From the NCBI GenBank assembly GCA_028282465.1, contig JANQHX010000053.1, forward strand, positions 1 through 64,000: a stretch of 64,000 nt of DNA, given 5' to 3'. The position numbers and the translations under genes were made by a program. Shown here piece by piece: positions 1 to 64,000 of the stretch. Source of the DNA: Gynuella sp. (GTDB lineage Bacteria; Pseudomonadota; Gammaproteobacteria; Pseudomonadales; Natronospirillaceae). The notes below the pieces were generated by a model. The model saw only the letters and a list, made by a program, of their open reading frames with translations. It did no database searches and was not told where the DNA came from. Numbering within the stretch: the stretch's first letter is position 1; each line of letters begins with the position of its first letter.

Positions 1-32
1 TCCAGCTCCAGCTCCAGCTCCAGCTCCAGCTC
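1..32 (+). repeat. GCTCCA hexanucleotide repeat in dnaX
   Basis: At least five tandem copies of the hexamer CCAGCT run from the window edge. They code for alternating Pro-Ala in the tau linker. The full length is unknown because the repeat runs off the window. Confidence 0.85.
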
Positions 33-676
33 TAGATATGCCCTGGCAAATAGCCAGCCACTCAGAAGCAGAGCCGCCCGCTGAAGGTATTGATGATCAA
101 GAGCCTTCTTATGAAGTTCTATCAGAAGTGATGGATGACATGATGGCAGGTCTTGAAGAATCGGTAGATTCTATTCCACGGGAAATAGAAGCTCTTGCAC
201 CAGCACCAGATCAATCAAAGGTTTCCGTTGAGAGTCCTGTCGAATCGACAGATTCAGAACCTACTGAAAAAAAAAGCCAAATAATATTTGATATCAACCA
301 GTGGGCCCAAACCTTTTGGGGTTTAGAGTTAGCTGGTATGAGCGAGAGTTTGTTTGGAAATTCAGAATTATTGTCATTTCAGGATAATGTTTTAAGACTT
401 AGGGTGTTGAGTGATTATCAGGCTTTGTTTTCAGCTCGACACGAAGAGGCATTGAAAGAAGCGTTAACTCAGCATGGTGTTCAGCTCACCAGACTTGAAA
501 TTGAATATGGTGACAACAAATCTGAAACTCCATATGAGTGCAGAGCACGTATTAGAGAGCAAGCTCGCCAGGAAGCGATTAAGACCTTGAAATCTGAGCC
601 AGTGGTACAAATTCTTCAGCGCGAGTTTCAAGGCACCTTGGATGAAACCAGCGTTAAACCAAAATTAATAAGCTGA
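2..676 (+). CDS. dnaX: DNA polymerase III subunit gamma/tau, C-terminal part (5' truncated by window)
   Basis: This is the C-terminal end of the tau subunit of the replicative clamp loader. The frame is open from base 2, so the gene begins outside the window. The visible protein starts with a Pro-Ala dipeptide run coded by a GCTCCA hexamer repeat, then an acidic linker. It ends in a folded domain of about 120 residues with Trp residues (FWGLELAGMSESL) and a tail SEPVVQILQREFQGTL, which resembles tau domain V, the part that binds the alpha polymerase subunit. The neighbours ybaB and recR follow closely, the classic dnaX-ybaB-recR order. The ATPase domains and any programmed frameshift site lie upstream and cannot be checked here. 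Confidence 0.9.
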   Translation, partial: PAPAPAPAPALDMPWQIASHSEAEPPAEGIDDQEPSYEVLSEVMDDMMAGLEESVDSIPREIEALAPAPDQSKVSVESPVESTDSEPTEKKSQIIFDINQWAQTFWGLELAGMSESLFGNSELLSFQDNVLRLRVLSDYQALFSARHEEALKEALTQHGVQLTRLEIEYGDNKSETPYECRARIREQARQEAIKTLKSEPVVQILQREFQGTLDETSVKPKLIS

Positions 677-706
677 CAATTAATAACCTAATATAGGGTC
701 AAGAAT

Positions 707-1033
707 ATGATGAAAGGTGGCATGGGCAATTTGATGAAACAAGCCCAAAAAATGCAAGAAGATATGCAAAAAATGCAGGAACAGATCGCCAAAGCAGAAG
801 TAACAGGTGAAAGCGGTGCTGGCTTGGTAAAAATTACCATGAATGGTCGTCACGATGTTCGCAAAGTTGAACTGGATGACAGCTTGATGGAAGAAGACAA
901 AGAATTGTTAGAAGATTTGCTCGCTGCGGCGGTAAATGATGCGGTTAGAAAAATTGAACAAAACACCCAGGAAAAAATGTCCTCAGTGACTGCCGGAATG
1001 CAGTTACCGCCAGGGATGAAACTTCCTTTTTAA
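707..1033 (+). CDS. ybaB: YbaB/EbfC family nucleoid-associated protein
   Basis: Small DNA-binding protein of 108 residues, the usual family length. The N-terminal half is a Met/Gln/Lys-rich helix ([20 protein letters not shown]). It is followed by the family core [16 protein letters not shown] and the C-terminal signature [12 protein letters not shown], all close to E. coli YbaB. The family forms dimers that bind DNA and is linked to nucleoid organisation. It lies 30 bases after dnaX and 20 bases before recR, so the three are probably co-transcribed. Identification is from sequence recognition and gene order. Confidence 0.95.
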
Positions 1034-1053
1034 TCTTTTGTAGAGCCTGTTAA

Positions 1054-1656
1054 ATGTCTTTCAGTCCGCTTACAGAACAATTAATTCAAGCACTCAGAAC
1101 CATGCCTGGAGTAGGGTATAAATCCGCTCAGAAAATGGCGCTGTATTTTTTAGAGCGAGATCGTGGTGGAGCTCGAAGGCTTGCCCAGGCCATTGATAAA
1201 GCCATGGACGGAGTAGGGCACTGTGAAGATTGTCGGCTGCTCACTGAATCACCCAAGTGTCATATCTGTAGTGACGCCACTAGAGTTCAAGAAACCCTGT
1301 GTGTGGTTGAAAATCCAACCGATGTTTCGGCAATTGAAGCTTCGGGAGGCTATGAAGGCTTGTATTTTGTGTTGATGGGCCACCTATCGCCAATTGATGG
1401 CATAGGTCCTGAAGATATTGGGATAGACCAACTTATCAATCGTTTGAAATCAGGCACCATCAAAGAACTGATATTGGCAACCAACCCCACAGTAGAGGGC
1501 GAAGCAACTGCCCATTACATATCCAGCTGTGTAAAAGACATTGATGGTTTGACGGTTTCTCGTATTGCTCATGGCGTTCCTGTGGGTAGTGAGCTGGAAC
1601 AGGTAGACGCCCATACATTGAATCACGCGATTTCAAGCCGCAAAAAATTGGATTAA
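1054..1656 (+). CDS. recR: Recombination mediator protein RecR
   Basis: RecR acts with RecF and RecO to load RecA on single-stranded gaps. The protein is 200 residues, as expected. It has an N-terminal helix-hairpin-helix ([17 protein letters not shown]), a four-cysteine zinc finger at C57, C60, C69 and C72 (CEDC and CHIC), and a Toprim domain from about residue 80 to 175 ([42 protein letters not shown]). It is the third gene of the dnaX-ybaB-recR unit, 20 bases after ybaB. Confidence 0.97.
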
Positions 1657-1672
1657 AGGGAATCGACATCTA

Positions 1673-2818
1673 ATGACCTACCAATGGGTAGACACCCAGG
1701 ATCAATTTGAACAACTTTGTCAAAAATGGCGTTCTCAAGAGTTTATTGCCTTAGATACAGAATTCTTGAGAACCAAAACTTTTTACCCAATTTTGGGTTT
1801 GCTTCAGGTTGCTGATGAAGACGGTCAGTATTTAATCGACCCACTTGCCATCGAAGACTTATCCGCTTTAGGGAAGATCATCACAGATCCATCTACCTTA
1901 AAAATAGTGCATGCCGGTTCTGAAGATGTGGAGCTCTTTCAATGTGCTTTGAACGCCAGAGCGCAAGCCTTATACGACACCCAAATTGGTGCTGCTTTTC
2001 TTGGGCTAGGTACATCCATTGGTTACGCCAGGCTGGTAAAGGCTGAGTTAGATTTAGACTTACCGAAAGATGAAACTAGATCTGACTGGACTCACAGACC
2101 CCTTACCGCCAGCCAAAAAGATTATGCTGCAAAAGACGTAAAGCATTTGTATCAGCTTTATCAATTGCAAAAGCCGAGATTAGAAGCCCAGGGCAGAATG
2201 GAGTGGGTGTTAGAAGACAGCGATCGTCTGGTGTGTGCTAATCAGCCTCAAGACCCAAATCAATATTACTTGAAGATTAGACAAGCCTGGCAATTAAAAG
2301 GCGAACGCCTTTGGATTCTGCAAGAGCTTGCGGCCTGGCGTGAACGTCTTGCCATGGCAAAAGATCTGCCCAGGTCTAGAATTCTGCGAGACTCTTTGAT
2401 TTATGAAATTGCCCATCAACGACCGCAAAATCTAAATAAGTTGGGGCGAATTCAAGGGTTATACCCAGGGTTTGTTCGCAGATATGGTGAACAGGTGTTA
2501 ACCATTATTAAGAAAGCAGAGGGTCTAAAAAAAGCCGACTTTCCTGCTCGCATTCAAGGGCCATTGAAAATAGAAGCCGGTGCCCTGTTAAAATATATCA
2601 GAGCGCAGGCAGAAGAACTTTGCGAAGCCATAGGCTTACCTGTTGAGTTAGTGGCGCGCAAAAAAGCGCTAGAGCAATTGGTTTACACAGGCACCTATTC
2701 TGGGCGATTTGAGCTGACGGACCACTTTAAGGGCTGGCGTAGAGAGACTATTGGTAATCAACTCCTGGCACTTCTAAAAGAAGAGTGGATTCATATTCAA
2801 GATGAAATGCCTGGGTAA
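1673..2818 (+). CDS. rnd: Ribonuclease D
   Basis: A 3'-to-5' exoribonuclease of the DEDD superfamily that trims tRNA and other small RNA 3' ends. The catalytic acidic residues are visible: D28 and E30 in FIALDTEFLRTKTFYP (Exo I), the Exo II stretch KIVHAGSEDVELF, and Exo III with YAAKDVKHLYQLY. HRDC-type helical regions follow from about residue 205 to the C-terminus. Length is 381 residues, normal for the family (E. coli 375). It starts 16 bases after recR and is followed by ycgL and ycgN, a gene neighbourhood I know from other gammaproteobacteria. Confidence 0.95.
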   Translation: MTYQWVDTQDQFEQLCQKWRSQEFIALDTEFLRTKTFYPILGLLQVADEDGQYLIDPLAIEDLSALGKIITDPSTLKIVHAGSEDVELFQCALNARAQALYDTQIGAAFLGLGTSIGYARLVKAELDLDLPKDETRSDWTHRPLTASQKDYAAKDVKHLYQLYQLQKPRLEAQGRMEWVLEDSDRLVCANQPQDPNQYYLKIRQAWQLKGERLWILQELAAWRERLAMAKDLPRSRILRDSLIYEIAHQRPQNLNKLGRIQGLYPGFVRRYGEQVLTIIKKAEGLKKADFPARIQGPLKIEAGALLKYIRAQAEELCEAIGLPVELVARKKALEQLVYTGTYSGRFELTDHFKGWRRETIGNQLLALLKEEWIHIQDEMPG

Positions 2819-2887
2819 AACTGAAAAGAAGCCTAATAAAAAACTGACTCAAGAGTGGAATATCCAAAGTAGGTAGCAAGAGCAGTC

Positions 2888-3187
2888 ATGTCAAAAGTTA
2901 TTGTTAGTATTTATAAGTCACCAAAAAAAGACGAAATGTATTTGTATGTGGAAAAAGCCAAAGGCTTTAGCAAGGTTCCTGAGGCGTTACTTGAGCAATT
3001 TGGCCAAGCGATACATGTGACAGATATGCTTTTAACACCAGAGAAAAAACTCGCCAGAGCGGATGCGGAAAAAGTAATAGAGCAATTGCAAGACCCAGGT
3101 TTTTATCTGCAAATGCCACCGGCAAAAGACGACTACATGCTCGATTTATACAAAGATACCTCATACAAGTATCAAGACTTGGAATAA
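2888..3187 (+). CDS. ycgL: YcgL domain-containing protein
   Basis: A 99-residue protein matching the YcgL family of unknown function (E. coli YcgL is about 100 residues). Family features visible are the N-terminal VSIYKSPKKDEMYLYVEKA, a central LLEQFGQ segment, and a C-terminal GFYLQMPP followed by a Tyr/Asp-rich tail. It is coded six bases before ycgN, so the two are likely co-transcribed. The molecular function is not established. Confidence 0.9.
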   Translation: MSKVIVSIYKSPKKDEMYLYVEKAKGFSKVPEALLEQFGQAIHVTDMLLTPEKKLARADAEKVIEQLQDPGFYLQMPPAKDDYMLDLYKDTSYKYQDLE

Positions 3188-3193
3188 CCTCTG

Positions 3194-3643
3194 ATGTCGC
3201 AGCAAACTGGATTTTGGAAAACAAAAAGTTTAACGCAGATGTCCAAAGATGAGTGGGAGTCTTTGTGCGATGGTTGCGCCAAATGCTGCTTGCAAAAGTT
3301 AGAAGATGAAGACAATGGAGACATCTACTACACCAAGGTGGTTTGTCGTTACATGACCGCCGATTGCAGATGCAGTTGTTATGAAGAACGAAATAAACTT
3401 GTACCAAATTGTGTTTGGCTGACACCAAAAGATGTCGAGCACTTTCACTGGTTGCCAAACACCTGTGCCTATCGACTGATAGCTGAAAACAAAGATTTAC
3501 CCGATTGGCACCCGCTGATTTCAGGTGATAGTCAATCGGTTCATCACGCGAAAATTTCAATCAAAAATCTCGATTTAATACCAGATGATCAATTGCCAGA
3601 AGAACAATGGCAGGATCATCTCTTAGATGGAAACCAATTATGA
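3194..3643 (+). CDS. ycgN: YcgN family cysteine cluster protein (UPF0260)
   Basis: A 149-residue protein with nine or so conserved cysteines in the YcgN arrangement: CDGCAKCC near residue 30, then C-x(6)-CRCSC and a later CVWL, plus NTCAYR. The pattern suggests a metal or iron-sulfur cluster site, but the function is unproven. It follows ycgL by six bases. Its TGA stop overlaps the ATG of the next gene by four bases (ATGA), which points to translational coupling. Confidence 0.9.
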   Translation: MSQQTGFWKTKSLTQMSKDEWESLCDGCAKCCLQKLEDEDNGDIYYTKVVCRYMTADCRCSCYEERNKLVPNCVWLTPKDVEHFHWLPNTCAYRLIAENKDLPDWHPLISGDSQSVHHAKISIKNLDLIPDDQLPEEQWQDHLLDGNQL

Positions 3644-4014
3644 TTACCACAGAAAACCTAATTATTGGGTGGTTAATGTATGGCTTTGCCAGTTTGGGTT
3701 TGTTGCTTGTACTTTGGAAAATTACACATCTATTTAAACTGACATTGGTTCGAGTTTGGATCACTTTGTCAGGTGCATCGTTTCTGTTTCAACCTTGGTT
3801 TAGTCCAGAGCCAGACGGGTATGTTGCACCGGCTATTATTGTTGCCGTGTTTAGTTTTTTGGACAGCATCGACCTGGGTGTGAAAGTCGCATTGGAAAAC
3901 ATGGTCATGGTGCTTATCCCGGCTTTGGTTGCCATATTGGTGATATCGACCGTGGTTGTAATCTGGGCTTTCATAAAATTCACCACAGCTCCTAAGGCTG
4001 AGAAAACTGAATAA
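3640..4014 (+). CDS. Small hypothetical membrane protein
   Basis: I chose the ATG at 3640, which overlaps the ycgN stop as ATGA, over an in-frame ATG at 3607 that would run deep into ycgN. The protein is 124 residues and very hydrophobic, with about three membrane segments (residues ~6-27, ~48-70 and ~80-108) and a short basic C-terminal tail. I do not recognise a family. Coupling to ycgN suggests a related job or simple operon membership. Confidence 0.75.
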   Translation: MITTENLIIGWLMYGFASLGLLLVLWKITHLFKLTLVRVWITLSGASFLFQPWFSPEPDGYVAPAIIVAVFSFLDSIDLGVKVALENMVMVLIPALVAILVISTVVVIWAFIKFTTAPKAEKTE

Positions 4015-4035
4015 AACCTATCTTATTTTTATTTT

Positions 4036-4053
4036 GCGGCAAGGCTTTGCCGC
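4036..4053. other. Short GC-rich hairpin after the rnd-ycgN unit
   Basis: GCGGCAA-GGCT-TTGCCGC forms a seven-base stem with a four-base loop 22 bases after the stop of the preceding membrane protein. The following bases (TTTCG) are only weakly U-rich, so it is at best a weak intrinsic terminator. Confidence 0.45.
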
Positions 4054-4189
4054 TTTCGAAAACTAATCTCAGTAACACCAGTAAAATTAAGTAATTATCT
4101 GGTGACCTTCTGTAAACCTGCTATACCTTATTTTATACCTGCTTCAATGGCGGTAATTTTTTCAGCTTTAATTTATTGACTGATAAAAC

Positions 4190-4211
4190 TCATTGGAAGG
4201 TAGTCCAATGA
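4190..4211 (+). promoter_or_regulatory. Inverted repeat just upstream of the three-TM protein gene
   Basis: TCATTGGA and TCCAATGA form a perfect eight-base inverted repeat around a six-base spacer, ending 16 bases before the ATG at 4228. It sits next to the likely ribosome-binding AAAGAGAGG. It could be an operator or an mRNA hairpin; no regulator can be named. Confidence 0.4.
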
Positions 4212-4227
4212 AAGAGAGGTAATAGTC

Positions 4228-4899
4228 ATGGCAAACCATATTTTCATCCTAATCGCCGTAATGCTGTTGGCTGGCGTTTTTGGAGGACTGGTGAATTACT
4301 ACATGCACAGTCAGCATGACCCGGATACCACCAGTTTACCCCGCTGCTTGGTAGTCGGTGTCGGGGCTGCGTTTTTGGTGCCAGTGGTGTTGGATTTTGT
4401 AAACAGTGAACTTGTGATTGAAAGTCAGGGCGATCCGTCTCGACTATTAATCTTTACGGGTTTCTGTCTGATCGCGTCCATCGCTTCCAGATTCTTCGTA
4501 GTGAACGTGTCTGATCGAATTCTGAATGAAGCTCATGCAGCGAAAGAGCGCTCTGAATCTTTGCAGCATGATATTCGTTTAATTCAGCATGAATTAATGC
4601 CATTAATTGATACTGAAACCGAACAAGATGCGTCCAAAGACGATAATCAAGGGCCTTTGGCTCCAGAAGACGAGCTCGATGTGACTAGCACGAACGTTCT
4701 AAAAACATTGGGAAGCGGGCGCTTTATTTTCAGATCCCTTGCAGGCCTATGCCATGAAACCAACACAGATGAAACCACCATGGTGAAAACTCTGAATATT
4801 ATGGTTTCAAGAAGTCTGGCGGGTAAAGTCAGTGGTAAAAAAGGTATGCGTTGGCATATCACTGAAAAAGGCCGCCGAGTATTGGAAGCTAATATTTAG
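4228..4899 (+). CDS. Three-TM membrane protein with C-terminal winged-helix-like tail (YEATS-associated/YLATT-like)
   Basis: 223 residues. Three membrane segments are clear at about residues 4-26, 40-62 and 74-95. A charged helical stretch (about 98-125), an acidic linker, and a C-terminal soluble region with RWHITEKGRRVLE follow, the last resembling the wing of a winged helix. The N-terminal layout reminds me of the family annotated as YEATS-associated helix-containing protein, a name tied to YEATS-like domains in some conflict systems, but no YEATS domain is present here. A ribosome-binding AGAGAGG precedes the ATG. The function is unknown and the family call is tentative. Confidence 0.7.
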   Translation: MANHIFILIAVMLLAGVFGGLVNYYMHSQHDPDTTSLPRCLVVGVGAAFLVPVVLDFVNSELVIESQGDPSRLLIFTGFCLIASIASRFFVVNVSDRILNEAHAAKERSESLQHDIRLIQHELMPLIDTETEQDASKDDNQGPLAPEDELDVTSTNVLKTLGSGRFIFRSLAGLCHETNTDETTMVKTLNIMVSRSLAGKVSGKKGMRWHITEKGRRVLEANI

Positions 4900-4976
4900 C
4901 CTTCCTCACTATAGGCATGTGGTCTAATGGGCATGTGGTGTAAGCGCCATGTGCCATTTGGTACAAGTTTGCTTCT

Positions 4977-7169
4977 ATGTTGAGCATGGTAAAAAAAACG
5001 ATTTTTATGTTGGCAACTCGTTGGGTATTTTTTTTAGGCCTTGTTCTAAACTGCGCTGCTGCCAATGCTGAAGACCCAAAAGACATTCGGGTATTAATTG
5101 ATATTTCAGGCAGCATGCTTGAGAACGACCCAAATAATCTTCGTGTTCCCGCCCTTGAATTGCTCATTGATTTATTGCCCGAAGGTTCTAAAGCCGGGGT
5201 GTGGACCTTTGGTCAATACGTCAACATGCTGGTTCCCTATGGCGATGTTGACAATCAATGGAAACAAACAGCCAGAGTCCAAGCAAAAAAAATCAATTCA
5301 CTGGGGCAGCGTACCAACCTTGGTGGCGCTCTGGAACAATCTGCCTTTGATTTCGATTACAGCGATGCTAATTGGCAGAAACACTTCATCGTGCTAACTG
5401 ATGGTAAAGTGGATATTTCCCCTCAGACCAACACCAATATTTTTGAACGCAATCGAGTCATTAATGAAGTGCTTCCTAAGTACATGGATCGAGAAGCCAT
5501 TCTTCATACCATTTCATTATCGGATAATGCAGATTTTCCCTTATTGAATCATCTAGCTACGCAAACCGGTGGCATTTCTGAAACAGTTAAAAAAGCCGAT
5601 GATTTAATGCAGGTGTTTTTAAAAGCATTTGATTTTGCGGTACCCAGTGAACAGGTGCCGCTAGCGAATAATGGCTTTAGCGTTGACAACTTAGTACAAG
5701 AATTTACTGCGCTTATCTTCCGTAAACCACTAAGCCAGCCAATATCACTTATTGCTCCCGATGGAACTGAAATAACCAGCGGGGACGAAATTGAAAACAT
5801 GAAATGGTTGAGTACAGACTCGTATGACATGATTACGATTTCTAATCCAAATTCCGGTGCATGGCAGATTCAAGGTGAAATTCTCGATGAGAGTCGAATT
5901 TCCATTGTGAGCGATTTAAGTCTTAAAATTAATCGACTTATGACCATGGCATTTGAAGGAGAAGCGGTTAATTTTTCTGCTTTTATGAATGCGAAAGAAG
6001 GCAAGGTTGAAGACCAAGCTTTCTTAGATTTAATGAATCTGAATGTCACTTTAATTGACGAAAGTGGCAATGTTGATTTTGCTAACCCCGTTGAAAAAGG
6101 TTCTGATTTTAATTTTGAAATAGGAAACCAGTTAGACAATTTTGGTAATTATCAGGTGGTGGTGAATCTGGATGGTCGGACCTTTCAAAGGCAGCTATCT
6201 CGTACACTTTCCTATCAACCACAATTTAGCATTGAAGCGGCACCTCAAGAAGATTTTTATCTCATCAGACTATTTGTTAACAACCCGAAAATAGATAAAT
6301 CTGCAATCAAGTTAAAGGCACTAGTGACCGCGCCAGACGGCTCAGTAGTCAACGCAGACTATTCAGACTTTAATAACCCGGGTGGTTTTGCAACTCTTAT
6401 GCTGAGTGCAGAACAAGGGTTGGGCACCTATTTATTAGCCACCGAGCTGGTTGAACCTGAAAGCCTTTCAAACCAATCTAGTATGGTAATTCCAACTTTG
6501 AGTTTAGCCTTCCCATTTGAAGGCTTAGAGGCTCTAGTGCCCGAGAAAGATGAAGCCATTGCCGAAGCTGAACCCATGATGGTGGAAGAGCTAGAGGTAG
6601 AGCCTGAACCCCAAGTTTTTTATCCCAAATTCCCGGTATTAACCTATCGCGAAGCTGATCCAGCCGATCAATTGCCTGTGGCAGAAGAAGAACCTCCATT
6701 GTTGGAACCACAAGAGCTGGTGTTTGAGGAATTAGAAGGTTGGGAGGATGAAATACCAGAAGAAGAGTCTGGCGATTCTCTGGGCCTAGTCACCATATTG
6801 TTGTTATCCATACCGGGCATAGCGATTCTGATAGGGGGCTATTTTGCCTTCAGATATTTTGAAAAACTTAGAATGACCAACCCCGACTATGACAGTCTCG
6901 CCATAGACAGCAATACCGAAAGCGCGACAGACAAAGGCGACCAAACACCCATGCGAGAGCCTGAGTTTCCTGATTTTCTTTCTGAAGAGGAGGCTGCTGA
7001 CACCGAACTCGCTGATTTAGAGGATGTTCAGGAAAGCTCTTTAGAGGATCTCGAAGAAGGATTAGAGAGTGAACCAGAAAAACCGGATACTGAATTAGAA
7101 GATGAGGATGAAGTATTTGATCTGGGTGACCTTTCTGATTTAACAGACCTGCCAGATGAGCAAAAATAG
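4977..7169 (+). CDS. VWA domain membrane protein, TIGR03503-like
   Basis: 730 residues. An N-terminal signal peptide ends near AANA (about residue 31). A von Willebrand factor A domain covers roughly 36-205 with the MIDAS sequence DISGSM and a downstream TDGK. Middle regions look like beta-sandwich modules. A single membrane helix lies at about 601-626 (LVTILLLSIPGIAILIGGYF), followed by a very acidic Glu/Asp-rich cytoplasmic tail. This architecture fits the gammaproteobacterial family TIGR03503, whose function is unknown to me. An in-frame ATG at 4986 is an alternative start. It is expected to be anchored in the inner membrane with the VWA domain outside. Confidence 0.85.
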   Translation: MLSMVKKTIFMLATRWVFFLGLVLNCAAANAEDPKDIRVLIDISGSMLENDPNNLRVPALELLIDLLPEGSKAGVWTFGQYVNMLVPYGDVDNQWKQTARVQAKKINSLGQRTNLGGALEQSAFDFDYSDANWQKHFIVLTDGKVDISPQTNTNIFERNRVINEVLPKYMDREAILHTISLSDNADFPLLNHLATQTGGISETVKKADDLMQVFLKAFDFAVPSEQVPLANNGFSVDNLVQEFTALIFRKPLSQPISLIAPDGTEITSGDEIENMKWLSTDSYDMITISNPNSGAWQIQGEILDESRISIVSDLSLKINRLMTMAFEGEAVNFSAFMNAKEGKVEDQAFLDLMNLNVTLIDESGNVDFANPVEKGSDFNFEIGNQLDNFGNYQVVVNLDGRTFQRQLSRTLSYQPQFSIEAAPQEDFYLIRLFVNNPKIDKSAIKLKALVTAPDGSVVNADYSDFNNPGGFATLMLSAEQGLGTYLLATELVEPESLSNQSSMVIPTLSLAFPFEGLEALVPEKDEAIAEAEPMMVEELEVEPEPQVFYPKFPVLTYREADPADQLPVAEEEPPLLEPQELVFEELEGWEDEIPEEESGDSLGLVTILLLSIPGIAILIGGYFAFRYFEKLRMTNPDYDSLAIDSNTESATDKGDQTPMREPEFPDFLSEEEAADTELADLEDVQESSLEDLEEGLESEPEKPDTELEDEDEVFDLGDLSDLTDLPDEQK

Positions 7170-7227
7170 ATGACCAACTAAAGCCCTTTGTTATACTGCC
7201 TGGGTGTTCATAATCTATTAAATCATC

Positions 7228-8004
7228 ATGTGCGAACTCCTTGGCATGAGTGCCAATATTCCTACCGATATATGTTTTAGTTTTACAGGCTTGGTTCGAA
7301 GAGGAGGAGATACTGGCCCGCATAAAGATGGGTGGGGCGTATGTTTTTATGAGCATCAAGGCATTCGAGAATTTCGAGATTATCGACCTGCCGTTGAAAG
7401 TGAAATTGCCCAGTTAATTCAGAAATACCCCATCAAAAGTAAAACCGTTGTTTGTCATATTCGACAAGCCAATATGGGGCAAATTGCTCTTGAAAATACC
7501 CACCCATTTACCCGAGAATTTTTTGCTCGCCCATGGACTTATGCTCACAATGGTCAATTAAAAGAATATGCGTTCAATGGCAAAGGCATTTACCGACCGG
7601 TTGGTACTACCGACAGCGAAGGTTTATTTTGTGATTTATTAAACAGTCTCAGAGAGAAGTATCCAGCGGGGCCAGAGTATTCTGATTCACTTTGGCAAAC
7701 CATACTAAGCTATTGTAAAGCTCAAATGGAGCTGGGTGTTTTTAATATGCTCCTGAGTCAGGGCGATTATCTAGTTTGTTTTTGCTCAAACAATTTATCC
7801 TGGATCACTCGCCGAGCACCATTTAAGCAAGCTCGATTAAAAGATGCTGATGTCACTGTGGATTTTAAAACCCTGACTACTGAAGATGATATTGTCACTG
7901 TGGTTGCCACTCAGCCGTTAACCGACAACGAACAATGGAACATCATGAAACCAGGTGAAATGCGCGTATTTAAAAACGGATTAACGGTTTGGCATTCTGA
8001 ATAA
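7228..8004 (+). CDS. yafJ: Class II glutamine amidotransferase, YafJ-like
   Basis: 258 residues. Cys2, exposed after removal of the initiator Met (MCELLGMS), is the expected N-terminal nucleophile of class II amidotransferases. RRGGDTGPHKDGWG, HIRQAN and AHNGQL are the glutaminase-site motifs seen in YafJ/GlxB-like proteins. The protein is only a glutaminase domain with no synthetase partner fused, so the acceptor of the ammonia or transferred group is unknown. It lies between the VWA protein and fadD without an obvious operon link. Confidence 0.9.
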   Translation: MCELLGMSANIPTDICFSFTGLVRRGGDTGPHKDGWGVCFYEHQGIREFRDYRPAVESEIAQLIQKYPIKSKTVVCHIRQANMGQIALENTHPFTREFFARPWTYAHNGQLKEYAFNGKGIYRPVGTTDSEGLFCDLLNSLREKYPAGPEYSDSLWQTILSYCKAQMELGVFNMLLSQGDYLVCFCSNNLSWITRRAPFKQARLKDADVTVDFKTLTTEDDIVTVVATQPLTDNEQWNIMKPGEMRVFKNGLTVWHSE

Positions 8005-8034
8005 TAAAATCCATAACCATGGGAGTCACCCAAT

Positions 8035-9714
8035 ATGGACAGTCATTTCTGGGATGAAATAAGGGCAAACGGAGTAGGTCATACCATTGATCTCAGTTTG
8101 TATGATTCAGTTATTCAAATGTTTCAAGAAAGCTGCCAAAAATATGCTGATCGACCCGCTTACTCAAGTTTAGGCGTCACACTATATTTTTCAGACATGG
8201 AGAGGCTGTCTTCAGATTTCGCTGGTTATTTGCAGAAAAAAACTCATCTGGAACCCGGCGATAAACTGGCGATTTGTTTGCCTAATGTATTACAGTTTCC
8301 CATTGCGGTGTTCGGTGCACTGAAAGCTGGATTAGTGGTGGTAAACATTAATCCAATGCTCACTGAAAGAGAGATGAAATATCAGTTGTGCGACAGCGGA
8401 GCAAAAGCGCTGGTATTTTTAGACATGGTAGGTGATACCGTAGAAGCTGTCTTGTCCGAGACTCAGATTGAGTTTTTAGTTCAGGCATCCTTAGGTGATA
8501 TGCATACAACAGGTTCAAGATTTTTAGTGAACCTGGTGGCTAAATATCTGAAAAAGAAAATACCCCATTTTAAGCTTCCTCAAGCAGTACCATTTTTAGA
8601 AATGCTGAACGAAGGCTATGAATTAGGTTTTCAATCAATTCAAATAAAGCCTGAAGATCAAGCGCTGCTTCAGTACTCAATGGGCACTACAGGTATTTCA
8701 AAAGGTGCGATTCTCAGCCATAAAAACTTAGTTGCTAACATGCTTCAAGTGAAAGAAGCATTGTCTGAACAAGACAGCAATGGCATTCATTTGGTTCAAC
8801 ATGGCAGAGAAGTTGTCATTGCTGCTTTGCCGCTTTATCACATTTATGCCTTCACCTGTCATTGCCTGTGCATGTTCTATTTGGGTAATCATAATGTATT
8901 GGTGTCTAACCCCAAGGACATGGATTCGTTTATGCGAGTGCTTAGGAAATGGAGATTCACGGCAATTGTCGGTTTAAATACCCTGTTTATTGCGATGATG
9001 AATAATGACCAATTTAATCAACTTGATTTTACCGATTTAAAAATAACCTTGTCTGGTGGTTCGGCGTTAGCTCGCAACACCGCTGAAAAATGGTTAGAAA
9101 AAACCGGTAAACCCATTGTTGAAGGTTATGGACTTACTGAAGCCTCTCCCGTTGTAGCGGTGAACTCTTTTTTGCAGCCAAGGCAGGGGAGTGTGGGAGT
9201 TCCCTTACCTGAAACCCTAATTAAAATTTCAGACCAGTTAGGTAACGAGTTACCCCTTGGACAAGTTGGTGAAATTTGTGTCAAAGGCCCTCAAGTGTTT
9301 CAGGGATACTGGAATGCACCAGACATTACCGCAATGTCCTTAAAGGATGGCTGGCTTTTTACGGGGGACATGGCATATGTGGATGAAATGGGTTGCATCC
9401 ATATTGTGGATCGCAAAAAAGATCTAATCATTGTATCCGGTTTCAATGTATATCCGAATGAAATTGAAAATGTAGTATCAGACCATGATCGTGTCCATCA
9501 GTGCGCAGCCATTGGTGTCCCCGATAGTTATTCAGGAGAGGTGGTCAAGTTGTTTGTTGTGCCAAAAGACCCAGACCTGACGGAACAAGAAATCTTAACC
9601 TGGTGCCGGAGTAATTTAGCAGGTTATAAAGTTCCAAAGACCATTGAGTTTAGAAATCATTTGCCTTTAACTGCAGTCGGAAAAATTTTAAGACGTGAAT
9701 TAAAGCCGTCATAG
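8035..9714 (+). CDS. fadD: Long-chain fatty acid-CoA ligase (first fadD copy)
   Basis: 559 residues, ANL superfamily acyl-CoA synthetase that activates fatty acids with ATP and CoA at the inner face of the membrane. Motifs in order: the phosphate loop near residue 220, here YSMGTTGISKGA with Met where the second copy has Gly; YGLTEASPVV; TGDMAYVDEMG; and DRKKDLIIVSGFNVYPNEIE. The C-terminal lysine region VGKILRREL is intact. A second fadD lies 515 bases downstream, the tandem layout known from pseudomonads. The TAG stop is made from the TA target plus the first G of the MITE-like element that follows. Confidence 0.95.
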   Translation: MDSHFWDEIRANGVGHTIDLSLYDSVIQMFQESCQKYADRPAYSSLGVTLYFSDMERLSSDFAGYLQKKTHLEPGDKLAICLPNVLQFPIAVFGALKAGLVVVNINPMLTEREMKYQLCDSGAKALVFLDMVGDTVEAVLSETQIEFLVQASLGDMHTTGSRFLVNLVAKYLKKKIPHFKLPQAVPFLEMLNEGYELGFQSIQIKPEDQALLQYSMGTTGISKGAILSHKNLVANMLQVKEALSEQDSNGIHLVQHGREVVIAALPLYHIYAFTCHCLCMFYLGNHNVLVSNPKDMDSFMRVLRKWRFTAIVGLNTLFIAMMNNDQFNQLDFTDLKITLSGGSALARNTAEKWLEKTGKPIVEGYGLTEASPVVAVNSFLQPRQGSVGVPLPETLIKISDQLGNELPLGQVGEICVKGPQVFQGYWNAPDITAMSLKDGWLFTGDMAYVDEMGCIHIVDRKKDLIIVSGFNVYPNEIENVVSDHDRVHQCAAIGVPDSYSGEVVKLFVVPKDPDLTEQEILTWCRSNLAGYKVPKTIEFRNHLPLTAVGKILRRELKPS

Positions 9715-9990
9715 GGCCTGTTAACACTAATTATTTCACGCTGCCGTCGGCTATTTTTTGAGTCAAACAAGGCGCAGCGAGTGTGGTGTAACGAGTTACA
9801 TGAACGAGATGCAACGCAGGTTGAGCGAAAAATAGCCCCGGCCCGAAGGGTTGCCGAAACGTCGGACCGGCACAAAGCCCTCACTCTTCGTTGCTCTTCG
9901 ATCATTTAGCTAGCTAAACTTCTCTCATCATGCCTCGATTGAGAACTTTGTAAGCTCAATAGCAAAGACACAATTAGTGTTAACAGGCCC
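9714..9990. mobile_element. MITE-like element with 19-bp perfect terminal inverted repeats
   Basis: The left end GGGCCTGTTAACACTAATT (9714-9732) and the right end AATTAGTGTTAACAGGCCC (9972-9990) are perfect inverted repeats, each flanked by TA (9712-9713 and 9991-9992). The interior has an inner inverted pair GGCTATTTTT (9749-9758) and AAAAATAGCC (9828-9837). No credible transposase gene is inside. TA flanks and short inverted ends are typical of non-autonomous elements moved by Tc1/mariner/IS630-type transposases. The element abuts the fadD coding end. Confidence 0.85.
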
Positions 9991-9992
9991 TA

Positions 9993-10229
9993 AGCTTCTA
10001 AAGTAGTTTGGGTTAAGCGAATTTAATCAATTGGGTAAACCTTTACTAAGTTATTAAGATTTCTAGCCTGTCTAACTATTCCATGAGAGCATGCATATCA
10101 CTAAAGTAAATGTGTAATTGTTCTAGTAAATTGAGCAAACTGTATAGAAACCAACATAAAGCCATTTCAGTGTTAGACTGAATTAATCAGCAGCGGGCAT
10201 AGCAATTAAAACAAGAATAAGGAGAACAA
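9993..10229 (+). other. AT-rich leader of the second fadD gene
   Basis: Between the MITE and the second fadD there are 237 bases with no gene. A good ribosome-binding site, AAGGAGAAC, precedes the ATG at 10230. I did not find a convincing PsrA/FadR-type palindrome. Confidence 0.5.
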
Positions 10230-11882
10230 ATGTCTGAGAGTTTTAAGTTACCTGAATATCCATTGGGCATGGAGCCAGAAATAGATCCAAATGATTACTC
10301 TAATCTTTTGGAGGTTTTTCATGAATTCACAAGTAAGTGGAAAAACAAACCAGCTTATACCTGTATGGGCCAAACCATCACTTATGCAGAGTTGAATGAA
10401 AAAAGTGCTGCTTTCGCGGCTTGGTTGCAAAATAACAGTGGGTTAAATCCCGGTGATCGAGTGGCGGTTCAACTCCCCAACATTCTTCAATACCCAGTGG
10501 TTATTTGGGGCTGCATGCGAGCAGGCATGGTGGTGGTGAATACCAACCCTTTATACACCGACAGGGAACTTGAGCATCAATTCAATGATTCAGGGGCCAA
10601 GTTGCATGTTGTGTACGCGGGTATGGCGGCTCAAGCCCTAAGAGTGAAACCTAAAACCAGTGTAAACCAGGTCATAGTGACCGAAATTGCTGACTTTCAT
10701 CCAGGTTTAAAGAAACTGTTAGTCAATTCAGTGGTTAAGTACATAAAAAAAATGGTACCTGCTTATGATTCATCACAGGTCTTAAAACTCAATTCGGTCA
10801 TTGATAAGGGCCAGGGTGAGACTTTTTATGAACCTAAGTCTACTCACGACGATGTTGCTGTTTTGCAGTACACCGGCGGTACCACTGGGGTTGCAAAAGG
10901 GGCCATGCTAACCCACAGAAATCTCATTGCTAATATGTTGCAATGCAAGCAGTTCTTTAAAATTAAATTAGGTGAAGGTTGTGAAACCTTTATCGCGCCA
11001 TTGCCCATGTATCATATTTATGCATTTATGGTTCACGGCCTTACTCTGGCAGAAACCGGAAATCACACGGTACTAATACCGAATCCCAGAGATATACCTG
11101 GGTTTGTGAAGGAATTACAAAACTGGCAGATGACTGGATTTGCTGGACTCAATACCTTATTCATTGCGTTGATTAATCATCCTGACATTTCAAAAGTTGA
11201 TTTCAGTAAATTAAAACTCACGGTGTCTGGTGGCATGGCATTGACTCACGCTGCCGCGGAAGACTGGGAAAAACTGACTGGTTGTCCCATCAATGAAGGA
11301 TATGGTCTGACTGAAACTTCACCAGTGGTGGCATTCAATCCACCCAGTCAGCATCAAATTGGCACCATAGGGATTCCAGCACCCAGCACTGAATTAAAGG
11401 TGATTGATGATGACGGCAATGCCTTGCCAATGGGAGAACCGGGTGAGCTGTGTATCCGCGGCCCTCAGGTGATGAAAGGGTATTGGAACAGACCGGAAGA
11501 CACAGCGAAATGCATATCTGATGGATTCTTAAGGACAGGCGACGTAGGGGTCATCCAGGAAGACGGTTATTCCAAGATTGTTGACCGCAAAAAAGACATG
11601 ATTATTGTGTCAGGTTTTAACGTCTACCCTAATGAAATTGAAGACGTCATTACCAGCCATCCGGATGTGATAGAAGCCGCAGCGGTTGGTGTGGCAGATG
11701 ACAAAACTGGCGAGGCTGTAAAGGTTTATATAGTTGTTAAAAATCCGATTGAGGACAAGGTATTGGTTGACTATTGCCGAGAACATTTAACCAACTATAA
11801 AGTCCCCAAAATTTTTGAAAGAAAAGACGAGTTGCCTAAAACCAATGTGGGTAAAGTGTTACGCCGAGAACTTCGAGATTAA
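10230..11882 (+). CDS. fadD: Long-chain fatty acid-CoA ligase (second fadD copy)
   Basis: 550 residues, same family as the preceding fadD and clearly a paralogue. The phosphate loop reads YTGGTTGVAKGAMLTH, the canonical FadD form. Also present are YGLTETSPVV, TGDVGVIQEDGY and DRKKDMIIVSGFNVYPNEIE, followed by the catalytic-lysine region VGKVLRREL. The two copies probably differ in chain-length preference or regulation, as shown for fadD1/fadD2 in Pseudomonas; here this is inference. It has its own leader and an intrinsic terminator just downstream. Confidence 0.95.
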   Translation: MSESFKLPEYPLGMEPEIDPNDYSNLLEVFHEFTSKWKNKPAYTCMGQTITYAELNEKSAAFAAWLQNNSGLNPGDRVAVQLPNILQYPVVIWGCMRAGMVVVNTNPLYTDRELEHQFNDSGAKLHVVYAGMAAQALRVKPKTSVNQVIVTEIADFHPGLKKLLVNSVVKYIKKMVPAYDSSQVLKLNSVIDKGQGETFYEPKSTHDDVAVLQYTGGTTGVAKGAMLTHRNLIANMLQCKQFFKIKLGEGCETFIAPLPMYHIYAFMVHGLTLAETGNHTVLIPNPRDIPGFVKELQNWQMTGFAGLNTLFIALINHPDISKVDFSKLKLTVSGGMALTHAAAEDWEKLTGCPINEGYGLTETSPVVAFNPPSQHQIGTIGIPAPSTELKVIDDDGNALPMGEPGELCIRGPQVMKGYWNRPEDTAKCISDGFLRTGDVGVIQEDGYSKIVDRKKDMIIVSGFNVYPNEIEDVITSHPDVIEAAAVGVADDKTGEAVKVYIVVKNPIEDKVLVDYCREHLTNYKVPKIFERKDELPKTNVGKVLRRELRD

Positions 11883-11902
11883 CATCAGAAAAATCACTCA
11901 AT

Positions 11903-11930
11903 AGTTGGGGCTATAAGTCCCTACTTTTTT
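11903..11930 (+). terminator. Intrinsic terminator after second fadD
   Basis: A stem AGT-T-GGGGC / GTCCC-T-ACT with a five-base loop is followed directly by a run of T. It starts 20 bases after the fadD stop. Confidence 0.7.
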
Positions 11931-12122
11931 AATTTAAGTCGGGTTAATCACTAATGAAATTTGTCGCTGAAAATTCATTTAACTCTTGAAATTACTCTAA
12001 CAAAATTTAGATAATTACGTCCCGGCTCAAATGAATAAACCTCGGTTGATATAAAACAAGATAGATTTGAGCTTACTCCATAGAATCCGTTACTTGAGCA
12101 GTGTTTTGAATAGGAGATCAAA

Positions 12123-12335
12123 ATGAATAGTCTGGAAGTAATGCACAATGAAAAACTCAATTCAATAAAGCGAAGCCACAAAGGGCTGGAAAACCAAGTC
12201 TACCGTCTCCTTCTTTCCATAGAGAACCCGCAAGAAAAAGCCGTTGCCGAACGGTGGTTGAATGAATTAAACAGCTTGGCTAAAGAATTCGAATCAACTG
12301 AATTTGGAACTCAAATTTCCATTAAAAGCACCTAA
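12123..12335 (+). CDS. Small hypothetical protein
   Basis: 70 residues, preceded by a good ribosome-binding site (TAGGAGATCAAA) seven bases or so before the ATG, which is why I call it real. It is charged and mostly helical (a central NQVYRLLLSIENPQEKAVAERWLNEL split by short turns), with no signal peptide or membrane segment. I recognise no family. It stands alone between a terminator and the methyltransferase gene. Confidence 0.7.
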   Translation: MNSLEVMHNEKLNSIKRSHKGLENQVYRLLLSIENPQEKAVAERWLNELNSLAKEFESTEFGTQISIKST

Positions 12336-12435
12336 TTGTTCAAATCTTTGGTAGAGTTGTAGCAGAACGGTTAAATACCATACGACTCTACCCTAAATTG
12401 AATATAATCTTTAAGTTAATACTCCTCGCAAGCTC

Positions 12436-13188
12436 ATGCCAGACGTCTCCTTCGAGCATTTAATAGATCACTATAAAAATAAAATACAACAAGGAATTAA
12501 AGGCGATATTCGAGCTGAAATTTCAAAATATCATATCCTTAACCATACTAGTCTTGATCAAGTAAAAAACTTGCGCATTGCCGACCTCGGGGCAGGCCTC
12601 GGAGACTTTAGTCTGTGGTTTGAATCCCTAGGGCACCAAGTCTTCTACAATGATATATCTCCTGCCATGGTACATAACGCTAGTTTATGTTTCGGAAAAG
12701 ACAGTTCGATTGAAATCCTTTCAGGCCCGTTCCAACAACTGAACTTAATTGACTTAGATGTGATCCACATTCAAGCAGTATTAGAATGGCTGGAAGATCC
12801 AGAAGCGGGATTCAATTGCGCAATTAACATGTTAAAACCTGGCGGTACTTTGGTTTTAAGCTTTTTTAATCTTGAGTCCTTAATCGTAAAAAATCTTTTT
12901 AAAGGAAATTATTACAAGGTGGATAGTGGACAATTTGGTGGAGACGGAAAAGGACTAACGCCTATCAATCCTCTTGATAAAAAGTCTGTCCTAACTTGGA
13001 TTCAAAAAAATAATCTAAATATCATCAATATGGCGGGCTTAAGATCTTTTGTTGATTATGTTAATCCAACCGTACCCGTAAAAGAGAGACTGCTCGACAT
13101 TGTTCGATTGGAAAAAGAACTCTCTGGGCGCGAACCTTACATTTCAATGGCCAGATATATTCAAGTCATCTGTGTTAAACCTGAGTAA
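12436..13188 (+). CDS. cmoM: CmoM-like tRNA methyltransferase (class I SAM-dependent)
   Basis: 250 residues. The SAM-binding motif I is IADLGAGLGDFSLWF (about residue 48), with an acidic motif II at NDISPAM. Features shared with E. coli CmoM (formerly SmtA), which methylates 5-carboxymethoxyuridine in the tRNA wobble position, include the AVLEWLEDP motif, SFFNLESL..NLFKGN, and the C-terminal Leu-Glu then EPYISMARYIQV. I infer the same reaction; a relative acting on another substrate cannot be ruled out because overall similarity is moderate. Confidence 0.75.
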   Translation: MPDVSFEHLIDHYKNKIQQGIKGDIRAEISKYHILNHTSLDQVKNLRIADLGAGLGDFSLWFESLGHQVFYNDISPAMVHNASLCFGKDSSIEILSGPFQQLNLIDLDVIHIQAVLEWLEDPEAGFNCAINMLKPGGTLVLSFFNLESLIVKNLFKGNYYKVDSGQFGGDGKGLTPINPLDKKSVLTWIQKNNLNIINMAGLRSFVDYVNPTVPVKERLLDIVRLEKELSGREPYISMARYIQVICVKPE

Positions 13189-13228
13189 TACTGTTCATTA
13201 CGTTTTTTTGCTGACGCGTTAACAGGCC

Positions 13229-13909
13229 TCAGAACAGTTGCAAATCTTCAAATAATCTCGGTAGGGTTTCGCTGGCGTTACCTCGTACTGATTCGTGAAA
13301 TGAACTAGCAATATTGGTATTTTCCAAGTTGACTTCAATACAATGGGAACCCGTGGCTTTGGCAATTTCTACAAAGCCCGCAGCCGGGTAAACATGGCCT
13401 GATGTACCTATTGAAATAAATAAGTCACTGGCCACTAACGCTTGTTCAATTTCATTCATGTAAAGTGGCATCTCGCCAAACCAAACAATATGAGGTCGCC
13501 ACTCTGTACCGGTGATTTCTAGGGGGGCTTGCTTTACTTCCTCAGTTTCAACATGCCTAGTCAACACCAGCTCACCATGCATGTGGAGTAAATTCTTTGA
13601 CCCAGCCCTTTCATGTAAGTTGTCGACATTTTGTGTTACCAACAGAAAATCACCATCAAAATGCTTTTCTAGTTCAGCTAGCGCATGGTGCCCTGGGTTG
13701 GGTTTTACCTGTTCTGAAAGCAGTTGTTTTCGACGTTGGTTGTAGAAGTTTTGAACAAGAGTTGGGTTAGACAAAAATGCTTCAGGGGTTGCAACATCTT
13801 CAACTCGATGTCCTTCCCATAGGCCATCTGAGCCTCTAAAAGTCTTTAAGCCACTGTCCGCACTAATGCCTGCGCCTGTCAGCACCACAATATTTCTGAA
13901 ATCTGTCAT
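13229..13909 (-). CDS. cobB: Sir2-family NAD-dependent deacylase, CobB-like, lacking the zinc cysteines
   Basis: 226 residues. Motifs are GAGISADSGLKTFRG (NAD binding), TQNVDNLHERAG, catalytic H111 in LHMHGEL, and IGTSGHVYPAAGFV. Y56 and R59 (FYNQRRKQL) match the Tyr-x-x-Arg pair of class III sirtuins that accept succinyl or malonyl lysine. The segment between HGEL and RPHIVWFGEMP, which normally holds the zinc-binding cysteines, contains none, and the whole protein has a single cysteine. Nine bases separate it from the GGDEF gene, so it may be the last gene of that operon. Confidence 0.9.
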   Translation of the reverse strand: MTDFRNIVVLTGAGISADSGLKTFRGSDGLWEGHRVEDVATPEAFLSNPTLVQNFYNQRRKQLLSEQVKPNPGHHALAELEKHFDGDFLLVTQNVDNLHERAGSKNLLHMHGELVLTRHVETEEVKQAPLEITGTEWRPHIVWFGEMPLYMNEIEQALVASDLFISIGTSGHVYPAAGFVEIAKATGSHCIEVNLENTNIASSFHESVRGNASETLPRLFEDLQLF

Positions 13910-13918
13910 GGAAGTGTT

Positions 13919-14878
13919 TTATTTGGAATAAATGGTGGTTTTATTTCTACCACTTTCCTTGGAATTGTAAAGGGCTTGGTCTGCACGATTTAACCATTGC
14001 ACTGAGGTTCTGATGTCATTATCGAATTCAGCGATGCCCAAGCTAATGGTGAAGGTGAGATCGCCTTCGGGAGTTTCAACGACGGTTTTTTCGATCTTCT
14101 TCCTGAGTCTTTCGGCAAAAAAGTTTGCAGAGTCGGCGGGGGTGCCTATCAACAGAATCACAAACTCCTCGCCACCAAAACGGCCTGAAACATCTGTTTC
14201 TCGTTGACTGTCCATTAGGGTTTTGGCAACCAGTTGAATAACTTTATCACCTACTAGATGGCCATAGTTATCGTTAACTTTTTTGAAGTGGTCAATGTCG
14301 AAAATAACCACTGAGGCGGGTTCTTTGGTTCTTTTTAAGCGCTTAAACTCTCTCTCCAAACTTTGATCTAAATAACCTCGATTATTTAACCCGGTCAACA
14401 AGTCAGTTTGGCTAAGTTTTTCCAATCGTTGATTCGCTTGATTCAGTTCAAGGCTATTCACAGCCACATCCGTCACGTCATAAATCAACAAGCTGATGTA
14501 TTCAATTTCACCAGAGGTGGACTCAAGCGGAAAGATCGTTGAGTTTTGATACATGAAGTCAGCAGTCCCGGTAATGGGACGGGAGTTTTTGAACTTAAAA
14601 AGATAAGGCCTTTGTTCCCAGGTAGTAAAAGCTCTGTTTCTTAAATTAAACACTGATTCGGCTTTGGATCTAAACCAGTCTTCATCAATGTCAGGCATGA
14701 CTTCAAAAAGTGATCGACCTCTGGTATGAAACGAGGTTTGGATACTGTGATTTTCCATAAAGCCGTTCCAAACCTGAATCTCGTAATTTCGATTTAGCAC
14801 CACTAAACCTACGTCTATATGCTGAATCATGGTCATGACCCAGTGAAACTCTTTTAAATCTTCTGGTGCAATGCTCAT
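13919..14878 (-). CDS. PAS-GGDEF diguanylate cyclase
   Basis: 319 residues. An N-terminal PAS domain spans about 12-135 (GLVVLNRNYEIQVWN is the PAS core). A short coiled coil leads into a GGDEF domain from about 155 to 315. The active-site loop reads GGEEF, which supports activity. RETD five residues upstream is a canonical RxxD inhibitory site for c-di-GMP feedback. No membrane segment is seen, so it is cytoplasmic. It lies three bases after the CheC-like gene and is probably co-transcribed with it and the receiver gene. Confidence 0.93.
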   Translation of the reverse strand: MSIAPEDLKEFHWVMTMIQHIDVGLVVLNRNYEIQVWNGFMENHSIQTSFHTRGRSLFEVMPDIDEDWFRSKAESVFNLRNRAFTTWEQRPYLFKFKNSRPITGTADFMYQNSTIFPLESTSGEIEYISLLIYDVTDVAVNSLELNQANQRLEKLSQTDLLTGLNNRGYLDQSLEREFKRLKRTKEPASVVIFDIDHFKKVNDNYGHLVGDKVIQLVAKTLMDSQRETDVSGRFGGEEFVILLIGTPADSANFFAERLRKKIEKTVVETPEGDLTFTISLGIAEFDNDIRTSVQWLNRADQALYNSKESGRNKTTIYSK

Positions 14879-14881
14879 AAT

Positions 14882-15499
14882 TCAGTCCAGTAAATAATCA
14901 GCCTTTTGCTTCAATACTGAAATTGAGTCTTCAGTGAATAACAAAAGCATGTCGCAGGCTACGGGGCTGTTTTCGATGGTGAAATTCACTTCGATAGCCA
15001 GAGTTTTCGTCCACCGGCTTTTGTTTGTGTCAATTAATTCTGGTACATGGACATGTCGACCCATAACAACTGGTTGACCCTGACTGAATTGGATTTCGAG
15101 CTGTGAAGCCAACCCATTCAGACAGGCACCAATTAAAAGGTTGCCAGCATCCATGATCATTTCCATTTCTAATTCGTCGGAATATGCCTGGTGGTCGTAA
15201 GCTAATTTTGCGATGTCTGAAAAATTGGCATCGTTAAAAATCAACATAGCTTCTCCAGCCACGCCTCCGCCGGTAAAGCCCTGGCAAATGGCTGAGACAG
15301 AATCATTTTCATCCACCGCGGTAAGAGCCATTGTGAGTTCACTGGGCTCCAGTATATTGACGTTCGGAACCGGCAATACAATAAAAACATTGAGCATTCG
15401 CGAAAGAACATCTGCAGCCTGGCCAATAGCAACATTGGTAATTTCCTGAAAGCAGTCTCTATGATCTTCAGAGAGTGTGATGGGTGCGCCAGCTGTCAT
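14882..15499 (-). CDS. CheC-like phosphatase
   Basis: 205 residues. Two CheC/CheX-type active-site stretches are visible. The first is D15-x3-E19-x2-N22 followed by GQAADVLSRM. The second is D117-x2-N120 in MDAGNLLIGACLNGL, where Asp replaces the usual Glu. These families dephosphorylate CheY-type receivers. The ATG overlaps the stop of the receiver gene upstream by four bases, so the receiver at 15496-15873 is its obvious partner. Phosphatase activity and specificity are inferred. Confidence 0.85.
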   Translation of the reverse strand: MTAGAPITLSEDHRDCFQEITNVAIGQAADVLSRMLNVFIVLPVPNVNILEPSELTMALTAVDENDSVSAICQGFTGGGVAGEAMLIFNDANFSDIAKLAYDHQAYSDELEMEMIMDAGNLLIGACLNGLASQLEIQFSQGQPVVMGRHVHVPELIDTNKSRWTKTLAIEVNFTIENSPVACDMLLLFTEDSISVLKQKADYLLD

Positions 15500-15873
15500 T
15501 CGCCAATTACTCCAAAGCTGGTTAGCACTTCCTTCACTCTTTCTTTGTCTATGGGTTTTTTTAAAAACTCCATAGCACCCAAACGCTTAACCCGAGTGAC
15601 AGCGTCTGGCTGAATATCTCCTGAAACAACGATAACCATACAGGGTAGGTCTTGGCTTTTGATCTGCTCTAATACGCCATAGCCATCAAGCACTGGCATG
15701 GTGAGATCTAGAAAGAGAACATCCGCTTGTCCCTCTTTGATAGCAGCAAGTGCTTCTTCGCCATTTGCCGCGAACGTAATGTCCACAGCCCAATTGTCTG
15801 GTAAGGACCTAGCCATTTGTTTGCGGGCGAAGCTTGAGTCGTCACAAATTACGATGGGTGTTGTCATAGTCAC
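15496..15873 (-). CDS. Single-domain response regulator (CheY-like receiver)
   Basis: 125 residues, one receiver domain and no output domain. The acidic pair is D11/D12, the phosphorylation site D56 (VLFLDLTMPVLDG), the switch Ser in VIVVSGD, and the conserved Lys in FLKKPID. It starts a compact operon: receiver, CheC-like phosphatase (four-base overlap), then PAS-GGDEF cyclase, perhaps also the sirtuin. No histidine kinase is coded nearby, so the phosphodonor must be elsewhere. Confidence 0.92.
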   Translation of the reverse strand: MTMTTPIVICDDSSFARKQMARSLPDNWAVDITFAANGEEALAAIKEGQADVLFLDLTMPVLDGYGVLEQIKSQDLPCMVIVVSGDIQPDAVTRVKRLGAMEFLKKPIDKERVKEVLTSFGVIGE

Positions 15874-16144
15874 TATGAGTTAATAAATAGTACGTAATTT
15901 ATTCAGCATAGTAGAGAAGTGGTTTTTCGCGACCCAAAGTTTAAAACTCATTTATACCGTTATCTTTTGAGGGTGTTGACCCGTGACTTTTTTGTGCCGA
16001 TTAGACCAAAAAAGATGACTTACTGTGGAAAAACACTTGTATTGATTAGAGATTATGGAGCTTTGGGGTAAATGTGTTCAAATAAGTGTCCGATCTAATC
16101 TAATTCAACGTAATTGAATTCACCAATAATAAGGAGGAAAAAAG
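15874..16144. other. Divergent intergenic region
   Basis: 271 bases between the receiver gene (minus strand) and the small zinc-ribbon-like gene (plus strand). It must hold promoters for both. A strong ribosome-binding site AAGGAGG lies at its right end. I see no clear operator. Confidence 0.4.
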
Positions 16145-16369
16145 ATGGCTGTAAAAAAAGAAATCATCTGTGATCATTGCTTGGGTAATAGGCCAGCGAA
16201 TACTTGGACAGAGTTATCAAAGGAGTCTGACTTTGGAAGGAACCGGGGGCCATTTTATTATCAATGTCGAGTGTGTGGTTCTTCGTGGATTAAAATTAGA
16301 GATTACGGCTTAGGTGGAAATGATTCATTTTTTCACACCCAAACCGGCAAATTTTTTAAGGCAAGCTAG
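16145..16369 (+). CDS. Small CxxC/CxxC protein, zinc-ribbon-like
   Basis: 74 residues with a very good ribosome-binding site (AATAAGGAGG) ten bases before the ATG. Two knuckles, CDHC near residue 10 and CRVC near residue 42, give a four-cysteine set that could bind zinc. The C-terminal third is Gly/Phe-rich and short. No family is recognised. The next gene on the other strand is a zinc-related COG0523 GTPase, but nothing ties the two together. Confidence 0.75.
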   Translation: MAVKKEIICDHCLGNRPANTWTELSKESDFGRNRGPFYYQCRVCGSSWIKIRDYGLGGNDSFFHTQTGKFFKAS

Positions 16370-16448
16370 TTACGCTAGAGTCAGTGAATGCTTCGCGTAA
16401 CAGGTGAAGAGTATGCATCAATAATGTTTGACGATAGGTTGGTTGGAT

Positions 16449-17648
16449 TTAAGCATGCTCACCCCAGTTAGGGAATGGATCACTTAACGTCACCCAAAAC
16501 TCTTTACCTTTCAGCACTTCTTCTTCAGTTAACAAGCAATCATCTAGGGCATTGGTCATAGCTTGCTGATCTAAGTCTTGACCAATAAATACCAGTTCTT
16601 GTCGCATGTCTCCAAATGGTTCAACCCAGTTATCCATTATGGATTTAAGGTAATCTTCATCCTGTGGCCAATTATCTTTTGGAACAGCTTTCCAGAATAA
16701 ACCTGCCAGACTGTAGCGGGCTATGCCGCCAGCTTGACTCCATTGCCCTGCAAATTCAGGACGTGTGGCAAGCCAGAAGAATCCTTTTGAACGAATTAAT
16801 TTTCCAAAGCTCCGAGTGCTGTGAAGAAACTGATGAAATTTTTCAGGATGAAAAGGTCTTCTTGCTACATAGCTGAAACTGCCAATGCCATATTCTTCGG
16901 TTTCGGGTACGTGTTCACCACGCATTTCTTTGAGCCAACCTGGAGCCAGTTGGGCACGTTCAAAGTTAAACAGTCCGGTATTGAGTACATCATCCACACT
17001 GACTTCACCATGAGCGATGGGAATAATACGAGCATCAGTATTGAGAGTTTTTAATATGGCTGTCAGTCGCTCCAATTCAGGTTGCTTAATTAGGTCGGTT
17101 TTACTGATGAGCAAAACATCAGCAAACTCAACTTGGTCTACCAATAAATCCGCAACACTGCGTTCGTCTTCTTCGCCTAATGATTCATCGGTATCTTGAA
17201 GGGATTTAGCTTCGTCGTAGTCTTTTAAAAAATTAACTGCATCAACAACTGTCACCATGGTATCTAAGGTTGCAACATCAGACAGTGACGATCCATCTTC
17301 ATCAGCAAAAGTAAATGTTTCTGCAACAGGTAGAGGCTCAGAAATGCCCGTCGACTCAATCACCAAATAATCGAAGCGGCCATCTTGAGCAAGCTTGTTT
17401 ATTTCAAGAAGAAGATCTTCACGCAAGGTACAGCAAATGCAGCCATTACTCATTTCGACAAGCTTTTCTTCTTGATGACTCAGAGACACTTCGTTTTGAA
17501 CCATGGACGCGTCGATATTAATTTCACTCATATCATTGACGATCACCGCAACTTTTTTACCCTGACGATTGTTAAGGATATGACTTAGAACCGTTGTTTT
17601 ACCAGCTCCAAGAAAACCTGAGAGAACAGTTACTGGAAGGCGTGTCAT
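16449..17648 (-). CDS. COG0523 (CobW/YjiA) GTPase, probable zinc metallochaperone
   Basis: 399 residues from the chosen ATG at 17648, which has an ACGGAGCC ribosome-binding site. A start at 17726 would put the Zur-box candidate inside the gene, so I rejected it. The N-terminal G domain has the P-loop GFLGAGKTT, the metal-binding CxCC motif in [12 protein letters not shown], and SKTDLI for guanine binding. A CobW C-terminal domain follows ([16 protein letters not shown]). Members of this family deliver zinc to client enzymes in zinc shortage, and the Zur box supports that role here. Confidence 0.9.
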
Positions 17649-17695
17649 AGTCAGTGGCTCCGTAGTTAGAAGTGATTGTAAGTTAATGCATGATT

Positions 17696-17715
17696 GAAAT
17701 GTTATAACATAACAC
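17696..17715 (-). promoter_or_regulatory. Zur box candidate
   Basis: GAAATGTTATAACATAACAC matches the left half and centre of the gammaproteobacterial Zur consensus (GAAATGTTATA-n-TATAACATTTC) and is strongly palindromic. It lies 48 bases upstream of the COG0523 GTPase start, where a repressor would block the promoter in zinc-replete cells. Confidence 0.8.
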
Positions 17716-18132
17716 GGTTGGAGCAAGCGAATTTTAGTTGAGTTGATGCTGAGGCATAAGACTTGAGCGTTTCGATGAATGGCGAGTAAATTTAACAGAT
17801 GATTATTTTCATCATTACCATAGTGTTAATGGTATTACTTGGATTCGACCGACCCAATAGATCTGAATTTTAAAATGGAACCGATCTCACCCAAATTTGC
17901 TATTAGTTAACTGAGCTATAAAGCAATAAGAAACAAGACAGAAGTTTTTTATTCAGTAAACAAAACAAATAGATTTGAAAGTCAACTCTCACATCTCATT
18001 ATCTCGTGTATTGAGTACTCCTTTTGCTTAAGCTTTTCTTACTGAAACTGCATTCCAAGTTATTCATAATAAATAAAATTTGGTTTATGTTTAAAACCAA
18101 ATTGTTGTTTTGATCTTATTTGGAAAATTTTA
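17716..18132. other. Intergenic region with an inverted repeat
   Basis: 417 bases without a gene. TACCAT (17816-17821) and ATGGTA (17829-17834) form an inverted repeat over a seven-base spacer. An A/T-rich GATGA/TCATC pair precedes it. These could be operators, but I cannot assign a regulator. The right side leads into a lipoprotein gene with no strong ribosome-binding site. Confidence 0.4.
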
Positions 18133-19590
18133 ATGCTGAAGACTTTACTAGCTTATGCTGCGATATCAGTGTTACTGCTTGGATGCAATAGTGACTCGTC
18201 AAATGATACCAGCCCCAATCTTTCTTCCCTTCGAGTTGTCGCCCATTCTCCAGAATCAAATATTCTGTTGATTGATGAAACCCTAGAAATTGAGTTTTCG
18301 GAAGCGGTTGATCCTTCAAGTTTGGAAACATCAATGTCAGAAGGTTCCGTCAATGTTGATTGGAGCGAAGATTCCAAAACCGTCAGTTTGACCCCAGCGA
18401 CTAAGTGGCCCAGTGGTAATTTCTCACTCACTTTTAATGGCTCGGATTTAAATGGACTCTCAATGGGAGAAGAAACCTTAGAGTTTACTGTGAATCTCAG
18501 TTTCGAGAATTACCAGGCAGCTAGTGTTGTGTTGGCTTACTACGAAATAGAAACGGATACTGGTTTTGCTCGAGTTGGGTTTGAATCTTTTGGTAACGCA
18601 TTTGCGCAAGATAATGAATTGTGGCTTACATTGCCGGGGAGCGGGCAGCTTGTAAAATATAATGTCATTCCAACCGTTCATAATACTAAATTTGATGAAT
18701 CCATTAATTCAATGGAATACTTGGATGATAATCAAATGGTTCAACACTATAACTTTACTGAGCCGCAATCTCCTTACCTATTCAATGATCAAATGTTGCT
18801 AGTCGATTATATAGGTGACAGCATTTTGATTTTTAATAATGTTCCTGAGCCTAACGAAAACAATTTTGGAATAATCATTGGTAGATCAGATTTTGAATCC
18901 GATGACGAAAGACCCCGTTGTGGGACTTCTTTAAAAGAGCCTGAAATGATCACCGTTTCTCCAGATGGTAAACTCATTTTGGCTGATTATCGAAACCACA
19001 GAGTTTTGATCTGGCATTCGATACCAACGGAGATGAATCAACCTGCTGATTTAGTATTAGGGCAACCAGACTTGAATACCTGTACAGAGCGTACCCGAGA
19101 CGACATTAATGCCTCTGCTTTAACACCATCAGGGGTTTGGTCAGACGGTGAGAAGCTATTAGTGCTTGATGCAGCAAATCGTGTGATGGTTTGGAATACC
19201 TTTCCAACGGAAAACAATACCCCAGCTGATTTGGTATTAGGGCAACCGGATTTTTATACTGTTGTACAAGAGGATGGCCCAACCGCAAGAACTGTTTCTG
19301 ATGCTTATCAGGGTATCACTTCCAATGGTAGACAAATTTTTGTTGTGGATTCCGAAAATCGCCGAGTATTAGTTTGGAATGACTGGCCGACAGAGAATTA
19401 TATGCCAGCTGATATTGTATTGGGGCAACCTGATTTCGTGACTGTTGTAAGTTCAGACGACCAGAATGAAGAGGACGACTCCCTAAGCTTGAGAAAGATT
19501 TCGGGCCCGACGGGACTGGTTATTCACAATGATCAATTAATAGTTACAGATACGACTGGCTATCGTATTTTAATTTTTAACTCTAACTAA
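18133..19590 (+). CDS. Lipoprotein with Ig-like domain and NHL-type beta-propeller
   Basis: 485 residues. A signal peptide ends in the lipobox LLLGC with Cys18. Residues about 33-120 resemble the bacterial Ig-like Big_5 fold (ETLEIEFSEAVDPSSL). The rest contains at least four NHL-like propeller blades, several carrying ADLVLGQPD or ADIVLGQPD followed by RVLVWN/RVLIWH. Such proteins are often surface or periplasmic and bind carbohydrate or protein, but no ligand can be named. A strong terminator follows. Attachment to the outer membrane is inferred from the Asn after the Cys. Confidence 0.8.
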   Translation: MLKTLLAYAAISVLLLGCNSDSSNDTSPNLSSLRVVAHSPESNILLIDETLEIEFSEAVDPSSLETSMSEGSVNVDWSEDSKTVSLTPATKWPSGNFSLTFNGSDLNGLSMGEETLEFTVNLSFENYQAASVVLAYYEIETDTGFARVGFESFGNAFAQDNELWLTLPGSGQLVKYNVIPTVHNTKFDESINSMEYLDDNQMVQHYNFTEPQSPYLFNDQMLLVDYIGDSILIFNNVPEPNENNFGIIIGRSDFESDDERPRCGTSLKEPEMITVSPDGKLILADYRNHRVLIWHSIPTEMNQPADLVLGQPDLNTCTERTRDDINASALTPSGVWSDGEKLLVLDAANRVMVWNTFPTENNTPADLVLGQPDFYTVVQEDGPTARTVSDAYQGITSNGRQIFVVDSENRRVLVWNDWPTENYMPADIVLGQPDFVTVVSSDDQNEEDDSLSLRKISGPTGLVIHNDQLIVTDTTGYRILIFNSN

Positions 19591-19612
19591 TAACTTCAAC
19601 TTAAATTAAATG

Positions 19613-19646
19613 TGAAAAAAAACCTCGCGAGCGCGAGGTTTTTTAT
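19613..19646. terminator. Bidirectional intrinsic terminator between the NHL lipoprotein and acnB
   Basis: AACCTCGC-GAGC-GCGAGGTT is a perfect eight-base stem, with a run of A on the left and a run of T on the right, extending the stem further. It fits termination of both converging genes. Confidence 0.92.
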
Positions 19647-19677
19647 TTATATCTTTAAAGACTATCTAAAAACAAAT

Positions 19678-22272
19678 TTACGAAGCATCAGTTGCAATAA
19701 CAGAGTCGGCCGCTTTGATGAAGTCTTCCATTTGATCGAAATTTAAATACTGATAAATATCGGCAGCCATAGAGTCAATCTTGGTTGCGTATTCCGCATA
19801 CTCTTCTGGAGTTGGTAGTTTACCCACGATAGCGCCCACAGAGGCCAGTTCTGCAGATGTTAGATAAACGTTTGCGCCATCACCCAAACGGTTCGGGAAG
19901 TTACGAGTGGAAGTAGACAGTACCGTTGCACCGGGTTCTACTCGCGCCTGGTTACCCATACACAGTGAACAACCCGGCATTTCCATACGGGCACCGGATT
20001 TACCGTAGATGTTGAAGTAACCTTCTTCCATCAACTGCGCTTGGTCCATCTTGGTGGGAGGGCTCAGCCATAGGCGAGTGTTCAGACCGCCTTTGTGAGC
20101 GTCCAGAAGTTTACCAGCCGCACGGAAGTGGCCAATGTTGGTCATACAGGAGCCGATAAATACTTCGTTTACTTCGTCGCCAGCCACTTCTGATAGCAGC
20201 TTGGCATCGTCTGGATCGTTCGGGCAGCAAACGATTGGCTCTTTAACTTCAGCCAGATCGATTTCGATCACGGCAGCATATTCAGCATCAGCATCGGCTT
20301 CCATCAGGCTTGGGTTTTCTAACCACTCTTCCATGGCTTTAGCACGACGTTCCAGTGTACGTGGGTCGCCGTAACCGTTAGCAATCATCCAGCGCAGCAT
20401 CACCACATTAGACTTCAGATATTCGGTAACAGACTCTTCACTCAACTTAATAGTACAACCTGCTGCAGACCGTTCAGCAGAAGCGTCAGACAATTCGAAC
20501 GCCTGTTCAACGGTTAGCGTGTCCAGACCTTCAATTTCTAGGATGTTACCGGAGAAGATATTCTTCTTACCTTTCTTCTCCACCGTCAGCAAACCTTCCT
20601 TAATGGCGTAGTAAGGAATGGCATGGACTAGGTCACGTAGGGTAATGCCTGGCTGCATTTCACCTTTGAAGCGGACCAATACCGATTCAGGCATGTCTAA
20701 AGGCATAACACCGGTGGCCGCTGCGAAAGCAACCAGACCAGAACCCGCTGGGAAAGAAATACCCATTGGGAAACGGGTGTGAGAGTCACCGCCGGTGCCA
20801 ACAGTGTCAGGTAGCAACATACGGTTCAGCCAGCTGTGGATGATGCCATCGCCCGGACGCAAAGAAACACCGCCGCGGTTTTTAATGAAATCAGGCAGAG
20901 TGTGCTGAGTATCAATATCCACTGGCTTAGGATAAGCCGCAGTATGACAGAACGACTGCATTACAAGATCAGCAGAGAAACCCAAACAAGCTAAGTCTTT
21001 CAGTTCGTCACGGGTCATTGGGCCAGTTGTGTCTTGAGAGCCAACGGTAGTCATCTTTGGCTCGCAGTAAGTGCCAGGGCGGATACCTTCAACGCCACAA
21101 GCTTTACCCACCATCTTCTGACCCAGGGTGTAACCCTTGCCAGTGTCGGCAGGTGCGACAGGTTTACGGAACAAGTCAGAAGCACCCAGTCCTAATGCTT
21201 CGCGAGCGCGCTCTGTCAGGCCACGACCGATAATCAAGTTGATACGGCCACCGGCTTGAACTTCGTCCAACAACACATCTGATTTCAGCTCGAATTCAGA
21301 AATAGTGTCGCCAGCTTCATTTAAAATTTTGCCATCGTAAGGACGGATTTCTATAGCGTCGCCCATACCTAATTCGTCTACTGGTGCTTCAAAAACCAGA
21401 GCGCCAGCGTCTTCCATGGTGTTGTAAAAGATTGGAGCAACCTTACCACCGATACAGATACCACCAGATTTCTTGTTGGGCGTACCCGGCATGTCTTCAC
21501 CGAAGAACCACAGTACCGAGTTAGTCGCAGACTTACGGGAAGAGCCTGTGCCTACTACATCACCAACGAAAGCAACCTGAATACCTTTATCTTGGATTTC
21601 TTTAATCTGCTTCAGAGGGCCGGTGACTCCGTGCTCTTCTGGCGTCAGGCCTTCTCGGGTCATTTTATACATAGCCAGCGCATGCAGAGGGATATCTGGA
21701 CGAGACCAAGCGTCAGGAGCAGGGGACAGGTCGTCGGTATTGGTTTCGCCAGTTACCTTGAATACGGCAACCTTAATAGATTCAGCCACTTTGTCTTTGC
21801 TGGTAAACCATTCGCCGTCCGCCCAACTTTGCAGAACTTCTTTTGCCACTGCATTGCCCGCATCAGCTTTCTCTTTCACATCGTGGAAAGCATCAAACAT
21901 CAATAACGTATGTTTCAGCTCAGCACCTGCTGCTGCGGCTAACGCAGAATCATCCAGTAGCGCAACAAGGGTCTCGATGTTGTAACCACCGTGCATATTG
22001 CCCAGCAGTTTTACAGATTCTTCTTTGGAGATCAGGGCGCAATCTGCTTCTCCTTTTGCGATGGCAGACAGAAAGCCAGCCTTCACGTAAGCGGCTTCAT
22101 CCACACCGGGTGGAACACGGTTAGCAAGCAGGTCTAACAGAAATGCGTCTTCACCAGCAGGTGGATTTTTAATCAGTTCAACCAGATCAGCAACTTGCTC
22201 TGCTGACAGTGGCTTGGGTGGAATTCCTAGCTCAGCACGTTCTGCGACGTGGGCGCGATAGGCTTCAAGCAC
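19678..22272 (-). CDS. acnB: Aconitate hydratase B / 2-methylisocitrate dehydratase
   Basis: 864 residues, very close to E. coli AcnB in length and sequence. It interconverts citrate and isocitrate in the TCA cycle through a 4Fe-4S cluster; ligand cysteines are in IGSCMTNIG and [13 protein letters not shown]-like and swivel domains lie at the N-terminus ([33 protein letters not shown]). The start is GTG with an AAGGAGAC ribosome-binding site, and the N-terminus [16 protein letters not shown] aligns with E. coli from residue 2. E. coli apo-AcnB also binds mRNAs under iron shortage; a structured leader is seen here. Confidence 0.97.
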
Positions 22273-22354
22273 GATTAGTGTCTCCTTCTTGAGGGGTAAG
22301 GCCGGTTATTAAGTGTAGATATTATTACGGTGATCAGTACTTTGAAATTTTAAA

Positions 22355-22414
22355 GCCATACACCAAGGAGCCTCACCACCGGGGGTGGTCTGAAATGCGG
22401 CGCCATTGTATGGC
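22355..22414 (-). promoter_or_regulatory. Structured element in the acnB leader
   Basis: An outer stem GCCATACA (22355-22362) / TGTATGGC (22407-22414) encloses a perfect hairpin ACCACC-GGG-GGTGGT (22375-22389). On the acnB strand it is followed by TTTAAAATTT and lies 83 bases before the GTG start. It could be a leader RNA structure, an attenuator or an operator. I match it to no known riboswitch. Confidence 0.5.
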
Positions 22415-22594
22415 AAGTGTTTCGGGATGTTAAGGGAATGGCTATAACCTCGATTTATAGTCGCCATTGGTTAGATACTGAGAATCGTCATTATGCTTGC
22501 TCTTAGTAGTATTAATTTAATCTAGTTATTTTATAATCACTTGAATTAACTAATTCTACAAATAGTGCTTAATTAATCGACTTGAGGGAAAGAA

Positions 22595-24094
22595 ATGAAC
22601 GGAGTTCGTTGGGTATTTATAATATTTTTATTGATGATTTCCTTGGTTGGATGTAGCCCAGAGGAAACACAGCAGAGTACAACCGCTGGGGGAGCAAGTA
22701 CTATCCCCCCTGACACAGATGCCGGCACTGAAAATGGTTCGGATATTCCTTCAGAAGAGCAGACCGATTACTTCTACTTCAGTTATGACGATTCCTCCAG
22801 CATTGCTTCTTTAAATCTCGCTCTCAAAATGCTCGATCTAGGTAGGATTCCATCGAATCAGTTAGGGAGAGCCTACGAGTTTTTAAGCGCAGAAGATTTT
22901 AATCACTTTGATGAACGGGACGTTGGCCCTTTCAAAGTTTCGATGGCCGTTATTAATGAACCGATCCCCAATCCCGATGGTGAAGAATTTGCAGAAATTC
23001 AGAGCTACCACTTAGGTGTAAATATTTCAGGCCCTGAGCTAAGCAATGAAGAAAGAGAAAATGCTGTTATCACTTTGTTGATCGATGTTTCCGGTTCGAT
23101 GTCAGGACACACCAACTGGGAGACCGAGGCTGGAATCACTTCGTTACTGGATCTGACAAAGTTTGCTCTTGTTGAGCTCTCAAGCCAGTTAAAAGAGGGG
23201 GACGTGATTAATGTTGTGGAGTTTGAAACTGATGCTCGGGTTCTCTTAGAAGGCTGGGCTTATGACCCGAACAACTTTAATTATCGGAATGAGATCAATG
23301 GGCTTTCCACAAGAGGCTCTACAAATCTGGATGCTGGGATACAACTCGCATATGAAGTAGCGCTTAGGCAGTTTAACCCTGAAAAATCCAATACCGTTAT
23401 TATGTTAACTGATGCTTATGCTAATACCGGAGTAACAGATGTCAGCATCATCTCTCAGAGTACCGAGATTAATGAATTAGAAGGCATTTATTTTTCAGGA
23501 ATTGGTATTGGGTTGGATTTCCAAGAAGCATTTCTTAATGAATTGACCGATGCCGGGAAAGGTAGCTACTTTTCATTAGTTTCTACATCTGATGCTAGAA
23601 AAATTTTTTCTAACAACCTTCCTTCCTTACTCTCTGTCGCGGTTGAAGACGTGAGGTTTAAACTAAGTTACCCTTCTGCTTTAGACCATGCCGTAACTGC
23701 TGCTGAAGAAATATCACAAGATAAAGAAGATGTTCAGCCGACAAACTTTTCGTATAACAATGATCAGTTTTTTATCGAATCATTCACTTCTAATGAACAA
23801 ATTACTGATGGAGCATTTAACCTCGAAATAGAGTATCTGGATGCCAACAATGAAATAACTACCGTTAATTTTGAATCTTCTTTGGCAGACTTAACCGAAG
23901 ACTGGAATGTAGAGATTTACAAAGCACTGCTGATAAGAGGGTTAGCAATGTTGATTTCTGGTGCTGTTACTTGCGAGGATGTACAGCCATACCAGGACTT
24001 AGTAGAAGGCATAGTTGATTCTGAAGCGACGCTATATTCCGGCTATATTACAACCTATTGTGGGCTTATCGCTGAACAGTCAGACCCCCAGTAA
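22595..24094 (+). CDS. VWA domain lipoprotein
   Basis: 499 residues. The signal peptide ends in SLVGC with Cys20. A Thr/Ser/Gly-rich spacer leads to a beta-rich region, then a VWA domain from about residue 160 to 340 with the metal-ion site DVSGSMSG and TDAYANTG. The C-terminal 150 residues are of unknown fold. The layout resembles YfbK-type VWA lipoproteins but lacks enough of their N-terminal signature for me to name it. An AGGGAAAG ribosome-binding site supports the ATG. A transglutaminase-like exported protein follows on the same strand. Confidence 0.85.
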   Translation: MNGVRWVFIIFLLMISLVGCSPEETQQSTTAGGASTIPPDTDAGTENGSDIPSEEQTDYFYFSYDDSSSIASLNLALKMLDLGRIPSNQLGRAYEFLSAEDFNHFDERDVGPFKVSMAVINEPIPNPDGEEFAEIQSYHLGVNISGPELSNEERENAVITLLIDVSGSMSGHTNWETEAGITSLLDLTKFALVELSSQLKEGDVINVVEFETDARVLLEGWAYDPNNFNYRNEINGLSTRGSTNLDAGIQLAYEVALRQFNPEKSNTVIMLTDAYANTGVTDVSIISQSTEINELEGIYFSGIGIGLDFQEAFLNELTDAGKGSYFSLVSTSDARKIFSNNLPSLLSVAVEDVRFKLSYPSALDHAVTAAEEISQDKEDVQPTNFSYNNDQFFIESFTSNEQITDGAFNLEIEYLDANNEITTVNFESSLADLTEDWNVEIYKALLIRGLAMLISGAVTCEDVQPYQDLVEGIVDSEATLYSGYITTYCGLIAEQSDPQ

Positions 24095-24129
24095 GGTCTT
24101 GTGTAATTACAATCAGCGTTCTTCCAATA

Positions 24130-24171
24130 AATAAGCCTGGCTTTAAAATTTAGTCTCTAGCAGGGCTTATT
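24130..24171 (+). terminator. Possible terminator or hairpin after the VWA lipoprotein
   Basis: AATAAGCC and GGCTTATT form an eight-base inverted repeat over a 26-base loop that contains an inner GCT/AGC pair, followed by TCATTTTCCATTTT. The long loop makes it a weak candidate. Confidence 0.4.
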
Positions 24172-24280
24172 CATTTTCCATTTTGGTTTTACAAGTACAT
24201 TAATTGACCCTGATATATTTAATAATGCACATACCCCTGCAATACTGTCTATATCTTGAAAAAATGAAACAGGTGTTGTT

Positions 24281-26296
24281 TTGAAACTAGTTTTAATCTG
24301 TTTGTTAACTGGCTTAGCAATGTTCACTTTGGCTTCAAATGATGTCGAGGTTTCTGAAGCGCCTAATTGGGTAGATTCAATTCCTTGGAACGATATAAAT
24401 ATTGATTCCAAGGATGATTCCATTAGTGGCACCAGATATATCTTGGTTGATCGTCAAAAGAAATACTCAGATGCCCAATCATACGAGTATTTCAATCGGT
24501 ATGTTGAGAAGCCCATGACGCAAGATGCACTCATGGAATCGGGTCGAATCAACATCTATTTTCAGCCTGCTTTTCAACGTGTTGTATTACATAAAGTACA
24601 AGTGTTAAGAGATGGAAAGCTTGAAGACCGTTTTGGAAATGCCAGAGTTCGAGTGCTAGATGTGGAAACAGAATCTGAAAGCCATCTGTATTCTGAAGAA
24701 AAGCAAATCATGATTCTAATAAAAGACTTTTTAATTGGAGACGTGCTAGAAGTTTCTTATTCAATCATCGGAAGAAATCCCGTTTTTGGCAACAAAGTTG
24801 CCAGTGAATTTTCACTAGGGTGGGGTGTTCCTGTTGATCGAATATTTAATAAACTAGTCTATCCTGCTTCTCGAAAAGTTCAGCAGCAAATAGTCAATTC
24901 AGAACTGAGTCCGGCCATTACAAACGAAAATGGATACATTCATAACCGCATTAATATTGACGATTCACCAGGGTATCATGTGGATGAAAACACACCAGCA
25001 TGGGTGGAGCCCTATCCATTTATTCAATATTCTGAATACAGTTCCTGGGGGGAAGTTTCTGATTGGGCAAAAGATTTGTTCCAATATCAAACTGACATTA
25101 ATGAAGGGTACTGGGCAACCTGGGTAAAAGACTTCAACTCTGTTATTGGTCAAGAAAAAAGAATCTTAAAAGCGCTTGAGTTGGTACAGGAAAACATAAG
25201 ATATGTAGGCATAGAGGTTGGAGAAAATTCCCATAGACCCCATTCACCGCAAGAAACATTGAGTAATGGCTACGGAGACTGCAAAGACAAAACACTGTTA
25301 TTGATTGCGCTGTTACGAGAATTAGGTTTTGATGCAGAACCTGTGTTGGTTAATACACACAATAAACAAGCAATAAGTTCTTGGCTGCCAATGCCCATTG
25401 CATTCAATCATGTTATTGCTGGCGTTAGATTTCGAGGTGACTACTACTATTTAGATCCAACGCTTAGTTATCAAAAAGCCAGTCGGTTAGGGCAGTTAGG
25501 TTATTACACCTATGGTCATGGGTTGCCCATTAAATCCAACTCTGACTTGGTTGAGATGCCAGTATTTCAAGGCAGTGTTCCAGAAATTACGATCGAAGAA
25601 ACTTATACCAGCTATTCATACGACCTCCCAGTACAGTTAACCATTTCTTCAATATATACCGGCGTTGAAGCTGAATACCAGAGATATAGATTTCAAAACT
25701 GGAGTATGAAAGATATCTCTCAACAATATCTCGATTATTACTCGAATCGATTTGGGTCTGTGGAAGTGAAAGAACCCCTAAGAGTTGTTGATTCGGCCCA
25801 TTCAAATACTTTCGAAATTATCGAAAGCTATTGGGTATCCGATTTTTGGCAATACAATGAGTCTGACAGCACATACGAGTATTCTATTAATGCCAGTGCC
25901 ATGACGGAATACTTTAGTGTGAGTGGTAATTTGCAAAGGCAGCATGCGTATCAGTTTATCGAGGCAATGGAAATAAATCAGAAAATATTAGTTCATTATC
26001 CTGAGCACTACCGTTCAGACAATATTGAAGCGATAGATAAAAAATTCTCTAATGACTATTTCAGTTTGTCTTTAAGTAATCAAGATTTTGGTGGTGTGGC
26101 GAGTTATCAATATTATCTTGAAAGCTTTGGCAAAGATATTTTAGAAACCGACATTGATGTTCATGCCAAACTTATAGAACAAGCGAGTGACTATCTTTAT
26201 TACAGTGGCTGGGTCTCTACTAGTGAAGAATATGAAGACTCTGATAATGTTAAAAACTACGTGAGAGAGCTGCTGAACTTTGGAGGGCTACAATAA
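24281..26296 (+). CDS. Exported DUF3857 / transglutaminase-like protein
   Basis: 671 residues. The start is TTG; it is needed to include the signal peptide MKLVLICLLTGLAMFTLA. Residues about 45-220 match DUF3857 (long beta-rich N-terminal domain). A transglutaminase-like core lies at about 290-400, with Cys in NGYGDCKDKTLLLIALLRELG and a later His and Asp (AFNHVIAGV, YYLDPTL) forming a plausible catalytic triad. A C-terminal region of unknown fold follows. These proteins are usually periplasmic; whether this one is a protease or cross-linker is unknown. It overlaps the next lipoprotein gene by one base. Confidence 0.85.
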   Translation: MKLVLICLLTGLAMFTLASNDVEVSEAPNWVDSIPWNDINIDSKDDSISGTRYILVDRQKKYSDAQSYEYFNRYVEKPMTQDALMESGRINIYFQPAFQRVVLHKVQVLRDGKLEDRFGNARVRVLDVETESESHLYSEEKQIMILIKDFLIGDVLEVSYSIIGRNPVFGNKVASEFSLGWGVPVDRIFNKLVYPASRKVQQQIVNSELSPAITNENGYIHNRINIDDSPGYHVDENTPAWVEPYPFIQYSEYSSWGEVSDWAKDLFQYQTDINEGYWATWVKDFNSVIGQEKRILKALELVQENIRYVGIEVGENSHRPHSPQETLSNGYGDCKDKTLLLIALLRELGFDAEPVLVNTHNKQAISSWLPMPIAFNHVIAGVRFRGDYYYLDPTLSYQKASRLGQLGYYTYGHGLPIKSNSDLVEMPVFQGSVPEITIEETYTSYSYDLPVQLTISSIYTGVEAEYQRYRFQNWSMKDISQQYLDYYSNRFGSVEVKEPLRVVDSAHSNTFEIIESYWVSDFWQYNESDSTYEYSINASAMTEYFSVSGNLQRQHAYQFIEAMEINQKILVHYPEHYRSDNIEAIDKKFSNDYFSLSLSNQDFGGVASYQYYLESFGKDILETDIDVHAKLIEQASDYLYYSGWVSTSEEYEDSDNVKNYVRELLNFGGLQ

Positions 26297-27501
26297 TGAA
26301 CTTCAAATGTTATGGCATCATTCTAGCGATCTTATTTGGTTTACTAGGCTGTCAATCGGTACCTGTGGCTCAACAAAAAAGCGACTCTAATAAAGACATA
26401 GATTGGCTGGATCAGGCGCAATCTGCTGAGTCTTATGAGAGTTTTTCAGTGTCCCTTCATAATTTAATCGAAGCTAAAGACGCAAGAAAATTGCTTACCT
26501 TGTTATCAGACAGTACAGACTTTTCAAACAAATGGCCTAATACCAGTGGGTTAATGCCTGAGGACCATAAATCTATATGGCAGCTAGCTCATAAGTTTGG
26601 ATACATGCTCCCGGGTTTAGGCGATAGCGATTGGTATTTTCTTAGTGGAAATTATGTACAAGAAGGCAGCTATTATAAATTAAGCTATCGAGTATCCATT
26701 GAAGGCTCCTACACATGGGTATCTTTTTATATCCATAACCGAAACAACAAGTTTTATATTCACAGAATTAGAAATGAATATTACTCAATTTGGTTGTCCG
26801 ATTACTTAGAAAATGTAGATGAAGTATTAGCAGCCGTTGTTGAGCGCTCATCCAGTAAATCAAAACGGAATAAAGCGACATCAATGACACTTTCTAAAGC
26901 CCTAAATCAGGTACTTGATAGTTGGTTGTTTGAGTATGATGATTTTAAAGGCTACTTAGATAGCCTAAAACTCTCTTATTACAGACCTTTCGTTCTGTCT
27001 GTACTTTTCGATAGTTTAGCTTATTCGCCAAATACCAATGATGAACGCTGGAAAGAATTATCTTGGTGGTTGGAGAGTAGGCGAGAACATGCTCTTGAAA
27101 AACTTGAATTCATCGAGCACCCATTTCAGATGTTCTACTTCAACCTGAACGATCAGAAATCAGATGAAGCGATCCGGTCATCAATTAACGAAATTAAAAC
27201 AGCGACCGGTAGCTCTGCATGGGCGCTGACCTATTGGGCCTCTCTAGAGTTAGAAGAAGGCGATACCGATAAGGCTCTAGATTTATTGAAAGAAAGTATT
27301 GCTAATTATCCTTTATATGATGATGCCTACTTTGTATTAATGGATCTACACAATAGTCAGAGTGATTTTGCTAAAATAAATCAGTTATTAAATTTTTTAA
27401 CTGAGAAATTCGCATATGAGATCACTACAGAATACTTTGAAAATAGACCTGAGTATGCAGAGTATTTGGAGTCCGACTATTTTAAAGAATGGAAGTCTTA
27501 A
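26296..27501 (+). CDS. Hypothetical lipoprotein with TPR-like tail
   Basis: 401 residues. The signal peptide ends in GLLGC with Cys19. The sequence is rich in Tyr, Trp and Ser. The last 100 residues look like two TPR-type helix pairs (DTDKALDLLKESIANYPLYDDAYFVLMDL). I recognise no named family for the main body. The ATG shares a base with the TAA of the transglutaminase-like gene, so the two proteins are translated from one mRNA and likely work together at the cell envelope. Confidence 0.8.
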   Translation: MNFKCYGIILAILFGLLGCQSVPVAQQKSDSNKDIDWLDQAQSAESYESFSVSLHNLIEAKDARKLLTLLSDSTDFSNKWPNTSGLMPEDHKSIWQLAHKFGYMLPGLGDSDWYFLSGNYVQEGSYYKLSYRVSIEGSYTWVSFYIHNRNNKFYIHRIRNEYYSIWLSDYLENVDEVLAAVVERSSSKSKRNKATSMTLSKALNQVLDSWLFEYDDFKGYLDSLKLSYYRPFVLSVLFDSLAYSPNTNDERWKELSWWLESRREHALEKLEFIEHPFQMFYFNLNDQKSDEAIRSSINEIKTATGSSAWALTYWASLELEEGDTDKALDLLKESIANYPLYDDAYFVLMDLHNSQSDFAKINQLLNFLTEKFAYEITTEYFENRPEYAEYLESDYFKEWKS

Positions 27502-27523
27502 TTCGTTATTAGAATAAGAAAGT

Positions 27524-27545
27524 GAGGCTGCGCTTAAGCAGCCTC
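27524..27545. terminator. Intrinsic terminator between convergent lipoprotein genes
   Basis: GAGGCTGC-GCTTAA-GCAGCCTC is a perfect eight-base stem followed by GTTTAATAATTTTTT. It lies 22 bases after the stop of the gene on the plus strand and just after the end of the minus-strand gene. Confidence 0.8.
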
Positions 27546-27558
27546 GTTTAATAATTTT

Positions 27559-28563
27559 TTAAAGAGTGTAATCGGTGTCAATATAAACACCATCAACATA
27601 GTAGTCGTAATAATCTCCATCAAATTCTACTACCACTGTTGAACCACCAGTAATCATTTGAATTGAGCCTCCAACCGGGTAATTAAGAGAAACGTCAATG
27701 TAATCATTATCTTCATTATAAACTTCAGGCTGCTCATAAATAAGAGTCTCTAGGGTAGTGACAGTTGCTCTTCCACCAATGGTTTCTTCTATGGAATTTA
27801 TTATTTCTCCTTCAACTATCTCCGTTGCCTTGCTAATTTCCTCATAATAATATTGAAAACTAGTGTTCACCTGAATTTGATCACTTGAAAAATTTATATT
27901 AGTGATGATGTTATCGACGGTTTCGTAAATATTAGCAACATATTCAGACGGATCCCCGTTCAAACTAATTGTTGCTGATGCTATGAATTCTGTTGAACCG
28001 GTTTGGTTGCTTACCAAGCTTGTAAATTGATCGTCGGCAAGCATCCACGCTATAGATCCTTCGATATCACCATTTAATGAGGAAAGGGATCTAATGTTGA
28101 CAATTTCATCGTTATCGATATAACTCGCCACACAATTATTTGCATCAATAGTGAAATTCAATGAGCCTGCCGAGCTATCTGGCTCTGCGTCACCAATTAA
28201 CCGACCAAAAGCACTACCAGATACACAGTCTTCATTTACTGAGTTATTAATCGCTGCTCTGTAGGCTAACTTTAGTGGTTGACGAACTCGTGATTCATCA
28301 GGAGCTCTAGTATCAAATTGCTGATTAAAAGCAAGAGGTGTTGGATCAACATATACAAGGTCTTCTATAACAGCGCTGATCATAGTCTTAACGTGATCTT
28401 GGTTATTAACATCCAAAGTTAAGTTTCTGTTGAATTGAGAAATCTCTATACTTAGACCATCGAACTCTGGGCCCAGCTCTAATGAGCCATTTCCACCTCC
28501 AGATGACCCTCCGCACCCAGTTAGGAAAATAATAAATACAAGAAATGCGTGAATGAGTTTCAT
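27559..28563 (-). CDS. Hypothetical lipoprotein
   Basis: 334 residues from the ATG at 28563, which has an AAGGAAG ribosome-binding site; an upstream in-frame start at 28605 would spoil the signal peptide. The signal ends in FLTGC with Cys17, followed by a Gly/Ser-rich linker. The mature part is acidic and predicted mostly beta, with two cysteines about 50 residues apart that could pair (EDCVSG and NNCVAS). No family is recognised. It precedes the motility block on the opposite strand. Confidence 0.8.
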   Translation of the reverse strand: MKLIHAFLVFIIFLTGCGGSSGGGNGSLELGPEFDGLSIEISQFNRNLTLDVNNQDHVKTMISAVIEDLVYVDPTPLAFNQQFDTRAPDESRVRQPLKLAYRAAINNSVNEDCVSGSAFGRLIGDAEPDSSAGSLNFTIDANNCVASYIDNDEIVNIRSLSSLNGDIEGSIAWMLADDQFTSLVSNQTGSTEFIASATISLNGDPSEYVANIYETVDNIITNINFSSDQIQVNTSFQYYYEEISKATEIVEGEIINSIEETIGGRATVTTLETLIYEQPEVYNEDNDYIDVSLNYPVGGSIQMITGGSTVVVEFDGDYYDYYVDGVYIDTDYTL

Positions 28564-28743
28564 GTTAACTTCCTTGTTTTTGCTGTTTGGTTTCCAACTA
28601 AGCAATATCTTATACTAATGTTTAATTTTGTTGACAATAGAGTTTTAAATTAATCATCAGATTGAATCGACAAGTAACGCAAATAGCGATTGCTTTTAAC
28701 ATAATTCTTATTTATGTAATGAGTTCAGAATTCAAACACCAGC

Positions 28744-28759
28744 AGGCCCACCTCTTGCA
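28744..28759 (+). promoter_or_regulatory. Sigma-54 promoter candidate for flhA
   Basis: AGGCCCACCTCTTGCA has GG and GC at the exact -24/-12 spacing of the consensus TGGCACG-N4-TTGCA. It lies 47 bases before the flhA ATG. Sigma-54 with FleQ drives flhA in Pseudomonas, so position and class agree. Confidence 0.7.
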
Positions 28760-28805
28760 CTAACCTTAAAACCATTAGTTTTAGCCAAAAAAGTGACACT
28801 GGTTT

Positions 28806-30989
28806 ATGGCGCTTGTTGATAACCTTAAAAAGCCTTTTCAAAACCTGGGAAATATTCGAAATGTAAAACGTCAGGATGTGGTATCTGGAGTTAAAACCCA
28901 TGGACGTTCATTATTGCAAGGCAACTTAGGGGTTCCACTTTTTTTAATGATTTTGCTGGGTTTAATGACCCTGCCTGTTCCGCCATTTTTGTTGGATATC
29001 TTTTTTACCTTCAATATCGCCATGGCCATCGTGGTGTTGTTGGTGTCTATTTATGTTCTAAGGCCATTAGATTTCGCAATCTTCCCCAGTATTATTTTAA
29101 TCGCAACCTTACTTCGGCTGGCACTGAACGTTGCATCCACCCGTGTGGTTCTGCTTTATGGTCATGAAGGAGGAGACTCAGCCGGTAAAGTCATTGAAGC
29201 CTTTGGTGAGGTGCTTATTGGCGGCAACTATGCTGTGGGTTTAGTGGTTTTTGCCATCTTAATGATCATTAACTTTGTGGTTGTCACTAAGGGCGCTGGT
29301 CGTGTGTCGGAGGTCAGCGCGCGATTCACATTAGATGCCATGCCCGGTAAGCAAATGGCCATTGATGCGGATCTAAATGCCGGTCTAATTGATGCTGATA
29401 CCGCCCGGTCGCGGCGGGCAGAAATTGCTCAGGAAGCGGATTTCTATGGCTCTATGGATGGTGCTAGTAAGTTTGTTCGTGGAGACGCCGTCGCCGGTAT
29501 TTTAATTCTAGTCATCAATATTTTAGGTGGATTAGCCATAGGCACCATGCAGTGGGGTTTGCCGTTTGGGGAGGCGGTAGAAAAGTATGCCCTGTTAACC
29601 ATTGGTGACGGCTTGGTCGCTCAAATTCCTTCGTTACTTTTGTCTACCGCTGCCGCCATTATGGTAACTCGTAACAGCGACAACATCGAGATGGGCCAAC
29701 AGGTCATGGGGCAGATGTTTGGTACACCCAAGGCGCTCGCTGTCACAGCGGTTATGATGTTTGTGCTCGGCAGCATTCCAGGCATGCCACACATGGTATT
29801 TCTAACCCTAGCCATTATCAGTGCTGGCTTTGCGTTTTTTATTTATTGGAAAGAACACCGCCCCGAAAAAACTGTCGAGAAAGATTTGCCCAGTCAGGAA
29901 ACTCAAGCCACTCAGGCAGAAGCTGAAGCAGAAAATAAAGAACTCAGTTGGGATGATGTTCAGCAAGTGGATATGGCAGGGTTAGAAGTCGGCTACCGCC
30001 TTATTCCGCTTGTCGACAAATCTCAGAATGGTCAACTGCTAAAGCGGATCAAAGGAGTTCGAAAAAAACTTTCGCAGGACATTGGTTTTCTTATCCCCAG
30101 CATTCATATTCGTGACAACCTTGATCTTCTTCCAAACGGTTATCGCATCACGCTCATGGGTGTCTCGATTGCTGAAGCAGAAGTCCAACCAGACCGAGAG
30201 TTAGCCATTAACCCTGGGCAGGTGTTTGGCAAAGTAGACGGCATGGAAACCACTGATCCCGCTTTTGGTTTAGAGGCCATTTGGATCGAACCCAGTCTAA
30301 AAGAAAAAGCCCAGTCATTAGGTTACACAGTAGTGGACTGCTCAACGGTTGTGGCTACTCATCTCAACCAAGTTTTATTTAAACACGCCCATGAGCTATT
30401 AGGTCATGAAGAAGTTCAACAGTTAGTGGATAGGCTGGCTCAAGCCTCACCAAAACTGGCAGAGGAGTTAGTGCCTAATACCTTGTCAATCAGTCAATTA
30501 TTGAAAGTGATGCAAAACCTGTTAATTGAACAGGTGTCTGTCAAAGACATGCGTTCAATCGCCGAAGCTTTGACGAACCATCAACCGCCTAGTCAAGATC
30601 CTAACGTTTTAACTGGCGTGGTTAGAATCGCGCTGTGTCGAATGATCGTACAAAACATCGTAGGTAACGAGAAAGAGCTGCCTGTTATTACGCTTGAAAA
30701 AGATTTGGAACAGTTGTTGCTCCGCACTGTTCAACAGTCTGCATCTGACGGTTTAGCAGAATCGGTAATGTTGGAGCCGGGTTTGGCTCAACAGCTGCAA
30801 ACATCGTTAACCGAAGCTGCGCAGAAGCAAGAGTTGAAAGGCAAGCCAGCTGTTCTACTCGTGTTAGCACCATTGCGCAATATGTTAGCTAGATTCGTCA
30901 GACACAGTGTCGAGAATCTTTGGGTGTTGTCTTATCAAGAAATTCCAGACAACAAACAAATAACCATTGAAGCGACTGTCGGCAAGTAA
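28806..30989 (+). CDS. flhA: Flagellar biosynthesis protein FlhA
   Basis: 727 residues. FlhA is the large export-gate subunit of the flagellar type III secretion apparatus. The N-terminal half has about eight membrane helices, with the conserved FHIPEP-type cytoplasmic loop region around RFTLDAMPGKQMAIDADLNAG. The C-terminal half (from about residue 370) is the cytoplasmic substrate-docking domain, including VVATHLNQVLFKHAHELLG. It opens the motility block; flhB is not upstream in this window. Confidence 0.97.
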   Translation: MALVDNLKKPFQNLGNIRNVKRQDVVSGVKTHGRSLLQGNLGVPLFLMILLGLMTLPVPPFLLDIFFTFNIAMAIVVLLVSIYVLRPLDFAIFPSIILIATLLRLALNVASTRVVLLYGHEGGDSAGKVIEAFGEVLIGGNYAVGLVVFAILMIINFVVVTKGAGRVSEVSARFTLDAMPGKQMAIDADLNAGLIDADTARSRRAEIAQEADFYGSMDGASKFVRGDAVAGILILVINILGGLAIGTMQWGLPFGEAVEKYALLTIGDGLVAQIPSLLLSTAAAIMVTRNSDNIEMGQQVMGQMFGTPKALAVTAVMMFVLGSIPGMPHMVFLTLAIISAGFAFFIYWKEHRPEKTVEKDLPSQETQATQAEAEAENKELSWDDVQQVDMAGLEVGYRLIPLVDKSQNGQLLKRIKGVRKKLSQDIGFLIPSIHIRDNLDLLPNGYRITLMGVSIAEAEVQPDRELAINPGQVFGKVDGMETTDPAFGLEAIWIEPSLKEKAQSLGYTVVDCSTVVATHLNQVLFKHAHELLGHEEVQQLVDRLAQASPKLAEELVPNTLSISQLLKVMQNLLIEQVSVKDMRSIAEALTNHQPPSQDPNVLTGVVRIALCRMIVQNIVGNEKELPVITLEKDLEQLLLRTVQQSASDGLAESVMLEPGLAQQLQTSLTEAAQKQELKGKPAVLLVLAPLRNMLARFVRHSVENLWVLSYQEIPDNKQITIEATVGK

Positions 30990-31020
30990 CGAGTTATTTA
31001 AGTCAGTTAACGAGAATTGT

Positions 31021-32511
31021 ATGAAGACAAAAGTGTTCGCAGCCAAAACCATGTCAGAAGGTTTAAAGAAAATCTCCAACGAATTTGGAGACAATGCGAT
31101 CATTCTTTCAAAAAATAAAACAGCTTCAGGCATCGAAATTACAGCGGCGGTGGAAGGCGATTCATCAAACGAAATGATTTCGCAAGCAAACATTGAAGCT
31201 CGACCCAATGAAAATGAAATTGGCCAGGTTCCAGAATCTTTATTAGATAAGCTTCGCCAAAGTTCAGCCAATGGCAACATTATTAAAGCCAAGCCAGAGA
31301 GCTCTCTACACAGTAATCCGTCGGCGAAAAACGACCTTGCCGACATGCTAAAAGGTCTTACGGGAAGGGGAGAAGCAGGTTTATTAACGCCACGGGCAAA
31401 CCCGCTTAAAAGCCATTCTGCCACAGAAATTACTAAAACCGCTCATAACCAGCCTGCGCAAAAAGACACTACAAAGTTAGAGGCAAAGAAGCCCCAGAAC
31501 ACAGAATCGCAAAAACCAAAAAATACTGTGAATGCGAAAGATGTATCTAAGATGCGAGAAGAAATTCAAGGGCTGAAGCAACTTCTAGAAACTCAAAGCG
31601 TTCAACTCAATGAATTGGTAAAAAGAGAGCCGGTGATTATTCCTGAAGTTAAACCCAGGGAAGCCATGCCAGCGCAGGAGAAAGATTTTCACCTGATACA
31701 AAAAAAGCTAGAAATGTTAGGGCTTTCCATGCCAATGGTGACTCACTTAGTGTCTGAGATTAACCCTCATTTTAGCGATGCAGATGCGTGGAAATCTGTA
31801 GTGGCTAGGTTGTCAGACAATATTGATACTTACTTTTCAACCCCAGTGGAAAAAGGCGGCGTTTACAGTTTTATTGGTATGACCGGGGCTGGCAAAACTA
31901 CTTGTTTGGGTAAAATCGCCACTCAATACGTTTTACAAAAAGGCCCGGAAGAACTGTTAGTCGTTTCAGTGGATAACTTTCGGCTGGGCAGTCAAGACAG
32001 TCTAAAGAACATGTGTAAAATTCTAGGCTGTGACTTTGCAACGGTCAGTGAAGAGAACAGTTTAGAAACCATTCTTCGAAAAAATGCCTTCAGAAAACTT
32101 ATTTTGATTGACACCTGTGGAGGCGTGGAAGGCATTCATTTTTACCTTGACCAAATTAGCCAAGGCAAAGCTTGTAAAAAAGTGAAGCCGTTAGCTGTTC
32201 TGTCTTGTACCACCGAACACGGCGCCATGTCAGATCAGCTGCATAGCTACCAACAATATCAACCCGTGGGTTGCATTCTAAGTAAGTTAGACGAGTCTAG
32301 AGCCCCTGGGGCCGCACTTAGTGTGAGCTTGTCGAAACAGCTACCCGTTGCCTACTGGAGCGATGGCCAAGCCATGGCTACCGATCTTCATCACGGCAAT
32401 TCTCAAAGTTTGATGGGTGCTTTACTTCTAGTTATGAAACGAAAAAATTCCTTACAAACCAGTGCTGCCATGACCCGTTTCACGCCGCAGCATTCTTCAA
32501 TGGTGAACTGA
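31021..32511 (+). CDS. flhF: Flagellar biosynthesis GTPase FlhF
   Basis: 496 residues from the ATG at 31021, chosen because MKTKVFAAKTMSEGLKKISN aligns with known FlhF N-termini. The B domain and a long low-complexity linker (residues ~70-235) precede an SRP-type NG GTPase domain with P-loop GMTGAGKTTCLGKIA, DTCGG and SKLDE. FlhF marks the flagellated pole. It follows flhA by 31 bases and precedes fleN, its partner in number control. Confidence 0.95.
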   Translation: MKTKVFAAKTMSEGLKKISNEFGDNAIILSKNKTASGIEITAAVEGDSSNEMISQANIEARPNENEIGQVPESLLDKLRQSSANGNIIKAKPESSLHSNPSAKNDLADMLKGLTGRGEAGLLTPRANPLKSHSATEITKTAHNQPAQKDTTKLEAKKPQNTESQKPKNTVNAKDVSKMREEIQGLKQLLETQSVQLNELVKREPVIIPEVKPREAMPAQEKDFHLIQKKLEMLGLSMPMVTHLVSEINPHFSDADAWKSVVARLSDNIDTYFSTPVEKGGVYSFIGMTGAGKTTCLGKIATQYVLQKGPEELLVVSVDNFRLGSQDSLKNMCKILGCDFATVSEENSLETILRKNAFRKLILIDTCGGVEGIHFYLDQISQGKACKKVKPLAVLSCTTEHGAMSDQLHSYQQYQPVGCILSKLDESRAPGAALSVSLSKQLPVAYWSDGQAMATDLHHGNSQSLMGALLLVMKRKNSLQTSAAMTRFTPQHSSMVN

Positions 32512-32598
32512 TTTATGCTCTCTTCTCACACACATCCATCCCAGCATTTTGGAAAACCCGCCTATACTGACAATCAGATAACCCGGAGTTCGAAAAAA

Positions 32599-33417
32599 AT
32601 GCATGAACCAGTACAGGTAGTCGCGGTGACTGGAGGCAAAGGCGGCGTTGGCAAAAGCAATGTGTCTGTAAATCTTGCGGTTAATTTAGCCCAGCAAGGC
32701 AGAAAAGTCGTTCTGTTGGATGCCGATCTAGGCCTAGCCAATATTGATGTATTGCTGGGTATTACTGCCTCTAAAAATCTGGCTGATGTTCTAGACGGCA
32801 AATGCGAGCTCAGAGATATCATGGTGGATGGCCCTGCGGGCATTAAAATTATTCCCGCTTCTTCGGGTGCCAGGCATATGGCCAATATGGGTGAACAAGA
32901 GCACGCTGGAATTATTTCCGCATTCAGCGATTTTGAAGACGAGCTGGATACCTTAATCATTGATACCGCCGCCGGCATTTCCCATACCGTGATGAGTTTT
33001 GTAAGGGCCGCGCAAGAAGCGCTAGTGGTGGTTTGTGATGAACCTACATCGGTTACCGATGCTTATGCCTTGATTAAGCTTCTGCATAGAGAAAGTCATT
33101 TAGATCGGTTTCGTATTCTTGCCAATATGGTAAAAACTCCACAAGAAGGACAGCAACTGTTCAATAAGTTGGCTAAGGTTACTGAACGCTTTTTGGATGT
33201 GTCACTGCAATATGTGGGCGCAGTGCCGCAAGATGACCATGTCAGAAAAGCAGTGCAGAGACAGAAAGCAGTCTGCGAACTCTACCCTAAGAGTAAAGCT
33301 GCGCAAGCCTATCGCCAGTTAGCGAACAAGGTTGCAACCTGGCCACTGCCACAAAACCCAAAAGGCAGCCTGGAGTTTTTTGTTGAAAGACTCATCCAGG
33401 GAGCACACGCACGTTGA
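32599..33417 (+). CDS. fleN: Flagellar number regulator FleN/FlhG (MinD-like ATPase)
   Basis: 272 residues from ATG 32599, whose product MHEPVQVVAVTGGKGG aligns with Pseudomonas FleN from its start and has a GGAG ten bases upstream. An ATG at 32515, three bases after flhF, would add 28 residues of no recognisable motif and cannot be excluded. The deviant Walker A motif is GGKGGVGKS. LLDADLGLANID and DTAAGI are the other nucleotide-site motifs. The family restricts flagellar number through FleQ and FlhF. Its end overlaps the TTG of fliA. Confidence 0.93.
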   Translation: MHEPVQVVAVTGGKGGVGKSNVSVNLAVNLAQQGRKVVLLDADLGLANIDVLLGITASKNLADVLDGKCELRDIMVDGPAGIKIIPASSGARHMANMGEQEHAGIISAFSDFEDELDTLIIDTAAGISHTVMSFVRAAQEALVVVCDEPTSVTDAYALIKLLHRESHLDRFRILANMVKTPQEGQQLFNKLAKVTERFLDVSLQYVGAVPQDDHVRKAVQRQKAVCELYPKSKAAQAYRQLANKVATWPLPQNPKGSLEFFVERLIQGAHAR

Positions 33418-34172
33418 CATTGAGCCTTTACGGACCGGATATGTACGAAACCGAAGTTCGCAGACATCAATCAATGGAAGATCTGGTTGCAGAACACGCA
33501 AACCTGGTGAAAAGAATTGCCCATCACCTTAAAGGAAGACTTCCAGAAAGTGTGATGGTGGATGACTTAATTCAGTCAGGCATGTTGGGTTTGTTTGAAG
33601 CCGCTCGTAATTATGATTCAGGCAAGGGTGCGAGTTTTGAAACCTATGCTGGCATCCGAATTCGAGGGGCCATGCTCGATGAAGTCCGTAAAGGTGACTG
33701 GATTCCCCGAAGTGTTCACAGAAATGGTCGTCGAATTTCCGATGCCATTCGTGTGGTTGAAGCCCGAGTCAATCGTGACGCTAAAGATCATGAAGTTGCC
33801 CATGAATTAGATATTTCTCTTGATGAATATCATCAATTACTTGCTGACTCTCAAGGCTCAAAGCTCTATTCCTATGAAGAACTGATGCACCAAAACTCAG
33901 GAGAGCATACCGAAGCGGAGGTGATTGGCCCGAAAACCGATGGCTTAATTGATGCGGTGGCACAGGATGCTATGCATAGCCATCTAGTGGAGTCTATTAA
34001 AAGCTTGCCCGAGCGTGAGCAGCTGGTGCTGTCGCTGTATTACGATGAAGAATTAAACTTAAAAGAAATTGGTGAAGTGCTGGGTGTTACCGAAAGCCGA
34101 GTCAGCCAAATTCACTCACAAGCCGCGCTTCGTTTAAAAACTCGTCTTAAAAGTTGGACTGAAAAAGACTAG
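33414..34172 (+). CDS. fliA: RNA polymerase sigma factor FliA (sigma-28)
   Basis: 252 residues. The start is TTG at 33414, overlapping the fleN TGA and preceded by GGGAG at about ten bases; ATG 33441 is a weaker alternative. Regions 2 (VDDLIQSGMLGLFEAARNYD, FETYAGIRIRGAMLDEVRK, WIPRSVHRNGR), 3 and 4 (YYDEELNLKEIGEVLGVTESRVSQIHSQA) are intact. FliA transcribes late flagellar and chemotaxis genes. A matching promoter occurs upstream of parC in this window. Confidence 0.95.
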   Translation: MTLSLYGPDMYETEVRRHQSMEDLVAEHANLVKRIAHHLKGRLPESVMVDDLIQSGMLGLFEAARNYDSGKGASFETYAGIRIRGAMLDEVRKGDWIPRSVHRNGRRISDAIRVVEARVNRDAKDHEVAHELDISLDEYHQLLADSQGSKLYSYEELMHQNSGEHTEAEVIGPKTDGLIDAVAQDAMHSHLVESIKSLPEREQLVLSLYYDEELNLKEIGEVLGVTESRVSQIHSQAALRLKTRLKSWTEKD

Positions 34173-34368
34173 TTTTCTTTTCAGAGTTTCTCGCTTCAAT
34201 TGTATTCCCAGCTAAGTCCTTGCGAGCAAACGATTTTTCTAGAGCTCACACCTAAAAACATATTTTTACTTAGTTTTCGCTAAAAACTGGATAGCCCTAG
34301 GTCAGCGTCTATTATGAATTAATGTACCCATGTCACACGTCTAGGCTGTCGCAAAACAGGAGGCCACC
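34173..34368 (+). other. fliA-cheY intergenic region
   Basis: 196 bases with no gene. No perfect FliA or sigma-54 promoter was found by eye. The strong AGGAGG for cheY is at the right end. Confidence 0.4.
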
Positions 34369-34758
34369 TTGGACAAAAATATGAAAATCCTGGTTGTTGA
34401 TGATTTTTCAACCATGCGCAGGATTGTTAAAAATCTACTGAGAGATCTTGGTTTCACAAATACGCAGGAAGCTGACGATGGCAACACTGCTTGGCCCATG
34501 TTGCAAAACGGAGATTTTGATTTTCTAGTCACGGATTGGAATATGCCAGGCATGACCGGCATCGAATTATTACAGAAAGTCAGATCAGACGACCGCTTAA
34601 AAGCACTACCTGTTTTAATGGTAACGGCTGAAGCGAAGCGAGACCAAATTGTTGCAGCCGCACAAGCAGGTGTTAATGGCTATGTTGTGAAACCGTTTAC
34701 CGCTGCAGCATTGAAGGAAAAAATCGAAAAGATTTTTGAGCGAGTGGATGCTAGCTAA
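34369..34758 (+). CDS. cheY: Chemotaxis response regulator CheY
   Basis: 129 residues. The TTG at 34369 is chosen because AGGAGG lies five bases upstream; ATG 34381 is too far from it. D-D pair in [11 protein letters not shown], phosphorylation Asp in [13 protein letters not shown], switch Thr in VTAEAKRDQ and Lys in [13 protein letters not shown] are intact. It binds the FliM switch when phosphorylated. It heads the cheY-cheZ-cheA-cheB unit after a 196-base gap following fliA. Confidence 0.96.
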
Positions 34759-34772
34759 GTACCGAGGTCAAG

Positions 34773-35552
34773 ATGTCTCAGCTTGAAAGAACTTTTAAAG
34801 CCGAGTTTGAGAAGCTTCTTCGGGAAAAAGCAGAAGAGCTTCAACAAAAACTTGATGATGGGGATCTCAATGAGGCGGTGAATTTAATTCAGGCGCTTCA
34901 AGAAGCAAGAGATCAAAGCCTCTACCAAGAGGTGGGTCGTTTAACCCGTGCATTGCATGGCGCGATCCGAAATTTCCATATAGATGCTGCAAAGTCTGAA
35001 TCCGTCGAAAACATTTCAGATATGACGGATGCTACCGACAGACTTAGCTATGTAGTGGAAATGACAGAAAAAGCAGCTAATAAAACCATGGATATCGTGG
35101 AAGAAAGTATTCCTATTGCCGATACCCTGAGTAATCACGCTGAAGAGCTGAAAAACGAGTGGCAAAAACTCAGAAATAGAGAATTAAATGCCGACGAATT
35201 TAGAGAGCTCTATTGGAAAATTGACGGTTTCTTTGGGCAGCTTGACCAAGACACCAAATCGTTAAATAGCCATTTATCCAACATTTTGTTGGCTCAGGAT
35301 TACCAAGACTTAACGGGTCAGGTCATTCAAAAAGTGACCGGCTTGGTTAGAGAAGTTGAGGCGAGTTTAGTGGATCTGGTGTTTATGGCTAGCCAGGTTG
35401 AATCCATTACTGGTGTGGCCCATGAAGAGGAAGCACCGGTAGAAGAGGATATGCATGCGGGCCATGGTCCGCAGATTGCCCCAGAAGAAAATGAAAATGT
35501 TGTCAGCGGACAAGATGAAGTTGACGACTTGCTGTCGAGCTTGGGCTTTTAG
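34773..35552 (+). CDS. cheZ: CheY phosphatase CheZ
   Basis: 259 residues. The catalytic region LLAQDYQDLTGQVIQKV carries the Asp and Gln used to dephosphorylate CheY-P. A long helical hairpin precedes it. The C-terminal DDLLSSLGF is the CheY-binding peptide. It follows cheY by 14 bases and ends 10 bases before cheA. Confidence 0.95.
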   Translation: MSQLERTFKAEFEKLLREKAEELQQKLDDGDLNEAVNLIQALQEARDQSLYQEVGRLTRALHGAIRNFHIDAAKSESVENISDMTDATDRLSYVVEMTEKAANKTMDIVEESIPIADTLSNHAEELKNEWQKLRNRELNADEFRELYWKIDGFFGQLDQDTKSLNSHLSNILLAQDYQDLTGQVIQKVTGLVREVEASLVDLVFMASQVESITGVAHEEEAPVEEDMHAGHGPQIAPEENENVVSGQDEVDDLLSSLGF

Positions 35553-35562
35553 GAGTTAATGA

Positions 35563-37941
35563 ATGAGTTTTGAAGCTGACGAGGAAATCCTACAGGACTT
35601 TTTAGTTGAAGCTGGAGAGATTCTGGAACAGTTAGGTGAGCAGCTCATCGAAATGGAGCAGCGCCCCAATGATGCTGATCTCCTGAATGCGATTTTCCGT
35701 GGATTCCATACCGTGAAAGGTGGCGCAGGATTTTTGCAGCTCACGCCGTTGGTTGATTGCTGTCACGTGGCAGAAAATGTGTTCGACATTTTAAGAAACA
35801 ACCAACGTACTGTATCCACTGAACTGATGGATTATGTGCTCCAAGCACTAGATGCGGTGAACGACATGTTTGCTCAAGTCAGTGCCGGCGAGATGCCAGA
35901 ACCTGCAGATCCTGCTTTGATCGAGGCACTTCATTACTACGCCAAACCTCAATCGGAAGACGATGTCTCCGCCGCTCCAGCCGCCAGCTCAGAACCTGTT
36001 GCTGAAGAACCTGCCGCTGGAGCACCAGTACCTGAAGAAACAATATCAGAAGAAGCTCTACCAGAAGAAACGGCACCTGCAGCTGAGCAATCGGTTTCAG
36101 AAGTTGGTGAACCGGGTTCAGATATTACGGATTCTGAATACGAAGAACTGTTAGATGCGTTGAATCCGCAAACACCTGATCAGTCAGCTCAAGCAGCAGC
36201 TTCTAAAAACACTCCTGAAAGTACTCAAACCACTGCCCCAACACCTTCATCATCCAGTGACGATGTTGATTTATTTGGAGGAGATGACAGTAGCTCTGCT
36301 AGTGATACCGATGAAATAACGGAAGATGAATTTGAAGCCTTATTAGATCAACTTCATGGTAAGGGAAAATTTGGTGGTGCTGAAGATGAACCGCCCAAGG
36401 CTCCGGAGGCATCGACACCAGAACCTACCGCCGCTGTATCTTCTTCGAATGAACTAGACGGCGATGAAATTACCGATGACGAATTCGAAGCGCTTTTAGA
36501 TAATCTTCATGGTAAGGGCAAATTTACTGGCGCCGTTGATAATGAGTCCGAATCAGAATCTAAACCAGCGGCAGCTCCTAAACCTGCTGAATCAAAAGAA
36601 CCCAAAAAAGTACCGGAGCCCCCCAAGCCCCCTGAAACTTCTAAGCCAGCACCTGCACCAGCAGCAGCGCCGAAACCAAGTACACCCAATGAAGCCATAC
36701 AACCAGCAGCTAAAGCGCCACCTGCACCTGCGGCGGCACCAAGAGCACCCGCTGCCGGAGAAAAACCAGGTACCGCTGTTGCGCAAGAAGCAACCGTTCG
36801 TGTAGACACCAAACGCTTGGATGACATTATGAATATGGTGGGCGAACTGGTATTGGTGCGTAACCGATTGGTTAGATTGGGTGGTCAATATAATGACGAA
36901 GGTTTGCAAAAAGCGGTGGCTAATTTAGATGTGGTGACCGCAGATCTACAAACATCCGTGATGAAAACACGAATGCAGCCCATTAAAAAAGTATTTGGGC
37001 GTTTTCCCCGTGTGGTTCGAGACTTGGCGCGTAATCTGAAGAAAGAAGTTAATCTTGAACTGATAGGTGAAGAAACAGATTTAGATAAAAACCTTGTTGA
37101 AGCCTTGGCTGATCCTCTTGTTCACTTGGTTAGAAATTCTGTGGATCACGGTGTTGAATCACCAGACGTCCGTGAGAGTAAAGGCAAACCCAGAACCGGT
37201 AAAATTGTTTTATCTGCGCAACAAGAAGGCGACCATATTCTGTTGACCATTGAAGACGATGGCGCAGGCATGGATGCAGAAAAATTAAAGGGTATTGCGG
37301 TCGAAAGGGGCGTGATGGATCAGGATTCTGCCGACAGATTAAGCCCGAAAGAATGTTTTAATTTAATTTTTGCCCCTGGTTTCTCTACCAAAACTGAAAT
37401 TTCAGATGTTTCAGGTCGTGGTGTGGGAATGGATGTGGTGAAAACAAAAATTTCTCAACTCAATGGTACTGTCGATATCGAAAGCGAGTTAGACAAAGGC
37501 ACTCGCATGTTGATCAAAGTGCCACTCACGCTCGCAATTATGCCAACGCTCATGGTGGTGTTGGGAGAACAAGCGTTTGCGCTCCCCTTGGTTAATGTCA
37601 ACGAGATATTCCATTTGGATATCAGTAAAACCAATGTGGTCGACGGCAAAGAAGTTGTGGTGGTGAGAGGAAAGCCATTGCCGTTGTTCCATTTAAAAAG
37701 TTGGTTAGTACCCCAAAGTGAACATGAGCTGTCCAGCTCTGCGCATGTTGTGGTGGTATCTGTGGGTACTCAGCGAGTTGGATTTGTGGTCGACCAATTG
37801 GTGGGTCAAGAAGAAGTCGTCATCAAGCCCTTGGGAAGAATGCTCCACGGTACACCGGGTATGTCTGGAGCCACAATAACAGGTGATGGCAGAATCGCAT
37901 TGATTCTAGATGTGCCCAGCATGCTCAAATATTACGCCTAA
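35563..37941 (+). CDS. cheA: Chemotaxis histidine kinase CheA
   Basis: 792 residues. Domains in order: Hpt P1 with the phosphoacceptor in IFRGFHTVKGGAGFLQL (about residue 48); a long Pro/Ala/Glu-rich linker (~130-410) where the usual P2 domain is not obvious; dimerisation helices (DDIMNMVGELVLVRNRL); ATPase N, G and F boxes (HLVRNSVDHGVE, DDGAGMD, GRGVGMDVV); and the CheW-like P5 domain. Three copies of a short motif sit in the linker at about residues 187, 250 and 301. The start has AGGAG at the right distance. It autophosphorylates and passes phosphate to CheY and CheB. Confidence 0.96.
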   Translation: MSFEADEEILQDFLVEAGEILEQLGEQLIEMEQRPNDADLLNAIFRGFHTVKGGAGFLQLTPLVDCCHVAENVFDILRNNQRTVSTELMDYVLQALDAVNDMFAQVSAGEMPEPADPALIEALHYYAKPQSEDDVSAAPAASSEPVAEEPAAGAPVPEETISEEALPEETAPAAEQSVSEVGEPGSDITDSEYEELLDALNPQTPDQSAQAAASKNTPESTQTTAPTPSSSSDDVDLFGGDDSSSASDTDEITEDEFEALLDQLHGKGKFGGAEDEPPKAPEASTPEPTAAVSSSNELDGDEITDDEFEALLDNLHGKGKFTGAVDNESESESKPAAAPKPAESKEPKKVPEPPKPPETSKPAPAPAAAPKPSTPNEAIQPAAKAPPAPAAAPRAPAAGEKPGTAVAQEATVRVDTKRLDDIMNMVGELVLVRNRLVRLGGQYNDEGLQKAVANLDVVTADLQTSVMKTRMQPIKKVFGRFPRVVRDLARNLKKEVNLELIGEETDLDKNLVEALADPLVHLVRNSVDHGVESPDVRESKGKPRTGKIVLSAQQEGDHILLTIEDDGAGMDAEKLKGIAVERGVMDQDSADRLSPKECFNLIFAPGFSTKTEISDVSGRGVGMDVVKTKISQLNGTVDIESELDKGTRMLIKVPLTLAIMPTLMVVLGEQAFALPLVNVNEIFHLDISKTNVVDGKEVVVVRGKPLPLFHLKSWLVPQSEHELSSSAHVVVVSVGTQRVGFVVDQLVGQEEVVIKPLGRMLHGTPGMSGATITGDGRIALILDVPSMLKYYA
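36121..36525 (+). repeat. Three copies of a D-[ED]-I-T-x-[DS]-E-[FY]-E-x-L-L-D-x-L motif in the CheA linker
   Basis: Copy one starts at 36121 (DITDSEYEELLDAL). Copy two starts at 36310 (DEITEDEFEALLDQLHGKGK). Copy three starts at 36463 (DEITDDEFEALLDNLHGKGK). Copies two and three share the tail HGKGKF. The copies are separated by Pro/Ser/Glu-rich spacers of about 30-45 residues. Confidence 0.85.
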
Positions 37942-37975
37942 GTACGTTTACACTCATTCTAAAAGGTGACGATAT

Positions 37976-38995
37976 ATGCCTTTTACAGTTCTGGTGGTTG
38001 ATGATTCATTATTTTTTCGTCAACAAATCAGAGGAATTATTAACGCTCACCCAGAGTTAAAAGTTATTGGTGAAGCCAATAATGGTCGTGAAGCGATAGA
38101 CAAAACTCTCAAGCTAAAACCCGATGTCATCACAATGGATTATGAAATGCCATTGATGGATGGGATTACCGCGGTTAGAGAGATCATGGCTAAACAGCCA
38201 ACCCCTATCTTAATGTTTTCATCCCTTACTCAAGCTGGCGCACGCATTACATTAGACGCCTTGGAAGCGGGTGCAGTTGATTATTTACCCAAGGGCTATG
38301 AAAACGTCGCCAATCAACAAAGTTCATTGCGTAAGCAGCTGATAGAAAAAATTCTGGCAGTTGTACATACCAATAAAAAAGCTAAGGCGCCGCCCAGACC
38401 AAGGCCAGCAGCTTCCGTTCGCCCGGTTTCGAAAAAGCCTGATATTGTATTAATTGGTACGTCCACTGGCGGGCCAGTCGCGTTGCAAAAAGTGTTAACA
38501 AAATTACCCGCTGAATTTGCTGCTCCTCTTTTATTAATTCAACACATGCCAGCGGCGTTTACCGGTGCATTTGCACAACGCTTGGATAAACAGTGCAAGA
38601 TTAAAGTTGCTGAAGCACGGGATGGGGATAGTTTTTCAAGGGGTGAAGCCTATTTAGCGCCAGGCGGCAAACAAATGATGCTGTCCTCTAAAAATAAATT
38701 AAAAATCATTCCTGGAGATGACCGGCTAAATTATAAACCCTGTGTCGATGTTACCTTCGGCAGTGCGGCAAAATATTACCGCGGAAATGCTTTAGCCATT
38801 GTACTCACAGGCATGGGAGCCGACGGTCGAGAGGGCGCAAGGCTCTTGAAACAAGGGGGTTCTGCAGTTTGGGCGCAAGAAGGCCGAACCTGCACAATTG
38901 ATGGTATGCCTTCTGCAATAGTGAAAGCAGACTTGGCAGATGACATAGTTCCACTGGACAAAATTGCCGAGAATTTGACTGCTCTATTTCGTTAA
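37976..38995 (+). CDS. cheB: Chemotaxis protein-glutamate methylesterase CheB
   Basis: 339 residues. An N-terminal receiver domain (VVDDSLFFRQQI, phosphorylation Asp in VITMDYEMPLMDG) is joined by a basic-Pro linker to the methylesterase domain from about residue 150. The catalytic Ser lies in IGTSTGGPVAL, His in LLIQHMPAAFTGAFA, and Asp in LTGMGADGREGA. It demethylates and deamidates receptors during adaptation. RBS AAAGGTGA precedes the ATG. Confidence 0.96.
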   Translation: MPFTVLVVDDSLFFRQQIRGIINAHPELKVIGEANNGREAIDKTLKLKPDVITMDYEMPLMDGITAVREIMAKQPTPILMFSSLTQAGARITLDALEAGAVDYLPKGYENVANQQSSLRKQLIEKILAVVHTNKKAKAPPRPRPAASVRPVSKKPDIVLIGTSTGGPVALQKVLTKLPAEFAAPLLLIQHMPAAFTGAFAQRLDKQCKIKVAEARDGDSFSRGEAYLAPGGKQMMLSSKNKLKIIPGDDRLNYKPCVDVTFGSAAKYYRGNALAIVLTGMGADGREGARLLKQGGSAVWAQEGRTCTIDGMPSAIVKADLADDIVPLDKIAENLTALFR

Positions 38996-39052
38996 ATTCT
39001 ATTCATTCTGCCAAAACGTCAAATTCACACATTCATTAATCAGGAAAAATCC

Positions 39053-39793
39053 ATGTTGAATTTGTTGGCGCTTATTGTTGCGGTTGGTGTTATTGCAATC
39101 GGTCACCAAATAGAAGGCGGAAGCTTGGTGTCGTTAATTGATTTACCAGCAGCGCTTATTGTATTTGGCGGATCAATCGCCGCAGCTATTGTGCAAAGTG
39201 ATGTGAAAACATTAAGTGGCACAATGGATTTATTGCCTCGGGTTTTTAGTCGTGCAAGGCAGCCATTTGATCAAGCATTGCAAAAGATTGGGTCTTGGTC
39301 TCGTATTGTGAGAGCGAAAGGTTTCTTGGCCCTTGAGTCTGAATCAGGCAAGGAGTCTGACGAATTCTTAAAGCGCGGTTTGCAGATGGTGATTGATGGT
39401 TATGATGCCGACGTCGTTAGAAAAAATCTTGAAATTGAATTAGTGTCTTTCGAAGAAACCCAAACCGCTGCTGCAGAAGTGGTTGAGAGCATGGGAGGTT
39501 ATGCCCCCACACTTGGGATTTTAGGGGCGGTATTAGGTCTGATTCAAGCCATGGTCAATATTGAATCCCCCGAATTACTGGGCGCGGGTATCGCCACTGC
39601 TTTCGTTGCCACTATTTATGGCGTGGGCAGTGCTAATCTTATTTTCTTACCCATTTCTTATCGAATGAAATCCATTGCTAAAAGTCGTGTCCACTATATG
39701 GAAATGTTGATTAGTGGTCTTGAGGGTGTGTCCAATGGAGAAAATCCTAGGCTAATTGAACAGCGCCTCGAAGGCTTTAGGGCAGTGGCATGA
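39053..39793 (+). CDS. motC: Flagellar stator protein MotC (MotA family)
   Basis: 246 residues. Four membrane segments are visible, at about residues 2-20, 33-50, 150-170 and 180-200, with a cytoplasmic loop between the second and third. The MotA/ExbB proton-channel signature is GYAPTLGILGAVLGLI. The order cheB-motC-motD and the lack of the longer MotA loop fit MotC, the swarming/secondary stator of pseudomonads. Its end overlaps motD by four bases. Confidence 0.93.
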   Translation: MLNLLALIVAVGVIAIGHQIEGGSLVSLIDLPAALIVFGGSIAAAIVQSDVKTLSGTMDLLPRVFSRARQPFDQALQKIGSWSRIVRAKGFLALESESGKESDEFLKRGLQMVIDGYDADVVRKNLEIELVSFEETQTAAAEVVESMGGYAPTLGILGAVLGLIQAMVNIESPELLGAGIATAFVATIYGVGSANLIFLPISYRMKSIAKSRVHYMEMLISGLEGVSNGENPRLIEQRLEGFRAVA

Positions 39794-40563
39794 AGAGATA
39801 CGGAATTACCCAAAGCAATCACACGACTCGATGGTTAATTTCTTACGCCGATTTTGTCACTCTGCTGTTTGCGTTCTTCGTGCTGATGTTTGCAGCAACC
39901 AATGCCAAAGAAGGTCGACATCAGGAGCTCTCTGCGACTCTGGTGCAAATTTTTAATGCACCACCAACCAGTGTCAAACCTATTCCTAAAGAAAGTATGC
40001 CCCCTGGCTTAGAACCAGAAATGAATATTCTTGAACAGATGGAATTGCCGTCTCTGGGAGACCAGCAATCTTCTGATCAAAACTATGCTAAAGAAACCAC
40101 ATTTATTGAGATTCGACAAAAAGTAAACGACGGTTTTCGCCAACTAATAGAGAACCGTTTGATATCCATTGACGGTAACCATCAATGGCTAGAAATAACT
40201 TTGGATGGCGAATTGGTTTTTTATCCTGGCACTGCTTTGTTAACGCCTGATTCAGAGACAGTTCTTTATGAATTAACTAAAGTGCTTAGGTATGTACGGC
40301 AACCAATGAATATAGAGGGATTCACAGATGACCAGCCTATTAACGGCGGACGATATGCCGATAACTGGCAACTTTCTGCCGCTAGAGCCGCCACTGTAGT
40401 GGCCTATATGGTGCAGGCGGGTCTAAATCCAAGACAGTTGTCTGCAATTGGTTATGGTGAGCACCAGCCAATTGTTCCAAACAACTCAGAGGATAACCGT
40501 AGAAAGAATAGAAGAGTGGTGATATCGGTAACCAGTAACGATGTGGTGTTGCATTCAAATTAA
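39790..40563 (+). CDS. motD: Flagellar stator protein MotD (MotB family)
   Basis: 257 residues. One N-terminal membrane helix (WLISYADFVTLLFAFFVLMFA) carries the proton-conducting Asp in YADF. The C-terminal OmpA-like peptidoglycan-binding domain covers about 135-250 (EGFTDDQPINGG, NWQLSAARAATVV, GYGEHQPI, NRRKNRRVVI). It pairs with MotC. Its ATGA overlap with motC indicates coupled translation. Confidence 0.94.
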   Translation: MKRYGITQSNHTTRWLISYADFVTLLFAFFVLMFAATNAKEGRHQELSATLVQIFNAPPTSVKPIPKESMPPGLEPEMNILEQMELPSLGDQQSSDQNYAKETTFIEIRQKVNDGFRQLIENRLISIDGNHQWLEITLDGELVFYPGTALLTPDSETVLYELTKVLRYVRQPMNIEGFTDDQPINGGRYADNWQLSAARAATVVAYMVQAGLNPRQLSAIGYGEHQPIVPNNSEDNRRKNRRVVISVTSNDVVLHSN

Positions 40564-40597
40564 TGAAGCTAATAACTAATAAGAAGTTACTAAACAT

Positions 40598-40624
40598 TTT
40601 GGTTTAAAGAAATTCTGCCGATAA
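40598..40624 (+). promoter_or_regulatory. FliA (sigma-28) promoter candidate upstream of parC
   Basis: The -10 GCCGATAA (40617-40624) is a perfect consensus. Eleven bases upstream lies TTTGGTTT (40598-40605), matching the -35 consensus TAAAGTTT at five of eight positions. It stands 70 bases before the parC GTG and would start the parC-X-parP-cheW transcript. Confidence 0.75.
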
Positions 40625-40650
40625 CCAATAGTAGACGCCGTAAACAAAAG

Positions 40651-40670
40651 CCCGGCTTTGAAAAGCTGGG
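40651..40670 (+). other. Hairpin in the parC leader
   Basis: CCCGGCTT-TGAA-AAGCTGGG gives an eight-base stem with one G-U pair, 24 bases before the parC start. It lacks a T-run, so it is not a good terminator; it may affect translation. Confidence 0.5.
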
Positions 40671-40693
40671 TAAATTTCAAGAGGATTAATGCC

Positions 40694-41464
40694 GTGCATG
40701 TTTGGGCAGTTGCAAATCAAAAAGGCGGTGTAGGTAAAACAACTTCTGCAGTGAGCCTAAGCGCAATGCTCGCTGACAAAGGGCATCGAGTCTTGTTGTT
40801 AGACTTAGACCCCCAAGGTTCCATGACATCGTACTTTAAATATAATCCGGAAGACTTGGATCACAGTGCCTTCGATCTGTTTAATTTCGCCGGCAGCATT
40901 CCAGACGGCCTTGCCAATAAACTGCTTTTGGACACCTCTCACCAGGGCGTGAGCTTATTACCTTCTAGTACCGCGCTGGCGACTTTGGAAAGAAATATTG
41001 CGAAGCAAGATGGTATGGGTTTAGTTGTGAGTAAAACCTTGGCGCAACTATGGGATGACTTTGACTACGCCTTAATTGATAGTCCTCCTTTATTAGGGGT
41101 ATTAATGATCAATGCCTTGGCCGCATGCAAAAAACTTTTAATTCCAGTGCAAACTGAGTTTCTTGCATTAAAAGGGCTGGAAAGAATGATTCACACCCTA
41201 GATATGGTGATGAAATCCAGGCAACAAAGATTTGAATATCTAGTCATTCCCACAATGTTTGATAGACGAACTCAAGCCTCAGTAAAAAGCCTGCTCACTC
41301 TACGAAAAACTTATGAAGGCAATATTTGGTCTTCAGCGATTCCTGTGGATACAAAGCTGAGAGATGCCAGTAGAGAAGGTCTGGCGATATCCGATTTGGA
41401 TAACAATTGTCGTGCAGCTCAAGCCTATCAAAGCCTTTTAAAAAATCTAACAGCGGTGCATTAA
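40694..41464 (+). CDS. parC: ParA-like ATPase ParC, chemotaxis array positioning
   Basis: 256 residues from the GTG at 40694, preceded by AAGAGG; the product MHVWAVANQKGGVGKTT aligns with the Pseudomonas homologue, while a TTG at 40658 would add 12 stray residues. The Walker A motif is KGGVGKTT. LLDLDPQGSMTSYF and DSPPLLGVL are further nucleotide-site motifs. Located with mot and cheW genes, it is the ParC type that sets polar placement of chemosensory arrays, as shown in Vibrio. Not to be confused with topoisomerase ParC. Confidence 0.9.
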   Translation: MHVWAVANQKGGVGKTTSAVSLSAMLADKGHRVLLLDLDPQGSMTSYFKYNPEDLDHSAFDLFNFAGSIPDGLANKLLLDTSHQGVSLLPSSTALATLERNIAKQDGMGLVVSKTLAQLWDDFDYALIDSPPLLGVLMINALAACKKLLIPVQTEFLALKGLERMIHTLDMVMKSRQQRFEYLVIPTMFDRRTQASVKSLLTLRKTYEGNIWSSAIPVDTKLRDASREGLAISDLDNNCRAAQAYQSLLKNLTAVH

Positions 41465-41465
41465 T

Positions 41466-41840
41466 ATGTCTAAAGACAGCAGTAACAATTCTCTAGTGAA
41501 AAACTATTTAGATGAAATGCTAGGAGTTGTGGACAAAGAACCCACCGAGTCTTTAAATCCAGATGTTAAGAAGCAAATTCAAAGTTTCTTAGGCTCTGGC
41601 AGTATTAACCAAGATCAAATAATGGATGTGGTAAAAACACCTGAAACCTCAGATGAATTTCACACGGCTTCTCTTCAACTATTAAGAACCATCAGAAATT
41701 TACCCGATAGTAAATTAAGGGATGCCTGTGTTGAAGAAGGGGAGCGATGCCTTTCTCAAAGCAAAGAAAAGCAATCTCAAATTCGTCTTAAAAATAAAAT
41801 GCCTGAAATGTCTTTCCGACTACTTGCCAAGAAACACTAG
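41466..41840 (+). CDS. Hypothetical protein in the parC-parP cassette
   Basis: 124 residues, starting one base after parC and ending 12 bases before parP, so it is part of that operon. It has no signal peptide or membrane segment and looks all-helical and charged. The N-terminal helix VKNYLDEMLGVVD resembles the N-terminal helix of the neighbouring ParP (LLEYLDVMLHDAT). I recognise no family. A role in array positioning is a guess from context. Confidence 0.8.
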   Translation: MSKDSSNNSLVKNYLDEMLGVVDKEPTESLNPDVKKQIQSFLGSGSINQDQIMDVVKTPETSDEFHTASLQLLRTIRNLPDSKLRDACVEEGERCLSQSKEKQSQIRLKNKMPEMSFRLLAKKH

Positions 41841-41852
41841 AGCAAAACTCAC

Positions 41853-42770
<918 letters not shown>

Positions 42771-42846
42771 TGTTAAAACTGGCACTAATTCAACTGCGTT
42801 CTATGCTTATTGAAAAGAGGTGTTCCACTCAGGAGTTAATGCTGAA

Positions 42847-43326
42847 ATGACTATTCAAGCAGCAAAAGGTGCCGAAGATCCCATGCTTCAATGGGTGACC
42901 TTTAGGTTAGATAACGAAACCTATGGAATAAACGTAATGCAGGTGCAAGAAGTGTTACGTTATACCGAGATTGCCCCGGTACCAGGAGCGCCAAGTTATG
43001 TTCTGGGTATTATTAATCTAAGAGGCAATGTGGTTACCGTTATCGACACCCGTGAACGATTTGGTTTGCCGCCCACAGAAATTACTGACAATACCCGAAT
43101 TGTGATCATTGAAGCTGACGAACAGGTGATTGGCATACTGGTTGATGCGGTTGCGGAAGTGGTTTATCTCAGACAGTCTGAAATTGAAACAACCCCTAAT
43201 GTGGGTAATGATGAAAGCGCCAAGTTTATCCAGGGTGTGTGTCATAAGAACAATGAACTGCTTATTTTGGTTGAGTTGGAAAAAATGATGACCGAAGAAG
43301 AATGGTCTGAAATGGCTGATTTATAA
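42847..43326 (+). CDS. cheW: Chemotaxis scaffold protein CheW
   Basis: 159 residues from the ATG at 42847, which has AGGAG upstream and aligns with Pseudomonas CheW; a GTG at 42820 sits too close to its purine tract. The protein is a single CheW domain (LQWVTFRLDNETYGINVMQV, GIINLRGNVVTVIDTRERFG). It bridges receptors and CheA. It is the last gene of the parC unit, with a strong terminator after it. Confidence 0.95.
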   Translation: MTIQAAKGAEDPMLQWVTFRLDNETYGINVMQVQEVLRYTEIAPVPGAPSYVLGIINLRGNVVTVIDTRERFGLPPTEITDNTRIVIIEADEQVIGILVDAVAEVVYLRQSEIETTPNVGNDESAKFIQGVCHKNNELLILVELEKMMTEEEWSEMADL

Positions 43327-43347
43327 AATAACTTCTGCCTTTTAACT

Positions 43348-43374
43348 AAATGCCGACTTTATGTCGGCATTTTT
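43348..43374 (+). terminator. Intrinsic terminator after cheW
   Basis: AAATGCCGAC-TTTAT-GTCGGCATTT has a ten-base stem followed by TTGTTTTT, 21 bases after the cheW stop. Confidence 0.92.
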
Positions 43375-43481
43375 GTTTTTATTTAGCAAAAAAAGGGTAT
43401 GCATTCTGCAATAGGCAATTCAGAGACAAAAACTTGTCATTACAGAACTTCAAAATTGTTTATCTGTGCAGGGACTGATAA

Positions 43482-43895
43482 ATGCCAGAATTTGCTGAAT
43501 TATTCGAATTGTTAACTGCTTCAATAGACTATGTCCTTTTAGTGAGTGTGGTGCTGTTGGCTATAAACCTCAGTGTTGTTAAGAAGAAATCTCGGCAACA
43601 AAGAGAAAGCCTCACAGACAAGATTCAAGAATTGGAATCTCAAATCTACGTGGTAAATCAGGGGGCCATAGGTGTTGGTCGTCGGCTAATTGCCTTAGAA
43701 AAAATTATTCGCCAAAGCGGCAATAGCGACACCAAGGTTCGAAAAATCGAAAAAGCCTTATCCGGCATGGATCAAGCCGCCAAATTGGCCTCCACTGGTG
43801 CTAGCATCTCAGACATAGTCAAAGCAACGGGTATCGGTAGGGCGGAAGCGCAACTGATGAAAACAGTTCGCTCGGGAATTCCAGCAGTTGCTTAA
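43482..43895 (+). CDS. DUF2802 domain protein
   Basis: 137 residues. A membrane helix at about 15-33 is followed by a coiled coil (RQQRESLTDKIQELESQIY) and a C-terminal module with GASISDIVKATGIGRAEAQLM, which looks like a helix-turn-helix. This is the DUF2802 family that follows cheW in Pseudomonas. The function is unknown; position suggests a link to motility or array placement. Confidence 0.88.
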   Translation: MPEFAELFELLTASIDYVLLVSVVLLAINLSVVKKKSRQQRESLTDKIQELESQIYVVNQGAIGVGRRLIALEKIIRQSGNSDTKVRKIEKALSGMDQAAKLASTGASISDIVKATGIGRAEAQLMKTVRSGIPAVA

Positions 43896-43989
43896 TCACA
43901 GTTCCATTCTTTGTATGCTAGTGTTTGCGGAAAATCTAATGACAGGTTAGCATTCCGGGCTTTGTAACTGTTAGTAGCCAGGCTCAGGC

Positions 43990-44730
43990 ATGTTCATCAG
44001 ATCTATTTGCTTCTCCCTTGTTGCGTTGCTATTTGCTCCAATTGTTACCGCTGAGCAAAAAAACGTCGATCCCTTCGAAGGGGTCAACCGCAAAATATTT
44101 TATTTTAATGACAGCCTAGACCGTACGCTTCTTAAGCCAGTGTCCTATGGTTATCGTCATGCCGCTCCTAAACCAGTGAGAAAGGGTCTCCGAAATTTCT
44201 TCAGTAATCTTGGGGAGATCAAGACCATTGCCAATGGTCTTCTTCAAGGTAAATTGAAACAGGCAGGTAGTGATACCGGAAGGTTACTCATTAATTCCAC
44301 CGTAGGTATATTTGGTTTTTTTGATGTCGCCACCAAAATAGGGTTGGACAAGCACAATGAGGATTTTGGACAAACCCTAGGCAAATGGAATGTACCTAAT
44401 GGACCTTATATTGTGTTGCCTGTGTTAGGGCCGAGCACTTTGCGTGATGCCAGTGGTCGGATCACCGACTCATTTGTCGACCCCATGACCTATCGGCCTG
44501 CCGACCAGGCGACCAATTTGTCGGTTAGAGCCGTTGACGGTATTGATACTAGAGAAGCTTTACTGGACCTTGAAGGGGTAGTAACAGGTGACAGATATAT
44601 AGCCATCCGTGAGCTCTACCTTCAAACAAGAAATTACCAAACGGAAGACGGTAATGTGGAAGACGACTTCATATCGGATGATATCAGCGAAGATGGTTTT
44701 GATGATGAATTTCTTGATGAAGAATTTTAG
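43990..44730 (+). CDS. mlaA: Phospholipid transport protein MlaA (VacJ)
   Basis: 246 residues. The body matches MlaA: DPFEGVNRKIFYFNDSLDRTLLKPVSYGY, NFFSNLGEIKTIANGLLQGK, and GPYIVLPVLGPSTLRDASGR. MlaA removes phospholipids from the outer leaflet of the outer membrane and passes them to MlaC. The signal peptide ends at TA-EQ without a lipobox, so unlike E. coli MlaA this form is probably not lipidated. An acidic tail follows. The rest of the mla system is not in the window. Confidence 0.93.
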   Translation: MFIRSICFSLVALLFAPIVTAEQKNVDPFEGVNRKIFYFNDSLDRTLLKPVSYGYRHAAPKPVRKGLRNFFSNLGEIKTIANGLLQGKLKQAGSDTGRLLINSTVGIFGFFDVATKIGLDKHNEDFGQTLGKWNVPNGPYIVLPVLGPSTLRDASGRITDSFVDPMTYRPADQATNLSVRAVDGIDTREALLDLEGVVTGDRYIAIRELYLQTRNYQTEDGNVEDDFISDDISEDGFDDEFLDEEF

Positions 44731-44829
44731 AGAGACTGAGTTTTCCGCTGCTTCCAGCAACCCAATTTAGAAAAATTCTCATGACAGCTGAAGCCGGCGC
44801 AACCGACTTCGGCAAACGGTCAAAAATTA

Positions 44830-45135
44830 CTAATTCATTTGGTCAATGACTACACCTAATAAAAATCGGTCGGTATCAAAGTTGACGCACCTCGATACTT
44901 TGACGATTGCATTAAAGGGTTCATAACCTTCTCGGTCAGTTGAAATGAGCACTTGAAAAGACGACCCAGGTTTAAATTCCTGATTAACTTCCAAAAGCAT
45001 ACCTGCGGCAGAGAGATTTCTGCAGGTGCAGTCTATTTGATTGTCAGTATCCGTTAGCATGATCGTTGCGGGGGTGTTGACCGGCATTCTCATGTAATCG
45101 CGTTTTTCTGTGTAGTGCCTATCTAGCAGTGTCAT
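44830..45135 (-). CDS. PilZ domain protein
   Basis: 101 residues, a stand-alone PilZ domain that should bind c-di-GMP. The two conserved motifs are present: EKRDYMRMPV (RxxxR) near residue 11 and NLSAAGM (D/NxSxxG) near residue 41. RBS TGGAGGAA precedes the ATG. It is transcribed divergently from the receiver-phosphatase gene, with palindromes in the shared gap. The output partner is unknown. Confidence 0.9.
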   Translation of the reverse strand: MTLLDRHYTEKRDYMRMPVNTPATIMLTDTDNQIDCTCRNLSAAGMLLEVNQEFKPGSSFQVLISTDREGYEPFNAIVKVSRCVNFDTDRFLLGVVIDQMN

Positions 45136-45149
45136 GTAAGTTCCTCCAG

Positions 45150-45196
45150 CCCGATATCGGGATAATTATTTTTGTCCGGTCAAAAGTTTGACGGAC
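45150..45196. promoter_or_regulatory. Palindromes in the PilZ / phosphatase divergent region
   Basis: CCCGATATCGGG (45150-45161) is a perfect palindrome just upstream of the PilZ ribosome-binding site. GTCAAA-AG-TTTGAC within 45174-45196, flanked by GTCC and GGAC, is a second dyad. Either could be an operator; no regulator is assigned. Confidence 0.45.
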
Positions 45197-45322
45197 GTTT
45201 TTCCTGCAAGTTATGTTTACTGCTACCTATTCCCAAAATAGCACCATTTATGCCGCCAAACTAGTTGCTTGGTAAAGTTATAAAAGGTAATTTTGACGAC
45301 ATAGCACTGACTAGGAAAAAGT

Positions 45323-46504
45323 ATGCCGGTTTTCAAAGGAAAGCTGCTCGTTATTGATGACGAAGATTTTGTTCGAGACAGCGTAGTGGGTTATTTGGAA
45401 GACAGCCTATACGAGGTTCTTGAAGCAGATAATGGCGAAACCGGGTTATCCATGTTTAGAGAACATAAACCAGAATTGGTGTTATGCGATCTGCGAATGC
45501 CTCGCATGGATGGTCTTCAAGTATTGAAAACGGTGATGGAAGAATCCCCTGAAACGCCATTTATTGTGGTGTCAGGTGCCGGGGTTATGACAGATGTGGT
45601 TGAAGCATTGCGCTTAGGCGCCAGTGACTATCTTGTTAAGCCACTGGCTGACATGGCCGTTCTTGAACACAGTGTTAGGCGAAACCTCGAACGCCTTAGG
45701 CTTCTCAACGAAAATAGGGCATATCGACATGAGCTTGAAGACACTAATCGACGTCTTCAAGAAACCCTTGATCTCCTGGAAATGGATTTGCAAGCAGGGC
45801 GCAAAATTCAGCAAATGATGCTGCCCGAGCAACAGTTAAAACTGGGGGGATTCAATTATTGCCATCACATCATTCCTTCCCATTATATGAGCGGCGACTT
45901 TGTTGACTATTTTGAATTAGCACAGGACAAGACACTGTTCTATATTGCAGACGTTTCGGGGCATGGCGTTTCGTCTGCCATTGTATCCATGCAGATCAGA
46001 GATTTTATCTCCAGAATCCCGGATAACTCCGATCAACTCACGGGTGTGCAAGAGCCAACTCCTTCGCAAATCTTGAAAGGCCTGAATAAACACTTGCTCA
46101 ATATAGGCCTAGAAAGACATGCCACACTTTTTATGGGGATAATTTGCGAAGACACCAATCGAATGCAGTACTGCTGTGCGGCCCATTTTCCGACTCCAAT
46201 CGTATTCACAGAAAAAGATGGTGAAGCTTTGCCAACAGACGGAATGCCAGTGGGTATGTTTCAAGAGATTGAACTGACCGATCGGTCCATGTCTCTTGAT
46301 AGCCTAAGTGGTATTTTCCTTTGTTCTGATGGTGTGCTTGAAATTTTAGAAGATGCAGATCTTGCTCAAAAAGAAGCGGGTTTATTAGATTTGATAGTGA
46401 AAGGCAACAACACAATTGACAAATTATTTGCGGCGTTGGAATTGAATATTGTGCAAGAAGTCCCAGATGACATTACACTGTTAACAATTAACCGCGAAGC
46501 CTAA
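45323..46504 (+). CDS. Receiver-PP2C phosphatase (HsbR-like)
   Basis: 393 residues. The N-terminal receiver domain has the phosphorylation Asp in LVLCDLRMPRMDG. A coiled coil (residues ~130-160) joins it to a SpoIIE-type PP2C phosphatase domain (GGFNYCHHIIPSHYMSGDFVDYF, FYIADVSGHGVSSAI, SDGVLEILED). The STAS gene four bases downstream is the expected substrate. In Pseudomonas the homologous HsbR-HsbA pair switches between motility and biofilm. No HptB homologue is nearby. Confidence 0.9.
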   Translation: MPVFKGKLLVIDDEDFVRDSVVGYLEDSLYEVLEADNGETGLSMFREHKPELVLCDLRMPRMDGLQVLKTVMEESPETPFIVVSGAGVMTDVVEALRLGASDYLVKPLADMAVLEHSVRRNLERLRLLNENRAYRHELEDTNRRLQETLDLLEMDLQAGRKIQQMMLPEQQLKLGGFNYCHHIIPSHYMSGDFVDYFELAQDKTLFYIADVSGHGVSSAIVSMQIRDFISRIPDNSDQLTGVQEPTPSQILKGLNKHLLNIGLERHATLFMGIICEDTNRMQYCCAAHFPTPIVFTEKDGEALPTDGMPVGMFQEIELTDRSMSLDSLSGIFLCSDGVLEILEDADLAQKEAGLLDLIVKGNNTIDKLFAALELNIVQEVPDDITLLTINREA

Positions 46505-46508
46505 AGCA

Positions 46509-47012
46509 ATGGATTCAGGAAAAATTCTAGTAGCCCAGAGCGACGGTGCATGGGTGGTAAAATTTGCTGGTGATATACGTATGCCATTGTGCACTACCAT
46601 CGAAGGGTGCCTGAATGACATGTTTAGAGACGCTAGCTTTCAGTCTGTGGTGATTGACCTAACTGAAACTCATGGTATTGATAGTACTTCGTTAGGTTTG
46701 CTCGCGAAAATTTCCTTAAAAACCCAGGATCGCATCAATGATGTTCCGACTCTTGTGTCCACTAATGACGACGTGACTCGTGTCTTGCTCAGTATGGGGT
46801 TTAAAGACAAAGTATTCGTTATTTCATCCGAGCCTCTGGGCTCTACTCTTAATTACGCAGAAGTTGAAGAATTGCCCTGTTCCGAAATCAAGGCCAGAGA
46901 CAAAGTGATTGAGGCCCATCGGATTCTCATGGATCTCAATGAAAGCAACCATGAGAAGTTTCAAGATCTTGTCGAGGCACTTGAAGGACCGGCAGCGGTA
47001 GCGTCTAACTAA
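46509..47012 (+). CDS. STAS domain anti-sigma factor antagonist (HsbA-like)
   Basis: 167 residues. The N-terminal 100 residues form a STAS domain with the phosphorylatable Ser in THGIDSTSLGLLAKI. A helical C-terminal extension of about 60 residues follows, also seen in HsbA-type proteins. Located directly after the PP2C phosphatase, it should be dephosphorylated by it and bind an anti-sigma factor such as FlgM or a diguanylate cyclase, as in Pseudomonas; the partner here is inferred. Confidence 0.88.
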   Translation: MDSGKILVAQSDGAWVVKFAGDIRMPLCTTIEGCLNDMFRDASFQSVVIDLTETHGIDSTSLGLLAKISLKTQDRINDVPTLVSTNDDVTRVLLSMGFKDKVFVISSEPLGSTLNYAEVEELPCSEIKARDKVIEAHRILMDLNESNHEKFQDLVEALEGPAAVASN

Positions 47013-47038
47013 TCAGCTTTTTATTTAAAAGATTCTCA

Positions 47039-48073
47039 ATGAATAATAAAGACAAGAAAATTTGTGTTCTGGGCGGGGGCAGTTTTGGTACTGCAATTGC
47101 CAATATCGCAGCCAAAAATCACTCTAACGTTCATCTCTGGATGCGTAGCGAACGGCAGCTTAAAGAAATACAAGAAACACGAATTAATTCTAAATACCTA
47201 CCTCGCTATGTACTCGACGACACTCTCATACCCACGGGTGACTTAAAAGAGGCAGTCACGGATGCCGACATCATTTTTGTAGCAGTGCCTTCAAAAGCAT
47301 TTAGAGTGGTGGTCGAAGAGGCCTTGCCTCACTTGGCTCCCAGTACTGCATTGCTGAGCCTAACCAAAGGCATTGAACTGGGTACCTCAAAGCTCATGAG
47401 TCAAATTCTGCAAGAGTTAGTGCCAGACCACGATATTGGTGTACTCAGTGGGCCTAACTTGGCGAAGGAAATTGCTCAAAACCAGTTAACCGCGACAGTG
47501 GTGGCGGCTGCCAACCATCATTTAAGAAAGACCGTCCAAGAAGTTCTTAGCACCCCAAGATTTCGAGTATATGGAAATCCCGATGTGTATGGGGTTGAGC
47601 TAGCAGGGGCGTTAAAAAACATTTATGCCATTATCAGTGGAATGGCTGTGGCACTGGGCATGGGAGAAAACTCACGTGCCATGTTGATCACCCGAAGTCT
47701 TGCTGAAATGAGCAGATTTGCGCAGCGCCTTGGTGCTAATCCAATGACATTTATTGGACTGGCTGGAGTGGGTGACTTAATTGTTACCTGTAATTCTGAT
47801 TTAAGTCGAAATTTCCGCGTAGGGTACGCAGTGGGTCAAGGGCACTCATTAAAGCAGGCAGTTAAACAACTGGGTGAAGTGGCAGAAGGTGTAAACACAC
47901 TTCGAATGGTTAAAGAAATGGCAAATGAAATGGACATTTATATGCCATTGGTGGATGGTTTATACGAAGTGCTTTATGAAGGTCGAGACGCTGTTGAAAT
48001 AGCAGGCCGATTGATGACTGGTGACCACGCGGATGATGTTGAGTTCATGATGGGAGTTCAAAATGAATACTGA
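47039..48073 (+). CDS. gpsA: Glycerol-3-phosphate dehydrogenase [NAD(P)+]
   Basis: 344 residues. Makes sn-glycerol 3-phosphate from dihydroxyacetone phosphate for phospholipid synthesis. The Rossmann motif is VLGGGSFGTAIAN. Other features are SLTKGIE, SGPNLAKEIA, the catalytic Lys in ELAGALKNIYAI, and GLAGVGDLIVTC. It begins 26 bases after the STAS gene and overlaps the next gene by 11 bases. Confidence 0.97.
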   Translation: MNNKDKKICVLGGGSFGTAIANIAAKNHSNVHLWMRSERQLKEIQETRINSKYLPRYVLDDTLIPTGDLKEAVTDADIIFVAVPSKAFRVVVEEALPHLAPSTALLSLTKGIELGTSKLMSQILQELVPDHDIGVLSGPNLAKEIAQNQLTATVVAAANHHLRKTVQEVLSTPRFRVYGNPDVYGVELAGALKNIYAIISGMAVALGMGENSRAMLITRSLAEMSRFAQRLGANPMTFIGLAGVGDLIVTCNSDLSRNFRVGYAVGQGHSLKQAVKQLGEVAEGVNTLRMVKEMANEMDIYMPLVDGLYEVLYEGRDAVEIAGRLMTGDHADDVEFMMGVQNEY

Positions 48074-48404
48074 GGTTCATTCATCAAATACCAGAGAAGA
48101 CTACGAACACCTAGGGTTTCGTCTTCTCTATATGATTTTGTTTTTTGTTGTGCTGCGTATCTGTGGTTTTTTGCTGTTCTTAACCGCAGTGGTTCAGTTC
48201 ATGATCCGCCTTTTTACCGGCTCAAACCATTCAGGTGTAAAAGATTTTGGTGATAGTCTGAGCCAATATATTTATGCCAATTCCAGATTTTTAAGTTTTC
48301 AAACAGAAAAGAAACCCTTTCCTTTTTCTGAATGGCCGAGTCCAGACACTGGAGAGCAAGAGGTCATAGATAATAAAGATCATGGAGAATCTAAACCGGA
48401 ATGA
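48063..48404 (+). CDS. DUF4389 membrane protein
   Basis: 113 residues. Two close hydrophobic segments lie at about 22-58. The family core is FLTAVVQFMIRLFTGSNHSGVKDFGDSLSQYI followed by a Phe/Pro-rich tail (KKPFPFSEWP); the first part is split here only by position. DUF4389 has no known role. It overlaps gpsA by 11 bases and sixA by four. Confidence 0.88.
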   Translation: MNTEVHSSNTREDYEHLGFRLLYMILFFVVLRICGFLLFLTAVVQFMIRLFTGSNHSGVKDFGDSLSQYIYANSRFLSFQTEKKPFPFSEWPSPDTGEQEVIDNKDHGESKPE

Positions 48405-48847
48405 TCGATCTTTATATTTTACGACATGGAGAAGCGGGGCCGTTTCAAATCAATGATGCTGCCCGAGATTTAACCCCCAAGGGTATTCTTCAAATCGAAA
48501 ACATAAGGAATGAATTACCTGATACGATTCAGGTTATGGCCGTGAGCCCTTACGTAAGGGCTCAACAAACCGCCGACCTTGTGGCTAAACATGTTTCAGT
48601 AGCAAAGCGGATTCAATCTGAAACATTAACACCAGAAACAAAACCAGAAGATGCTATCCACTGGTTAGAGCACTCGGATGCAACATCGGTGCTTTTGGTA
48701 AGCCACAATCCATTCGTTTCCAAGTTGGCTTGCTCTTTATGTTCCGAGTCTCACATCAGTTTTGGAACAGGCAGTTTGGTTTACTTGCAGGGTGATATTA
48801 TCGCGCCAGGTTGTATGTCTTTAAAATGGTTTAGAAACCCCTCATAA
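48401..48847 (+). CDS. sixA: Phosphohistidine phosphatase SixA
   Basis: 148 residues, histidine-phosphatase superfamily. The catalytic His is in LYILRHGEA, with the Arg in SPYVRAQQTADL and the second His in VSHNPFVSKLA. SixA acts on phosphohistidine, for instance in PTS-type phosphotransfer proteins. ATGA overlap with the DUF4389 gene. Confidence 0.93.
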   Translation: MIDLYILRHGEAGPFQINDAARDLTPKGILQIENIRNELPDTIQVMAVSPYVRAQQTADLVAKHVSVAKRIQSETLTPETKPEDAIHWLEHSDATSVLLVSHNPFVSKLACSLCSESHISFGTGSLVYLQGDIIAPGCMSLKWFRNPS

Positions 48848-48860
48848 AATTCCACTAAAC

Positions 48861-49712
48861 ATGAATGACATTGAGTTCAGTACTCAGTTCGGTGCTATTA
48901 GAGGTTGGCAGTCAGGGGTTGGAAAAACCATCATTTGCTTTCATGGTTGGCAAGATAACGCCAATAGTTTTGTTCCTCTATCAAAGCTCTTGCCTAACAT
49001 TCAATTAATCTCACTCGATTTGCCCGGTCATGGGTTAAGCGACCATCTAATCCAACCATTTTATAACCTTTGGGATTACCTTCCTGCTCTGAATGAAGTG
49101 TTAAATCAGATTGCTGATAATAGTCATGAGTCCTTGACAATTGTTGGCCATTCCCTAGGGGGAATATTGAGTTTGATGCTCTCTACTTTCAGGGCCGACA
49201 TATCTAAAGCTATTGTGTTAGACAGTTTAGGAGGGATCTCTGTTTCAGAAGAAAAACAGGTACAAAACTGGAACAAAAGCGTACAACAAATTAACCAATT
49301 AAGTACTTGGCCAGTTTATGCCAATGAAGAAGAAGCCATTACAAGACGGTTAAACAGTGATATCCAATTATCCGAAGTTGCTGCAACTATTCTTTGTAAA
49401 CGAGGTTTAAAAGTGGTCGATAACGGTTTTACCTGGGTGCATGATAGAAAACTATTGAGAAGCAACCCGACTCGATTTACCGAATCAATGTGGTTGCAGA
49501 TATTGTCGTCTGTCAAATGTTCGGTAAAACTCTATTATGGCACCGAAGGTTGGCTAAACTTAATAGATGAAAACACTATCAATCGTCGAAAGTCGGTTAT
49601 CGAAAATTTTAGTGAACAAGAAATGTTAGGAAATCATTACTTTCACATGGATACCGGCGTTAAGATGTTGGCTAATTGTTTAGAGAAGGATTTAACAGAC
49701 TTTGAAGACTAA
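48861..49712 (+). CDS. Alpha/beta hydrolase
   Basis: 283 residues. The oxyanion region CFHGWQDNANSF, the nucleophile elbow GHSLGG with catalytic Ser near residue 97, and a late HYFHMDTG giving the His fit the alpha/beta hydrolase fold. It resembles the serine hydrolase-like (SERHL) group, but the substrate is unknown. No signal peptide. It overlaps the following DUF4892 gene by 11 bases. Confidence 0.88.
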   Translation: MNDIEFSTQFGAIRGWQSGVGKTIICFHGWQDNANSFVPLSKLLPNIQLISLDLPGHGLSDHLIQPFYNLWDYLPALNEVLNQIADNSHESLTIVGHSLGGILSLMLSTFRADISKAIVLDSLGGISVSEEKQVQNWNKSVQQINQLSTWPVYANEEEAITRRLNSDIQLSEVAATILCKRGLKVVDNGFTWVHDRKLLRSNPTRFTESMWLQILSSVKCSVKLYYGTEGWLNLIDENTINRRKSVIENFSEQEMLGNHYFHMDTGVKMLANCLEKDLTDFED

Positions 49713-50559
49713 ATATCTGATCGCTTTTATCTCTCTGGTTTTGGTTTCTACATTCAGCGCTGCATCAGAATTACCACTCCAAATTGACCCCTTTCCTGAT
49801 AGCACTGAAGAGTTTTCTGAAAGTAAGCAAGGAACGACTTACCGATGGGTTTATAGTCCAGTCAAAAAAGTGAGCAATCAATTTATTGCAGACGAAGAAG
49901 AGCGGGTGAAAGGTAATTTGAGTCGGGCGATTTGGGTGTCGCCTTCAGGATTTACTGCTGATTTTGTGCACAAGCATTACCTCAAACAAATTATGAGCCT
50001 GGGCTCGAACGTCCGATATGATTGTGCAAAAAGAGGTTGTGGGCGCAGTCATGTATGGGCAACTCAAATATTTAAATATCCGAATCTGTATGGGCTAGAT
50101 GATCATCAGTACTACGCGACCGGCAATTTTTCTAGTGAAGGATTTTCCGGTGTTTGGGTATTGTACACCGCCAAGCGAGGTAACAATCGAAGTTATACCT
50201 TGCTTGATATTTTAACTCATGAGCAAATTCAAGATGGCGAAGTTAAGTTTTCAATTGGCAATTGGTTTTACGTTGAAAACGCCGAAGATTTTCGAGTGCA
50301 AGACTTGTCCTCCTTCATTAATAACGAAGGGAATGATATCAACGTGTTATTAGTCGGCCACAGTATTTTGGACGCCGCTAATCCCCTGGCAGGGAATGAA
50401 GAATCACTAAACCTCGCCCGTTCGGTGAGAAACCAATTAATTGCAAATGGTATTGATGAAAACCGAGTACTGGCTCGGGGGCTTGGCGCACTAGCACCTG
50501 CTTATTCTCCTTCGGTTCCAGAGCAGAGAGTAGATGTATTGCTATGGATAACCCCCTAA
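49702..50559 (+). CDS. Exported DUF4892 family protein
   Basis: 285 residues. Start TTG at 49702, needed for the signal peptide that ends near FSAAS (about residue 22). The body matches DUF4892. The C-terminal third reads like an OmpA-type domain ([38 protein letters not shown]). Two cysteines (YDCAKRGCG) lie mid-protein. Function unknown; likely periplasmic or outer-membrane associated. It overlaps prmB by 16 bases. Confidence 0.85.
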
Positions 50560-51479
50560 ATTTTTCCAACGATCATGAAAGTTTGGCTCAAGAGTTTTTC
50601 ACTATTTTAGATTTGATTCGTTGGGCCAATAGTGAATTTAATCGCCATCAGATTTTTTATGGCCACGGAACCACAGAAGCCTGGGATGAAGCTGTTTTTT
50701 TGGTTTTGGGTGCACTTGATTTACCATGGAATTCTGATGGCGAAATTTTAAGCGCTCGATTAAGCCTTCAAGAACGAAAGCATGTTCTAAAATTGATCAA
50801 TCAACGAACCAAAGAAAGAATTCCTGCGCCCTATTTGATAGGAGAAGCTTGGTTTTGTGGCTTGCCTTTTTTTGTGAATCCTGATGTTTTGATTCCCAGA
50901 TCCCCTATTGCAGAGTTGATCGAACAAAGTTTTGAACCCTGGTTAACAACCGAGCCCGATCGTATTCTGGATTTATGCACCGGCAGTGGCTGTATTGGGA
51001 TAGCCTGTGCTGCCCAGTTTGGTCAATCTGAAGTTGATCTGGTTGATATTAGCAGAGCCGCTCTGGATGTTGCGGATAGTAATGTCAGCCGTTACGACTT
51101 AGGGAGCCGAGCTAATAGTATTGAATCAGATTTATTTGCAGCATTACCTGCTGAACACCAATACGATTTAATAGTATCTAATCCGCCATATGTAGACGCA
51201 GAAGATTTCGATGACATGCCTGCAGAGTTCTCACACGAGCCTGAACTTGGGTTAGTGTCGGGGGACGATGGCTTGAACGCCACTAGAATCATCCTGAAAG
51301 AAGCGGCTAGCTATCTCACTGATCAGGGTATCCTTATTGTAGAAGTGGGTAATAGCGCTGCGGCACTGCAAAATGCTTATCCAAATGTACCCTTCACTTG
51401 GATCGAATTTGAAAGAGGTGGTCACGGGGTATTTCTACTCACTCGATCGCAGCTGGATCAAGCGGAGCATCTGTTCTAG
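50544..51479 (+). CDS. prmB: Ribosomal protein uL3 glutamine N5-methyltransferase PrmB
   Basis: 311 residues. The SAM motif is [16 protein letters not shown]. The catalytic NPPY motif ([17 protein letters not shown]) and [14 protein letters not shown] in the N-terminal part are typical of PrmB rather than HemK. It methylates a glutamine of ribosomal protein L3. Position next to aroC is common in gammaproteobacteria. Confidence 0.95.
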
Positions 51480-51544
51480 CTGAATTTGTAAACGTTGCTT
51501 GTTATAATCCGCCGCCTTTTTGACAGCATTGGAATCTGGTTTTT

Positions 51545-52648
51545 ATGTCAGGCAACAGCTACGGCAAGTTATTTTCGATATCAACTTTTGGAGAGAGTCA
51601 TGGGCACGCACTGGGCTGTGTAGTGGATGGCTGTCCTCCTGGGTTAGAGATTTCTGAGGCAGACCTTCAGGTTGAGCTCGACCGTCGTAAGCCAGGACAA
51701 TCCAAATTCACTACCCAAAGAAGAGAAGCTGACCAAGTTAAGATCCTATCTGGAGTCTTCGAGGGCAAAACCACTGGTACGGCCATTGGTTTATTGATTG
51801 AAAATACCGATCAAAGATCAAAAGACTACTCCAACATCATGGACACCTTCCGTCCCGCCCATGCCGATTACGCGTACACTCAGAAATACGGCTTTCGCGA
51901 TTATCGTGGGGGCGGCAGATCTTCTGCCCGTGAAACAGCGATGCGCGTTGCCGCTGGTGCCATAGCCCGAAAATATTTAGAACAAGTGGTTGGCTTGAAA
52001 ATTACAGGTTACCTGAGCAAATTAGGCCCAATTGCTATTGAACAGGTTCAACTAGATCAAATAGATCAGAATCCATTTTTCTGCCCGGATCCCACCAAAG
52101 TCTCTGAAATGGAAGAGTACATGAAGGCTCTGAACAAAGAAGGCAATTCCATTGGTGCTGAAATCACTGTGGTGGCTTCGGGTATGCCCTTGGGGTTAGG
52201 TGAGCCGATTTTTGACCGGTTAGACGCTGAGTTGGCCCATGCGTTGATGAGCATTAATGCGGTAAAAGGCATCGAAATCGGTGACGGCTTTGATGTAGTA
52301 GAACAAAAGGGTACTGAACACAGAGATGAAATGACACCAGAAGGCTTCTTAAGTAATCATGCTGGAGGCATTGTAGGTGGCATCAGTACCGGCCAAGATT
52401 TGGTAGCAAGAATTGCGTTAAAACCGACTTCTAGTATTCGCTTACCCGGTCAAAGTATTGATAGGTTTGGTAAATCAATTGAAGTGGTTACTCATGGTCG
52501 TCATGACCCCTGTGTTGGTATCAGAGCCACACCCATTGCCGAGGCCATGACTGCCATTGTGTTAATGGATCATTTCTTAAGGAATCGCGGCCAGAACGGC
52601 GCGGTCAACTGTGAAACGCCGATTATTCCGGCGTCCATAAATACTTAG
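51545..52648 (+). CDS. aroC: Chorismate synthase
   Basis: 367 residues. Converts EPSP to chorismate with reduced FMN, the last step of the shikimate pathway. Signatures include [36 protein letters not shown]-type region, [33 protein letters not shown] and [11 protein letters not shown]. The gene end overlaps the convergent alkyltransferase-like gene by 26 bases. Confidence 0.97.
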
Positions 52649-52919
52649 TTTGAATTCGGCCTTTAAGGCTGAATTCTACTCCTTCCTGTTCCAATAACTG
52701 GCGCTGCTGTTCTGCGCCAGGATGATCTGAAACTCTCATGGATGAGTTAATGACTCTAAACCAGGGCAAATCCCCATCGGATTTCCTCAAAGCGGCTGCT
52801 ACCTGTCTGGCGTTGGATACCCCTGCGGCTTTGGCAATGGAACCATAGCTACAGACTTTTCCTTTAGGGATTCTAGAAATCAGGGTATACACCGCTTCTT
52901 CCCAATAGGGTGATGCCAT
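52623..52919 (-). CDS. Alkyltransferase-like protein (ATL)
   Basis: 98 residues from the ATG at 52919, which shares a base with the upstream TAA; an earlier in-frame start would overlap that gene more. The protein has the DNA-binding [25 protein letters not shown] of the MGMT family, but the active-site PCHR is replaced by PWFR, so it cannot accept alkyl groups. ATLs bind O6-alkylguanine and recruit nucleotide-excision repair. The order and overlap suggest co-transcription with the MaoC-like gene. Confidence 0.9.
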
Positions 52920-53584
52920 TAGAAGTAGAGCCTTAGCACCATTTCTGCGACACAAGCAGGCCTGCGAGAGTTCTCTAATTCAATGGTCACTTCTGTTACT
53001 AATTCAAGCCCACGCTTAAAGGGTTCTACCGATAGGTTTCTGGTGCGGGCCCTAACCTTGCTGCCAACTCTAACAGGGTAAGGAAACCTGACTTTGTTCA
53101 GGCCATAATTCACACACATATTGGCTTCTGGGTAAGGCGGGTTTTCCGTATCCACCATTCTTGTTAAATGAGGGATCAGAGAGAGGGTTAAAAAGCCGTG
53201 GGCGATGGTGCATTTGTAAGGTGAGTCTTTTGAGGCTTTTTCAGGGTCCGTATGTATCCATTGTTTGTCCAGTGTAGACTCTGCGAACAGATCTATCCCT
53301 GACTGATCAACCTGGTGCCAATCTCCTAGGGCATTGATATTGCCTAGGTCACTAACAAGTCTTTCATATAATTCCGCTACTTCTGGAATTTCTAATATTG
53401 GATATTCCTGAGTGGGTTCTGGTTGATTACCAAAAAATTCGGCAAGCTGTGGGGGAATACTCGTGTGCAGAAAATCCGTCCAATAATCTCTGAAAGACGG
53501 AATTTTCAATTCAGGTAAGTGAATATCAAACTCGCCTTTAGCCAACTTGTCTTTCTTTTCCTTTAGAAAATCCACTACGTTCAT
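52919..53584 (-). CDS. MaoC-like dehydratase
   Basis: 221 residues. A C-terminal hot-dog domain (about 75-220) contains the hydratase motif IHTDPEKASKDSPYKCTIAHGFLTLSL with catalytic Asp and His. The first 70 residues form an extension of unknown role. The family includes (R)-specific enoyl-CoA hydratases that feed polyester or fatty-acid metabolism. The substrate is not predictable here. Confidence 0.88.
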   Translation of the reverse strand: MNVVDFLKEKKDKLAKGEFDIHLPELKIPSFRDYWTDFLHTSIPPQLAEFFGNQPEPTQEYPILEIPEVAELYERLVSDLGNINALGDWHQVDQSGIDLFAESTLDKQWIHTDPEKASKDSPYKCTIAHGFLTLSLIPHLTRMVDTENPPYPEANMCVNYGLNKVRFPYPVRVGSKVRARTRNLSVEPFKRGLELVTEVTIELENSRRPACVAEMVLRLYF

Positions 53585-53715
53585 TAACGGATACCTGTCA
53601 CAATTCTTGACGCCATCAAACTAATTCTGTGCCAAAAGGCTATAATTTTCTACGCAAAATAATCCTAAGCCTTTGGATTACATCACACGAGCTTATTATT
53701 AAGAAGGAGTTAATC

Positions 53716-54111
53716 ATGCGCCAGCTTATTTTTTCATTGGTGCTTATCTTTACGGGAATCAATAGTGTTTGGGCCGCCGAAGTAGAAATTGCTCGGGCTA
53801 TTTTTACCACAGGTATTTCCGAACGGGAGCCTCTAGATAACGAAGAGCAATTCACAACTGACACGCAAAAAGTTTTTTTCTTTACGGATCTTCGGAATTT
53901 TGAAGGAAAAACAGTGACACATAAGTGGATGTTTAATGGTCAAGAAATGGCGTCAGTACCATTTAACGTGGGTGGGCCTAGATGGCGAGTTTATTCCTCT
54001 AAAACGATGCTGCCATCTTGGGTCGGAACTTGGACGGTAGAGGTGTTGGCTGAAGACGGAATCACCTATGGTGAATTCGAATTCGATTATATTGAGCTGG
54101 CTAGTGAATAG
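53716..54111 (+). CDS. Exported DUF2914 protein
   Basis: 131 residues from the ATG at 53716, preceded by AGAAGGAG. A signal peptide ends at VWA-A near residue 21. The rest is the small beta-rich DUF2914 domain with FFFTDLRNFEGKTVTHKWMF and WVGTWTVEVL. The function is unknown. It converges with the cation transporter gene with one base between them. Confidence 0.88.
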   Translation: MRQLIFSLVLIFTGINSVWAAEVEIARAIFTTGISEREPLDNEEQFTTDTQKVFFFTDLRNFEGKTVTHKWMFNGQEMASVPFNVGGPRWRVYSSKTMLPSWVGTWTVEVLAEDGITYGEFEFDYIELASE

Positions 54112-54112
54112 T

Positions 54113-55270
54113 TTATCGAGTAATTATTCTGCTCAATTCTATTTTATCTAACCAGTCATTTGATGATATCAACTGGTCCGCTTCCACATATAAAGCGGGC
54201 CAGTTTTTGTCGGCAATAAATTTCAGTTCCAGCTTAACTTTTTGATTGTGGTAGTGAACCAGCATGTCGTCTGGGTCGCTTAAATAATCTGTATCTTGAA
54301 GTACCTTCATAATTTCATGGCGCAGTGGTGCCAGCTTCCTAGGGCCCATGACATCATCATTTTCATAATCAATATGCAGAGTAATATCCACAACATCTGG
54401 GTATTCAGTTTTTATCTCTTTCATTACCCAGTCACCGACCTGATGACCTTCCGATACACTGACGTGTTTATTCACTTGTAAATGAAGATCTAGGTAAACC
54501 TGACTGCCCATTAATCTAGATCTTAAGTAGTGAACACCAACAGCGCCAGGTACTTCATTTATGGTGTCGATCATGTTGTCTCTAGTATGTGGGTCAACGC
54601 CTCTGTCGGCTAAATCCTGTATGGCACCCCAGGTAAGTTTGAATCCCATGTGACAGATTAATGCCGCAACCGCAATTGCTGCGAGCGTCTCTATCATGGG
54701 GTAGCCCAGTAAAGTAGCTATGACTCCTAGCAGAACCACTACTGAAGACAAGGCATCACTTCGACTGTGCCAGGCATTCGCTTCCAGTAGGGCCGATTTG
54801 GTTTTTTTTGCCCACTTCATGGTGTAGTGAAATAACCACTCTTTCGCGGCGAGCGCCAAAATAATTACCGCCAGGGCCATAAAACTGGGCTGTGCTTTTG
54901 ATTCCTGAGAGAGAAGTTGAGAGCCATACTCAACGGCTAATCCAATGCCCACTGAAAACAGCACCATGCCTAAAACCACGGTGCCCAGGGTTTCAAATCT
55001 GGCATGGCCATAGGGGTGATCATCATCTGGGTCTTCATCGGCGATCTTGTTGATAAACAAAATAAATACATCGGTGACTAAGTCAGACAACGAGTGAATG
55101 CCATCAGCAATTAAGCCTGAGGATTGAGTAATAAATCCAACCACCAATTTACCACTGGTTAAAATTAGATCGACGAATGTGCCAACCCAGGTAACTTTCT
55201 GAACCTGTTTGAGTCTGGTGTCATCGCCTTTTATTTCAGCAATTTTATGGGTGTGATTAGATCCGTGCAT
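54113..55270 (-). CDS. Cation diffusion facilitator family transporter
   Basis: 385 residues. Six membrane helices cover about residues 25-225. The metal-site motifs are IADGIHSLSDLVTD in helix 2 and ANAWHSRSDALSS in helix 5. A cytoplasmic C-terminal domain (~225-310) contains HYLRSRLMG and VDITLHIDYEND. A further tail of about 70 residues is longer than in FieF. It should export Zn, Fe or another divalent ion in exchange for protons. Confidence 0.92.
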   Translation of the reverse strand: MHGSNHTHKIAEIKGDDTRLKQVQKVTWVGTFVDLILTSGKLVVGFITQSSGLIADGIHSLSDLVTDVFILFINKIADEDPDDDHPYGHARFETLGTVVLGMVLFSVGIGLAVEYGSQLLSQESKAQPSFMALAVIILALAAKEWLFHYTMKWAKKTKSALLEANAWHSRSDALSSVVVLLGVIATLLGYPMIETLAAIAVAALICHMGFKLTWGAIQDLADRGVDPHTRDNMIDTINEVPGAVGVHYLRSRLMGSQVYLDLHLQVNKHVSVSEGHQVGDWVMKEIKTEYPDVVDITLHIDYENDDVMGPRKLAPLRHEIMKVLQDTDYLSDPDDMLVHYHNQKVKLELKFIADKNWPALYVEADQLISSNDWLDKIELSRIITR

Positions 55271-55300
55271 ATCAAAGAAAAGAGGTTGAGTAATGAGGCG

Positions 55301-55335
55301 CTCAGGTAAGCTGTTATTAGTCGGCCGAACCTGAG
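55301..55335. other. Inverted repeat between the cation transporter and the tRNA methylase gene
   Basis: CTCAGGT (55301-55307) and ACCTGAG (55329-55335) are perfect inverted repeats over 21 bases. No T-run follows. It could be an operator for the transporter gene. Confidence 0.4.
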
Positions 55336-55446
55336 GTTGGTTAATTAAGTCGAAAAACCCTAATAATGTCGAGCAACTTTTTTAGGAATCTATTTTAAAT
55401 CGGAACAAGCATTGACCTGACAGGCCACTTAGGTGAGGCAGACTTT

Positions 55447-56142
55447 TTAGCGGCTGCGGTTTTGAATAGCGTCTGCCATTTCTCGCCATTCATGATCATG
55501 GATAATTAAGCCATCGTCATCTAAATGGGGATAACGAATCTCATGTCGGTCACAGAACTCGCAAACTTCTGGATAACACCATTTCACTAGAGTGGCGTTA
55601 AACTCAGTTGTGTCCATTCTGCTTTGATCATACATGCCCGCTTTTTTTCGTTGGTAATAGGCTTCGTTGAGAATGATTGCCGATGCCACTGAAACATTGA
55701 AAGACTCAACCAAACCTACCATGGGAATGATGGCCTCTTCATCACACAACTCTGCAGTTTCATCGCTAATACCTGGCTTCTCAGCCCCTAGTACCAGTGC
55801 AGTGGGTACCCTGTAATCAATGTCTCGATAATCTTTGGCCCTGCTAGAGAAATGAGCAGCAACCACCTTAAAGCCATTGCTTCTTAACTTGGAAATAGCA
55901 GCGGTACTGGTTGGGTAAATCTCATGTTCCATCCATAGCAATGAGCCACCGGAAGTTCGATGGAATAGGGGCATTTCAGTGTTGGGCTGAACCGCATGAA
56001 TTTTGCCAATTCCAAAGGCATCGCAGGTTCGCATAATGGCTGCGATGTTTTGTGGCTTATGCACTTGGTCTGTCAGAACCGTTAGATCGGGCTGTCGATG
56101 AAGCAATGCTTGTTTTAATTTTTTAAATCTTTCTGGGGTCAT
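55447..56142 (-). CDS. trmH: tRNA (guanosine-18-2'-O)-methyltransferase TrmH
   Basis: 231 residues, SpoU/TrmD knot family. Motif 1 is DQVHKPQNIAAIMRTCDAFG, motif 2 LVLGAEKPGIS, and motif 3 IPMVGLVESFNVSVASAIIL. The C-terminal extension after the knot is typical of TrmH. It methylates G18 in the D-loop of tRNAs. RBS is weak, and the gene is separated from fabY by 64 bases. Confidence 0.94.
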   Translation of the reverse strand: MTPERFKKLKQALLHRQPDLTVLTDQVHKPQNIAAIMRTCDAFGIGKIHAVQPNTEMPLFHRTSGGSLLWMEHEIYPTSTAAISKLRSNGFKVVAAHFSSRAKDYRDIDYRVPTALVLGAEKPGISDETAELCDEEAIIPMVGLVESFNVSVASAIILNEAYYQRKKAGMYDQSRMDTTEFNATLVKWCYPEVCEFCDRHEIRYPHLDDDGLIIHDHEWREMADAIQNRSR

Positions 56143-56206
56143 GATTTGGAGGTATTATGAATATAGGGCGTTTAGGTGACGATAAACTCATCACCTAGCG
56201 TCAGAT

Positions 56207-58063
56207 TCACAAATATTCTTGGTAATCGTGATCAACATCCAAGGAGATTTGATTCGCGAACTCACTCAATTTCAAAGACTCGGCATTTATTTCCACATCT
56301 TTAGAATCCATCACCGACTCCCCAAATTTATAGATGACGTCAGCTTCACCCTTAATTGCTGCTTGATCGTATTGTTCTGCCGCTTCAGTTACCTTTTCAT
56401 TTAAACCTTGATATTCATTTAACGCCTTTGCCCCATGTTTTTGACTGAGCATATTCAGAGTTTGAGTGGGTGACAGAACTAAGGCTGATGCATTGTTTCC
56501 GCCAAAGCCCTTTGAATTGATAATGGCGCCGAGCATTTCTTCGCCTTTTTCGCCCACAGTGGTGTGATCCATTAGAATATCGAGATTGCTTTGGAACACG
56601 TCTTCCGCAATGTGATCAATGGTTTTAATACCCGGAATAATGCCTTCGCTCCATACTCCTAAAGATGGAATGATTTGGTCGGCGGCAGCTGGGCCTAAAG
56701 AGTGTCCTACATACGCTTTAATCGCAGCAACTTTCCATTTCTCTACACCAAAGTTTTTGGCCACTTCGTTCAAGATGTGAGATTCAGTCACTCTATTTTG
56801 TGGGGTACCTGTGCCGTGAGCTTGCACAAATGTTCGAGCCACTCCATCTTCCCCTAGAATCTGTTTAGCAAGGGCAGCCGCTTTGGCAACCGTAATGTAG
56901 TTGCCAACGCCGGGAGCAGAGATAGATTTTTTATTTGCGTCTGCGTTGACGTAAACATCAGCTACTGAACCTAAAACATTTGCGCCTAACTTAAGGGCCA
57001 GTTCATCATCCATGAGCACCATAAACTGTGCTGACTCAGCAATGGTGAATCCGGCATTAGCCGAGAATGGGCGACAGGCTCTTTGATTGTTCACCGCCTC
57101 AGATTTATCCAGTTTGCAAAGCTGCTCGTCCGTCGCCAGTGCGCCCATGACGCCAAAGCCTTCCATGATTTCTGGCACTACAGGGGCTTCTGAATTACCC
57201 ACTAAAACCACTTTTGCTCGACCGGTTTTAATATCTATGATGCCTTGTCTCAGGTTGTACAAGAAGGTCGCACAGGCTCCAATATTGGTTCCAGTGGAGC
57301 CAACACTATTAATCATGTAGCTGTTGATAAAATCTGCAGGCATTTCAGGTAGGGTTAGGGCCATCATTTTTGAACTGACTCTGCCGCCCCGTAGCGCAGA
57401 TTGAAACAAGCCGGCGGCGCCTTTGTCATCCATTTGAGCGAGAGCAGAACCGGCATAAACGGATACTTGGTCTGGATCAATAGCACTCAGTACATCAGCC
57501 CATTTTAAGCCCATGGAGTTAAGCGCATCTGAAGCCCCGTACACTGTCATGCTTAATCCACGGGGGTGATGCCTGGAATTGTAGAGTCGAGATGGATCGA
57601 AACCCGTCGGCATTTGTCCGGCGCTAGAAACTGCCATTTTGTAACTACCTGGCACCATCGAATGAAGATTGTCTTTAACAGTGACCTCAAGCAGATTATT
57701 TTCCAGTGGTTTAACAACCCAATTTTCAGGTAATTGTTCGGGCAGTTGACTGGCCTTTACCGTGAAATGAAAGCCGTCCGTTGAGTGCATTTCCGCAGCT
57801 CTGTGATAGTAAACAGAGTCGGGATTAAACAAATGATTCTCGATACGACGAATTAGAGTGCCGTTTTTAATCTTATGAATGATGTCTGGCGTAATGCCCG
57901 ATGAAGTATCCAGATCCATTAGATTAGCTAGGTCTTGCCAAGTTGATGACATTTTTTCATCTGACAGTGAATCGCAAATCATACGCTTGTAAGCATGATT
58001 AAATGAGCTGCGACCGGCAGCATTAATCCCACCAACGGAAACAATCAAGGGTAAACGGGCCAT
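56207..58063 (-). CDS. fabY: Beta-ketoacyl-ACP synthase FabY
   Basis: 618 residues. The size and the N-terminus RLPLIVSVGGINAAGRSSF match Pseudomonas FabY, which condenses acetyl-CoA with malonyl-ACP to start fatty acid synthesis. The catalytic triad is C264 (IGACATFLYN), H416 (QAHGTGTPQ) and H454 (YVGHSLGPAA), with GFGGNNAS near the C-terminus. The protein is longer than FabB or FabF because of N- and C-terminal extensions. Confidence 0.94.
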   Translation of the reverse strand: MARLPLIVSVGGINAAGRSSFNHAYKRMICDSLSDEKMSSTWQDLANLMDLDTSSGITPDIIHKIKNGTLIRRIENHLFNPDSVYYHRAAEMHSTDGFHFTVKASQLPEQLPENWVVKPLENNLLEVTVKDNLHSMVPGSYKMAVSSAGQMPTGFDPSRLYNSRHHPRGLSMTVYGASDALNSMGLKWADVLSAIDPDQVSVYAGSALAQMDDKGAAGLFQSALRGGRVSSKMMALTLPEMPADFINSYMINSVGSTGTNIGACATFLYNLRQGIIDIKTGRAKVVLVGNSEAPVVPEIMEGFGVMGALATDEQLCKLDKSEAVNNQRACRPFSANAGFTIAESAQFMVLMDDELALKLGANVLGSVADVYVNADANKKSISAPGVGNYITVAKAAALAKQILGEDGVARTFVQAHGTGTPQNRVTESHILNEVAKNFGVEKWKVAAIKAYVGHSLGPAAADQIIPSLGVWSEGIIPGIKTIDHIAEDVFQSNLDILMDHTTVGEKGEEMLGAIINSKGFGGNNASALVLSPTQTLNMLSQKHGAKALNEYQGLNEKVTEAAEQYDQAAIKGEADVIYKFGESVMDSKDVEINAESLKLSEFANQISLDVDHDYQEYL

Positions 58064-58169
58064 AGTTCTTCTCTAAAACGGGGTAATTCTAATTAAGGGT
58101 TATTCTAGTTGACCTAATAAGCCTATGCAGTGGACAATTTGGCCATTCTGTAAGACGATTAGGCCAGCC

Positions 58170-59162
58170 ATGGAAAATATTGGTTTTTTAATCTATCCCG
58201 GCGCGTTAACTACTGGTGTGTCCATTGGTTTGGAAATGCTATCCGCGGCTCAATCCATTTTTCATGCACAAACGCGGGCTAAACCAGCACAAAGGTTTTG
58301 GCTTTTGGGAAGTCAAGGTCAGGATTCCAGCGAGGCCATAGGCGGGTTAAAAATTCAAACCGACTGTGAGTTTTCTGAAGCACCTTATTTAGACTTAATC
58401 TTCGTTCCCCCCATATGGGGCAATCCAATGTCCGTGGTGCTCAGAGAACAAGCTTTGCAGTTGTGGTTGAATCAACAACATAAAAAAGGATCTGTATTGG
58501 TCGCCACGGGTTCCAGCGTGAGCCTATTGGCGAATACAGGTTTGCTGGATGGTTTACCCGCCACCACTCATTGGTTTTTCTTTGAAAAATTTAAGAAACA
58601 TTTTCCAAAAGTAAATTTAAAAACACAGCAGTTTATTACTTATAGTGATCGAATTTATACCGCTGGAAGCATCAATGCCTTGTCAGATTTGGTGTTGTAT
58701 ATGATCGAGCAAAAGTTTGGTGAAGGCGTTGCTCAAATTGTTGAACAACATTTTTCCCATGAAGTGAGTCGAACCTTTGAGAAGCCATTTTTTATGGTGG
58801 GTAGCGATGCTCACCACGATGAAGAAATCGTTTTAGCCCAGGAGTGGATTGCGCTTCATTGGAGTGATAACCCAAGTTTAGAGCAGATGGCCAACATTGC
58901 AGGGCTAAGTTTAAGAACCTTTACCAGACGGTTTAAGTCTGCCGTGGGGAAGACTCCATTAAATTATTTACAAGATGTGAAAATTTCTCGAAGCCAGGAA
59001 TTGTTGAGGGAGACTAACCTGTCGGTTACTGAAGTCTCGGATCGCGCGGGTTATAAAGACGTGAGTTATTTTTCCAAACTCTTCAAAAATTTTACCGGTG
59101 TTACCCCAAACCAATACAGAACCATGGTTCGAGGAAAAACCTTCCAAAGTGCTGAGTCTTAG
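58170..59162 (+). CDS. AraC-family transcriptional regulator with DJ-1/PfpI-like domain
   Basis: 330 residues from ATG 58170, where the protein begins MENIGFLIYPGALTTGVSIG like other GlxA-type regulators; ATG 58125 would add 15 residues. The N-terminal DJ-1/PfpI-like domain spans about 1-190. The C-terminal AraC domain has two helix-turn-helix motifs (NPSLEQMANIAGLSLRTFTRRF and VTEVSDRAGYKDVSYFSKLF). It is divergent from fabY and could control it, but the target is unknown. It ends with a four-base convergent overlap. Confidence 0.9.
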   Translation: MENIGFLIYPGALTTGVSIGLEMLSAAQSIFHAQTRAKPAQRFWLLGSQGQDSSEAIGGLKIQTDCEFSEAPYLDLIFVPPIWGNPMSVVLREQALQLWLNQQHKKGSVLVATGSSVSLLANTGLLDGLPATTHWFFFEKFKKHFPKVNLKTQQFITYSDRIYTAGSINALSDLVLYMIEQKFGEGVAQIVEQHFSHEVSRTFEKPFFMVGSDAHHDEEIVLAQEWIALHWSDNPSLEQMANIAGLSLRTFTRRFKSAVGKTPLNYLQDVKISRSQELLRETNLSVTEVSDRAGYKDVSYFSKLFKNFTGVTPNQYRTMVRGKTFQSAES

Positions 59163-59545
59163 TCTTTGTTCACAGATTCACTGACTTCTCTCTTTACTGA
59201 TCTACTGTAAAACGCGGAACCATAGAACAGAGTCAATGCGGCGCCAGTAATGATAAGGGCCATGTACCAGGTCGGCGTAAACAACCAAACCACTCCTGCA
59301 CAAACATAAATGAGTGAAACAAAACTCAAATAATTCATGGGCTTGAGTCTTTTAGTTTTCATTGGAATGGCAAAAGCCAACAACAGAAAGGTTTTAAACA
59401 ATGCCACAAAGAGCCCAGTAACCACCCACTGATGAAAGGGTAGATCAATGCCTATACTGCCGATGTAAGTGTCTGCAATAAGGCAGATGATCAGTATCCA
59501 CCAAGCGATCCAAGTGAGTCGATAGTAGTAGTGAGATGGTTTCAT
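59159..59545 (-). CDS. DUF2069 membrane protein
   Basis: 128 residues from the ATG at 59545, which overlaps the wrbA-like stop as ATGA. Four membrane helices make up most of the protein. The family is DUF2069, often next to wrbA in pseudomonads. Function unknown. Last gene of the arsC-like/wrbA/DUF2069 operon. Confidence 0.88.
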   Translation of the reverse strand: MKPSHYYYRLTWIAWWILIICLIADTYIGSIGIDLPFHQWVVTGLFVALFKTFLLLAFAIPMKTKRLKPMNYLSFVSLIYVCAGVVWLFTPTWYMALIITGAALTLFYGSAFYSRSVKREVSESVNKD

Positions 59546-60141
59546 ATTGAATTGATTTTTTTGGCTAGATTTGCAACGCGTTTGCCTAAAGCAAAACACA
59601 GTTTTCTTTCTTCAGTTGTCAACTCGTTGGATTGCTCACTACTGATACTGGTGGCTCCATAAGGGGAAGCGCTAGACACTTTAGAATGTAGCTCTGGTTC
59701 GGTGAAAGGAATACCAGTGATGACCATGCCATGGTGTAACAAAGGAATAGCCATACTCAGCAATGTACTTTCTTGACCACCATGTAAAGTCGATGTCGAC
59801 GTGAATAGGCCAGCCGGCTTTCCGACCAAATTACCGCTTATCCATATATTGCTGGTTTGATCAAGGAAATGTTTAAGCGGTGCAGCCATGTTTCCAAATC
59901 GAGTTGGGCTACCCATTACCAAACCCTCACAACTCTGTAGTTCGTCCAAAGTGCAATAAGGGGCGCCTTCAATTGGAATACTGGGTTCCGAGGCCTCGGT
60001 ATTATTTGATACCGCAGGCACTGTTCTCATCATGGCTTCGCAACCCGTTGATTCAATACCATTGGCAATTTCCAATGCCATTTTTTGTGTATTTCCCGTT
60101 CGGCTGTAGTACAGCACCAGAATGTGAGAATGAGATGGCAT
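59542..60141 (-). CDS. wrbA: WrbA-type NAD(P)H:quinone oxidoreductase
   Basis: 199 residues, flavodoxin-like fold. The FMN-phosphate loop is LYYSRTGNTQKMAL. Other motifs are GSPTRFGNMAAPLKHFLDQT and FTSTSTLHGGQESTLLSM. It reduces quinones in two-electron steps. It shares one base with the arsC-like gene upstream and overlaps the DUF2069 gene downstream. Confidence 0.93.
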   Translation of the reverse strand: MPSHSHILVLYYSRTGNTQKMALEIANGIESTGCEAMMRTVPAVSNNTEASEPSIPIEGAPYCTLDELQSCEGLVMGSPTRFGNMAAPLKHFLDQTSNIWISGNLVGKPAGLFTSTSTLHGGQESTLLSMAIPLLHHGMVITGIPFTEPELHSKVSSASPYGATSISSEQSNELTTEERKLCFALGKRVANLAKKINSI

Positions 60142-60491
60142 TACAAGATTTCTTCTACTTGCTCAGGTGGACGACCAAGCTTCGCCTTATCGCCATTGAC
60201 TACAATAGGGCGCTCAATAAGCTTGGGGAACTTAACCATATAATCGATGATCTCTTCATTAGTGAGAGAATCGTCTTTTAAATTATTAGTTTTATAAGCC
60301 TCTTCACCTTTTCTTAATAATTCTCTTGGTGTGATGCCTAATTTAGAAATTAAGTCTGCTAAGGTAGCTGCATCTGGAGTGTTTTCGAGATAAAGAATGA
60401 TGTCTGGTTGAATTCCTTTTTCTTCCAAAATGGCTAGAGTTTGTCTCGATTTAGAACATCTAGGATTGTGATAAATGGTGATTTCAGACAT
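60141..60491 (-). CDS. arsC: Arsenate reductase-like protein (ArsC/YfgD family)
   Basis: 116 residues. The N-terminal HNPRCSKSRQTLAILEEKG has the catalytic Cys of the glutaredoxin-linked ArsC family. A conserved Arg (IERPIVVNGDKAKLGRPPE) is also present. The short length and the wrbA neighbour fit the YfgD branch, which may not act on arsenate. First gene of the operon. Confidence 0.92.
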   Translation of the reverse strand: MSEITIYHNPRCSKSRQTLAILEEKGIQPDIILYLENTPDAATLADLISKLGITPRELLRKGEEAYKTNNLKDDSLTNEEIIDYMVKFPKLIERPIVVNGDKAKLGRPPEQVEEIL

Positions 60492-60533
60492 GTATAAACC
60501 TTAACTGTAATAACGCTGATTATTGGATTTGTT

Positions 60534-61358
60534 TTGGATTTTAAAACATCAACGTCTTTAGAGATACTAAGATTACCCATCATTTTTATTCGGGCATTTT
60601 ATGGCTTGGGTATTCAGCGCATGGCTTCGCAGCTGGCCTTTAACGCATTATTTGCATTGGTGCCTTTATTAGCTCTCTCATTTCAAATGGTAGTAAGAGT
60701 TCCATGGTTAAATATGGAAGCTGGTCAATGGCCTTACTTGTTAGCCAAAAAAGTGATGCCAGAGGGAATGGAGCATTGGTCGGTGTATGTTGTGGATTGG
60801 TTAGAACAGCTCCAAGGTTTTTCCCTTGTCGGCGCTTTGCTTTATGCTTTTTCCTCGGTATTAATGGTGATTACTTTGTCTCGCTTTATCAATGAAATTT
60901 GGCAGCAAAGGGTTCAAAAGCGCCGGGTATTCGGGATCTGGTTTACCATAGTGCTGGCCCCATCATTTATGGCATTTATTGCGGTTCTAATGGCATACAT
61001 CGCTTCTACTGGTTTAATCGAGTTTATCGGTCTCTCTGCAGCTTACGCCTGGGTTGCTGAATTGGTTATTCCTTTATTAATGGTGATATTGTTGTGGATT
61101 ATTCAAGTTGAACTTACTAGTTATCCGGTTCCCAGGTTGCCTGCGGTTTTGGTGTCTATTTTACAAACACTGGCACTGATCGTTAGCGCCAAACTATTTG
61201 TTTCAATCATAAACTTCTTTCCGAATATGAGAATTATGACTGGCGTGGCGTCGACTCTACCCTTGGTGATGATTTGGATGTATTGGATTGCTTTGGTGGT
61301 TCTTTCTGGAACCTTGATTCTGAAACTTGTGTATTTTAAAGAACAAGAAGATGTCTGA
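60534..61358 (+). CDS. YihY/UPF0761 family inner membrane protein
   Basis: 274 residues. The start is TTG at 60534, the first start in the frame; no strong ribosome-binding site is seen. Six membrane helices and the family stretches QRMASQLAFNALFALVPLLAL, FINEIWQQR and LVMIWMYWIALVVLSGTLI are visible. Members were once called ribonuclease BN or BrkB; the role is unclear. It overlaps the acetyltransferase start by eight bases. Confidence 0.88.
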   Translation: MDFKTSTSLEILRLPIIFIRAFYGLGIQRMASQLAFNALFALVPLLALSFQMVVRVPWLNMEAGQWPYLLAKKVMPEGMEHWSVYVVDWLEQLQGFSLVGALLYAFSSVLMVITLSRFINEIWQQRVQKRRVFGIWFTIVLAPSFMAFIAVLMAYIASTGLIEFIGLSAAYAWVAELVIPLLMVILLWIIQVELTSYPVPRLPAVLVSILQTLALIVSAKLFVSIINFFPNMRIMTGVASTLPLVMIWMYWIALVVLSGTLILKLVYFKEQEDV

Positions 61359-61893
61359 AGTTAATAAGATGAAGTCTGGAGAGTTTTTTAATCCCTATGA
61401 CCCTGAGTTAATGAAGGCTAGGAAAAAGGCGAGGGAAGCCTGTGCTAAATATCAATCTCAGCCGAGCCCAGGGCATTTAAAACAGGTGTTAAGTCTTCTT
61501 TCAAGCAGCGGCATGAAAGCCTATTTTGAACCTGGTGTGCAACTTGATTATGGCTTCAACATCGAAATCGGTGATCATTTTTATGCCAATTTTAATTGTG
61601 TATTCTTAGACGCTGGAGAAATCAAAATAGGTAATAATGTAATGATTGGGCCTGGCGCTCACGTATACACAGTGAGTCATCCAATAGACGCTACTCAGAG
61701 ACAAACCAAGTCAGAGTTTGCAAAACCTGTGGTTATTGAGGATAACGTTTGGATAGGAGGTCAAAGTGTCATCCTTCCAGGTGCTAGGGTAGGTAAGAAT
61801 AGTGTGATAGGCGCTGGCTCTGTGGTAACCAAAGATGTCCCTGAGTCAGTGTTAGTGGCAGGTAACCCAGCTAGAATCATCAAGTCAATTTAG
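61351..61893 (+). CDS. Sugar O-acetyltransferase (Maa/LacA-like)
   Basis: 180 residues from ATG 61351, which is at the end of the preceding gene; an ATG at 61327 would add eight residues. A short N-terminal domain (GEFFNPYDPELMKARKKA) precedes a left-handed beta-helix of hexapeptide repeats (IEIGDHFYANFNCVFLDAG, IKIGNNVMIGPGAHVYTVSHP with the catalytic His, VWIGGQSVILPGARVGKNS). It transfers acetyl from acetyl-CoA to a sugar; the substrate is unknown. Confidence 0.92.
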   Translation: MSEVNKMKSGEFFNPYDPELMKARKKAREACAKYQSQPSPGHLKQVLSLLSSSGMKAYFEPGVQLDYGFNIEIGDHFYANFNCVFLDAGEIKIGNNVMIGPGAHVYTVSHPIDATQRQTKSEFAKPVVIEDNVWIGGQSVILPGARVGKNSVIGAGSVVTKDVPESVLVAGNPARIIKSI

Positions 61894-61921
61894 CTGGGTT
61901 CTCTATATTTCAATTTAAGGA

Positions 61922-63130
61922 TTAGGAGCTTGTGGATGCCATAGCTGGTTGTGTGGAATAAGCCTTTAAATGAGCAGCAAAATCTTCGAGAGCGTGAATA
62001 CCACTTGCCTCGGCTTCAGCAATCCAATCTTTCAATGACTTAAGCATTTCATCAGCGCCAGATGATCTGTTCTGCCAAATTTCTAACAGCTTGTTTTTCA
62101 TTAAATATAGTTGCTTCATCATTTGATTGTTATCAAGAACATGGTTTAGCTGTCGCATTTGATTCGTTTTCAGAAGACTCTCTTCAGTACTAATCAATGA
62201 CTTGGCTCGTTTGAAAAGCCGACGCTGAGCTATATCCATTTTTCTGAGTTCTTTGTTGACCGTTGGGTCAATAACCTTGGCTTTAAAACTTGCCATAACC
62301 TGGAATCGATCATTTGCCAGGGCTCTCGCAGTATCGAGATCTATCCATTTTTTATCTTTAATTTTATGAGCAACAGGTCCTTGTTTGATATTGCTTGCTA
62401 AACCCAGAGCTTCAAACACTTTGATGTAAAACCACCCCAAGTCAAACTCATACCATTTCGAAGACAACTTAGCAGAATTTGGAAAGGTATGATGATTGTT
62501 ATGAAGTTCCTCGCCTCCAATCAATATTCCCCAAGGCGAAATATTAGTCGCTGCATCTTTACACTCATAATTCCTGTACCCAAAATAATGACCAATGCCG
62601 TTAATCACACCTGCAGCAAACAATGGAATCCAAATCATTTGAACAGCCCAAACGGTTAAACCAATAGGCCCTAATAGAAGCAGGTTAATGATCAGCATTA
62701 GGCTGACACCCCAGAGGCTTATTTTTAATTTAGGATTACTGTAAACATAATTCTCTAGCCAATCCTCAGGTGTGCCTTTTCCATATCGTTGAACCAACTC
62801 TTTATCGTCTGCGGCGGTTTGATAAAGCTCTGCGCCTTCTCTTAAAACTTTTCCTAAACCTAAAACCACAGGGCTATGAGGGTCTTCTTCTGTTTCACAT
62901 TTGGCGTGATGTTTGCGGTGTACTGCTGTCCATTCTTTTGTGCTCATGCTCGTGGTGAGCCAAAGCCAAAATCTGAAGAAGTGAGACAAAATAGGGTGGA
63001 GGTCTAAAGCTCTGTGGGCCGAGTATCTATGAAGATAAACAGTAACACTAACTATGGTTATGTGTGTAAGAGCTAGGGTGTATAAAACTATTTGCGCGAT
63101 ATTGAATTCAAGTAGGCCATTAAAAAGCAT
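61922..63130 (-). CDS. Acyl-CoA delta-9 desaturase
   Basis: 402 residues from the ATG at 63130, with CAGGAA at the right distance; a start at 63178 has no ribosome-binding site. Three His boxes bind the di-iron centre: HRYSAHR, HRKHH and HNNHH. Membrane helices lie around residues 12-33, 130-165 and nearby. A C-terminal tail of about 130 residues is helical. It introduces a double bond into saturated acyl-CoA to adjust membrane fluidity. Confidence 0.93.
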   Translation of the reverse strand: MLFNGLLEFNIAQIVLYTLALTHITIVSVTVYLHRYSAHRALDLHPILSHFFRFWLWLTTSMSTKEWTAVHRKHHAKCETEEDPHSPVVLGLGKVLREGAELYQTAADDKELVQRYGKGTPEDWLENYVYSNPKLKISLWGVSLMLIINLLLLGPIGLTVWAVQMIWIPLFAAGVINGIGHYFGYRNYECKDAATNISPWGILIGGEELHNNHHTFPNSAKLSSKWYEFDLGWFYIKVFEALGLASNIKQGPVAHKIKDKKWIDLDTARALANDRFQVMASFKAKVIDPTVNKELRKMDIAQRRLFKRAKSLISTEESLLKTNQMRQLNHVLDNNQMMKQLYLMKNKLLEIWQNRSSGADEMLKSLKDWIAEAEASGIHALEDFAAHLKAYSTQPAMASTSS

Positions 63131-63227
63131 GGGTAATTCCTGATAAAACGTTTGAGCTCCAATGTCATATTTCTGCATCGGATCAGATGTAAGAATAATA
63201 GTATGACATTCAAATCCTAGTTTTAAT

Positions 63228-63303
63228 TTCTATTATTGCCATTTTGGAAATAATAGAAGGTTGGAAGAAAATGCCTAAATAGGGCAGTTTTGGCCCTATT
63301 TAG
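63228..63303. other. Two hairpins upstream of the desaturase
   Basis: TTCTATTATT (63228-63237) and AATAATAGAA (63249-63258) form a ten-base stem. CTAAATAGGGC (63275-63285) and GCCCTATTTAG (63293-63303) form an eleven-base stem over a seven-base loop. They occupy the 345-base gap between the desaturase and the DUF4266 gene, which has no other feature. Confidence 0.6.
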
Positions 63304-63475
63304 ACCTGTTATTTTATGTGAGGGTTTGAGCTATATCAATTGAATTGAGATCTTGTTCACACTCATAAAAATTAATGTTTCCTAGCATTCAGTAATTGAG
63401 AAACGGTTCAGCCAAAGTCTGAAAGCATGAGATTTATACTGAAAAATCTATTAGTGGGTAATCAAAAAATTAATC

Positions 63476-63709
63476 ATGAAAACTCTAATCCAAATTAGCT
63501 TGTCTGCAGTGCTCTTGGTGAGCGTCAGTGGATGTGCAATGTTTAAAATGGAAAAGGTCAGTGCCTGGGAAAAGGACATTTTAGCAAAAGACGAAATGCA
63601 ACCCGGTGGTGAAGTCATTGATGGTTATATTGATGACCACATTTATTTCAGTAAAGAAGCCTCCCATGGCGGCACAAGTGTAGGTGGAGGCGGTTGTGGC
63701 TGTAACTAA
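63476..63709 (+). CDS. DUF4266 lipoprotein
   Basis: 77 residues. The signal peptide ends in SVSGC with Cys20. The mature part has the family stretch VSAWEKDILAKDEMQ and a C-terminal Gly/Cys tail, GGGGCGCN. DUF4266 genes are usually followed by DUF3570, as here, and in other genomes often by an ApbE-type flavin transferase and a thioredoxin-like gene. The 3' end overlaps the next gene by 14 bases. Confidence 0.9.
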   Translation: MKTLIQISLSAVLLVSVSGCAMFKMEKVSAWEKDILAKDEMQPGGEVIDGYIDDHIYFSKEASHGGTSVGGGGCGCN

Positions 63710-64000
63710 AAAGCAAAAGATCACAGGTTCGCTAGCCGCGGCAACAGCAGGTTTGCTAACAAGCACACCTGGGCAAGCAGCCGACTTATATAATAAGTGG
63801 AAAGTAGATCTCGCCTATTACAATTACTCAGAGAACGGCTCTTTCGAAGAGGGTGGAAATAACGATTTCGGAATCAGTGTCGATTCCTGGATTGGAAAAA
63901 TTAATGGCAATCTCAGTGACGACACCATTATCAATATAGGTATGACCCTCGACACCCTGTCAGGTGTTACACCCACAGGTGCTCTTCCAATTGAAGGTGT
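63696..64000 (+). CDS. DUF3570 protein, N-terminal part (cut by window end)
   Basis: The frame is open from GTG 63696 to the end. The visible 101 residues start with VAVTKKQKITGSLAAAT, a signal peptide ending near GQAA, then WKVDLAYYNYSENGSFEEGG, which looks like outer-membrane beta-strands. It overlaps the DUF4266 gene by 14 bases, so translation is coupled. The start codon choice rests on this overlap; another GTG or TTG cannot be excluded. Confidence 0.85.
   Translation, partial: MAVTKKQKITGSLAAATAGLLTSTPGQAADLYNKWKVDLAYYNYSENGSFEEGGNNDFGISVDSWIGKINGNLSDDTIINIGMTLDTLSGVTPTGALPIEG

Follow-up and report, generated by a model that had tools for sequence, protein, structure and literature searches.

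A conserved, repeated helical motif in the linker of a Gynuella CheA without a recognizable P2 domain, and its possible role in docking CheY

The linker between the P1 and P3 domains of a chemotaxis kinase CheA from Gynuella sp. carries three copies of the pattern I-[TS]-[DE]-x-E-[FY]-E-x-L-L-D-x-L, two of which end in HGKGKF, within a region predicted to be disordered apart from these motifs. The gene is located on the stretch of DNA analyzed here, comprising 64,000 nucleotides (assembly GCA_028282465.1, contig JANQHX010000053.1) and referred to as the window. The motif array is far above chance expectation, it is standard across the whole group rather than peculiar to this organism, and it is a conserved, apparently so far overlooked part of F6-type CheA. 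Multivalent docking is the natural reading of such a repeated motif, and we infer a docking function from the sequence. Our proposal, to which we give about an even chance, is that the linker represents an unfolded, multivalent substitute for P2, in which two to four short linear motifs would capture CheY and possibly also CheB. The relevant features of the window are as follows.

34369..34758, + strand: cheY, proposed partner, with R92, Q94 and V103 (E. coli numbering) of CheY-F6 (ORF; receiver domain)
34773..35552, + strand: cheZ, CheY phosphatase (Pfam CheZ, E 8e-74)
35496..35549, + strand: C-terminal CheY-binding tail of CheZ, NVVSGQDEVDDLLSSLGF (ranked first in the window by a profile built from FliM alone; conserved in relatives)
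35563..37941, + strand: cheA, 792 aa (ORF; Pfam domains; AlphaFold2 model; PDB fold matches to CheA P3-P5)
35968..36801, + strand: CheA linker, aa 136-413 (predicted disordered except for three motif helices; pLDDT mostly <50)
36121-36162, + strand: motif copy 1, DITDSEYEELLDAL, aa 187-200 (HMM E 1.4e-11; predicted helix 190-200; without HGKGKF)
36313-36372, + strand: motif copy 2, EITEDEFEALLDQLHGKGKF, aa 251-270 (HMM E 2.5e-15; predicted helix 254-265)
36466-36525, + strand: motif copy 3, EITDDEFEALLDNLHGKGKF, aa 302-321 (HMM E 1.1e-15; predicted helix 305-316)
37976..38995, + strand: cheB, possible second partner (ORF; Pfam CheB_methylest)
40658..41464, + strand: parC, ParA-like polar determinant (ORF; synteny, homologs)
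41853..42770, + strand: parP, with a CheW-like AIF domain and the invariant W272 (Pfam CheW, E 1.1e-8; alignment)
42820..43326, + strand: cheW (Pfam CheW, E 1e-41)

According to Pfam and AlphaFold2, the protein encoded by cheA, which is flanked by cheZ and cheB, follows the order P1 (Hpt), disordered linker, P3, P4 and P5, with the Pfam domains placed at residues 8-100 (Hpt), 410-469 (dimerization), 517-656 (HATPase), and 663-789 (CheW). It belongs to the F6 class of the Gammaproteobacteria, as judged by domains, gene order, and CheY residues: P1-P3-P4-P5 are present, cheY-cheZ lie upstream, cheB, parC/parP, and cheW lie downstream, and the CheY is of the F6 type. The cheY and cheA genes share one reading frame, with a read-through spacer of 269 residues between them.

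Between the Hpt and the dimerization domain, Pfam returned nothing significant for P2. Pfam alone is weak evidence for the absence of this domain since it also overlooks a P2-like region in two further CheAs of the same genome; the AlphaFold2 model, calculated from an input of 32 aligned CheAs, is therefore the stronger evidence. Nothing in this model corresponds to a folded alpha/beta domain separating P1 from P3, and the only helices predicted in the linker (190-200, 254-265, and 305-316) are the three motif copies, with a block pLDDT of ~72-77 at best. In a fold comparison of the model, known CheA P3-P5 structures ranked first. Phmmer searches against PDB sequences gave no useful match, neither for the linker nor for the P2-like regions of the other CheAs, and the motif profile had no match among PDB sequences. 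The same architecture is predicted for the CheA of Aliivibrio fischeri, in which residues ~142-352 are disordered and the helices 178-188, 222-232, and 266-276 coincide with its motifs. The two further CheAs of the Gynuella genome are encoded on other contigs (L002:595-2793 and L003:1444-3654) and contain a P2-like stretch, judged by eye (e.g., WAITFIPGADICRTGNEPYRIINELEGLG). Because Pfam overlooks this stretch, domain scans undercount P2. The motif is absent from both proteins, and this pattern, P2-like stretch present and motif missing, counts in favor of the linker array being a P2 substitute.

The interval 36121-36525 extends exactly from the first to the last residue of the array, and a search of the whole 4.48 Mb genome with the motif profile revealed three sites only, all of them in this CheA linker. 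The profile includes the window sequences themselves, and the independent test is provided by relatives. Copy 1 constitutes a distinct subtype, ending in LLDAL/I with no HGxG; an ortholog of it was found in the complete family members examined, and the subtype is conserved in the position of first copy within the family as well as in numerous CheAs of Pseudomonas, Marinobacter, and Marinomonas. A preliminary description of this locus had listed three copies at these positions, HGKGKF behind two of them, a series of short helices, and no clear P2, and each of these statements agrees with the genome-wide search, the subtype of copy 1, and the Pfam and AlphaFold2 results. Acidic DLF patches (DDVDLFGGDD, GIELFD, VELFGEED) are also seen in CheA linkers, namely at ~36262-36294 (+ strand) of the window and in the loci L031, L032, L034, and L178. 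They are not general, being present in 3 of the 78 CheAs of our named set under a strict pattern.

Comparison of 24 CheAs drawn from the organism's own family and order showed a mean pairwise identity of 0.80 for P1 and likewise 0.80 for P3-P5, in comparison to only 0.23 for the linker outside the motifs. Within this linker, identity amounts to 0.62 for copy 1, 0.76 for copy 2, and 0.82 for copy 3, copies 2 and 3 being about as conserved as the catalytic core of the kinase. Inside one protein, copies 2 and 3 are 0.86 identical, approximately the identity of each between species (0.79 and 0.83), which suggests that they share one common partner.

The named set covers 78 CheAs from 80 loci of Pseudomonas, Stutzerimonas, Marinobacter, Marinomonas, Oceanospirillum, Alteromonas, Pseudoalteromonas, Shewanella, Aliivibrio, Photobacterium, Cellvibrio, and other genera. 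Three copies are present in 44 of these proteins, four in 33, and two in a single one, at a spacing of ~42 residues (range 27-88). Of 369 genomes sampled evenly across the class, 143 contain at least one copy, with one to six copies detected per genome. The motif-bearing genomes of a phylum-wide sample (62 out of 398) all belong to this same class. The anticipated variation of copy number among relatives is thus real. The further suggestion of a repeat peculiar to this organism, or of an altered capture at the pole resulting from it here, finds no support, the array being the standard state of the whole group.

A first indication of the partner comes from the likeness of the motif to peptides that bind CheY. 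In register, I-T-D-D-E-F-E-A-L-L-D-N-L of CheA lines up with L-S-Q-D-E-I-D-A-L-L-H-G-I of the organism's own FliM and with S-G-Q-D-E-V-D-D-L-L-S-S-L of its CheZ, covering the CheY-binding peptides LLSQDEIDALL (FliM) and QDEVDDLL (CheZ). The same CheA/FliM register was obtained unprompted by hhalign (pairwise P = 0.0039). With the N-terminal EIDALL peptide of FliM, CheA shares [LI]-[ST]-x-[DE]-E-[IF]-[DE]-A-L-L; the FliM peptide, however, is a single copy at the N-terminus, has Ile where CheA has Phe, and offers no HGKGKF in register. Similarly, QDEVDDLLSSL of the CheZ tail, encoded by the neighboring gene, aligns with DDEFEALLDQL of CheA, but is a single copy at the extreme C-terminus with Val in place of Phe. 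The CheZ tail itself (QDxVDDLLSSLGF) is almost invariant over the loci read.

When all 29,115 positions of the window ORFs were scored with a FliM-only profile, the best score went to the CheZ tail; CheA copies 2 and 3 took the next two ranks, by a small margin (10.5 and 10.1 vs 9.5 for the following match). The FliM match is unusual against composition shuffles (p ~0.0005), but borderline against shuffles that preserve the hydrophobic/polar pattern (p = 0.055 and 0.045 for copies 2 and 3), so that the ranks two and three, taken as a test for the FliM/CheZ-type pattern [LIV]-[ST]-x-[DE]-E-[IV]-[DE]-x-L-L, have to be read against a p of ~0.05. Copy 1 does not match the FliM profile in the pattern-preserving shuffles (p = 0.63). 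A combined FliM and CheZ HMM, run on the whole genome with E up to 10, recovered CheZ and FliM, but not the CheA motifs, which were also left unranked by a profile made from CheZ alone. Similarity between CheA and FliM beyond the amphipathic pattern hence appears weak. Part of the likeness to FliM and CheZ results from I-[TS]-x-x-E-F being a generic helix start, consisting of a hydrophobic staple and a capping box, which is also common to SHOCT domains.

The second indication comes from CheY. Among 106 CheYs from motif-bearing loci, R92 is present in 91, Q94 in 104, and V103 in all 106. These three positions face P2 in E. coli, and the evolutionary switch of CheY from an F6 to an F7 CheA changed them from R/Q/V to K/N/A (PMC7184735). 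Their near-constancy implies that the P2-facing side of CheY goes with this class of CheA; where F6-type CheAs have no P2, something else would meet this face. In E. coli, CheY is bound by isolated P1 at ~900 uM vs ~0.5 uM for P2, and the tether makes the encounter of P1 and CheY efficient (PMC5705603). As P1 alone binds CheY poorly, a CheA without P2 plausibly needs another tether. Out of the three partners considered in the preliminary description (ParP, CheY, and CheB), CheY would consequently be the best supported, by the FliM/CheZ-like sequence together with the CheY residues. Persistence of the motif in loci without ParP (see below) likewise counts for CheY; cheZ lies upstream of cheA in all of those loci. 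In addition to the borderline shuffles and the profile searches that missed CheA, three points count against this assignment. FliM and CheZ peptides favor phosphorylated CheY, while CheY in its unphosphorylated state is what a tether for phosphotransfer would be expected to hold; neither FliM nor CheZ has anything in register with the HGKGKF tail; and co-occurrence of ParP with the motif is strong (115 of 143 genomes).

This co-occurrence leads to the rival explanation that the motifs are the LID described for Vibrio, i.e., sites at which the AIF domain of ParP docks and which hold CheA in polar arrays, with additional copies raising the capture rate. LID was reported to lie between P2 and P3 and to occur only in CheAs accompanied by ParC and ParP (PMC7534058). 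The array at aa 187-321 of 792 occupies the corresponding position between P1/P2 and P3. In Aliivibrio CheA, three copies of this motif are likewise the only noteworthy ordered elements of the linker. Since LID is placed in a linker holding the motifs only, it probably includes them. The genes for ParC and ParP follow cheA at a distance of a few genes in the window and also lie downstream in nearly all named loci, and W272 of this ParP is likely the counterpart of W305, the CheA-binding tryptophan of V. cholerae ParP, which is replaced by serine (S125) in CheW (PMC5706961). In the class sample, motif and ParP were found together in 115 genomes, the motif alone in 28, ParP alone in 5 (out of 226 without the motif), and neither in 221; as the class-wide search scored seven candidates per genome and overlooked ParP in at least two genomes (G156 and G400), the figure of 28 is too high.

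ParP-less genomes were therefore searched again with all candidates scored and their loci read. At least four families, represented by G038, G209, G364/G148, and G191, retain two to four copies of the motif although no parP stands at its usual place in the locus and nothing in the genome scores above the level of CheW with the ParP profile. G038 has a cheA with four copies, followed by cheB, motC, motD, and cheW; G209 has two copies, with both parC and parP missing at the locus; G364 and G148 have two copies, with parC directly followed by cheW; and in G191, with two good copies and a degenerate one, cheA is followed by cheW. A split CheA in G209 was considered and rejected, the record containing an N-masked run. 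From these loci we conclude that the motif is maintained without ParP, in contrast to the reported restriction of LID; where ParP does occur, it may still make use of the motif. That motif and ParP are both features of one class of CheA accounts for most of their association. The link to LID drawn in the preliminary description accordingly stands in so far as Aliivibrio has the same three motifs, but not with regard to ParP as sole or main partner, and we regard the LID explanation as a whole as unlikely, while granting it some weight.

Several further observations concern these polar loci. L190 and L264 retain parC, have lost parP, and carry cheW directly after parC, offering a natural test of ParC without ParP. 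In L169 and L173 (Photobacterium and Aliivibrio), an extra similar stretch (GKGPTEEELDQAVQPVAAMN and GKGPSAQELEAATCSVAEMN) follows the third copy; it was not seen in the other linkers inspected and is a candidate LID element specific to ParP. In the window, ParP (41853-42770, + strand) shows a run of Glu-Pro dipeptides at aa 90-106, between its N-terminal part and the CheW-like domain. An ORF of 124 aa between parC and parP (41466-41840, + strand) has no NCBIfam match, and a weak homolog (E 1e-4) occurs in the nearest relative examined (L269) only, with none in the named loci.

Docking of the methylesterase CheB instead of CheY, which would bring the adaptation enzyme to the kinase, is suggested by the position of cheB directly after cheA here and in most loci, and by E. 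coli P2, which according to the introduction of a study on Pseudomonas putida docks both regulators (PMC11978298). The motif nevertheless resembles ligands of CheY, and it is intact in L186 and L201, where no cheB lies within ~8 kb downstream of cheA, rendering CheB as the actual target improbable. Equally improbable in our judgment are self-association or intramolecular regulation, in which the helices would oligomerize like SHOCT domains or latch onto P1, P4, or P5. The motif shares the classic N-cap I-T-x-x-E-F and the start ITxxEFE with SHOCT, and weak Pfam SHOCT matches were obtained (18.1 bits here and 29.1 in Pseudomonas alcaligenes, at a cut-off of 27). However, SHOCT is a two-part domain of which the motif covers half: only positions 11-27 of the 28-position profile match (14-27 in this CheA), the preceding half is not conserved, and no single stretch passes the cut-off even in the strong case of P. 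alcaligenes. Furthermore, the confidence of the helices is only moderate (pLDDT in the 70s), which gives no hint that they pack firmly against another part of CheA. The lowest probability, a very small one, we assign to general binding of CheW-like SH3 modules (CheW, CheV, ParP, and P5), which would stabilize arrays in trans. The AIF domain of ParP is CheW-like, cheW is present at the ParP-less loci read that far, and a surface common to these modules could account both for the association with ParP and for the persistence without it; against this stands the replacement of the CheA-binding tryptophan of ParP by serine in CheW, mentioned above.

For the proposed P2 substitute, the following mechanism is conceivable. 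Each motif would be disordered when free and fold upon binding into one N-capped amphipathic helix, capturing CheY by its alpha4-beta5-alpha5 face, to which FliM and CheZ also bind. Several copies on a flexible linker of ~280 residues would keep CheY close to the phosphohistidine of P1, the spacers allowing captured CheY to reach the histidine, and would raise its local concentration as P2 does; the copies would presumably act together by avidity. After transfer, CheY~P would be released or passed on to either CheZ or FliM, both of them competitors for this face. Release is the weak point of this mechanism because the FliM and CheZ peptides prefer CheY~P; speculatively, the change of Ile/Val to Phe could shift the preference for the phosphorylation state. 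CheB could be a second client, by analogy to P2 of E. coli. The array would thus resemble P2 in its place between P1 and P3 and in tethering CheY/CheB near P1, and differ from this folded domain by consisting of two to four one-helix motifs in a disordered linker. Multiple copies occur for P2 as well, which is duplicated in Borreliales according to a survey of thousands of CheAs (PMC10782961).

In the same survey, P2 is reported as missing from more than half of the CheAs, with an extended unstructured region in its place, and as having been called dispensable; no passage mentioning such linker motifs was found in it (PMC10782961). A search of the open-access literature likewise gave no description of the motif. 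The P. putida study draws a Pfam-based CheY-binding domain in CheA (PMC11978298), whereas the motif array is what we find in the Pseudomonas CheAs of our sample, and Pfam finds no P2 in the CheA of P. alcaligenes.

On a broader scale, and as a tentative idea that we consider somewhat doubtful, polar-flagellated Gammaproteobacteria (Pseudomonas, Shewanella, Vibrionaceae, and many others) may have swapped the folded P2 for multivalent CheY-binding peptides of the motor type, so that kinase, phosphatase, and motor would grip CheY via variants of one motif and compete for one surface. If true, CheAs without P2 would not be free of docking sites, but would use linear motifs that domain searches overlook. 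This would affect models of chemotaxis for Pseudomonas, Vibrio, and Shewanella, in which CheA, CheZ, and FliM would have to be regarded as competing for CheY, and it would clarify the nature of the Vibrio LID.
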